NCBI GenBank assembly: GCA_007693585.1 | Contig: REDH01000084.1 | Span: forward strand, 1 to 36,516 | Length of the DNA: 36,516 nt | Direction of reading: 5' to 3' | Source of the DNA: Deltaproteobacteria bacterium | Lineage (GTDB): Bacteria > Myxococcota_A > Bradymonadia > REDH01 | Part shown: positions 1 through 36,516 of the stretch, piece by piece | Numbering within the stretch: position 1 is the stretch's first letter | How the letters are laid out: each line of letters begins with the position of its first letter | Program-made: the position numbers and the translations under genes | The notes under the pieces: model-generated | Told to the model about the DNA's origin: nothing | Databases searched by the model: none | The model's input: the letters and a program-made list of their open reading frames with translations, nothing else

Positions 1-654
1 ACCTTGCTCGCCGAGTTCCCGCCGATCGAGCAGGCGCTCGAGGGCGCGGGCTTCTGTGGATCCACGAGCGCCGTCGGGATCTGGAAGACCCGACGGCGGA
101 CCTCCGCGTCGCTCGACATCGACGTCCAGGTGGACCTGCTGGTTCCGACGACCGTCAGCCCGGGCACCGGCCGACGCGCGGCGCGGCTCCCGGGACACGG
201 CGTCAACGCGGCCCGCAAGGTGGATGGGCTCGAGGGCGTGCTGGTCGACGTGGCCGAGCACGACATCGCCTCGCTCGAGCCCGCCGAGGATTCGCGGGTC
301 GTGCGTGCGAAGGTCGCGGGACCGGGCGCGCTCCTTGTGGCAAAGATGTTCAAGATCCACGAGCGGCGCGGCTCGACGCGCGCGAACGACAAGGACGCGC
401 TCGACGTGCTCCGCATTCTCCAGGGCATCTCGACCGAAGAGCTCGCTCTACGTCTCGGGTCGATCCTGGGGGACAGCCTCAGCGCGCGGACCGGTGCGCG
501 GGCGCTGGAGCTCTTTGCCGAGCTCTTCGGTAGTCGGGGCGGAAGAGGGGCTGTCATGGCCGCACGCGCGGCTCAGCCTGTGATGGACGCGGACCAGGTG
601 CGCCTCACCTGCGAGGCACTCGCTGGCGACCTGCTCGATGTAATCAAGCCATGA
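1..654 (+). CDS. Nucleotidyltransferase-fold protein, 5' end outside window
   Basis: The reading frame is open from the first base, so the gene probably begins upstream; the first in-window start candidate is TTG at 4. About 217 residues are visible. The early segment DIDVQVDLLVP and the later LLVAKMFKIHERR followed by KDALDVLRIL resemble AbiEii-like nucleotidyltransferases, where an Asp-x-Asp-type strand is followed by a helical region with a conserved Lys and a KD(A/L)xD segment. Family assignment is from pattern memory only. Such proteins occur as toxin-like or stand-alone nucleotidyltransferases; no clear antitoxin partner is visible. The stop codon overlaps the ATG of a 23-codon ORF (ATGA). 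It lies in a patch of gene fragments and an insertion sequence, which suggests accessory DNA. Confidence 0.5.
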   Translation, partial: TLLAEFPPIEQALEGAGFCGSTSAVGIWKTRRRTSASLDIDVQVDLLVPTTVSPGTGRRAARLPGHGVNAARKVDGLEGVLVDVAEHDIASLEPAEDSRVVRAKVAGPGALLVAKMFKIHERRGSTRANDKDALDVLRILQGISTEELALRLGSILGDSLSARTGARALELFAELFGSRGGRGAVMAARAAQPVMDADQVRLTCEALAGDLLDVIKP

Positions 655-722
655 CCGACCACGAAGACGATCACCACGCGGGTGAGCCGCGGACATTGAA
701 CGAGGCGCCATGGTGCCTGTAG
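651..722 (+). CDS. Very small ORF overlapping the upstream stop (23 aa)
   Basis: ATG at 651 overlaps the TGA of the upstream gene in an ATGA arrangement typical of translational coupling. The peptide is acidic and His-rich at the start (MTDHEDDHHAGEP) and ends at TAG 720-722. It may be the surviving N-terminus of a partner gene cut short by a nonsense change or rearrangement, or it may be chance. No function is recognisable. The bases from 723 to about 908 show no convincing coding signal. Confidence 0.2.
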   Translation: MTDHEDDHHAGEPRTLNEAPWCL

Positions 723-908
723 GTGCGTTTGCCGATCACCGAACACCAGATTCGGGATCGGGACACTGGACCGTGTAGCCGGCTTCCTCCGAGTTCCTCA
801 ACGAAGCTCCGGAGGTGGCGACACGCCCCCACAGCAGACGCATCCGACCGCGCTCAACCGATTCCTGCTCCTCTGCCCGTTCGCGCATCCAGGCTCGCGG
901 AGGTCCTG

Positions 909-1173
909 ACTTTGCAGCGGTGGCCGGTCGCTGACGCTGCGGGTCGCTCGTATGACGGATCAGTGGTGCGGATGGAAGAGCAGACACGGCCGGAGGGCAA
1001 GCTTGCGGTGACGTTCGAATACGACGTGAACGGCAACCGCCTGTCGCAGATGCTGACGATCGCGGGGGTCACGGAGACCACCACGTATACCAATGACGCG
1101 CTCGACCAGCTCCGGTCATTCTCGGTGCTGCCGGGGGCGGGCTCGGAGGCGGAGCCGCGTCACACGTGGTACG
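909..1173 (+). pseudogene. RHS/YD-repeat protein fragment
   Basis: This frame encodes a recognisable YD/RHS repeat unit, YDVNGNRLSQML followed by TTYTNDALDQLRS, the alternating beta-strand motif of RHS-repeat shell proteins. Upstream of about 909 the frame loses coding character and has no credible start. Downstream it runs directly into the left inverted repeat of the IS3 element at 1174, so both ends are missing. RHS proteins are normally more than a thousand residues long and form toxin-delivering cocoons; this remnant of under 90 residues cannot be functional. I see no RHS continuation beyond the right end of the element at 2437, so insertion was accompanied or followed by deletion. The 5' boundary is approximate. 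Confidence 0.6.
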
Positions 1174-1199
1174 TGGTCTTGCCTCGGTTTCGTAGACAC
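1174..1199 (+). repeat. Left terminal inverted repeat of the IS3 element
   Basis: The 26-bp left end begins TGGTCTTGCC and ends TTTCGTAGACAC. It pairs with 2412-2437 without gaps, with mismatches at positions 4, 5, 6, 8, 13 and 14. Confidence 0.8.
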
Positions 1200-1237
1200 C
1201 TGAGATGAGTCGCGGAGCGACTTCAAGGAGGCGTCCG

Positions 1238-1534
1238 ATGAAGAGAAGAAGGCGTCGCTCATTCAGTCCCGAGTACAAGACCGAGGTCGCCGCGCTGGTG
1301 CTGGACCAGGGGCGGACTGTGGGTGATGTCTCCCGGGAGCTGGATCTGACGGAGTCTGCAGGGCGCGGCTGGGTGGCTCAGGCACGGATAGACCGCGGAA
1401 GTGGTGTCCCGGACGCGTTGACGACGGAGGAGCGTGAAGAGCTGCGCCATCTTCGGCGAGAGAACCGGCAGCTTCGACAGGAGCCTGAAATCCTGAACAA
1501 AGCCGCGGCCTTCTTCGCGAAGGAAAGCAGGTGA
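1238..1534 (+). CDS. IS3-family transposase OrfA (helix-turn-helix)
   Basis: A 98-residue protein that binds the element's ends through an N-terminal helix-turn-helix (about residues 8-50: FSPEYKTEVAALVL, then TVGDVSRELDL). It ends with the heptad-rich segment LRRENRQLRQEPEILNKAAA, which forms the leucine zipper in this family. I chose the ATG at 1238 over the in-frame ATG at 1205 because AAGGAGG sits 6 bases upstream. The stop overlaps the start of OrfB (GTGA at 1531-1534). A proline within the zipper (QEPEIL) is unusual for the family and could weaken oligomerisation. Confidence 0.87.
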   Translation: MKRRRRRSFSPEYKTEVAALVLDQGRTVGDVSRELDLTESAGRGWVAQARIDRGSGVPDALTTEEREELRHLRRENRQLRQEPEILNKAAAFFAKESR

Positions 1535-2406
1535 AGTTCGCCTGGATCCACGTGGAGAAGGCCCTGTTTCCGGTGGGAGCGCTGTGCAGTGCCGTGGGGG
1601 TGTCCCGTCCTGGCTACTACGCATGGCGGGCACGTGCGCCTTCGGCGCGCTTGCAGGAAGATGCGCAGCTCTGTCTGCAGATCACGGCGGTCTTCCGGCG
1701 AAGTCGGGGTACCTATGGGGTTCCGCGCATCCACGCCGAGTTGCAGGAGATGGGCATACGGACGAGCCGCCGCCGGATCGCCCGAATCATGCTCGAGGCT
1801 GGCCTCACCGCGTCAGACCGCCCTCGCAGACCCCGTGGGCGGCCCTCTCGACAGAACCCTCTCGCCGAGAGTCTGATCCAGCGCGACTTCACGGCAGATG
1901 CACCGAACTGCGTCTGGACCGGTGACATCACCTGCATCTCCACCGCAGAAGGCTTCCTCTTTCTGGCCGTTCTCCTGGATGTCTTCAGTCGCCGCGTGGT
2001 GGGTTGGGCAGCGGCACCTCACCAGCGTTCGGAGCTCGTGCTCGACGCCCTCGCCGGTGCGCTGGCGCATCGTCAACCGCAACCAGGCGCTGTTCATCAC
2101 TCCGATCAGGGCTCTCAGTACGGCGCCTACCGTTACCAGCGAGCGCTGAGGGATGCGGGGTTCCGATGCAGCATGAGCCGGCGGGGAAACTGCCTCGACA
2201 ACGCCGTCACAGAGTCCTTCTTCGCCGCCCTCAAGCGCGAACTCATCGACCGAAAGCGCTGGCTGCATCAGGACGAAGCCCATGCCGCCATCAAGGACTA
2301 CATCGAACGATTCTACAACCCGATCCGGAGGCACTCAGCACTCGGGAACATCAGCCCCATCGAGTTCGAACGCCGTCATCGACATCAGGAGGCGAAGGCG
2401 GCATAA
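1531..2406 (+). CDS. IS3-family transposase OrfB (DDE integrase core)
   Basis: A 291-residue catalytic subunit. An HTH_21-type region (about residues 40-105, RGTYGVPRIHAEL) precedes an rve integrase core. All three acidic residues are visible: Asp in WTGDITCI, Asp in HHSDQGSQY and Glu in VTESFFAALKRE. It starts with GTG at 1531, overlapping the OrfA stop. In IS3 elements an OrfAB fusion is usually made by -1 frameshifting, but I see no canonical A-rich slippery heptamer here, so coupled initiation at the GTGA overlap is an alternative. The frame is intact to the TAA, so the element may still be active. Confidence 0.9.
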   Translation: MKFAWIHVEKALFPVGALCSAVGVSRPGYYAWRARAPSARLQEDAQLCLQITAVFRRSRGTYGVPRIHAELQEMGIRTSRRRIARIMLEAGLTASDRPRRPRGRPSRQNPLAESLIQRDFTADAPNCVWTGDITCISTAEGFLFLAVLLDVFSRRVVGWAAAPHQRSELVLDALAGALAHRQPQPGAVHHSDQGSQYGAYRYQRALRDAGFRCSMSRRGNCLDNAVTESFFAALKRELIDRKRWLHQDEAHAAIKDYIERFYNPIRRHSALGNISPIEFERRHRHQEAKAA

Positions 2407-2411
2407 CCAAA

Positions 2412-2437
2412 GTGTCTACGAAAGTGAGGTAGTCCCA
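2412..2437 (-). repeat. Right terminal inverted repeat of the IS3 element
   Basis: Read on the minus strand, the right end begins TGGGACTACCTC and ends TTTCGTAGACAC. It is the partner of 1174-1199. Confidence 0.8.
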
Positions 2438-2498
2438 GATAGATCTCCTCGGCCGGAAGCAACGTCTCCAGTATCTCGCGCACCTCGGAACCGACCAT
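2438..2498 (-). pseudogene. Truncated ORF start abutting the IS3 right end
   Basis: On the minus strand an ATG at 2498 is preceded at a short distance by GGAGG and opens a frame reading MVGSEVREILETLLPAEEIY before it runs into the IS3 right end. The amphipathic LETLLPAEEI style recalls the N-termini of IS4-type transposases, but 20 residues are too few to assign. It is best read as a 5' gene fragment cut by the insertion or by a flanking deletion. The remaining stretch up to 2744 shows no other gene. Confidence 0.25.
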
Positions 2499-2744
2499 CT
2501 GAACCTCCGTCGTTCAGTCCGAAAACCGATGACGGTAGATCACGGAGCCGATCCCGCGACAAGCCCGGAAGTGGCACTTCAGGCCTTGGGTGGACGGCCA
2601 TGGGTGACGGGGGAGCGTCCCGGGGACGGGCGGGGCCCTTGACGGTTGCGCGGGGCCATGGTCCCGTGGAGGGGACGCCCGCCCGGTCATCCTCGGCGGT
2701 TTCGGGGTTCCCCGGGGCTGCCCCCATCCTTCGTGGAGGACGCG

Positions 2745-3272
2745 ATGCTCGCCCTTGTCCCGAATCGTCGCTCGCTGCTGCTGCCGCTGCTGGCGGTGGT
2801 GTTCCTGTGGTCGTGCGACGAGTTTCTCGACGACGGCGAGGCCACGGGGGTCCTGTCGCTGCCGCCGTTGTGCGACGCGGCGGAGGTGGTGTGCCCGGGG
2901 GACTACTACATCGGGCAGTGTCCCGAGTGGCGGGGCACGAGCTGTCCGCAGTACCATCCGACGGGGCAGATCCGGAACTGCACGCGCATCACGGGCGAGC
3001 TGGTGATTCACGGTCACCGGGATGCGCGGGTCTATCTGCCGAACCTGCGCGAGGTGGACGAGGACTTCTACGTGTTCGAGAACGGTTCGCTGTCGAGCCT
3101 GGACCTGCCGTGTCTGACGCGGGTGGGGGACTGGTTCTGGGTGAAGGACAACCCGGGCCTGTCGGCGTGCGACGTGCAGGATCTGCGGGACGGGCTGGAG
3201 CGCAATCCGAGCCGGACGTGCATGGACGGCAACGACGGGGCGGTGTGCAGCCAGAGCGCGTCGGGCTGCTGA
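2745..3272 (+). CDS. Small lipoprotein with receptor-L/leucine-rich-like beta-solenoid
   Basis: A 175-residue predicted lipoprotein. The start at 2745 is chosen because GGAGGA ends 4 bases upstream and it gives a classic signal: MLALVPNRRS, a hydrophobic stretch, then lipobox LWSC with Cys24. Residues 85-160 show spaced I/L-G-x-L-x-I and LPNL/LPCL patterns (ITGELVIHG, LPNLREVDEDFYVFENG, LDLPCLTRV, WVKDNPGLS), as in receptor-L-domain-like beta-helices. At least six other Cys in the mature part suggest disulfides outside the cytoplasm. It stands alone. Asp follows the lipidated Cys, a position that favours inner-membrane retention in enterobacteria; whether that rule holds here is unknown. Substrate or partner unknown. 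Confidence 0.7.
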   Translation: MLALVPNRRSLLLPLLAVVFLWSCDEFLDDGEATGVLSLPPLCDAAEVVCPGDYYIGQCPEWRGTSCPQYHPTGQIRNCTRITGELVIHGHRDARVYLPNLREVDEDFYVFENGSLSSLDLPCLTRVGDWFWVKDNPGLSACDVQDLRDGLERNPSRTCMDGNDGAVCSQSASGC

Positions 3273-3644
3273 GCTGCCGCGGCGGGGAGGGGTGCGGACC
3301 GATGCGTGGTTCCCGGTGCGAGCCTCGCGGCGGGGGCGTGCTCCAGGGGCTGTCACAAGGGAGCCACGGAACCCCGCCCGACGGTGGAATCAACGCCGTG
3401 GACCACGACGATTCAGGCAGTTGCAGCCAATCCGACCCGCCGAACAGTGCCATGCCGGCTTGAACCCCGGACTGTGCGATCACCCTGGGTGTGCTCCGGG
3501 GAGCGCTTCGGTCGGGATTGCGCGGTCGGGGTGGGGGACACAGGTGCGGGGCGCGCCCGGGAGAGTCCTGTCGGGCGTCGGGGACGGGATCCGGGGTTCG
3601 CGGACGGTCCCTGTCGATGTCAACCGCAGCCACGGAGACGCAGC
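3273..3644 (+). other. Intergenic region, no gene recognised
   Basis: Between the lipoprotein and the dehydrogenase. Several frames are open because of high GC, but none has plausible composition or a start with a Shine-Dalgarno sequence except the dehydrogenase start at its end. No clear promoter or terminator was identified. Confidence 0.5.
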
Positions 3645-4412
3645 ATGAAGATCGCAGGGAACGTCGCACTCATCACCGGTGGGGCCTCGGGCCTCGGGGC
3701 GGCCACGGCGCGGGTGCTTGTGGAGTCGGGGGCGAAGGTCGTGCTCGTGGACACGAACGAGGAGGCTGGGCAGTCGTTCGCGGCGGAGCTCGGCGAGGGT
3801 CGGGCGCGGTTCGTGAAGACGGATGTGTCGAGCGCCACGGAGGTCGAGGCGGCGGTGAAGGCGGCCGGGGAGATGGGTCCGCTGCGCATCGCGGTGAACT
3901 GCGCGGGCGTGGGCTGGGCGGCGCGCACGCTGAAGCGGGACGGGACGCCCCATGATTTCGACCTGTTTCGGAAGATCATCGAGATCAACCTGTTCGGGAC
4001 GTTCAACGTGCTTCGGCTGGCGGCGAGCGCGATGAGCGCGCTGGAGCCGGTGGACGGGGAGCGGGGGGTGATCGTGAACACGGCGTCGGTGGCGGCGTTC
4101 GACGGGCAGATCGGCCAGGCGGCGTATTCGGCGTCGAAGGGGGGCGTGGTCGGGATGACGCTTCCGGTGGCGCGGGACCTGGCGAAGTCGCTGATCCGGG
4201 TGATGACCATCGCGCCCGGGACGTTCGACACGCCGATGCTGCAGGGCCTGCCGGAGGAGGTGCGCACGGCGCTGGCGGCGGGCATTCCCAACCCGTCGCG
4301 GCTCGGGGACCCGGCGGAGTACGGGGCGCTGGTGAAGCACATCGCGGAGAACGCGTACCTGAACGGCGAGGTGATCCGCATCGACGGCGCGCTGCGAATG
4401 CCGCCGAAGTAG
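3645..4412 (+). CDS. Short-chain dehydrogenase, HSD17B10-like (3-hydroxyacyl-CoA dehydrogenase type 2)
   Basis: A 255-residue classical SDR that oxidises or reduces a hydroxyl/keto group with NAD(H). Visible features are the cofactor loop TGGASGLG (11-18), Asp34-type acidic residue after VLVD (NAD preference), NCAGV (85-89), Asn115 in INLFG, Ser148 in NTASVAAF and the YSASK pair Tyr161/Lys165, so the Asn-Ser-Tyr-Lys tetrad is complete. The segments [16 protein letters not shown] and [10 protein letters not shown] are characteristic of the HSD17B10/type II 3-hydroxyacyl-CoA dehydrogenase branch, which acts in fatty-acid or branched-chain beta-oxidation. ATG 3645 has GGAG about 7 bases upstream; the longer in-frame extension upstream lacks coding character. 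No operon partner. Confidence 0.85.
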
Positions 4413-4767
4413 GGGTGCGGGGCGCGGCGGTTCTGGGGGCCGGGGCGCTGTGTCGGCGCTCGCGCTGGCGGTCTCCATTGCGGAGCGCCTGGGGCGTCCT
4501 CGGGCGTCCTGAGGGGCGGGGCTCCGGGTACGGTGTGGGCCACGGGGTGGACCTCGGTCTGCGGGGCTGGCGACTCCGGTGTCTGCGTACGTCTTGTTGA
4601 CGCGTCGCGTCATCATCTGGAGTGCCGGTGCGGTGGGCGTGATTGACAGTCGGGGCGGGGATGCGCGACACGTGGGGGGACGGGCTGCATCGCAGTCGTC
4701 GGGTTCGCGGGTCTCGCGTGGAGGCCACCCGGCGCCGGCACCCGTCGGGGGAACGGCGCACGGGACC
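4413..4767 (+). other. Intergenic region upstream of the GGDEF-EAL gene
   Basis: No convincing gene. An in-frame extension of the following gene is open back to 4579, but its residues look non-coding. A lone TTGACA at 4643-4648 lacks a -10 partner at the right distance. Presumably it contains the promoter of the downstream gene, which I cannot locate. Confidence 0.4.
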
Positions 4768-7023
4768 ATGGGCCGCGACGACGGGTACGACATGGGCAGA
4801 GAGCCAGCGCAGACCCGCACGCCGGATCCGGCGCGGCTGCAGCGGCTGCTGACATTGTTCGGCAACGAGGCGGTGCGTGACACGCTCTATGACGGGCTGA
4901 TGGTGGTTCACGCGACGGGGCTCGTGGAACCGCTCAATCGTGCGGCGGTCACGCTGCTCGAGTCGGCCACGGGGCGGCCGGTGCCGGCCTTCTCGCCCGA
5001 CACCTCGGCGCTTGACGTGGTGGACAGCGAGGGGCGTCCGATGCCGCCGCCGGAGCGCCCGGCGCAGCGCGCGGTCGTGCGGGGCGAGACGGTGCGTGGC
5101 GAGGTGTTCGGCCTGCGTCGGCCCGATCCCGAGACCGGTGAGCCGGTGGTGGTGCGGTGGTTGCGGGTCTCGGCGCTGCCGCTTCCGCGTGATCTGGCGC
5201 CGGAGGCTCCGGCAGCGTTGCTGTCGCTTGTGGACGTCACGCCTCGGGTGTCGGCGGAGCAGCGGCTGCGGCAGAGCGCGGCGGCGTTCGACAACACCAC
5301 CGAGGCGGTGGTCATCTCCGATGACCGGGGACGCATCGTGGCGGTCAACCCGGCCTTCACGTCGCTGACGGGGTACCCTGCGTCGGAGGTCATGGGTCTG
5401 GGTATGGATGACTTCCCCTGCACCATCGCGAACCGGGACGTGTTCGCGCAGATCGGGCGTGCGCTCGCCACGGATGGCCAGTGGCAGGGCGAGACGGTCG
5501 GTGTGCGGAAGGACGGGTCCGGATTCCCCGCCTGGATGACCGCGAGCGCGGTGCACTCTCCCGAGGGGCGACTGCTCAACGTGGTCACGGTCTTCAGCGA
5601 CATTTCGCCACTCAAGGAAGTGCAGGACCGCCTGGCCCATCAGGCGCACCACGACGATCTCACGGATCTGCCCAACCGGGTGCTCGCGCGCGAGCGGCTG
5701 CAGGAGGCCCTCACCCGCGCCACGCGTGACCGCTGCGGGGTGGCGGTGCTGTTCCTGGACCTCGACCGCTTCAAGGTCGTGAACGACAGCCTCGGCCACG
5801 TCACCGGGGACCACCTGCTGCAGGCCGTCGCCCGGCGGCTGCGCGAGGTGGTCGGCGATGCGCATCTCCTCGCCCGGATCGGCGGCGACGAGTTCCTCGT
5901 CATCGTGGACCCCGCCCCCGATCGCGCGGCCCTCGCGGCCCTCGCCGACCGCATCATCGCCGCCGTGGATCGGCCCTTCGATGTGCCCGACGCGGAGGAG
6001 ATCTACATCGGGGTCAGCGTCGGAATCACGCGCTTCCCCGGCGACGGCATCACCGCCGATGACCTCATCCGCAACGCGGACGCCGCGCTCTATGCGGCCA
6101 AGGACGCCGGGCGCGGGGCCCACCACTTCTACCGCGAGGACCTCACGCGCGCCGCCGCCCGCCGGCTCCGCCTCGAGCAGGACATGCGCCGCGCCCTGCG
6201 GGACGACGCCTTCCTCCTCGCCTTCCAGCCCATGGTGTCCATGGACGGGCAGCGCGTCGTCGGCATGGAGACCCTGCTGCGCTGGCGCGAGGACGACGAG
6301 GAGCGCGTGACCCCCGACGTCTTCATCCCGGTCGCCGAGGACACCGGGCTCATCCGGCCCCTGGGCGAGTGGGTCCTGCGGCACGCCCTGCAGGAGATGC
6401 GGCGCTGGATCGATGCGGGTATCGCGCCGAAGCGCATCGCGGTGAACGTGTCCGCCGCCCAGCTCCGCCGGCAGGATTTCGCCGTCCTCGTGCAGCGGCT
6501 CCTCGAGGAGAACGGCATCGCTCCGGGGCAGCTCGAACTGGAGCTCACCGAAGGCGCGCTCTTCGCCGACACCGACCGCATGCTCGACCTCCTTCACGAC
6601 CTCGATCGGCTCGGCGTGCGCGTCGCCGTCGACGACTTCGGCACCGGCTACTCCTCGCTGGCCTACCTCCAGCGGTTTCCCATCCACCGCCTCAAGATGG
6701 ACCGCTCGTTCGTCAGCGCGCTTCCCCACTGTCCGCAGGGGACCGCCATCGCCTCGGCCATCGTGAACCTCGGTCGGGCGCTCGATCTCGACATCCTCGC
6801 CGAGGGCGTGGAGCAGGACGCGCAGCTCGCCGCCCTTCAGGCACTGGGCTGCAACGCCTGGCAGGGCTTCCTGTGCGCGCCGGCCCTGATGCGGGAGGAG
6901 GCCTTCGCCTTTCTGGCGGCGTGCGCCCGCGGCGCACCACCGGCCACCTGGCCCGGCAACGGGGCGACCTCTCGGGATGCCCTGTCCAGCCTGGACCTCC
7001 CGGCCTCCCGGCCAAAGGCCTGA
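4768..7023 (+). CDS. PAS-PAS-GGDEF-EAL cyclic-di-GMP protein (composite)
   Basis: A 751-residue cytoplasmic signalling protein with no membrane segment. Two PAS-like sensor regions (about 35-155 and 165-285) precede a diguanylate cyclase domain with an intact RIGGDEF (GGDEF at 372-376) and a phosphodiesterase domain. The EAL signature reads MET-L-L (Glu501 kept, Ala to Thr). Other EAL residues are present: Asn560, LELTE (591-595), DDFGTG (622-627), Lys643 and EGVE. The RxxD product-inhibition site before GGDEF is replaced by GDAH, so feedback control by c-di-GMP at the canonical I-site is unlikely. The start is uncertain: ATG 4768 or 4792, neither with a strong ribosome site. A GC-rich hairpin follows the stop directly. 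Confidence 0.88.
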   Translation: MGRDDGYDMGREPAQTRTPDPARLQRLLTLFGNEAVRDTLYDGLMVVHATGLVEPLNRAAVTLLESATGRPVPAFSPDTSALDVVDSEGRPMPPPERPAQRAVVRGETVRGEVFGLRRPDPETGEPVVVRWLRVSALPLPRDLAPEAPAALLSLVDVTPRVSAEQRLRQSAAAFDNTTEAVVISDDRGRIVAVNPAFTSLTGYPASEVMGLGMDDFPCTIANRDVFAQIGRALATDGQWQGETVGVRKDGSGFPAWMTASAVHSPEGRLLNVVTVFSDISPLKEVQDRLAHQAHHDDLTDLPNRVLARERLQEALTRATRDRCGVAVLFLDLDRFKVVNDSLGHVTGDHLLQAVARRLREVVGDAHLLARIGGDEFLVIVDPAPDRAALAALADRIIAAVDRPFDVPDAEEIYIGVSVGITRFPGDGITADDLIRNADAALYAAKDAGRGAHHFYREDLTRAAARRLRLEQDMRRALRDDAFLLAFQPMVSMDGQRVVGMETLLRWREDDEERVTPDVFIPVAEDTGLIRPLGEWVLRHALQEMRRWIDAGIAPKRIAVNVSAAQLRRQDFAVLVQRLLEENGIAPGQLELELTEGALFADTDRMLDLLHDLDRLGVRVAVDDFGTGYSSLAYLQRFPIHRLKMDRSFVSALPHCPQGTAIASAIVNLGRALDLDILAEGVEQDAQLAALQALGCNAWQGFLCAPALMREEAFAFLAACARGAPPATWPGNGATSRDALSSLDLPASRPKA

Positions 7024-7064
7024 GCGCTCCCCCGCCCGCAACGCCTCGGCGACCCCGGGAGCGC
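7024..7064 (+). terminator. GC-rich hairpin directly after the GGDEF-EAL stop
   Basis: Perfect 8-bp arms GCGCTCCC (7024-7031) and GGGAGCGC (7057-7064) begin one base after the TGA. There is no U-tract, so it is at best a weak or Rho-assisted terminator. It lies between convergent genes and could serve both strands. Confidence 0.4.
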
Positions 7065-7147
7065 CGCGTCGCCCTGCCCACCGGTGGTGAAGGCCCGAGC
7101 GCTACCGCGCGCGTCAGCCCTCCGGCGGCGCCACGCAGCCGCGTCGC

Positions 7148-8518
7148 TCAGCCCTTCGCCGGCCCCACCCACACCTGCTGCGCGTTGACGAACTCGCGGA
7201 TGCCGTGCGGTCCCAGCTCCCGTCCGTAGCCCGAGCGGCGGATGCCGCCCGAAGGCAGTCGCGGGTCCGTCTTCACGATGCCGTTCACCGACACCTGCCC
7301 GGCGAAGAGGTCACGGGCCATGGCCACCCCCCGCTCGGTGCCGGTCCACACGCTCGCCCCCAGCCCGTAGTGCGTGTCGTTGGCGATGCGGAGGGCCTCG
7401 TCCGCGTCGGTCGCCCGCAGGAGCACGGCCACCGGCCCGAAGGTCTCCTCCCGGGCCGCGCACATCGCCGGGGTGACCTCCGTGAGCATCGTGACCGGGT
7501 AGAAGAACCCGTCCCCCGGGGGCACGGCGCCGCCCATCCGCACCGTGGCGCCCTGGTCCACGGTCCGCTGCACCTGGCGATGCAGCTCCTGACGGAGGTC
7601 GTCGCGCGCGATGGGGCCGACATCGGTCCCCTCGTCGAGGGGATCGCCGACGGTGAGCGCGCCGAGGCGCTCCTCCAGCAGCGCGGCGAAGCGGTCGTGT
7701 ACGGCGTGCTCGACGATGATGCGCTTGGCGGCGATGCACGACTGTCCGGCGTTGATGATCCGGGACAGGCAGATCACGCGGGCGGCCTCCTCGAGATCCG
7801 CGTCGGCGAGCACGATGGCGGGGTCCGACCCGCCGAGCTCGAGCACGGCCGGCTTGATCTCGCTGGCCGCGATGCCGGCGACGATGGCCCCGGCGCGGTC
7901 GGAGCCCGTGAACGAGACCGCCTGGATTCGCGGGTCCCGGATCAGGGCCTCCACGGCCGGGGTGGCGACCGTGACATGGGCCATGACTCCCGCGGGCGCC
8001 CCCGCGTCCGCGAAGAGCCCGGCGATGGCCCGGGCGCTCAGCGGAGTGTGCGGATCGTGCTTCATGACGCAGGTGTTCCCGGCCATGAGCGCGGGCGCGC
8101 AGAACCGGAACGCCAGCCAGAATGGAGCGTTCCACGGCAGGATACCGAGCACCGGGCCGAGCGGGAGGTACTGGACCCAGGAGCGGCTCGCGTCGGAGTC
8201 GATGTGCTCCTCGGCGAGGTAGCCTTCGGCGTGCTCGGCGTAGTGCTCCGCGGCCCAGGCCGCCTTCAGGACCTCGCCGCGCCCCTCACCGATGGGCTTG
8301 CCCATTTCGCGGGTCATGATGGGGGCGAGGTCGTCGACCCGCTCGCGCATGAGCCCGGCCACGGTGCGGAGCACGCCTGCGCGCTCGGCGAACGACGTGC
8401 GTCGCCAGGCATCGAAGGCGCTCCGGGCTTCGGCGAGCTTGCGCTCGACGACGTCGGGGGTGTCGACGGGCACCCGCTCGAGGAGGGTGCCCGTGGTGGG
8501 GTTGATCACGTCGAGCAT
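7148..8518 (-). CDS. doeC: NAD(P)-dependent aldehyde dehydrogenase, DoeC-like / succinate-semialdehyde type
   Basis: A 456-residue aldehyde dehydrogenase with GILPWN (Asn130), Lys153 after CVM, FTGS (203-206), the general-base Glu227 in LELGG and nucleophile Cys261 in NAGQSC. All catalytic residues are present. Sequence style (GTLLERVPV, AREETFGPVAVLL) fits the succinate-semialdehyde branch, which includes DoeC, the aspartate-semialdehyde dehydrogenase of ectoine breakdown. It is the last gene of a minus-strand cluster, starting only 2 bases after the M24 gene stop, with AAGGAG upstream of ATG. Within that context its likely substrate is L-aspartate semialdehyde, giving aspartate. Family certain; substrate inferred from neighbours. 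A succinate-semialdehyde role remains possible. Confidence 0.8.
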   Translation of the reverse strand: MLDVINPTTGTLLERVPVDTPDVVERKLAEARSAFDAWRRTSFAERAGVLRTVAGLMRERVDDLAPIMTREMGKPIGEGRGEVLKAAWAAEHYAEHAEGYLAEEHIDSDASRSWVQYLPLGPVLGILPWNAPFWLAFRFCAPALMAGNTCVMKHDPHTPLSARAIAGLFADAGAPAGVMAHVTVATPAVEALIRDPRIQAVSFTGSDRAGAIVAGIAASEIKPAVLELGGSDPAIVLADADLEEAARVICLSRIINAGQSCIAAKRIIVEHAVHDRFAALLEERLGALTVGDPLDEGTDVGPIARDDLRQELHRQVQRTVDQGATVRMGGAVPPGDGFFYPVTMLTEVTPAMCAAREETFGPVAVLLRATDADEALRIANDTHYGLGASVWTGTERGVAMARDLFAGQVSVNGIVKTDPRLPSGGIRRSGYGRELGPHGIREFVNAQQVWVGPAKG

Positions 8519-8520
8519 GG

Positions 8521-9834
8521 TCAGTTCTCCTTGCGGGTCTTGCGGGCGCGTCCGGTTGCGGGGGGAGTGCCTTCGCGCGTGCGGTCCTTCGCGACGTCTT
8601 CCCTGAGGGCCTCGGGGTCCGCACGCTCGTTCTCGCTGACGGGCTCGCCTCCGGAGAGGGTCTTCCCGTCGTTGCTGCGGCGTACGAAGCTGCGGTCGAG
8701 ACCGAAGAAGGACTCGCAGCTGTCGCGGGTGATGAGGAAGGTCTCGGAGGTGCCGCAGGTCTTGTCGCCGTCGACGCCCCAGACCCAGGGGATGAGGTGG
8801 ATGGTCATGCCCTCGCGCAGGATGGCCGGATCGCCCTGCTTCAGGCTGAGGATGTACCCCTCGTCCCAGCTCGGCGGGAAGGCGATGCCGATGGAGTAGC
8901 CGGCGCGGGTGATGAGCTCGGCGCCGAAGTCGTTGTCGGCGATGATGTCGCGGACGAGCTTGTCGGCGTCGGAGACGGTGAGTCCGGGCCGGAAGACACG
9001 CTCCACCTCGGCGAGGGCGAGCTTCATCCGCTGCTCGGCCCGGGTCATGGAGTCGCTGGCTTCGCCCATCAGGCAGGTGCGCATCATGGCGGTGTGGTAG
9101 CGCCGGACGCAGCCGCCGACCTCGAGAAAGACGTGTTCGTTCTTCTGCAGCTCGCGCCCTTCCCAGGTGGCGTGTCCGATCATCGAGCGGGGGCCGGAGG
9201 TGATGTAGGGCATGACGGCGGGGGCTTCTCCGCCGGCGCGGAACATGGCGTCGCTGACGGCGGCGGCGACGTCGTTCTCTGTGGCACCGGGCACGCAGGC
9301 CTCGAATCCGGCGCGCATGCCGGCCTCGGTGGCGCGCGCGGCGCGGCGCATGAGCGCGATCTCCTCGTCGGACTTGCAGATCCGGCCTTCCTCGACGATG
9401 CCGAAGCAGTCCTGCACGCGCCCGTCCCTGAAGTTCGCGTGGAAGCGATCCTGCTGGTAGGCGGGGAAGAAATAGCTGTTCCGCTCGTAGCCGATGCACT
9501 TGTTCATGAGCCCGAACTCGCTCAGCCCGGACACGAGCATCTGGATGGCGTCTCCGGTGTCCCAGTAGGGGCGGGTGATCTCGACCCAGGTGCGGGCGAA
9601 GACGTTCGACTCCTCGAGCTTTCGGGTGATCATGAAGGGCTCGCCCTCGAGGGGAACGACGATCGCCTGGAAGAAAGAGTACCCGGTGGTCTGGTAGTCG
9701 GTGAGGTAGAAGAGGTTCTTCGGGTCGGAGATGATGACGGCGTCGAGACGGCGCTGCTCCATGCGCTCGCGGAGGGCCTGCAGCCGTCGCTCGTACTCGC
9801 CGGAGGAGAAGGTCATGTCATCGCGCTTTCTCAT
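8521..9834 (-). CDS. doeA: M24-fold non-metallo hydrolase, ectoine hydrolase (DoeA)-like
   Basis: A 437-residue pita-bread (M24) protein with a creatinase-type N-terminal domain (NLFYLTDYQTTGYSFF). All five metal ligands of true M24 peptidases are replaced. The usual D-x-G...SD-x-TRT stretch reads LEVGGCVRRYHTAMMRT (Asp to Glu and Ala), the His of GHGIG is Tyr, and both late Glu positions are Ile and Ser. That is the pattern of creatinase and ectoine hydrolase DoeA/EutD, which open C-N rings or bonds without metal. ATG 9834 overlaps the transaminase stop (ATGA) and has GGGAGG 4 bases upstream. The charged 60-residue C-terminal tail looks like an addition. The ectoine role rests on context plus ligand loss; creatinase is the alternative. 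Confidence 0.68.
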   Translation of the reverse strand: MRKRDDMTFSSGEYERRLQALRERMEQRRLDAVIISDPKNLFYLTDYQTTGYSFFQAIVVPLEGEPFMITRKLEESNVFARTWVEITRPYWDTGDAIQMLVSGLSEFGLMNKCIGYERNSYFFPAYQQDRFHANFRDGRVQDCFGIVEEGRICKSDEEIALMRRAARATEAGMRAGFEACVPGATENDVAAAVSDAMFRAGGEAPAVMPYITSGPRSMIGHATWEGRELQKNEHVFLEVGGCVRRYHTAMMRTCLMGEASDSMTRAEQRMKLALAEVERVFRPGLTVSDADKLVRDIIADNDFGAELITRAGYSIGIAFPPSWDEGYILSLKQGDPAILREGMTIHLIPWVWGVDGDKTCGTSETFLITRDSCESFFGLDRSFVRRSNDGKTLSGGEPVSENERADPEALREDVAKDRTREGTPPATGRARKTRKEN

Positions 9835-11090
9835 TCGGCCTCCCGGATCGCGGCGTCGAGGGCGTCCCCGAGGATGGCGAGGCCGCGGTCGAGCTGATCG
9901 CGCTCGATGGTGAGCGGCGGAATGAGCTTGAGGACCCGGCCTCCCGAGCCGCAGGGACCGATGACGAGTCCGCTTTCGAAGCACCGCCGGGCGACGTCCT
10001 TCGCGAGGGCGCCGTCGTGGACATCGATGGCCTGCATCATGCCCCGCCCGCGGACGGCGAAGCGGTGTGCAGGGTGCCGTTCGGCGAGGTCCTGCAGCGC
10101 CGTCCGCATGGTCGCGCCCTTCTCGCGGACCTCCCCCATCAGGGAGTCGTCCTCGAAGTAGCGGAGTGCCTCGCGGCCGGCGACGAAGGAGATGCCCTGG
10201 CCGCGGAAGGTGCCGGTGTGCTCGCCGGGGGACCAGTGTCTGTCGTGCTCGGGCTTGACGAGGTTCATGGCCATGGGGGTGCCGAAGCCGCCGATGCCCT
10301 TGGCGAGGCAGACGATGTCCGGATCGAGGTCCATGCCGTCGAAGCTGAAGTAGCTGCCGGTCCGGCCGCAGCCGGCCTGGATGTCGTCGACGATGAGCAG
10401 CGCGCCGTGGTGGCGGGCGAAGGCCTGGGCGGCGTGGAGCCACTCGCGGGAGGCGACGTTGACGCCGCCCTCGGCCTGGATGACCTCGAGGACGACGGCG
10501 GCGGGCGGCTCGAGGCCGGCGGAGGGGTCCTCCCAGGCGCAGGCGGCCTGGCGGAGGGCGTCGACGCCTCCCCCGGGCGCGTTCTCGAAGGGCAGGCGGA
10601 TGACGTGCTGGAGGGGTACGCCGGCCGCGTTGCGGAAGTACTGGTTCGCGGTGCAGGCGAGGGCGCCGAGGGTCATGCCGTGAAAGCCGTGGCTGAAGGC
10701 GACGACGGTGGAGCGCCCGGTGACGCGGCGGGCGAGCTTGAGGGCCGCCTCGACGGCGTTCGTGCCGGTGGGGCCCATGAACTGCAGGCGGTGGTCCCAG
10801 CCGCGGGGCGCGAGGATGGTGTCCACGAAGGCCTGGATGAACTCGCGCTTGGGCGTGGTGGCCATGTCGAGGCTGTGGATCATGCCGTCGGCCTCGAGGA
10901 ACGCGATGATGGCCTCCTTCATGCGGGGGTTGTTGTGCCCGAAGTTGAGCACGCCGGCCCCGGCGAAGAAGTCGATGTACGAGCGGCCGGCCTCGTCCGT
11001 CATGGTGGCGCCGCGCGCGCTCGCGAAGACGGTCGGATAGGCACGGCTGTAGCCACGGATCTCGGATTCCCAGCGTTCGAAGACGTGCAT
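9831..11090 (-). CDS. doeD: Class III aminotransferase, diaminobutyrate-2-oxoglutarate transaminase (EctB/DoeD-like)
   Basis: A 419-residue PLP enzyme closely resembling EctB. Shared-style segments are IDFFAGAGVLNFGHNNP (39-55), DGMIHSLDMATT, FMGPTGTNAVEAALKLAR (104-121) and VDDIQAGCGRTG (234-245). The Schiff-base Lys is K264 in CLAKGIGGFG. It would exchange the gamma-amino group of L-2,4-diaminobutyrate with 2-oxoglutarate. No ectA or ectC lies nearby and it is embedded among hydrolases, so the catabolic DoeD direction (forming aspartate semialdehyde) is favoured over synthesis. ATG 11090 has AGGAG about 11 bases upstream. The 3' end overlaps the M24 gene by 4 bases, so the two are translationally coupled. 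Confidence 0.82.
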   Translation of the reverse strand: MHVFERWESEIRGYSRAYPTVFASARGATMTDEAGRSYIDFFAGAGVLNFGHNNPRMKEAIIAFLEADGMIHSLDMATTPKREFIQAFVDTILAPRGWDHRLQFMGPTGTNAVEAALKLARRVTGRSTVVAFSHGFHGMTLGALACTANQYFRNAAGVPLQHVIRLPFENAPGGGVDALRQAACAWEDPSAGLEPPAAVVLEVIQAEGGVNVASREWLHAAQAFARHHGALLIVDDIQAGCGRTGSYFSFDGMDLDPDIVCLAKGIGGFGTPMAMNLVKPEHDRHWSPGEHTGTFRGQGISFVAGREALRYFEDDSLMGEVREKGATMRTALQDLAERHPAHRFAVRGRGMMQAIDVHDGALAKDVARRCFESGLVIGPCGSGGRVLKLIPPLTIERDQLDRGLAILGDALDAAIREAE

Positions 11091-11253
11091 GATGTGTGGT
11101 TCTCCTGCGGTGAGGACAAGAAGGATGGGAAGCGACGCCGCATGGCGGGTCAAGTGCGCGGGCGCGGGCGCCGCGCCTGTGCGGGAGGGGCGGAGGGACC
11201 GCCGGGGGAGGGGGACATGGGCCGGGAGCGCAGGCTGCGCAAAGCGCGGTGCG

Positions 11254-12480
11254 TCATCCGGCGGTCGAGGGGCGGGAAGCGGGAGGGGCGGGGGTTGACC
11301 CGGCGGGCAGGACGGGCGCTCCGGCGAGGCGTGCGAAGGTCCGGATCACCGGCGCGAGGAGCGCGTCGTTGAAGTCGTATGCAGGGTTGTGGCACGGGGG
11401 CTGGTGGGCCGGGCCGTCGTCGGCGCCGATGAGGGCGAACGCGCCGGCGGTCTCCTGCAGGTAGTAGCTGAAGTCCTCCGAGGCCATGATCGGGAGGGGG
11501 GTGGTGGTGTCCTGCCAGTCCTCGCCCAGCTCGTGGCGGAGCGCATCGCGGCACGCCGCGGCGGGGCCCGGGTGGTTGACCGTGGCCACGTAGCGCGGGA
11601 GCGGTTCGAAGTGGGCCGTGGTCCCGTGGGCGCGGGCGGTCCCCTCGATCACCTCCGCCATGATCCGGTAGAGGTGATCGCGGTCGGCCGTACGGGCGCA
11701 GCGGATGGTGCCCTCGATCACCGCGAAGGGCGGAATGACCGTGGCGTTGCTGGCGGCGTCGATGCTGGACACGGTGAGCACATGGGGACGCTGCGGGGGG
11801 ACGCGCCCCGAGAGGACATGCTGCAGCGCAACCGTGATCGCCGCAGCGGTCGTGACGGGGTTCGCGCAGGCCTCCGGCTGGGCGGCGTGGCCGCCGCGCC
11901 CGGACACGGTGATGCGGAAGGTGCCGTTGGCCGCCATCACGGTCCCGTTCGGACACACGGCCCGGCCGAAGGGGATCGCCGGCCAGTTGTGCCAGCCGTA
12001 GATGCAGTCGATGCCCGCCATCGCGCCGTCCTCGATCATCCGCTCGGCGCCGTGGCCACCTTCCTCCGCCGGCTGGAAGAGCAGGGTGACCGGGCCCGGA
12101 AGATCTCGCTCCCGCGCCTTGAGCCACCCCCCCAGCCCCACCAGGGTCGCCGTGTGCCCGTCGTGACCACAGGCGTGCATCCGGCCCGGAACGGTCGACT
12201 GCCACGGGAGATCGGTGCTCTCGTGGATGGGCAGGGCGTCGATGTCCCCGCGGAAGGCGAGGTGCGGACCCTCGGCCCGCGGCGCGAGGGTGGCCAGGGT
12301 GCCCGTGCCGGCACACGCCCGCCACGGAATACCGAGCTCGTCGAGGCGTGCCCGGATGGTGGCGGCGGTCCGGTGCTCCTGCCAGGCCAGCTCGGGGTGC
12401 TGATGGAGCTCGCGGCGCAGGGTGGTGGCGCGCGCGATGATGCGCGCGAAGTCGGGAAGGGCGACGGAAGAGTCGGTCAT
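11254..12480 (-). CDS. M20 amidohydrolase, probable N-acetyl-diaminobutyrate deacetylase (DoeB2-type)
   Basis: A 408-residue M20D-type aminoacylase/amidohydrolase. Metal-site motifs are RGDIDALP (77-84), HACGHDGHT (102-110, Cys104/His106), QPAEEGG (136-142, catalytic Glu), YGWHNWP and PPCHNPAYDFND near the end. Family members remove acyl groups from N-acyl amino acids. Ectoine hydrolysis by DoeA yields N-alpha-acetyl-diaminobutyrate, which must be deacetylated. The usual DoeB belongs to the AstE/AspA family; M20 enzymes (called DoeB2 in some annotations) can fill this slot. It sits 163 bp upstream of the transaminase on the same strand. Family certain; substrate inferred from context. Confidence 0.8.
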   Translation of the reverse strand: MTDSSVALPDFARIIARATTLRRELHQHPELAWQEHRTAATIRARLDELGIPWRACAGTGTLATLAPRAEGPHLAFRGDIDALPIHESTDLPWQSTVPGRMHACGHDGHTATLVGLGGWLKARERDLPGPVTLLFQPAEEGGHGAERMIEDGAMAGIDCIYGWHNWPAIPFGRAVCPNGTVMAANGTFRITVSGRGGHAAQPEACANPVTTAAAITVALQHVLSGRVPPQRPHVLTVSSIDAASNATVIPPFAVIEGTIRCARTADRDHLYRIMAEVIEGTARAHGTTAHFEPLPRYVATVNHPGPAAACRDALRHELGEDWQDTTTPLPIMASEDFSYYLQETAGAFALIGADDGPAHQPPCHNPAYDFNDALLAPVIRTFARLAGAPVLPAGSTPAPPASRPSTAG

Positions 12481-12601
12481 GGGGGACTTGCGTGGGGGGT
12501 GGGCGGCGGGACGGGCGCGATTCGGGGCACAACGTGGATCGGCACTCGAGGATTGAACAGGGGAGCCCCGGGGACCACCGAACGCGCGGGCGGGTCTCGC
12601 C

Positions 12602-13639
12602 TCACACCAGCAGCCGTCTCAGGACGTCGATCGCATGGGTCAGGCCGTCGTTCGTCACGTCCAGGTGGAGCGCAGCACGATAGCGCCCCCCACCGCCCGT
12701 GATCAGCACGCCGTGCTCGGCCGCCGAGGCCACGACGAGATCCCCGTCGCGGCGAAGCGGGTGGGCCGCATCCACCGTGAAGTAGACAAGGTTGGTGTGC
12801 AGCGGGCCGTACTCGACGCCCGCCGCAGGGAGCTCGCCAAGCGCCCGGGCCAGCACGTCGGCGCGACGGTGGTCTTCCGCGAGACGGGCCCGATGATGAG
12901 TGAGGGCATGGTCCGCCGCCGCGGCCAGGATCCCCGCCTGTCGCATGCCGCCCCCGAGCATCTTCCGGAACCGATGGGCCCGCGCGATGGTCGAATGGTC
13001 CCCCACCAGAATACTCCCGACGGGAGCCCCGAGGCCCTTGGAGAAGCACAGGGAGACGGTGTCGAACGGAGCGGCTGCCTCGCGCAGCGACTGCCCGGTC
13101 ACGGCGAGCGCGTTCCAGAGGCGGGCGCCGTCGAGATGGGTGCGCAGGCCGCTCGCCCGGGCGGCCTGCGCGGCCACCGCAAGGGATGCGTGGGGAACGA
13201 CGACCCCGCCGCAACCATTGTGGGTGTTCTCGAGGCAGAGCAGCCGCGTGGGGGCGTGGTGCGGGTCCAGGCCGTCGTGCACGAGGGAGGAGAGGCGAGC
13301 ACCGTCCAGCGCGCCGTCCGCCGAGTCGATCGCTCGGCACAGCAGCCCGGAGATCGCCGCCGCGCCACCGCCCTCGTAATTCAGGATGTGGGAACGCGCG
13401 TGAAGCAGGACCTCGTCCCCCGCGGAGGTCTGGGCCCGGAGGGCGAGCTGGTTGGCCATCGTGCCGGACGGGACGAGGAGGGCGGCCTCCTTCCCGGCTT
13501 CGCGCGCCACACGCTCCTGGAGCGCGTTGACCGTGGGGTCGTCCCCGAACACGTCATCGCCGACCGGGGCGCGGGCCATGGCCTCGCGCATCGCTTCGGT
13601 GGGACGGGTGACGGTGTCGCTTCGGAAATCGACGATCAT
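12602..13639 (-). CDS. Low-specificity threonine aldolase / beta-hydroxy amino acid lyase
   Basis: A 345-residue fold-type I PLP enzyme. It begins [12 protein letters not shown], the hallmark of threonine aldolases, followed by [20 protein letters not shown] (57-64), [20 protein letters not shown] (168-177) and the PLP Lys201 in [14 protein letters not shown]. Such enzymes split beta-hydroxy amino acids (threonine, allo-threonine, sometimes 3-hydroxyaspartate) into glycine and an aldehyde. It lies 121 bp upstream of the M20 gene on the same strand and may be the first gene of the ectoine-type cluster or an independent unit. A long inverted repeat sits about 50-80 bp upstream of its ATG. Confidence 0.87.
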
Positions 13640-13689
13640 GGCATCACTCGGGGCAGGGAAGGGCCGCACCCCATGGCCGGACCGGCGGG

Positions 13690-13718
13690 GCGGGTTCGGG
13701 CAGCCTGCCCGAACCCGC
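13690..13718. repeat. Perfect 13-bp inverted repeat upstream of the threonine aldolase gene
   Basis: Arms GCGGGTTCGGGCA (13690-13702) and TGCCCGAACCCGC (13706-13718) are separated by only 3 bases, between two divergent genes. A related GGGGTTCGGG element recurs at about 13737-13746. It could be a regulator-binding site or an mRNA hairpin in the leader of the minus-strand gene, whose ATG is 51 bases away. It is not followed by a T-run on either strand. Confidence 0.6.
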
Positions 13719-13774
13719 GTGGCGCGCCAAGCCCGTCGGGGTTCGGGTCGGGCTGCAGGACGCGGCTCTTGCAT

Positions 13775-13785
13775 TTGTCCTACAA
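13775..13785. promoter_or_regulatory. Candidate operator TTGT-N3-ACAA in divergent intergenic region
   Basis: A short AT-richer palindrome, TTGTCCTACAA, lies in the 281-bp divergent spacer. GntR/FCD-family operators often have this TTGT...ACAA shape, but no GntR gene is nearby and a site this short is only suggestive. Confidence 0.25.
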
Positions 13786-13920
13786 CACCGGGCGACACGT
13801 TGAATCGGGCGGGCTGGACCGTCTAGCGCATGGGCCGGCGACGGAGGAACGTCCTCCACGCGGCCAGGCGGACCGGAACACATCCGGTGCGCACGGACCA
13901 CCCCATGCAAGGAGAGCCCG

Positions 13921-15161
13921 ATGAACGAGAGAATCCACACCAGCCGACGAGGGAGGATGGCCGTCCTCGCGGCGTGTCTTGGCGCGGCCGTTGCCCTCGC
14001 CGCGGCCTGCGCGGATGAGGGGGAAGGCTTCGGAGGATCCGCCGCGCCGTCGTCCGACGCAGGAACACCCTCGGGAGACTCCGGCCCCGCAACGGCACCC
14101 TTCGCGGTGGCTTCATCCACGCCGAGGAGCGCGAGCTCGTCGTGACGGGACCGTGGTCGGACGCGAGCGGCACCTACGGTGTGCTCTGGGGGGTGGACCT
14201 CGACAGCGGCGACCGAAGGATCATCAGCGGGACGTTCCTCGATCCATCCGCAGGCTTCAGCCGGGTGACCACCGGTGACGGGATCGACTTCACCCGGCCC
14301 TACCATTCGCTCATGGGTGCGGACGGCCAGATCTACGTGGCCGACAACATGCTCGTCGGCCGGGTGCGGGTGATCCGGGTCGACCCCGAGACAGGCGACC
14401 GGGAGCTGGCCTGGGACAGCGAGGATCGCGAGAACTGGGGGTGGTGTCCGCACCTGAGCCCCCGCGCATCGGACCAGCAGCAGCCCGCGGACGACATCCG
14501 GACGCGCACCTTCGCCATGGACGCGGCCGGCAACTTCTTCTTCGGCAACCAGAAGGGCGGCCGCAACAGCGGTGTGGCCATCCTGCGCATCAGCCCCGAC
14601 GGCCAGACCTGCTCGGATCTCACCCGCTCCGGCGCTTCCCTGCAGAACGGATACGTCGGCAACGGGACGGGAACCGGCTACGACGTCGTCCAGGGCGACT
14701 ACTCCGCGCTCTCCGTGCAGGGAGATGTGATGTACGCGGTCAACATGCTCAACAACGCCCTCATCGAGATCGACCTGGCCACGGGGAACCGGCGCCTGAT
14801 CTCCTCGGCGAGCAGCATGCTCCTCGTCGGCACCGGACCCATGGGGCGCGATGGCATCCCGAATTTCTACACCCTGCCCGACCCGCTCGATGACGACTCC
14901 ATCTGGGTGGTCGGCGACGAGGGCAAGACGCTGATGGTGCGTGTGCACAAGCCGACCGGAAACCGGTTCCCCATCTCGCCCGAGCTCAACCTCCCGAAGT
15001 GGGAGCGCTTCGTCCACGGGCCCATCTTCGTGGGCAATCTGGGTGCCGGGGGGATGTGGTTCGACCCCGACGATCCGGATCGGGTCTACTTCGCCCACGA
15101 CACGCGCGGCATCGTCGTGGCCGAGATCAGCACCAAGAACAACCGCATCCTCTCCCTGTAG
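13921..15161 (+). CDS. Beta-propeller-like lipoprotein, interrupted by a -1 frameshift
   Basis: The first frame (from ATG 13921) encodes a Lys/Arg start, a hydrophobic stretch and lipobox ALAAAC (Cys30), then a Ser/Asp/Gly-rich linker; it stops at 14145. The second frame is clearly coding from about 14091 (NGTLRGGFIHAEERELVV) to the stop at 15161. Adding one C to the CCCC run at 14085-14088 would join them into about 414 residues. The second frame has repeating strand patterns (YVADNM, IRVDPETGDR, MYAVNMLNNALIEIDLATG), like NHL/SMP-30-type propellers. A GTG at 14142 could start the second half alone but would lose the signal. Either a sequencing error or an inactivated gene. Ligand unknown. 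Confidence 0.65.
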
Positions 15162-15175
15162 GAGCTGGTCGCACG

Positions 15176-15215
15176 CCGCCCCGCCTGCTCCGCCGTCGGT
15201 GGGGGGGTGGGGCGG
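15176..15215. terminator. Hairpin between convergent genes
   Basis: CCGCCCC (15176-15182) pairs with GGGGCGG (15209-15215). With one G-U pair the RNA stem extends to 10 bp. It lies in the 57-bp gap between two convergent stops. No U-tract, so a bidirectional terminator is plausible but unproven. Confidence 0.4.
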
Positions 15216-15218
15216 TGT

Positions 15219-15893
15219 TCAGTGGAACGTGGCGGAGAATCGCAGGCCGAAGGATGGCCCGGACAGGATGGTGTCGTCCTCGTCGGGCACGCGGTGCCAG
15301 CCGACCGCACCGGCGATGCCAAGGCTCCAGCGCGGACCGACGAACCACTCCTTGCCCAGTGCCAGATCGAGCGCGAACCCCGGGTCGCTCTCGAAGGTGC
15401 TTCCCGGGACCTCCAGGCTGAGGAGCGCGAGTCCGATCGAGGGGGACAGGTAGAGCGTCGGGTCACCGAGCCAGAAGGTTCCACCGAGTCCGATGCTGGT
15501 CAGGCTGAGGGTCGCATCATCGGCCGTGACGCTCTCGCCGGCGAGCGATACGCGCGGACTCGGCACGGCCCACCCGAACAGGTTGGCGTGGAGGGCAGCG
15601 TTGCGCCCGACCACGGCCCCGATGGCGAAGTTGTAGTCGAAGCCGACACCGCGGAGATCGAAGTCGACATCGTTCGCGCCGGTCGTCGCGTACCCGAGAC
15701 CGCCGGAGAGCCGGAGGAGGAAACCCGGCTCGCGCGCCGTGCCCTGTTGACCCTGGGTCGGGGTCGCGCTGAAGGCGGGGGTCTGCCGCTCCTGCGTCGG
15801 GCGGTTGTCGAAGTAGCCGGCGTGGGCGCTGCTCACGGGCAGGGCGGCGGCGATGCCCGCCGTGACGAGGGCGATGAGGAGGGATCGGTTCAT
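15219..15893 (-). CDS. Outer-membrane beta-barrel protein
   Basis: A 224-residue secreted protein. Signal peptide MNRSLLIALVTAGIAAALP...SSAHA, with likely cleavage after Ala25, then a Gln/Thr/Pro-rich stretch and alternating hydrophobic strands rich in Gly and aromatics (FLLRLSGGLGYA, FDYNFAIGAVVG, LYLSPSIGLALLSL, WSLGIAGAVGW). It ends FGLRFSATFH, close to the aromatic C-terminal strand typical of barrels. Length suits an 8-strand OmpA/OmpW-like barrel. The start is supported by AAGGAG upstream of ATG 15893. It sits 73 bp downstream of the lipoprotein gene on the same strand and may be co-transcribed. Function unknown; likely structural or lipid/small-molecule binding. Confidence 0.72.
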   Translation of the reverse strand: MNRSLLIALVTAGIAAALPVSSAHAGYFDNRPTQERQTPAFSATPTQGQQGTAREPGFLLRLSGGLGYATTGANDVDFDLRGVGFDYNFAIGAVVGRNAALHANLFGWAVPSPRVSLAGESVTADDATLSLTSIGLGGTFWLGDPTLYLSPSIGLALLSLEVPGSTFESDPGFALDLALGKEWFVGPRWSLGIAGAVGWHRVPDEDDTILSGPSFGLRFSATFH

Positions 15894-15966
15894 GGCAGAA
15901 CTCCTTGAGGGCCCGGGGGCGGCGGCGGACTTCTGTCGCCTGGGTGTGTGCTGGGTGGTGCGCCGG

Positions 15967-17517
15967 TCAGATCTTGTCGGGCACGATGCAGCGGGCGAGG
16001 TCGAACAGCATGAAGACAAGCGCCCGCTCCTGCGGGGTCAGCCCCGAGGAGGTACAGCCCGTCGGGAAGGGACGGTTCGGCGACGAGTTGTCGCCGGCGG
16101 AGACGTGGATGTCGCTGAACACCACGCGGCCGCACTGATCGGCCGGATCGTCGAACACCGGGGTGTTGAAGCTGAAGTACTGGGTGAGGGTGCTTGGGCA
16201 TCCGCCGCCGAAGCCGGGCAGCACGCCGATGCAGCGTGGGTTGATGGACACCCATTGGGTGGCCAGGTCGCTGTTGATCTCCCGGATCGAGCCGCGGGCC
16301 TCCTCGATCGGAAACTGTCCCGGCGTGTCTCCCGGGTTGCCCGTCAGCTCCATCCAGGCAGCGAGCTGCGTGCCCTTGTCGAAGGAGATGTCGATGATCC
16401 CGGTCTGGTTGTCGGAGATGCCGCTGGATGAGTTGCCCCAGTCGGCGACGGCCCGGAAGTCGTCGGTGCCTCCGCTGAGCCAGATGTAGTGCAGGTGCGA
16501 GAGGAACACGCGGCCGCCGGCATCGGAGAAGTCCTGAAGGGCCCTGCGCGCCCGGTCCGACTTGTCGTTGGCGTTGGTGTTGCACTCGCACGAGTGCACG
16601 ATGATGTCGTACGGGAGGAGGTTGTCCAGCTCGTCCCACCAGCTCATCGAGCTGGGGAAGCTCGGACCGCCGCTGAAGCTGTCGGTGCCGCCGCGGCCTG
16701 CGTAGAGGTGAACGCGCCCTTCCTCGGAGGGAACGGTGAACTCGCTGTCGTCGATGCCGATCTTGCGCAGGAGGCACTCGAGCGCGTCGCAGCCGCCCGT
16801 CGTGACCGCGAACTGCGGGATGTGCCCCTCGCTGGAATTGCGGGGAAGCCGGGTCATCTCGCGGGGGAGCTGGTTGATCTGGCAGGGATCCACCCGCGGG
16901 ATGGTGACCTCGCGTCGCCACTTGCCGACCTCGATCACGAGCGGGATGTTGTCTCCCTCCGGCACGCCACGGAGGATGAACTGACCGTTCAGGTTGGTCT
17001 CGGTCTCGACGATCGGGAAGCCGCTCAGCGGCTGGCCACAGGGCAGGCACGTGGCCCCGGTCGCGATGGGCACGAGCGGCCCCGAGGGCACGTAGACGCT
17101 CACGTCCGGCAGCGGGAGCTCCATGGAGGGAATGGTCACCACACCCGTCAGGGTGGTGACCGGCTCGCCGGGAGGGCAGCGGCCCGGAGGGGGCTGGGTC
17201 GGGGGGGCGTCCGTGGTGGACGAGGCGCCACCCGGCTCACCCGACGTGTCGCCGGGAGGGCCTCCCCCCGAACTCGAGACGTCGCCCGGCAGCGCGCTCG
17301 TGCCGTCGTGAACGTCCGAATCGCCTCCCCCGGGCTCGCCCCCGCTGCCCCCGCCGCCCCCGGGGCGCGCGGGGACGCACTGCCCGTTTCGCTCGACCTC
17401 GTTCGGGCCGCACGACAGCGGTCCGTCGTCGTCCGAACTGCAGGCGGGAAGGAGGAGGAGCAGGGCCGAAGCGGCGAGGGCCACCGGCAGCGCGGAACGG
17501 ACTGGCGATGCATTCAT
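15967..17517 (-). CDS. Lipoprotein with regulatory-like beta-sandwich and GATase-like domain (paralogue A)
   Basis: A 516-residue predicted lipoprotein: lipobox LLPAC (Cys26), a two-Cys knot (CGPNEVERNGQC), a Gly/Ser/Pro linker (about 50-110), a carboxypeptidase-regulatory-like beta-sandwich (about 122-215: LTGVVTIP...LPDVSVYVP...GQFILRGVPEGDNIPLVI) and a C-terminal domain. In the last, YDIIVHSCECN and GGRVFLSHLHYIWL resemble the strand/turn pattern of ThuA/class-I GATase-like folds, without the usual Cys-His-Glu triad being clear. Conserved with the neighbour: TTGGCDALECLLRKIGIDD, FDKG, DIHVSAGD and the C-terminus ALVFMLFDLARCIVPDKI. Function unknown. Own promoter candidate at 17600-17629. 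Confidence 0.72.
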   Translation of the reverse strand: MNASPVRSALPVALAASALLLLLPACSSDDDGPLSCGPNEVERNGQCVPARPGGGGGSGGEPGGGDSDVHDGTSALPGDVSSSGGGPPGDTSGEPGGASSTTDAPPTQPPPGRCPPGEPVTTLTGVVTIPSMELPLPDVSVYVPSGPLVPIATGATCLPCGQPLSGFPIVETETNLNGQFILRGVPEGDNIPLVIEVGKWRREVTIPRVDPCQINQLPREMTRLPRNSSEGHIPQFAVTTGGCDALECLLRKIGIDDSEFTVPSEEGRVHLYAGRGGTDSFSGGPSFPSSMSWWDELDNLLPYDIIVHSCECNTNANDKSDRARRALQDFSDAGGRVFLSHLHYIWLSGGTDDFRAVADWGNSSSGISDNQTGIIDISFDKGTQLAAWMELTGNPGDTPGQFPIEEARGSIREINSDLATQWVSINPRCIGVLPGFGGGCPSTLTQYFSFNTPVFDDPADQCGRVVFSDIHVSAGDNSSPNRPFPTGCTSSGLTPQERALVFMLFDLARCIVPDKI

Positions 17518-17599
17518 GGGTGCTCGTCGGTTGTGGGCGCAGGAAGCGAAGGCCGGCAAGGCGGCTATCCCCCCCCGCGCAGGTGCTCCGCGTGCGGGC

Positions 17600-17629
17600 A
17601 GGGTAGGGGAGAGGGCGATCCGGTGTCAA
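17600..17629 (-). promoter_or_regulatory. Sigma-70-like promoter for lipoprotein paralogue A
   Basis: On the minus strand TTGACA (17629-17624), an 18-base spacer and TACCCT (17605-17600) lie about 80 bases upstream of ATG 17517. The arrangement mirrors the promoter of the neighbouring paralogue (TTGACA, 18, TATCCT), which supports both. Confidence 0.5.
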
Positions 17630-17744
17630 TGCGCGCGCAGGCAGGAAGCGATCGCGCGGGCCACGCTCGGCTCGTCCCGAACCGCGTGCACGCAAGCCCA
17701 TGCAGGCCCCCGGGCCCGACGCCTCCCCTGCGGCCTGTCCGTGC

Positions 17745-19334
17745 TCAGATCTTGTCCGGCACGATGCAGCGGGCAAGGTCGAAGAGCATGAACACGAGGG
17801 CCGCTTCCTGGGCGGTCAGCTCGCTGGTGCGGCAGCCGTCCGGAAAGAACACCTCCGTGGAGCCGTCCCGGCTCCCGTCGGAGGAGCGATCTCCGCCCGA
17901 GACATGGATGTCGGAGTGGACGACGCGCCCGCACTGATCGTCGGGCTGGGCCCCGATCGGCGTGTTGAACGAGATGTACTGCGGCTGCTCCTCGACGGGC
18001 GGCGGACACGGGATGAAGGGAAGGTTCAGGCACTGGGGCGTGATCCACGCCCAGCGCGTCGCGATGTCCTCGTTCAGCGTCTGAACGGAGGCCCGAACGT
18101 CGCGGATCTCGAAGCGGCCGAAGGTATCGACGATCTCGTTCTCGAACATCCAGTCAGCCATCTGCTGCCCCTTGTCGAAGTCGCGATCGATGGTGCCCAT
18201 GGCCGGCGAACGGATGTTCTCGCCGAAGTTGTTCCAGGTGGCCACCGACTGGAAATCGTCCGGCCCGCCGCGCAACCAGTAGTAGTGGTAGTGAGACAGG
18301 AACATCCGCCCCCCGGCATTGGCGAAATTGCGCATGGCCGTGGTGGCCGACAGGGGCTTGCTCGACGTTCCCTCGTTGCACTCGCACGACATCACCACGA
18401 TGTCGTACGGCATGAGGTTGTTCTCGTTCGACCACCAGGAGGCCGCGGAGGTGAACGAGGCTCCCCCGTTCATCGAGGGGGCGTAGCGCCGCGTCCCGGC
18501 GTTGCCGGCGAACAGGTGCACCCGGCCCCCGCCCGCCTCCGGCGTGAACTCGCTGTCGTCGATGCCAATCTTGCGAAGCAGGCACTCCATCGCATCGCAT
18601 CCTCCCGTCGTCACCGCGAACTGCGGGATGTCCCCCTCCGACTGGTTGCGCGGAAGCCGCGTGAGATCCTGGGGAAGCGCGGTGACCGTGCAGGGCTCCA
18701 CACGCGGCACATTCACGATCCGGCGCCACTTGCCCACCTGGATGACCAGCGGAATGTTGTCCCCCTCCGGCACGTTGCGCAGGATGAAGCGACCCTGGTT
18801 GTCCGTCTCCGTCAGCACGATCGGGTTGCCCGTGATCTCCTCCCCGCACGGCACGCACTGCGCCCCCGGGGTGATCGGCAACGGATCCGAGGCCGGCACG
18901 TACACCGTCACGTCGGGCAGCGGGAGCGCGCCGGAAGGAATCGTCACCCGGCCCGTCAGCGTCGTCGCCGGCTGATCAGCCGGACAACGCCCCGGCTGCG
19001 GGTTGGGCGACGTCTCGGATGGGAGATCCCCCGACCACAACGGGTCCTCGGAACTCCGACCGCTCGTGGTGTCCTCCTCGACGCTCGGGGACTCCGACAC
19101 GTCGAGACCGGACGTCCCGTCCGCCACGTCACTCGCCTCCCCCGGGGGGCCCGGATCACCACCCGGATCACCCCCGAACGGCACGCACACCCCGCCCCGC
19201 TCCCGTTCACCGGGCGGGCAGTCCGCTCCGTCGTCGTCCGAACGGCACGAGGGAAGCAACAGCAACCCGGCCACGGTCACCACGAGAAGCGTCGACACGC
19301 GAGAACGACAGGGGCGAGGGGACGAGTGGCGCAT
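17745..19334 (-). CDS. Lipoprotein with regulatory-like beta-sandwich and GATase-like domain (paralogue B)
   Basis: A 529-residue paralogue of the downstream gene with the same order: signal with lipobox LLPSC (Cys30), a two-Cys knot (CPPGERERGGVC), an acidic Gly/Ser/Asp linker, a regulatory-like beta-sandwich (LTGRVTIPSGALPLPDVTVYVP onward is split here by positions about 128-230) and the C-terminal domain with YDIVVMSCECNEG, GGRMFLSHYHYYWL, FDKGQQMADWM, DIHVSGGD and the shared end DLARCIVPDKI. The linker and a loop near residue 470 (SSDGSRDGSTEVFF) differ most. Tandem duplication is the simplest origin. Cys-rich, secreted, surface or periplasmic. No characterised function is known to me. 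Confidence 0.72.
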   Translation of the reverse strand: MRHSSPRPCRSRVSTLLVVTVAGLLLLPSCRSDDDGADCPPGERERGGVCVPFGGDPGGDPGPPGEASDVADGTSGLDVSESPSVEEDTTSGRSSEDPLWSGDLPSETSPNPQPGRCPADQPATTLTGRVTIPSGALPLPDVTVYVPASDPLPITPGAQCVPCGEEITGNPIVLTETDNQGRFILRNVPEGDNIPLVIQVGKWRRIVNVPRVEPCTVTALPQDLTRLPRNQSEGDIPQFAVTTGGCDAMECLLRKIGIDDSEFTPEAGGGRVHLFAGNAGTRRYAPSMNGGASFTSAASWWSNENNLMPYDIVVMSCECNEGTSSKPLSATTAMRNFANAGGRMFLSHYHYYWLRGGPDDFQSVATWNNFGENIRSPAMGTIDRDFDKGQQMADWMFENEIVDTFGRFEIRDVRASVQTLNEDIATRWAWITPQCLNLPFIPCPPPVEEQPQYISFNTPIGAQPDDQCGRVVHSDIHVSGGDRSSDGSRDGSTEVFFPDGCRTSELTAQEAALVFMLFDLARCIVPDKI

Positions 19335-19389
19335 GGAGCATCCGGATACGGGTCAGGTGCGGCCACCGGCGGAAGCCGGGACCGACCGA

Positions 19390-19419
19390 AGGATAGGGAA
19401 TTCGGTAAACCTGTGTCAA
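19390..19419 (-). promoter_or_regulatory. Sigma-70-like promoter for lipoprotein paralogue B
   Basis: On the minus strand TTGACA (19419-19414), an 18-base spacer and TATCCT (19395-19390) sit about 55 bases upstream of ATG 19334. The -35 is a perfect consensus in an otherwise GC-rich region. Confidence 0.6.
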
Positions 19420-19629
19420 TCCGGTCCGGCCGAAGCGGCACGCACCGCACGGCCTTGTCGCCGCCGCGACAACGCCTCCGCAGATCCCGCACGCCCCCCC
19501 TGCGGAGCCCGTTTCCCGACCACGGCGCCCCGCGCAACCCGCGTTGCGCCCGGGAACGCCGCCCGCCTCCCGGCTCGGCCAGACCCCTCGCGACCCCCCC
19601 GCCCCGACCATGGCCCGAGAAGGGTTGTG

Positions 19630-19647
19630 CACATTGGATTGCATGTG
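19630..19647. promoter_or_regulatory. Candidate TetR operator/promoter region
   Basis: An AT-rich island upstream of the TetR gene contains CACAT-N8-ATGTG (19630-19647), followed by GTTATGTAACG. It is the only such island in the divergent spacer, so it is a reasonable place for an autoregulated promoter; the -35/-10 match is poor (TTGTGC, TATGTA). Confidence 0.3.
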
Positions 19648-19688
19648 TTATGTAACGTGCGTGAGCTTCCCCCTCCGACCCATGACTC

Positions 19689-20297
19689 ATGCCGCCACGC
19701 GTTCGATACTCCCCGGATATGCTGCTCGACGCCGCCTGCGACATCCTGCGGGACGAAGGCCTGCAGGCGGTCACCGCGAGGGCCGTGGCCGCCCGGCTCG
19801 GTTGCTCCACGGCACCGGTCTTCACTCACTTCAGCGCCATGGACGACCTGCACGAGCAGGTGCTCGACCGGGCGATGGGAACCTTCGTCGACCACGTCCG
19901 CAGGCCGCAGGCCGACGACCCCCTGAGGAGTGTGGCGCTGGGCTGGATCTCCTTCGCCATCCACGAACCCAGGGTCTACGCCGCCATCTTCCTCACACCC
20001 CACCCCTGGTACCGGAAGTGGGGGCGGCTCCGGCGTCAGCTCGCCGAGGCCATGTCCTCGTTCCCCCGGTACGCTCCACTCGATGGAACTGCGCGCTTCG
20101 CGCTCGTGGGCCGGGCGTCCATCGTCCTGCATGGCATCGGCATCGAGTGCTGGTCGGGACGGCTCGATGCCCGGCACCCGAACGCCCTCCTCGACGCCGT
20201 CCTCGAACCGATCATCGCCTCGGCGCTCCACAGCCCGACCCTCGACGACCTCCATTCCTCGACCCCTTCATCCCCACCCTCGGAGACCGAACCATGA
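19689..20297 (+). CDS. TetR/AcrR-family transcriptional regulator
   Basis: A 202-residue repressor-type protein. The N-terminal helix-turn-helix (about 8-55) reads MLLDAACDILRDEGLQAVTARAVA, then ARLGCSTAPVFTHFSAMDDL, the standard TetR recognition helix pattern. The rest (helical, with HEPRVYAAIFLTPHPWYRKW) is the ligand-binding and dimerisation domain. Its last codons overlap the ATG of the ThDP enzyme (ATGA at 20294-20297), so the two are co-translated and the regulator most likely controls this operon and itself. The ligand is not predictable. There is no strong Shine-Dalgarno; ATG 19689 gives the best N-terminus. Confidence 0.88.
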   Translation: MPPRVRYSPDMLLDAACDILRDEGLQAVTARAVAARLGCSTAPVFTHFSAMDDLHEQVLDRAMGTFVDHVRRPQADDPLRSVALGWISFAIHEPRVYAAIFLTPHPWYRKWGRLRRQLAEAMSSFPRYAPLDGTARFALVGRASIVLHGIGIECWSGRLDARHPNALLDAVLEPIIASALHSPTLDDLHSSTPSSPPSETEP

Positions 20298-22048
20298 ACC
20301 GAACCGACCACGGCGGCGACATCGTCGGCGAAGTCCTCGCCGCCCACGGCGTCGCCTGCCTCTACAACCTCTGCGGCGGCCACATCTCCCCCATCCTGCA
20401 GGGCGCCAGCCGTCACGGTCTGCGGGTCATCGACGTCCGCGACGAGGTCTCGGCGGCCTTCGCCGCCGACGCGGCCTCCCGCATGACGGGCATCCCCGGC
20501 GTCTGCGCCGTCACCGCCGGTCCCGGGGTCACCAACACGGTCACCGCGGTGAAGAACGCGCAGGAGGCCCAGCAGCCCCTCCTCGTCCTCGGCGGGGCCA
20601 CGGCAACCGTGCTCCGCGGACGAGGATCCCTGCAGGACATCGACCAGCTCGCGCTCATGCGCCCCGCGACCAAGTGGGCCGTGCGCTGCAATCGCGTCGC
20701 CGACATCGCCCCCACCCTGCGCAAGGCGTTCAAGGTGGCCACCAGCGGCGTCCCCGGCCCCGTGTTCGTCGAGATCGCCGTCGACCTCCTCTACCCCAAG
20801 GAGATCGTCGCCGAATGGTACGCCAAGGAGTCCGGGGTCGACCGGATGAAGGGCGTCGTCGGAAAGGCCGCGCAGCTCGCCGTGAAGGGGTACCTCGGAC
20901 ACCAGTTCCACACCCCCCACCTGCCCTTCGATGATGCACCCAGGGATCGCGCGCCCAACCGCGCCGCCGTCGAGCGCCAGCTCGACGAGGTCCGCGCACT
21001 GCTGGAGCGCGCCGAACGGCCGGTGCTCGTCATCGGCAACCAGGCCATGGTGAACCTCACCCCGGCCCGCGCCGAAGCCCTCGCCGACGCCGTGCGCACC
21101 CTCGGCATCCCCACCTTCCTCGGTGGATCCGCGCGCGGACTCCTCGGCAGGTTCAGCGACATCCAGTTCCGCCACAAGCGCAGCGCCGCGCTCCGCGAGG
21201 CCGACGCGGTCCTCATCGCAGGGTTCCCCTTCGACTTCCGCCTCGGATACGGCCTCAAGATCAACCGCGACGCCACCATCGCGAGCATCAATCTCGACAA
21301 CGACGCCCTTGTGCGCAACCGCAAGCCCGAGATCCCCGTGCTCGACCACCCCGGGGAGTTCCTCATGGGGCTCGCCCAGCGCGTCTCCGGCGCCGGACGC
21401 TGGAAGGAGTTCCACGACACGCTCCGCGTACGCGAGGTCGTGCGCGACGAGGAGATCGCCGCAAGCGCACGAACCGCCACCGAGCGCGTCTGCCCCATCC
21501 ACCTCTTCCTCCGCATCGAGGAGATGATCGCCGACGACAGCGTCCTCATCGTCGACGGTGGCGACTTCGTGGCCACCGGCGCCTACATCGTGCGACCGCG
21601 CGGCCCACTGCGCTGGCTCGACCCCGGCGTGTTCGGTACCCTCGGCGTCGGCGGAGGCTTCGCCATCGGCGCCGCCAGCGTTCGGCCCTCCGCCGAGGTC
21701 TGGCTCTTCTACGGCGACGGCTCCTCCGCATACAGCCTCGCCGAGTTCGACACCTACGTGAGAAACGGCATGGCCCCCATCGCCATCATCGGCACCGACG
21801 CCTCCTGGCAGCAGATCGCCCGCGACCAGGTGACCCTTCTCGGCGACGACATCGGCACCCGCCTCCTCCACACGGACTACCACAAGGTCGCCGAAGGATA
21901 CGGCGGAAAGGGACTCCTGCTCACCCGCCCCGAGGACATCGACGACGTGCTTCGGGAGGCCCGACGCATCGCCGCCGAGGGCAAGCCCGTCTGCGTCAAC
22001 GTCCACCTCGAAGGCAGCGACTTCCGCGAAGGATCCATCAGCATCTGA
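20294..22048 (+). CDS. ThDP-dependent acetolactate synthase-like / 2-hydroxyacyl-CoA lyase-type enzyme (ILVBL/HACL2-like)
   Basis: A 584-residue enzyme with the three-domain ThDP fold: pyrimidine-binding domain (1-175) with activating Glu51 in DVRDEVSAAFAADA, central domain (220-375), and pyrophosphate-binding domain with GDGSSAYSLAEF (474 on). The metal-binding segment ends GTDASWQQ, where the usual second Asn is Asp, as in the ILVBL/HACL group (GNDA.W.Q.SR.Q style). A linker insertion (about 180-215) also fits that group. It is not a housekeeping IlvB: there is no IlvN and it pairs with a TetR gene. It may cleave 2-hydroxyacyl-CoA or form acyloins. Family confident, substrate open. Confidence 0.8.
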   Translation: MNRTDHGGDIVGEVLAAHGVACLYNLCGGHISPILQGASRHGLRVIDVRDEVSAAFAADAASRMTGIPGVCAVTAGPGVTNTVTAVKNAQEAQQPLLVLGGATATVLRGRGSLQDIDQLALMRPATKWAVRCNRVADIAPTLRKAFKVATSGVPGPVFVEIAVDLLYPKEIVAEWYAKESGVDRMKGVVGKAAQLAVKGYLGHQFHTPHLPFDDAPRDRAPNRAAVERQLDEVRALLERAERPVLVIGNQAMVNLTPARAEALADAVRTLGIPTFLGGSARGLLGRFSDIQFRHKRSAALREADAVLIAGFPFDFRLGYGLKINRDATIASINLDNDALVRNRKPEIPVLDHPGEFLMGLAQRVSGAGRWKEFHDTLRVREVVRDEEIAASARTATERVCPIHLFLRIEEMIADDSVLIVDGGDFVATGAYIVRPRGPLRWLDPGVFGTLGVGGGFAIGAASVRPSAEVWLFYGDGSSAYSLAEFDTYVRNGMAPIAIIGTDASWQQIARDQVTLLGDDIGTRLLHTDYHKVAEGYGGKGLLLTRPEDIDDVLREARRIAAEGKPVCVNVHLEGSDFREGSISI

Positions 22049-22238
22049 GGCGGAGAAGGGCGCGGCGAGCGGGCCCGGAAGCAGGTTCCCCGCGCTCCAC
22101 CCTCCGGAGGCCAGGATGCGAACAGGGACGCTCGCCTCCACGTGGTTCGCCACCAGGAAGTGCGGCCCCCCCGGCTTCACCTGCCGGATGCGGCATCGAA
22201 TCGCCGGAAAGGCACGGTGCGGGTCCGAACGGAGGACG

Positions 22239-23273
22239 TCACGGCCCGAGGTGCTCCCGCATCCCCGAGAGCAGCGAGACCGCGTTCGCGCCGAGGTCCG
22301 CCGAGTGGTATCCCCCCTCCTGCACGACCAGGGTCGGAAGGCCGAGGCGACCGATGCGTTCGCCGAGCACCGCATAGTCGCCCGTGCGAAAGGTGAACGC
22401 ACCGATCGGGTCGAGGTGGTACGTGTCGAACCCGGCCGCGACCACCAGCCAGTCCGGCCCGAAGCGCTCGACCGCCGGAAGCGCCTCCTCCAGCAGCACG
22501 GCCATCCACGCGTCGAAGTCCGTCCCCCCGGGAAAACAGAAGTTCAGGTTGTACCCCTCCCCGCGACCCTGCCCCGTTTCGTGAGGAAACCCGACGTAGA
22601 ACGGGAAGTACTCCTTCGGATCGCCATGCAGCGAGAGCGTCAGCACCCGGTCGTCCCGCCAGAACGACGTCTGCGTCCCGTTGCCGTGGTGGAAGTCGAT
22701 GTCGAGCACCGCGACCCGGCCGTGACGCCGCAGGTAGCGCGCGGCGATCACCGTGTTGTTGAAGTAGGAGTACCCCCCGAAGAACTCCCGCGTGGCATGG
22801 TGGCCCGGAGGGCGCGACAGGGCGTAGACCAGACGGTCCGACCCCCGCTTCAGCCGCCGGGCACCTTCATGCGCACACGCCGCACTCCATGCCGCCGCCT
22901 CCATCGTCATGGCATTCAGCGGTGTTCCCGAGTCGAAGCAGAAGCAGCCGGCGTGTCGCAGGTTCGTCGGATCGCCGCGACGAATGAACTCCCGCGGAAA
23001 CACGCTGGGGTAGAGCGTCTCCCCCGGCGGCATGCGGCTCGCGGTGTGATAGAGCGTCAGGAGGTTGTTGCTGTGCGCATCGCGAATCGCCGCCAGCGGC
23101 TGCTGCCGCGGCTCGATGACCTCGAACGCCTGTCCGTGCCCTCGCAACGCGCGGAGAATGCTCTCGGCCCGCGCTGTCGTCTCCGGATGATCGATCTTCT
23201 CGCCGAACGCCCACTCGTAGAGCGGCTTGAACGCGAGCTGCTCCGGATGAAAGTAGCAAGGTGTCCGTGCCAT
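22239..23273 (-). CDS. Histone deacetylase / acetylpolyamine amidohydrolase family enzyme
   Basis: A 344-residue zinc-dependent deacetylase of the arginase/HDAC superfamily. Visible are RPPGHHA (His158/His159, charge relay), DIDFHHGNGTQ (Zn ligands Asp193, His195), GFDTYHLDP (third ligand Asp283) and EGGYHSADLG (Tyr322, transition-state Tyr), so the site is complete. The short length, FGGYSYFNNT and the absence of eukaryote-like extensions fit bacterial acetylpolyamine amidohydrolase/HDAC-like proteins. These remove acetyl groups from acetylated polyamines, lysines or small amides. ATG 23273 has CAGGAGG 8 bases upstream; longer in-frame starts lack coding character. Single gene, convergent with the ThDP enzyme; the 190-bp gap between them holds nothing I recognise. 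Confidence 0.88.
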   Translation of the reverse strand: MARTPCYFHPEQLAFKPLYEWAFGEKIDHPETTARAESILRALRGHGQAFEVIEPRQQPLAAIRDAHSNNLLTLYHTASRMPPGETLYPSVFPREFIRRGDPTNLRHAGCFCFDSGTPLNAMTMEAAAWSAACAHEGARRLKRGSDRLVYALSRPPGHHATREFFGGYSYFNNTVIAARYLRRHGRVAVLDIDFHHGNGTQTSFWRDDRVLTLSLHGDPKEYFPFYVGFPHETGQGRGEGYNLNFCFPGGTDFDAWMAVLLEEALPAVERFGPDWLVVAAGFDTYHLDPIGAFTFRTGDYAVLGERIGRLGLPTLVVQEGGYHSADLGANAVSLLSGMREHLGP

Positions 23274-23599
23274 CCGGTCCGACCTCCTGAACGTGCCATC
23301 GTCGACCCATTGCCCCGCATCGCCTCCCCGGAGACAAGCGGCAGGGGCCATCGGCCGACGCTCTACCACATTTCGTCCCGGCGCGCTCCCGTGCACGGTT
23401 CGCGCTGCAGCGCGCACGTCGCTCCGCACCCGCGTCCCGGTCCGGGTGCACGCCACCGGCCGAGTCCCGGGCGCCGCGCGGGTCTGCCCTCGCGACGCGC
23501 AGCGTCAGCCGATCCTTCCGACCAGTGCCTTGTCGGCGCGCCGTCGGCAGCCTAAGACTCCCCGGCAAGGCACGAGCGGTCCACAGCAGCGCAGACGCC
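23274..23599. other. Divergent intergenic region without recognised gene
   Basis: Separates the divergent deacetylase and lipoprotein genes. It must hold two promoters, but no TTGACA/TATAAT-like pair stands out. Frames open here have no coding character. Confidence 0.4.
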
Positions 23600-24598
23600 A
23601 TGAGCACCCCCTCCCCATCGCTCCCTCCGAAGCGTCAGGACCGGTTCCTGAAGGCTCTCGGCCATGGGAAGGCAGCGGGCCGATGGCTGCACCGGGCCCT
23701 CCCCGGTCTCGCGCTCGTGCTGGCGGCGTGCGCCACGTCGTCGCCGACGTCCCCGCCGCCCCCCGAAGGCGCGACCGCGCACTTCGCGATCGTCGAGGAC
23801 GCCACCTGGCTCTCCGGTCCCGACGGCACCGTCCCGCAAGCGCCGGACACCCGCCCGATGGACGCCGCCCGCGAGGCGAGACTGCTCGCGCGGTTGCAGC
23901 AACTCCCCTTCGCCGTCGAGTACCCCTTCGCCGGCTGTCAGGACCGCGCCCACGCCGCCTGGCTCACGCTCCCCGGTGACCTCCGACGTGACGTCTTCAA
24001 GGTGTGGATCCTCGGCGGCTCCCTGCTGACCATCGCCTTCGACGGCGCCATCCATCCCCGCCAGCGTCCCGATGTCGCCTGGGACTTTCACGTCGCCCTG
24101 GCCTGGAAGGACACGGACGGCACCACCCGAGTCTTCGACCCCGTCGTCCTCGGACCGACCCCCATGGCCCTCCACCGCTGGCTGGACGCCCTCCACATCC
24201 CCCCGGCCAGCGTCGTCCTCCCGCTCGCCCCGCAGTACTACGCCTTCCATCAGGTCCAGCGCGGACAGGACGCCGCGTTCGACAAGGGCCGAACCCCCTT
24301 CAACGGCAGCTTCTACCCCTACGAAGGCCCGCTCGCAGACGAGAACTGGATCCCCCACAACCTCGCACGCGACGCCGTCGGCGCCGTCCTCGATCACTCC
24401 TCCTGCACACCGCTGACCCACCTCGAACCCCGGCCCGCCGACCTCGGCGAAGCCCTCGCCGAGCTCGCACAACGCGGCTGCTCCATCGACAGCGCGTGCG
24501 CCGAACTCTGCCAGCTCTACGCCGAGCGCGCCGCGCTCTGGACCTCTCTCGTCCACCCCAGAATCGCCAGCCTGGACGCCACGGACGATGCACACTGA
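23600..24598 (+). CDS. Lipoprotein with protein-glutaminase-like Cys-His-Asp domain
   Basis: A 332-residue predicted lipoprotein with a long basic n-region, hydrophobic core and lipobox VLAAC (Cys44), then a Ser/Pro spacer. Residues 105-200 carry PFAGCQDRAH (Cys113), AWDFHVALAW (His164) and TRVFDPVVLG (Asp180) followed by LHRWLDAL. This order and spacing match the Cys-His-Asp triad of protein-glutamine glutaminases and related Gln-deamidase/transglutaminase-like folds, in which a Cys at a helix start is followed by W-x-x-H-V and x-x-D-P. I propose a secreted protein deamidase or peptide-modifying enzyme; this is inference from motif geometry. The last 11 bases overlap the acyltransferase start. 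The start codon is uncertain. Confidence 0.6.
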   Translation: MSTPSPSLPPKRQDRFLKALGHGKAAGRWLHRALPGLALVLAACATSSPTSPPPPEGATAHFAIVEDATWLSGPDGTVPQAPDTRPMDAAREARLLARLQQLPFAVEYPFAGCQDRAHAAWLTLPGDLRRDVFKVWILGGSLLTIAFDGAIHPRQRPDVAWDFHVALAWKDTDGTTRVFDPVVLGPTPMALHRWLDALHIPPASVVLPLAPQYYAFHQVQRGQDAAFDKGRTPFNGSFYPYEGPLADENWIPHNLARDAVGAVLDHSSCTPLTHLEPRPADLGEALAELAQRGCSIDSACAELCQLYAERAALWTSLVHPRIASLDATDDAH

Positions 24599-25430
24599 AC
24601 ACGCGGCGAACCCGCACCGCGACGACCGCTTCATCTCCGCCGTCGGCCGCCTCGCGCTGCCCGCCCTCCGCAGATACTTCGGCGCCACCGTCACCGGCGT
24701 CGAGCACATTCCCCACGGCCCGGCCCTCCTCGTGGGCAACCACAGCGGCGGAATGTCCACCCCCGACACCTTCCTCCTCTGTGGAGCCATCCGCGACGCG
24801 CGAGGCGTGCGCGACGTCCCCTTCGGACTCGCCCACGACACGGCCCTCGGTGCTCCCCTCATCGGCCCCCTCCTCGCACGCATCGGAGGCGTCCGCGCCG
24901 ATCACGAGTCGGCAGCTCGACTCTTCCGCGATGGACGCAAGGTGCTCGTCTACCCCGGTGGCGACCTCGACGCCTTCCGCCCCACCCGACTCCGACACCG
25001 CGTGTGCTTCGGCGGCCGCCGAGGCTACGCCCGCCTCGCCGCGCGACATCAGGTGCCCGTCGTCCCCGTCGTCGCCGCAGGCGCCCACTCCGGCTTCCTC
25101 GTCCTCACCGACCTCGCCGACCCACTCGCCACCTCGGGCCTGCTCGGGCCCCTGCGCATCAAGACCTGGCCCATCACCCTCAGCATCCCCTGGGGGATCC
25201 TGCCCGGACCCGCGCCGCCCTACCTGCCGCTGCCCACCCGCATCCTCGTCGAGGTCATGCCCCCACGGCCCCCTCCACCCACCGACGCGACCGACCGCGA
25301 CATCGAGGCGTTCGACCGAACCCTCCGGGCAGACATGCAGCACACCCTCTCCCGACTCGCCCACAGCCGGCGCCAGGCAGGATGCTGGGCCGTCCGCGAC
25401 TGGTTCTCCCGCACCCGCCGCCACCCATGA
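24588..25430 (+). CDS. Lysophospholipid/MGAT-like acyltransferase
   Basis: A 280-residue member of the LPLAT superfamily. The catalytic block reads GNHSGGMSTPD (His within NHSGG; a spaced Asp later) rather than the NHxxxxD of PlsC. The second block is VLVYPGGDLDAFRP, matching the MGAT/DGAT-like branch, which uses acyl-CoA or acyl-ACP to acylate glycerolipids or other alcohols. VVPVVAAGAHSGFLVL is the usual strand near the acceptor pocket. ATG 24588 lies inside the 3' end of the lipoprotein gene (11-base overlap), so the two are coupled. Context suggests envelope lipid work, possibly acylating a surface component, but no direct link is seen. Confidence 0.8.
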   Translation: MHTEHAANPHRDDRFISAVGRLALPALRRYFGATVTGVEHIPHGPALLVGNHSGGMSTPDTFLLCGAIRDARGVRDVPFGLAHDTALGAPLIGPLLARIGGVRADHESAARLFRDGRKVLVYPGGDLDAFRPTRLRHRVCFGGRRGYARLAARHQVPVVPVVAAGAHSGFLVLTDLADPLATSGLLGPLRIKTWPITLSIPWGILPGPAPPYLPLPTRILVEVMPPRPPPPTDATDRDIEAFDRTLRADMQHTLSRLAHSRRQAGCWAVRDWFSRTRRHP

Positions 25431-25454
25431 CTCCAGCGCCCCCGGCGCGATCCC

Positions 25455-26630
25455 TCACCGCCACGAACCGTCCGCCAGACTGTCCAGCGTCAGCTCCTGC
25501 GGATCTCGCCTCCGCACGTTCTCCAGGCGAAGCACCCCGCGCGGACAGACCTCCGCACACAGACCGCAGCCAACGCACGACGCCCGCACGAAGTCCCGGT
25601 TCGCCTGCGCGTAAGCCCGCACGTCGATGCCCATCTCGCAGTACTTCGAGCACAGGCCGCAGGAGATGCACATGTTCCGCTTCACCCGGATGCGGAATCG
25701 ACCCGCCTTCTGCACCAGGCCGAGAATCGCCGCCATCGGACAGAAGTAGCGACACCAGATCCGCGTGCCTCCGATCGGGTACAGCCCCGTCCCCACCGCG
25801 CCGGACAGGCCCGCGACCACCACGAGCCCGTACCACCGCCGCGTGCCCTCCGCCCACCCCCCAACCGCGGAACCCTCCGGCAACAGGGCGGACGCGAACC
25901 AGAGCGCCGTGCTGGCCACCGCGATCAGCAGCACGCCGTGCACCGCGAACTTCTCGAACCGCCAAGCGGTGGAGCCCTTCTGCGACAGATGACGCCACGG
26001 CTCTCCCGCCGTGTTCGCCAGCCCGCCGCACCCGCACACCCACGAACAGTACCAGCGCTTGCCCCACAACAGCCCGAGCAGAGGTGTCAGCACCAGCGAG
26101 GCGAAGAACGCGTAGAGCACCAGGATCTCGCCGAAGTACTCGAAGTGCGCAGGATCCAGATACTCGATCTTCAGGGGCCACAGGTACGAGAAGTAGTACT
26201 CGGGATGCCCGAAGAACTTGAGCAGAATCGGCACACTGAACGCGAAGGATACCTGGAGGAAGAGCACCGAGAACGTCCGCACCATCTGGTACGGATTGTG
26301 CCGGTAGCGGTGGAACATCCACGCGCCCCCCACCAGCATCGCCAGCGTGTACAGCAGGGCGTATAGCGTCCAGCGATTGCCCGCGTAGGAGAGCCCCGAC
26401 TCCGCGCTCCCGAAGGATAGCCACTGGGCACCGAAGGCGTCGAGATGCACCGTGAACGTCCCGTAAAGCCAGGCCTGCGCGCGCTCGACCCCGGTCTGCG
26501 GATGGCCGTAGTCCACACCGAAGTACAGCACCACGTAGAACCCGGACAGCAACCCGAACAGCAGCCAGGCCGTGAGTCCACGGTTGCGGATGTCGTGGGC
26601 CAGTCGGCCTCCGATGGTCTGCCGGATCAT
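25455..26630 (-). CDS. Membrane-bound NapH/NosR-like 4Fe-4S electron-transfer protein
   Basis: A 391-residue polytopic protein with about six membrane segments (around 22-40, 86-106, 120-140, 165-190, 228-248, 266-284). Cysteine pairs in membrane-proximal loops (Cys195/199 in YCSWVCGCG, Cys293/297 in WCRYFCP) are typical of NapH/NosR/CcoG proteins. Two ferredoxin [4Fe-4S] motifs follow: Cys321/324/327/331 and Cys352/355/358/362. It would move electrons between the membrane pool and a cytoplasmic or periplasmic partner. ATG 26630 overlaps the FAD-oxidoreductase stop (ATGA) and has GGAGG 8 bases upstream, so the two proteins are made together and probably form one complex. Convergent with the acyltransferase gene, 24 bp apart. 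Confidence 0.8.
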   Translation of the reverse strand: MIRQTIGGRLAHDIRNRGLTAWLLFGLLSGFYVVLYFGVDYGHPQTGVERAQAWLYGTFTVHLDAFGAQWLSFGSAESGLSYAGNRWTLYALLYTLAMLVGGAWMFHRYRHNPYQMVRTFSVLFLQVSFAFSVPILLKFFGHPEYYFSYLWPLKIEYLDPAHFEYFGEILVLYAFFASLVLTPLLGLLWGKRWYCSWVCGCGGLANTAGEPWRHLSQKGSTAWRFEKFAVHGVLLIAVASTALWFASALLPEGSAVGGWAEGTRRWYGLVVVAGLSGAVGTGLYPIGGTRIWCRYFCPMAAILGLVQKAGRFRIRVKRNMCISCGLCSKYCEMGIDVRAYAQANRDFVRASCVGCGLCAEVCPRGVLRLENVRRRDPQELTLDSLADGSWR

Positions 26631-27925
26631 GTGGACACCTCCCCACCGTGGAGCGGCACCCGGACCTCGTCCATTCTGTCCAGCCGCACATTGCGGAATT
26701 CCACGTCGTAGCGGGCCCGGTGCAGGTGATCGCGCACCCAGGCAACCGGTCGCTGCTCGCGGATCCACCGTTCGAGAAGCTCGTGATCCCAGTCGGAACC
26801 GAGCCCGATGAAGCCGATCAGTTCACCGCCCGGCCCCTCCAGAAGCCGCTGACTCAGCGGCCGGCCGGGAGCCCGCCGAAGGAGAGTCGGGGTCTCCGGG
26901 GGAAGATCCGCGGAGCGCCCCACCGTCGTATAGGGGATGTCGATGAGCATCGCGCTGTTGTAGAAGATCGGTCGGCGATAGGCGCGAGTCCCCCCGGCCG
27001 CGTTCTCCCCGGCCACCTCGCCCTGCGCCCGCGCACTGTACCAGATCGTCTCGATGAAGCGCTCCCCCTCCGCGCTCTCGACCTCCGCACAGTCCCCGCA
27101 CGCGTAGACATCCGGAAGGCTCGTGCGCAGGTGATCGTCCACCAGGACTCCCCGGCCCAGTGCCGGCGCGGTCCGCACCGTGCGCAGCGCCTCGATGCGG
27201 GGCTCCACGCCGATGCAGACCCCGAGCATCTCGCACGGAAGCACCCGCCCGCCATGGGTCCGGACCTCCCGGACACGACCCGCCTCGTCCGCCGCCACGG
27301 CGAAGGCCGTATCGCCCGCGATCACCTCGATCCCGTGCTCGCGCATCCGCGCGACCACCATCGCTGACTCCTCCGCCGGCAACGCCGTGGGCCAGTACCG
27401 ATCATCCCGCAGCACGAGGGTGACCGCCACCCCATGGTGATGAAGGCACTCCGCAAGCTCGATCCCGATCAGCCCGCCGCCCACCACCACCGCCCGCTGC
27501 GTGGATGGGGTCAGCGCCTCGCACCGATCCAGGTCCGCAAGCGTCACGAAGTGGACCACCCCCTCGCGAATCTCGTCGAGACCCTCCAGGGGAAGCATCC
27601 GAGGCCCGGCACCCGTGGCCAGGATCAGACGGTCCCACGCCAGCGTCGCACCCCCGTCCAGCGTCACCGTCCGGCCCTCCGCATCCAGGTCCACGACGCG
27701 CCCGCGTACGCGACGAATGCCCTGCCTGTCCCAGACCTTGCGCTCGTACGGCTCCAGGTCGCGACGCGAGAGCCGGTCCAGAAAGGCATACATCAGCGCG
27801 GTGCGGGAGAAGAAGTAGTCCGACTCGTCGCTCACCAACGTGATCTCCAGCGAGACGTCGCGCTTCCGCGCCGTCATCGCCGCGGTCACACCGGCCACGC
27901 CGTTTCCGATGATCAGCAGATGCAT
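26627..27925 (-). CDS. FAD/NAD(P)-dependent oxidoreductase (pyridine nucleotide-disulphide reductase-like)
   Basis: A 432-residue flavoprotein: FAD-binding GNGVAG (7-12), second Rossmann motif VVVGGGLIGIELAE for NAD(P)H, and the C-terminal FAD signature DVYACGDCAEV. The redox-active CxxxxC of disulphide reductases is absent, so it resembles NirB-type, rubredoxin-reductase or NoxA-like electron-input proteins. The C-terminal 90 residues (after GLGSDWDHELLERWI) have a basic, unassigned helix-rich tail. It is translationally coupled to the membrane iron-sulfur protein, which suggests NAD(P)H-linked electron transfer to or from the membrane. The ribosome site before ATG 27925 is weak (GGGA). Confidence 0.82.
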   Translation of the reverse strand: MHLLIIGNGVAGVTAAMTARKRDVSLEITLVSDESDYFFSRTALMYAFLDRLSRRDLEPYERKVWDRQGIRRVRGRVVDLDAEGRTVTLDGGATLAWDRLILATGAGPRMLPLEGLDEIREGVVHFVTLADLDRCEALTPSTQRAVVVGGGLIGIELAECLHHHGVAVTLVLRDDRYWPTALPAEESAMVVARMREHGIEVIAGDTAFAVAADEAGRVREVRTHGGRVLPCEMLGVCIGVEPRIEALRTVRTAPALGRGVLVDDHLRTSLPDVYACGDCAEVESAEGERFIETIWYSARAQGEVAGENAAGGTRAYRRPIFYNSAMLIDIPYTTVGRSADLPPETPTLLRRAPGRPLSQRLLEGPGGELIGFIGLGSDWDHELLERWIREQRPVAWVRDHLHRARYDVEFRNVRLDRMDEVRVPLHGGEVST

Positions 27926-28004
27926 GGTTCCCGGGTCGAAGTCATCTCACACGCTGGAACGAAAACGGGGGATCGGACGGCGGCGCGGGGCTCCGCACCG
28001 CGTT

Positions 28005-28018
28005 CTCCCGAACGGGAG
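28005..28018. repeat. Short inverted repeat in the divergent spacer
   Basis: CTCCCG-AA-CGGGAG lies midway between the divergent oxidoreductase and YebC starts. It may be an operator or a chance GC-rich palindrome. Confidence 0.3.
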
Positions 28019-28112
28019 GGCAGGGCGGGGCATTCCCGCACGGACCCCCATTGCGGGGCGACCGCACGTCGAGTAGAGCACGCCCGAACCATGACCCCCA
28101 GCGGAGGATACC

Positions 28113-28835
28113 ATGGGACGCGACTTCGAGAACCGAAAGCAGGCGATGTTCAAGCGGTGGGACCGCATGGCCAAGGTCTTCTCCCGGATCGCCAAGGACC
28201 TCACCATCGCCGTCAAGGCCGGCGGACCCGACCCGGACAGCAACCCCGCCCTCCGGCGCGTGATCCAGAACGCCCGCGCCGCCAACATGCCCAAGGACAA
28301 GGTCGAGGCGGCCATCAAGCGGGCCGCGGGACAGGACGCCGAGGACTACCAGGAGCTGGTCTACGAAGGCTACGCGCCCCACGGAGTCGCCGTCCTCGTG
28401 ACCACCGCCACCGACAACCCCACACGAACGATCGCCAACATCCGAGTGCACTTCAACAAGGGCAACGGAAGCCTCGGCACGAGCGGCAGCGTCAACTACC
28501 TCTTCAAGCGCATGGGCGTCTTCCGAATCGACGCCGGAGGACTCGACCTCGAGGAAACCGAACTCGCCCTCATCGACCATGGCCTCGAGGACATGGAACA
28601 GGCCGAAGGCGAAAAGGGGGAAACCCTCCTCGTCGCACGCTGCGACTTCAACGAATTCGGAAGCCTGCAGTCCGGGATCGAGACCCTCGGCCTCGAGGTC
28701 GTCTCCGCCGAGTCCGAGTACGTGCCGCTCAACACCGTCCAACTCGACGACGCCCAGGTCGACGACGTCCTCGCGCTCGTCGACCGACTCGAGCAGGACG
28801 ACGACGTCCAGCAGGTTTTCCACACCCTCGCCTGA
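28113..28835 (+). CDS. YebC/PmpR family regulator/translation factor
   Basis: A 240-residue protein with full-length YebC layout. The N-terminus [21 protein letters not shown] leads into [16 protein letters not shown]; the core [27 protein letters not shown] is split here as NPALRRVI and [27 protein letters not shown] and [12 protein letters not shown] follow, then a C-terminal [10 protein letters not shown]. The [10 protein letters not shown] start places it in the YeeN-like subgroup. Members act as DNA-binding regulators (PmpR) or ribosome-associated factors that relieve stalling. AGCGGAGG precedes ATG at a suitable distance. Single gene, convergent with the kinase; the 100-bp gap has no clear terminator. 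Confidence 0.92.
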
Positions 28836-28936
28836 CGCGCACGGTTTGGTGTCGCGCCCTTCGGGATTCGGGGGGACGCGCATCCAGCCGGAGACACCCT
28901 CCAGCGGATACGGCGCACGATCGTGCCCCGGTCTCG

Positions 28937-30955
28937 TCAGCTCCGGTTCGTCGGGATGAGGCTGCTCCCCAGCACCGACGGCACCGGTCGTGACACCCCC
29001 GCGTCAGGAAGGTTCTCTTCCCACCACGACAGGGCGTCCTCTTCCGTCCACGCTCCCACCCCTTCCAGTGCGCCGAGCAGTTCACGGAGCTCGGATGCAC
29101 TGGCGGGCCGATCCTCCGGATCCTTGCTCAGAAGTTGCATCACCAGGCGCTCGAGAGATGCGGGAATCACGAGGTTGCGTCCGCGCTCCGACGGCGGCCG
29201 GGGAGCCTCCGTGAGGTGGGCCATGCACGCCTGGACGGCCGATGAGCCCTTGAAGACACGATGGCCACAAAGCAGGAAATACGCCACGCAGCCCAGCGAG
29301 TAGAGGTCGCTGCGGGGATCGATCCGATCGCCGCGGATCGTCTCCGGAGCCATGTAGTGCGGTGTGCCGAGGATGGTCTCGGCGTTCGTCACCCGCATGT
29401 CCGGGGGCGCGTTCACCTCCCGCACGAGTCCGAAGTCCAGCACCTTCACGAAGTCGGCCACCCGCCCCATCCGGAGCACCATGATGTTCTCCGGCTTCAC
29501 GTCCCGGTGCAGGAGGCCGATGTCGTGCGCCTCCGCCAGCGAACCGCAGCACTGACGAAGGAGATGGATCACACGGCCGGGGAGGAGCGGGCCCTGCAGG
29601 GCCACCAGGTCGTGCAGCGTGATGCCGTCCAGCAGCTCCATCGCGTAGTAGACCTGGCCGTCCTCCGTTCGGCCGTAGTCGTGCACCCTCACGGTGTTCG
29701 GATGGCGGAGCATCGCCGTCACCTGCACCTCCCGCTCGAACCGGACCATCGACGAGGAGCCGGGATCCCCCTTCAGCACCTTCACCGCTGTCGGCCGCTG
29801 CAGAAGCGCGTGACGAGCACGATACACCGTACCCATACCCCCCGAACCGAGGGGGATCTCCAGCGTGTACTGGCCGAGCTGACGGGCCTCGTCGACCTGC
29901 TGCTGCAGCCCGCGCACCCGTGCCGTGGCGAGCACGCCGAGGGCGAACAGCAGCGTCAGGAGAAGGCCGAACAGCGCCACCGTGCCCGCCTCCCTCGGCA
30001 CGGCGGCGGGCGCCGTCGACTCCGCCACCAGCACCCAGTCCCGGCCTGCGAACGCCAGCGGTGCAGACGAGGAGAGCACCCGGGCGCCTTCCGATGGCCG
30101 GATGCCCCTGCCGTGGAGGGTGACCGCCGGCACGTCCGTGCGGTCCTCCAGCCGCAGGTGGGCGCTGTCCGAGAGCGGAACCGCCTCCAGGATGCGGTCG
30201 AGCAGCGCCTCGAGCCGCAGCACCGCGATCACGTACCCCCGCAACGAACCACCCTCCGGGCGCTCCCGCACCGCCAGGTAGAGCGCGATCGCATACTGGC
30301 CCGGCTCGTCCTCGATCAACCGGAAACGGCCGGACGCAAGCGGCGCGTCCCGAAGGGCGGCCTCCTCCAGTTGACCACGGCGGCCCGGCTCCGAAGCCAG
30401 ATCGAACCCGACCGCGTCAGGGCTCTCGGGCACGATGTAGGCCAGCGGGACATACCACGCCCGCTCCTGGGCAGGCAGCAGCGCGCCATCGGCCCCCGGC
30501 TCCCGGATGGTGAAGCCGTCCAGCCCCTCCTCCCGCATCGCCGACTCCACCGCCGAACGGTCCGCGTGAAGCACAAGGGGGGCCCACTCCAGCAGCGAGA
30601 CCGCCGGAATCCGCTCGATCGCCCAGCCCACGAACGTCCGGAACCCGGTGAAGGACAGCTCCGGTTGCGCGTTCACGTGGGCCCGCATGGCGTGGAGCAC
30701 GTCCTGGAAGTCGTCGAGCTGGCGCTCCACCACCCCAGCCGCCCCCTGCAGCTTCCGGTCGAACGCCCGCAGCTCGCTCCGCGTCACGTCGCGGGCCACC
30801 AGCGTCGACACGACGAAGGTGGACAGCACCCCGATCACCATGACACTCAGGGTCGCCGGGAGCGCCCACGGAACCCGCCCCACCCGGGTCAGCGACAGGG
30901 CGCGGCCCAGACGGGTCAGGTGGGTGGTCTGCGCTGTGGTCTCGCGGGTGTCCAA
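28937..30955 (-). CDS. Membrane Ser/Thr protein kinase with extracytoplasmic CHASE domain
   Basis: A 672-residue receptor kinase: TM1 about 31-53, CHASE sensor about 85-290 (FVGWAIERIPAVSLLEWAP is diagnostic), TM2 about 325-345, and a complete eukaryotic-type kinase 363-625. Catalytic landmarks are G-loop GSGGMGTVY (370-378), Lys392 in AVKVLK, HRDVKPEN (483-490, Asp485), DFG 507-509 and GTPHYMAPE (530-538). The C-terminal tail is Pro/Ser-rich. CHASE usually senses adenine-type cytokinins or short peptides in histidine kinases and cyclases, so CHASE on a Ser/Thr kinase is uncommon. The start appears to be TTG (30955), preceded by CGGGG; no ATG exists before TM1. The gene is divergent from the ArsC-like gene. 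Confidence 0.88.
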   Translation of the reverse strand: MDTRETTAQTTHLTRLGRALSLTRVGRVPWALPATLSVMVIGVLSTFVVSTLVARDVTRSELRAFDRKLQGAAGVVERQLDDFQDVLHAMRAHVNAQPELSFTGFRTFVGWAIERIPAVSLLEWAPLVLHADRSAVESAMREEGLDGFTIREPGADGALLPAQERAWYVPLAYIVPESPDAVGFDLASEPGRRGQLEEAALRDAPLASGRFRLIEDEPGQYAIALYLAVRERPEGGSLRGYVIAVLRLEALLDRILEAVPLSDSAHLRLEDRTDVPAVTLHGRGIRPSEGARVLSSSAPLAFAGRDWVLVAESTAPAAVPREAGTVALFGLLLTLLFALGVLATARVRGLQQQVDEARQLGQYTLEIPLGSGGMGTVYRARHALLQRPTAVKVLKGDPGSSSMVRFEREVQVTAMLRHPNTVRVHDYGRTEDGQVYYAMELLDGITLHDLVALQGPLLPGRVIHLLRQCCGSLAEAHDIGLLHRDVKPENIMVLRMGRVADFVKVLDFGLVREVNAPPDMRVTNAETILGTPHYMAPETIRGDRIDPRSDLYSLGCVAYFLLCGHRVFKGSSAVQACMAHLTEAPRPPSERGRNLVIPASLERLVMQLLSKDPEDRPASASELRELLGALEGVGAWTEEDALSWWEENLPDAGVSRPVPSVLGSSLIPTNRS

Positions 30956-31026
30956 GGGTATGCCCCGACCGAGTGCGCCAACGTGGCGATGGCATCCATT
31001 CGAGATGCGCTGACGGAGGAATCACC

Positions 31027-31392
31027 GTGCATGTCCATGTCTACGCGAAATGCAGCACCTGCCGCAAGGCCCTGCGCTTTCTGCGGGACCGATCGATCGA
31101 ACCGGAGATCAGGTCGGTCATCGACTGCCCCCCCTCCCGGGACGAGCTGGCGCGGTTGCACCGCTCCAGCGGCCTGCCCCTCCGCAGGTTCTTCAATACC
31201 AGCGGACGACGATACCGCGAACTGAACCTCTCCGCCCGGATGGACGCGCTCTCCGATGAACAGCGCCTCGACCTTCTGGCCTCCGATGGCATGCTCCTGC
31301 GGAGACCCCTCGCCGTGCTCGACGACGGCACCGTGCTCGTCGGGTTCAGGGCGGAAGAGTGGACGCGAGCGCTCGCCGCGGCAGAATCCTGA
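31027..31392 (+). CDS. ArsC/Spx/MgsR-family thioredoxin-fold protein
   Basis: A 121-residue ArsC-like protein. It opens VHVYAKCSTCRKALRFL with the CxxC redox motif (as in Spx/YffB rather than the single-Cys arsenate reductase), then FNTSGRRYRELNLSARM and LRRPLAVLDDGTVLVGF, typical of the C-terminal half with a conserved RP. The start is GTG 31027, chosen because GGAGGAA lies 5-6 bases upstream and the family N-terminus starts right there; the longer in-frame ORF has no coding look. No ars genes nearby, so a redox regulator or glutaredoxin-dependent reductase is as likely as arsenate reduction. Convergent with the GGDEF-EAL gene. Confidence 0.85.
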   Translation: MHVHVYAKCSTCRKALRFLRDRSIEPEIRSVIDCPPSRDELARLHRSSGLPLRRFFNTSGRRYRELNLSARMDALSDEQRLDLLASDGMLLRRPLAVLDDGTVLVGFRAEEWTRALAAAES

Positions 31393-31409
31393 ACCCGGGG
31401 ACGGGGAGG

Positions 31410-31425
31410 CCGCGGACACCCGCGG
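31410..31425. terminator. Short hairpin between convergent genes
   Basis: CCGCGG (31410-31415), loop ACAC, CCGCGG (31420-31425) fits inside the 36-bp gap between convergent stops. No U-tract; possible bidirectional terminator. Confidence 0.3.
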
Positions 31426-31428
31426 ACT

Positions 31429-34311
31429 TCAAGCCCCGCCGTCCTCGCCTCGCGCATGGACAAAGGCCTCGAACTCGGCGCGGGGCGAAGGGCGGTGCAT
31501 CAACCAGCCCTGCATGCCCCAGCACCCCAGCTCACGCAGCCGGGCGGCTTGCAACTCCGTCTCCACACCCTCGGCGATCACCTCGAGCTCCATCGCGTGC
31601 GCCATGGCGATGATCGTGCGAATGATCGGGAGGTCCACGACCTCGTTATCAATGTCCCGCACGAACGACTGGTCGATCTTCAACTGGTGGATCGGGAGCT
31701 GACGCAGCGAGCGAAGGCTCGAATACCCGGTGCCGAAGTCGTCCATGCTGAACCGCAGGCCACGACCCCGAAGCGTTCGCATCGCCGAAGCAAGGTCATC
31801 CGGGTCCGTCGCGAACACCGACTCCGTGAGCTCGATCTGAAGCCGAACCAGCGGGAACGTGAAGCCCTCCAGCAGCTCGAGGGTCTCCGGAACGAACTCC
31901 GGGCGCTCGAACTCCCGGACGCTCACGTTCACCGACAGGGCGATGTCCCGGAAACGGGGATCGTGCTGCCAACTCTCAAGCGCCGCGCAACCCAGGGCGA
32001 GGACGCGGCGGCCCAGCGGAACGATCAGGCCCGTCTCCTCGGCCAGGGGAATGAAGCGGGCCGGCGACACCGCGCCGAGGGCAGGATCGTCCCAGCGGGC
32101 CAGGGCCTCCGCACCGATGATGCGGCCATCCATGTCGAACTGCCCCTGGAAGGCGAGGTGCAGACGATCCCCGTCGATCGCCGCCCGCAGGGCGCCGGCC
32201 ATGGCGATCCGCTCGTCGATCCGCGTCTGCATCGCCGGATCGAAGACCTGAGCCCGATTGCGGCCATCATGCTTCGCCCGGTACATCGCCACGTCCGCCT
32301 GCTGAAGGACCGTCCCCGCCTCCGCCTGCCCGTCGAACAGCGCGATGCCGATCGATGCCGCCATCGGGAGATGCGCCGCGGCCGACGTGCGGAGCGGGCT
32401 GCCCGCGTCCACGGCGAACCCGGAACGTAGCGCATCGAGCAGCCGCTCCGACAGCAGCTCGAGCCGATGGGCGGCAGCGGCCTCGCTCTCCGGAAGATCC
32501 TCCACCAGCACCACGAACTCGTCCCCGCCCATCCGCGCGACCGTGTCCTCCTCCCGGCAGGCGTGCCGAATGCGCGAAGCGACGTCGATCAGCAGCACGT
32601 CCCCCGCCTCGTGGCCCCGGGTGTCGTTCACATCCTTGAAGTCGTCGAGGTCGAGAAGAAGCAGGGCGCCATGGCCCGGCTGGCGGCCCTTGCGCTTGAT
32701 CGCATGTTCCAGTCGGTCGAGCAGCAGGCGCCGGTTCGGCAGGCCCGTCAACGCATCGTGCAGCGCCAGCCGACGGACCTCTTCCTCCTGCTCGCGCCGC
32801 CGCGTGACGTCGAGCAGTGAACCCGCCAGACCCGCGGGCTGCGCAGACCCCTGGGTCTCGCGAACCGCCCGGAGCTGCACCCAGCGCTCCGCACCGTCCC
32901 CCCTGACCAGCCGAAACTCGAAGTCCTCGTCCGGCGGCGCGTCCGAATCCCGAACGTCATCGAGCAACGCCGACACCGCGTCCCGGTCCTCCGGATGCAC
33001 CACGTCGAGCAGGACGCCGCCGAGACTCCGCAGAACGCTCAAACCCGTCAGCCGCTCCCACGCACGGTTGAGTAACGTCCACCGGAGCTTCGAGTCCGTG
33101 CGGAACACCACCTCGTGAAGCTGATCCACCAGGGCGCGGTATCGGGCCTCCTGGTCGTCACGCTGCGCCGTGATGTCGGCATGTGTCCCCACGATGCGGA
33201 CCGGAGCACCGTCCTCCGACCACTCCACCACACGCCCACGACTCAGGATCCAGCGCCAGCCACCCCCGCGCGAACGCATCCGGAACTCGAGCACGAGCGT
33301 GCCCTCGCCCCGCTCCCCGTACCGGCGCGCCGCGGCCACGACGGTGTCCCTCTCCTCCGGGTGCAGGAGCGACAACCACGCGTCGAAGCGGTTCGGAATC
33401 TCCTCTTCCTCGTACCCGAGCATCTCCTTCCAGCGGCGCGAATAGCGGACGTCGCCCGTCAACACGTCCCAGTCCCACACACCGTCCCCGCTGCCCTCCA
33501 GCGCGAACTGCCACCGCATCTCGCTCTCCCGAAGGTCCCGCTCGGAACGCTTCCGGCGGTCGATGTCCTGCGTCACCCCGTACAGGCGCCCGTGACCCGG
33601 CCCCGTCGCGTCCAGATGACCGATGAACCGCACCCACGACGAATCCGAGCCAGCCTGCAAACGCAGCTCTTCGTCGAACCCCGCTCCCGTCCGCGCCGCC
33701 GCATCGATCAGCCCACGCACCCGCTCCCGGTCCCTCCCTGCCAGAAACGTCGACAGATACCCCTCCAGCGTCGCTGTCTCATCGACGGCCAGGCCATGCA
33801 GCGCTGCCGCCACCGAGGTCAGCCGCACCCCCCCGCTGGACAGATCCACCTCCCACCCCCCCACACGGGCCACCTCGTTCGTCTCCTCCAGAAACCGCCG
33901 CGTCCGGGCCAGATCCTCCAGCGCCTCCCACAACCGCTGCTCGTTGTGCCGCACTGCGGTCACGTCGATCACGTACCCCGTGAACCCCGTCGGCTCCCCC
34001 GATGCATCCCGCACCACCGAGACGTGCTCCAGAACATGGCGCCACGAACCATCCGCATGCGCCACGCGATAGGCGTAGTGGCGGCGAGGGGGATTCGAGT
34101 GCGCCAGGGTCGCCTCGGCCGCCACCGTCACCGACTCCAGATCGTCCGGATGAACCAGACCGGCGTACCCGCCCTCCAGGGACAGCATCTCCTCGGGGGT
34201 CCGGCCCAGCACCTCCTCGACGTTCGCCGATATCTCCTCGACATGCCAGTCGTCCCCGGGAGACCATCGAACAGTGACCACGGGGCCCGAGTGGAAGTAC
34301 GGCTTGCTCAA
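31429..34311 (-). CDS. Multi-PAS GGDEF-EAL cyclic-di-GMP protein
   Basis: About 960 residues, soluble. Four PAS/PAC sensor units precede the enzymes (about 15-120, 145-250, 265-380 and 390-503; each ends in a DIT/DVT-type PAC motif such as GYVIDVTAV, HADITAQ, LLDVTRR). The cyclase domain has RMGGDEF (GGDEF 595-599) and a canonical I-site REED (586-589). The EAL domain reads AEALARW (735-737) with NVSVREFE, ELTES, DDFGTGYSS, KIDQSFV and EGVE, so both activities look intact. The chosen start is TTG 34311 with GAGGAG upstream; another in-frame TTG at 34401 would add 30 residues. The ferredoxin-reductase gene is divergent. Confidence 0.87.
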   Translation of the reverse strand: MSKPYFHSGPVVTVRWSPGDDWHVEEISANVEEVLGRTPEEMLSLEGGYAGLVHPDDLESVTVAAEATLAHSNPPRRHYAYRVAHADGSWRHVLEHVSVVRDASGEPTGFTGYVIDVTAVRHNEQRLWEALEDLARTRRFLEETNEVARVGGWEVDLSSGGVRLTSVAAALHGLAVDETATLEGYLSTFLAGRDRERVRGLIDAAARTGAGFDEELRLQAGSDSSWVRFIGHLDATGPGHGRLYGVTQDIDRRKRSERDLRESEMRWQFALEGSGDGVWDWDVLTGDVRYSRRWKEMLGYEEEEIPNRFDAWLSLLHPEERDTVVAAARRYGERGEGTLVLEFRMRSRGGGWRWILSRGRVVEWSEDGAPVRIVGTHADITAQRDDQEARYRALVDQLHEVVFRTDSKLRWTLLNRAWERLTGLSVLRSLGGVLLDVVHPEDRDAVSALLDDVRDSDAPPDEDFEFRLVRGDGAERWVQLRAVRETQGSAQPAGLAGSLLDVTRRREQEEEVRRLALHDALTGLPNRRLLLDRLEHAIKRKGRQPGHGALLLLDLDDFKDVNDTRGHEAGDVLLIDVASRIRHACREEDTVARMGGDEFVVLVEDLPESEAAAAHRLELLSERLLDALRSGFAVDAGSPLRTSAAAHLPMAASIGIALFDGQAEAGTVLQQADVAMYRAKHDGRNRAQVFDPAMQTRIDERIAMAGALRAAIDGDRLHLAFQGQFDMDGRIIGAEALARWDDPALGAVSPARFIPLAEETGLIVPLGRRVLALGCAALESWQHDPRFRDIALSVNVSVREFERPEFVPETLELLEGFTFPLVRLQIELTESVFATDPDDLASAMRTLRGRGLRFSMDDFGTGYSSLRSLRQLPIHQLKIDQSFVRDIDNEVVDLPIIRTIIAMAHAMELEVIAEGVETELQAARLRELGCWGMQGWLMHRPSPRAEFEAFVHARGEDGGA

Positions 34312-34570
34312 CGTCGTCGGCTCCTCACCAGGCTGGTCGCTCCGCAAGCCTGATCGCGTCGTCGGAATCCACCACCGAACAATGACGGGAACGCGGAACA
34401 ACCGTCAAGCGGCCGCCCCCACTTCTGCGCCAGAGGTGCGCCCGAAGGGAACAGTCTCCGGAAACCCTCGACGCTCCGGGACACAGACACACCAGGCCCC
34501 CTCGCCCCGAAGCCTCGTCCTGCGCGACGCCCACAACGCACCTCGTCATGGCTTCGAACCGGACTCGGTA

Positions 34571-34599
34571 TTGAACGTCGAACGAACGTTCGTTATCCT
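34571..34599 (+). promoter_or_regulatory. Promoter with a perfect palindromic operator in the spacer
   Basis: TTGAAC (34571-34576), a 17-base spacer and TATCCT (34594-34599) match 4/6 at both boxes. The spacer and the first base of the -10 carry AACGAACGTTCGTT (34581-34594), a perfect 14-bp palindrome. A dimeric repressor bound there would block RNA polymerase. The transcript would start near 34606, 29 bases before ATG 34635. The palindrome resembles operators of TetR-family fatty-acid regulators; no regulator gene is adjacent. Confidence 0.7.
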
Positions 34600-34634
34600 C
34601 AGCCGCGGAGTCGACCTCCCACACCCCGAGGACA

Positions 34635-35843
34635 ATGCTCCCCCTCTCCTGGTGGCCCACGGCCCTCCGCCTCGCAAGACTGCGAACCGTCTCCACGGTG
34701 CGGGCGGCCGCAGCTTCGGTGCGCAACAGCCCCCGCGACCCGTCCGAGCGCCGACACGACGCCTCCACGCTGCAGGCCCTCCTGCGGAGGGACAGGGACG
34801 AACGGCAGGCGCGCCTCGAGCAGGCCCGTGCAGCCGGCCTCTCCGCGGCCGGCGCCTTCCGGGCCACCCTCGTGGAGCGGTGCCCCGAAGGACAGCGCTC
34901 CGCCACGCTGCGCTTCCGACGGGACGATGGCCTGCCCCTGCGCTTCCTCCCCGGACAGTTCCTCACCCTCGAGGCGTCTCCGCACGGCGACCCGGTGGCA
35001 CGATCCTACAGCCTCTCCTCCGACCCGGCCGAGGGTGCGACCTTCGACATCACCGTGCGCGAACGCCCCGGGGGGGTGTTGTCTCCCTGGCTCGTGAACG
35101 GGATCCAGCCCGGGCATGTTCTGACCTTCGCAGGCCCTTCCGGCGCCTTCGGCATCCGGGAGGACGAGTCCGCCGCCGCATGGTGGCTCGTCGGGGCCGG
35201 CGCAGGCGCCACACCCCTCCTGTCCTGTGTGCACGGCCTGCTCGCGCGTCCCGACCCACCGGCGGTCCGCGTCCTCCTCCAGGACCGAACCCCCGCGGAC
35301 GCCCTGTTCCACCCCGGGCTCGATACGCTGGCGGAACGGCAACCGAACCTCGTCGTCGACCGGGTCTACACCCGGGGCCCGGGTGCGACAGGACGGTGGA
35401 ACTCCCCCGCCGACGTGCTGGACCACGTCCGGCCAGGGTCGAACGACCAGGTCCTGCTGTGTGGCCCGGGGCCCTGGATGAGCCTCGTCCGATCCGCCCT
35501 CGCGGAACAGGGCTTCCCCGAGGAACGCGTGCGCACCGAGTCATTCGCGCTCTCCCCACCATCCGAGCGGCCCGTGGGGGCCGTCCACGCCGTCCGCCTC
35601 GCACGCTCCGGCCGGCTCATCGCGGTGCGCGACGACCAGACGCTGCTCGATGCCACCCGGGAAGCCGGAGTGGCCTTGCCCTTCTCCTGCGGCATGGGCG
35701 GCTGTGCCGCCTGCAGACTGCGGGTCGTCGAGGGACAGGTGGCCATGCATGAACCCAACGCACTCAGCGCCGACGAACGCCGCGAGGGATATGTGCTCAC
35801 CTGCATCGCGTGTCCCCGGTCCACCCTCGTCATCGATGCCTGA
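34635..35843 (+). CDS. Ferredoxin-type FAD reductase with C-terminal 2Fe-2S domain
   Basis: A 402-residue electron-transfer protein. An N-terminal helical segment (1-70), then a ferredoxin-NADP reductase module: FAD motif RSYSLSS (123-129), GGVLSPWLVN, NAD(P) motif GAGAGATPLLS (187-197) and LLCGPGPWM (274-282). The C-terminal plant-type ferredoxin has Cys352, Cys357, Cys360 and Cys390. This layout is that of reductases that feed diiron oxygenases and acyl desaturases (PaaE/DesC style). GAGG precedes ATG 34635. It is followed after 24 bases by a ferritin-like diiron protein, its probable electron acceptor. Regulated by the palindrome-bearing promoter upstream. Confidence 0.86.
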   Translation: MLPLSWWPTALRLARLRTVSTVRAAAASVRNSPRDPSERRHDASTLQALLRRDRDERQARLEQARAAGLSAAGAFRATLVERCPEGQRSATLRFRRDDGLPLRFLPGQFLTLEASPHGDPVARSYSLSSDPAEGATFDITVRERPGGVLSPWLVNGIQPGHVLTFAGPSGAFGIREDESAAAWWLVGAGAGATPLLSCVHGLLARPDPPAVRVLLQDRTPADALFHPGLDTLAERQPNLVVDRVYTRGPGATGRWNSPADVLDHVRPGSNDQVLLCGPGPWMSLVRSALAEQGFPEERVRTESFALSPPSERPVGAVHAVRLARSGRLIAVRDDQTLLDATREAGVALPFSCGMGGCAACRLRVVEGQVAMHEPNALSADERREGYVLTCIACPRSTLVIDA

Positions 35844-35867
35844 CCTCCCCCGGAAACGGACCAGCCC

Positions 35868-36516
35868 ATGAACGCCACAGAGAGACTCACCTGGTTGATG
35901 CCCGTCGCCATGAGGCGCCGCGTCGAGCCCCTGCTCGAGCTCGTCTCCCTGCTCCGCGAGGTCGAGAACCCATCCAGAATCGCCGCGCTCGCTCCGTCGG
36001 TCGCCCGGGGATTCCTCCTGCGGCTCGGGCGAAAGCACGAGCGGACCGAAGTGGTGTCCGGTCATGCCACCCACTTCGACTGGACCTACACCTCCGACTT
36101 CCCGGAGATGCGGGAGCTCTACCGCCGCGCCAAACAGAACCAGTGGGACGCCGAGACAGCGCTCGACTGGTCCATCGACGTGGACCCCCACAACCCGGAA
36201 GTCCCGATGCTCCCATCGAACTTCCTCATCGTCGACGATCTCCCGCTGGGAGTGCGCCTCACGGTCCGCGAGGAGCGGGAGCTCTCCCGCTGCGTCGTCG
36301 CCTGGATGCTCTCCCAGTTCCTGCACGGGGAACAGGGCGCACTCTTCGCTTCCGCACAGGTCGTCGAGTCCGTCCAGTGGCTCGACGGAAAGCTCTATGG
36401 GGCCACCCAGGTCATGGACGAGGGACGACACGTCGAGACGTTCCACAGATACATCGACACCAAGCTCAACCGCCTCTACGTCATCAACGACAACCTCTTC
36501 ACCATCATCGACTCCC
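35868..36516 (+). CDS. Ferritin-like diiron oxygenase-type protein, 3' end outside window
   Basis: 216 complete codons are visible with no stop. The N-terminus (1-60) is helical and basic. Residues 90-106 read QNQWDAETALDWSIDVD. A ferritin-type helical bundle then shows SQFLHGEQGALFASAQ (149-164, Glu155) and ATQVMDEGRHVETF (179-192, Asp184/Glu185/His188), the Glu and Glu-x-x-His pair that binds two irons in this superfamily. The gene starts 24 bases after the reductase stop, so the two form a reductase/diiron-enzyme operon that would oxygenate or desaturate a hydrocarbon-type substrate. Only part of the metal set can be seen, because the second half lies outside the window. The substrate is unknown. 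Confidence 0.75.
   Translation, partial: MNATERLTWLMPVAMRRRVEPLLELVSLLREVENPSRIAALAPSVARGFLLRLGRKHERTEVVSGHATHFDWTYTSDFPEMRELYRRAKQNQWDAETALDWSIDVDPHNPEVPMLPSNFLIVDDLPLGVRLTVREERELSRCVVAWMLSQFLHGEQGALFASAQVVESVQWLDGKLYGATQVMDEGRHVETFHRYIDTKLNRLYVINDNLFTIIDS

Follow-up and report, generated by a model that had tools for sequence, protein, structure and literature searches.

Lipoprotein gene pair and the order of its parts

What do two adjacent lipoprotein genes without a family name encode, and do they form an envelope system with the predicted beta-barrel gene beside them? These questions arise from the window analysed here, a 36,516-nucleotide stretch of contig REDH01000084.1 from a Deltaproteobacteria bacterium, in which a sequence-only reading had picked out tandem paralogous lipoproteins of more than 500 residues. 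We found both open reading frames, which lie on the minus strand, to be genuine and complete: P0002, copy 1 and the pair's upstream gene, encodes 529 aa (17745..19334, (−) strand), and P0001, copy 2 and the downstream gene, encodes 516 aa (15967..17517, (−) strand). P0001 starts at an ATG, and an alternative, longer form beginning at a TTG at 17559 is unlikely. The two proteins are 59% identical, and a search of their own genome returned only these two copies. Each has a type II signal peptide with a lipobox, LPSC at residues 27–30 of P0002 (19245..19256, (−) strand) and LPAC at residues 23–26 of P0001 (17440..17451, (−) strand), and a lipobox was also present in 66 of the 73 relatives whose start is complete. 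Neither Pfam nor NCBIfam gave a significant match for either protein, and we found no literature on the family, in keeping with the earlier statement that no role or family name had been described.

A Cys knot had been proposed to follow the lipobox. What follows the lipidated Cys is a single short Cys pair (CPPGERERGGVC in P0002, 19185..19220, (−) strand), which allows at most one disulfide and supplies two of the at least six cysteines that a cystine knot contains; its C..G....G.C motif recurs in relatives. In both proteins the pair leads into an acidic, Gly/Ser/Pro-rich linker and then into about 400 well-conserved residues. The rest of the proposed order, in which lipobox and linker precede a beta-sandwich and a GATase/ThuA-like domain, was borne out by structure prediction and fold search (below). 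In P0002 the CarboxypepD_reg-like beta-sandwich spans approximately residues 122–225 (18660..18971, (−) strand) and holds Cys160/163 and Cys215, and the ThuA/GATase1-like alpha/beta domain spans approximately residues 237–523 (17766..18626, (−) strand) with predicted pocket residues D247, C317, H348, D475 and H477. The corresponding parts of P0001 are a sandwich at approximately residues 119–222, placed by alignment to P0002 (16852..17163, (−) strand), and an alpha/beta domain at approximately residues 234–510 (15988..16818, (−) strand) with predicted pocket residues D244, C310, H341, D469 and H471. The motifs CECN, FDKG and DIHVS occur in both copies, as had been reported.

The linkers had also been described as diverging while the folded domains stay near-identical in places. 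Some stretches are indeed strongly conserved, but the contrast between parts is modest, with identities of 51% for the N-terminal/linker part, 65% for the sandwich and 60% for the alpha/beta domain. Between P0001 and P0002, dN/dS (NG86) was approximately 0.40–0.46 in every part, consistent with the purifying selection that had been suggested. An extra Cys pair occurs only in the window copies, at approximately 419–430 of P0001 (PRC...GGC) and 426–444 of P0002 (PQC...IPC).

Fold of the conserved core

AlphaFold2 modelled residues 113–529 of P0002 with a pLDDT of 93.4 and a pTM of 0.92 from a 78-row alignment, and the C-terminal domain alone with a pLDDT of 92.6. Structure prediction and a fold search of this domain had been put forward as a check, and here Foldseek ranked the ThuA-like structure 4jqs first (E 1.3e-5, probability 1.00, TM 0.45/0.54), which identifies a ThuA-type alpha/beta fold. 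After 4jqs came the IFT52 N-domain, GH42 beta-galactosidases (matched in what we take to be their trimerisation domain), ThuA-like 1t0b and amidotransferases. The N-terminal part matched X-module, pilin and similar sandwiches, and model and fold search together identify a transthyretin/Cna-B-like beta-sandwich. The CarboxypepD_reg profile (PF13620) scored 15.9 bits on P0002 against a cut-off of 32.3; a Bradymonadia-type relative of the same architecture (L214) reached 44.8 bits, above this cut-off, and the profile matched 16 of 19 superfamily rows, at best with 9e-9. None of the members scanned scored above the Pfam cut-off for ThuA (PF06283), and the profile alignments with three ThuA-like proteins found in relatives were short and weak. 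A sequence-profile search of the PDB returned only a chance nanobody match, and a viral fold library gave weak matches only, mostly at the level of the sandwich. The architecture is, as modelled, a CarboxypepD_reg-like sandwich joined to a ThuA-like domain.

The resemblance to ThuA (4jqs/4pxy, 1t0b) is at the level of the fold only and the canonical nucleophile is missing, and so no match to a characterised enzyme family with a different, known role displaced the sequence-only reading. The family and ThuA share an alpha/beta GATase1-type fold, a GG(R/G)-hydrophobic strand before the elbow and a His in the last-strand motif, RVxxSxxH in the family versus RIFHTMLGH in 4e5v. Unlike ThuA, the family consists of predicted secreted lipoproteins with several putative disulfides, a sandwich in front and an apparently unpaired Cys ending strand 3. 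The N-terminal sandwich has its fold in common with CarboxypepD_reg and the related Cna-B/X-module sandwiches, but the window copies fall below the Pfam cut-off and carry a CxxC and a further Cys pair. Class I glutamine amidotransferases and the DJ-1/PfpI superfamily (3fij, 3d54 and 1oi4 among the matches) are likewise similar at the fold level, and differ in that the family's elbow residue is His or Asp and never Cys. In dimethylformamidase, a mononuclear Fe3+ is buried in a ThuA-like domain (PMC7686228). The large subunit of this enzyme (PF20254, DMFA2_C) resembles the family in the spacing of strand 3, GGR and YW, but its Fe ligands, Tyr/Tyr/Glu, differ from the family's pocket, the profile similarity is weak, and it is a described hydrolase and not a lipoprotein. 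The HPEY and NGFYW stretches of PF20254 loci are absent from the family. At one locus (L033, approximately 1133–2422), a gene immediately ahead of three long family members codes for a secreted protein of DMFA2_C type.

Putative cysteine pairing and a predicted conserved pocket

We next consider the cysteines, numbered as in P0002 (construct numbers, given in brackets for pocket positions, are P0002 numbers minus 112). Among 132 superfamily sequences, C251 and C501 occurred together in 105 and were missing together in 27, without a discordant case, C246 and C319 were both present in 15 and both absent in 117, again with none discordant, and C468 and C523 were both present in 129, both absent in 1 and discordant in 2. 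From this co-occurrence we assign the putative disulfides C251–C501, C246–C319 and C468–C523. C246 and C319 also co-change in the 78-row tree, with 6 changes each and 5/5 independent pairs concordant. C160 and C163, in the sandwich, form a CxxC. C117 and C215 also tend to be lost jointly. C317, the first Cys of CECN, is found in 132/132 superfamily sequences and is kept in minimal relatives without the other cysteines of the domain; because the other cysteines pair off by co-occurrence, it appears to be the single invariant unpaired Cys. Two other roles for these residues were rejected. CECN is not catalytic as a unit, since its second Cys is the optional partner of C246 and only the first is invariant, and a pairing of C317 with C251 is disfavoured, since C317 persists in sequences from which both C251 and C501 are gone.

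C317 sits at the end of strand 3, and D247, residue 348 and H477 lie where the other strands of the fold end at the canonical GATase active site. Across the 132 sequences, position 247 (135) is Asp in 130 and Glu in 2, position 348 (236) is His in 90 and Asp in 42 and nothing else, and position 477 (365) is His in 129 and Asn in 3. Position 348 covaries with 475 (236 with 363), the combinations being H/D in 82, D/T in 27 and D/S in 10. The nucleophilic Cys of class I GATases, which has a His/Glu partner, is expected at the elbow after strand 4, which is position 348, and as this position holds His or Asp and never Cys, the GATase nucleophile is absent. Strand topology suggests that D247, C317, H348 and H477 are close in space, and C317 probably sits with the other three at the rim of a metal- or ligand-binding pocket. 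All variants at the pocket positions are of residue types that can bind metal, which favours a metal centre, with both the metal and a substrate being putative. Dimethylformamidase provides a published precedent for a metal in a ThuA-like domain (PMC7686228).

The same conservation of His, Asp and Cys would also suit a thiol enzyme, or a core whose role is purely structural. In a secreted thiol enzyme, C317 at the end of strand 3 would have taken over as nucleophile from the elbow position, helped by H477 and H348/Asp. The invariance of C317, its lack of a co-occurring partner and its persistence in the minimal relatives would suit this role, but the family has no pathway context, we know of no GATase-fold enzyme with such an arrangement of the nucleophile, and a free thiol exposed to an oxidising compartment usually binds a metal or is protected, so that we consider a thiol enzyme improbable. 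Alternatively, the ThuA-like domain could be a catalytically dead scaffold in a structural adhesin or surface coat lipoprotein, its conserved residues merely holding the fold. The missing elbow Cys would agree with this, as would the IFT52 N-domain among the top fold matches, which is a protein-interaction domain, and the recurrent fusion of the core to long Cys-rich CG...DGCGGT..CG.C arrays together with gene amplification (below). Against it, the restriction of position 348 to His and Asp, together with an unpaired Cys that never varies and a His that almost never does, all at the active-site end of the sheet, exceeds what a fold needs, and we regard a dead scaffold as rather unlikely.

Our preferred reading, to which we give a probability of about 0.5, is that P0001 and P0002 are cell-surface or periplasmic lipoproteins with a divergent ThuA-like pocket that probably binds a metal or another ligand. 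Export and the final location, whether outer leaflet, surface or periplasm, are predicted from the sequences. Under this reading the lipidated proteins would be anchored at the outer membrane or surface, and the flexible linker would keep a disulfide-locked unit off the membrane. In this unit a CarboxypepD_reg-type sandwich, acting as a spacer or packing module, would be joined to a GATase1-fold domain that has lost the amidotransferase nucleophile and kept D247, C317, H348 (His/Asp across the superfamily) and H477. These four residues may line a ligand pocket with a metal or thiol/metal centre, in which a small substrate from outside the cell, for example a sugar or an amide, would be bound or perhaps converted. 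Tandem duplication would multiply the copies, and fusion to other Cys-rich extracellular repeats would diversify the surface. More tentatively, we propose that the pocket is a metal or thiol centre of a new D-C-(H/D)-H type on the ThuA/GATase fold, in an extracellular enzyme or metal-dependent binding module amplified by tandem duplication in myxobacteria. Should the pocket prove to be a metal centre, the ThuA fold would have been put to a new extracellular use. Sequence alone provides a testable pocket and disulfide map, which opens a way to the function of many 'hypothetical' myxobacterial surface lipoproteins.

Distribution and diversification of the family

Among 58 related genomes, the lipoprotein family was found in 10, with up to 11 matches in one genome; in the same search, the remaining five genomes from the family to which the window's genome belongs yielded none. 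In a contig scan of 84,980 species, a single-protein query gave no matches and an alignment query gave 134 family loci. The 79 loci listed of these 134 came from Myxococcota or 'Deltaproteobacteria', together with four from MAGs labelled Proteobacteria. The main profile matched 124 of 379 Myxococcota genomes, and a profile of distant relatives matched 194 of 379, with several copies in some. The family, taken with this distant branch, is thus present in 194 of the 379 sampled genomes and yet nameless in Pfam and NCBIfam. In a maximum-likelihood tree P0001 and P0002 are sisters (support 100/97), nested among MAGs of the sediment series CSSed. We also found twelve close arrays of neighbouring family genes, and therefore tandem duplication recurs in the family. 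Together, this is an unnamed family that is phylum-typical in Myxococcota and tandem-prone. A defence system and plasmid-borne spread were both rejected, as PADLOC gave no significant match for the window proteins and no plasmid matched.

Members occur as short forms of approximately 450–700 aa and long forms of 850–1660 aa, the latter carrying the same core amid Cys-rich CG...DGCGGT..CG.C repeats that have no Pfam match. The core is embedded in many copies of this undescribed repeat at seven loci (L033, L034, L038, L039, L043, L044 and L046). At L154, Kelch-like repeats and a lamin-tail-like stretch, both read from the sequence, are inserted within the ThuA-like domain. At L086, L093 and L096, a gene approximately 2 kb upstream of the core encodes a protein made of CC-rich knot-like repeats, which resemble the C-terminal tails that some members carry. 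In one related family (L213–L219), a single-copy minimal relative with a D-C-D-H pocket adjoins an acireductone dioxygenase gene and unknown genes in conserved order, which is probably plain synteny.

Neighbourhood and promoters

The sequence-only reading had joined the two lipoproteins to the downstream barrel gene as a candidate for a new envelope system. This gene, predicted to encode a beta-barrel of 224 aa (15219..15893, (−) strand), is co-directional and begins 74 bp downstream of P0001, as such a system would have it. However, the linkage is not conserved: a survey of the 79 listed family loci, of the kind that had been suggested as a check, revealed no conserved neighbour outside single genera. 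Of the 58 related genomes, 11 carry relatives of the barrel and 10 carry the lipoproteins, and the two distributions are nearly exclusive, overlapping only in the window's genome and in one genome with a marginal lipoprotein match. The barrel is found in none of the lipoprotein-rich genomes, and a second barrel copy lies elsewhere in the window's genome, on contig C3. A two-lipoprotein-plus-barrel system is therefore very improbable. Since no neighbour recurs, the barrel almost never co-occurs and the genes that surround the trio in the window have ordinary metabolic and regulatory roles, the lipoproteins seem to act as stand-alone units.

Each gene has its own promoter-like TTGACA box with an 18-bp spacer, as had been noted, TTGACA-N18-TATCCT upstream of P0002 (19390..19419, (−) strand) and TTGACA-N18-TACCCT upstream of P0001 (17600..17629, (−) strand). 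The pattern TTGACA-N17-19-TAYCCT has 3 sites in the 5 Mb genome versus 0 for a reversed control, and the third site is near what we take, from its sequence, to be a hisS/hisZ-like gene. No comparable box was found upstream of family genes in 66 relatives. Because the boxes are not conserved in these relatives, their match in P0001 and P0002 probably reflects shared descent, as vegetative promoters inherited in the duplication, and is not a family signature. A shared regulon was rejected on the same two grounds, the position of the third site and the relatives without the box. Elsewhere in the window, Pfam identifies a protein in which a CHASE sensor domain is linked with a Ser/Thr protein kinase domain (28937–30955, (−) strand); CHASE usually fronts histidine kinases or cyclases. 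An IS3-type transposase pair (HTH_Tnp_1 and rve) lies at 1205–2406 on the (+) strand.
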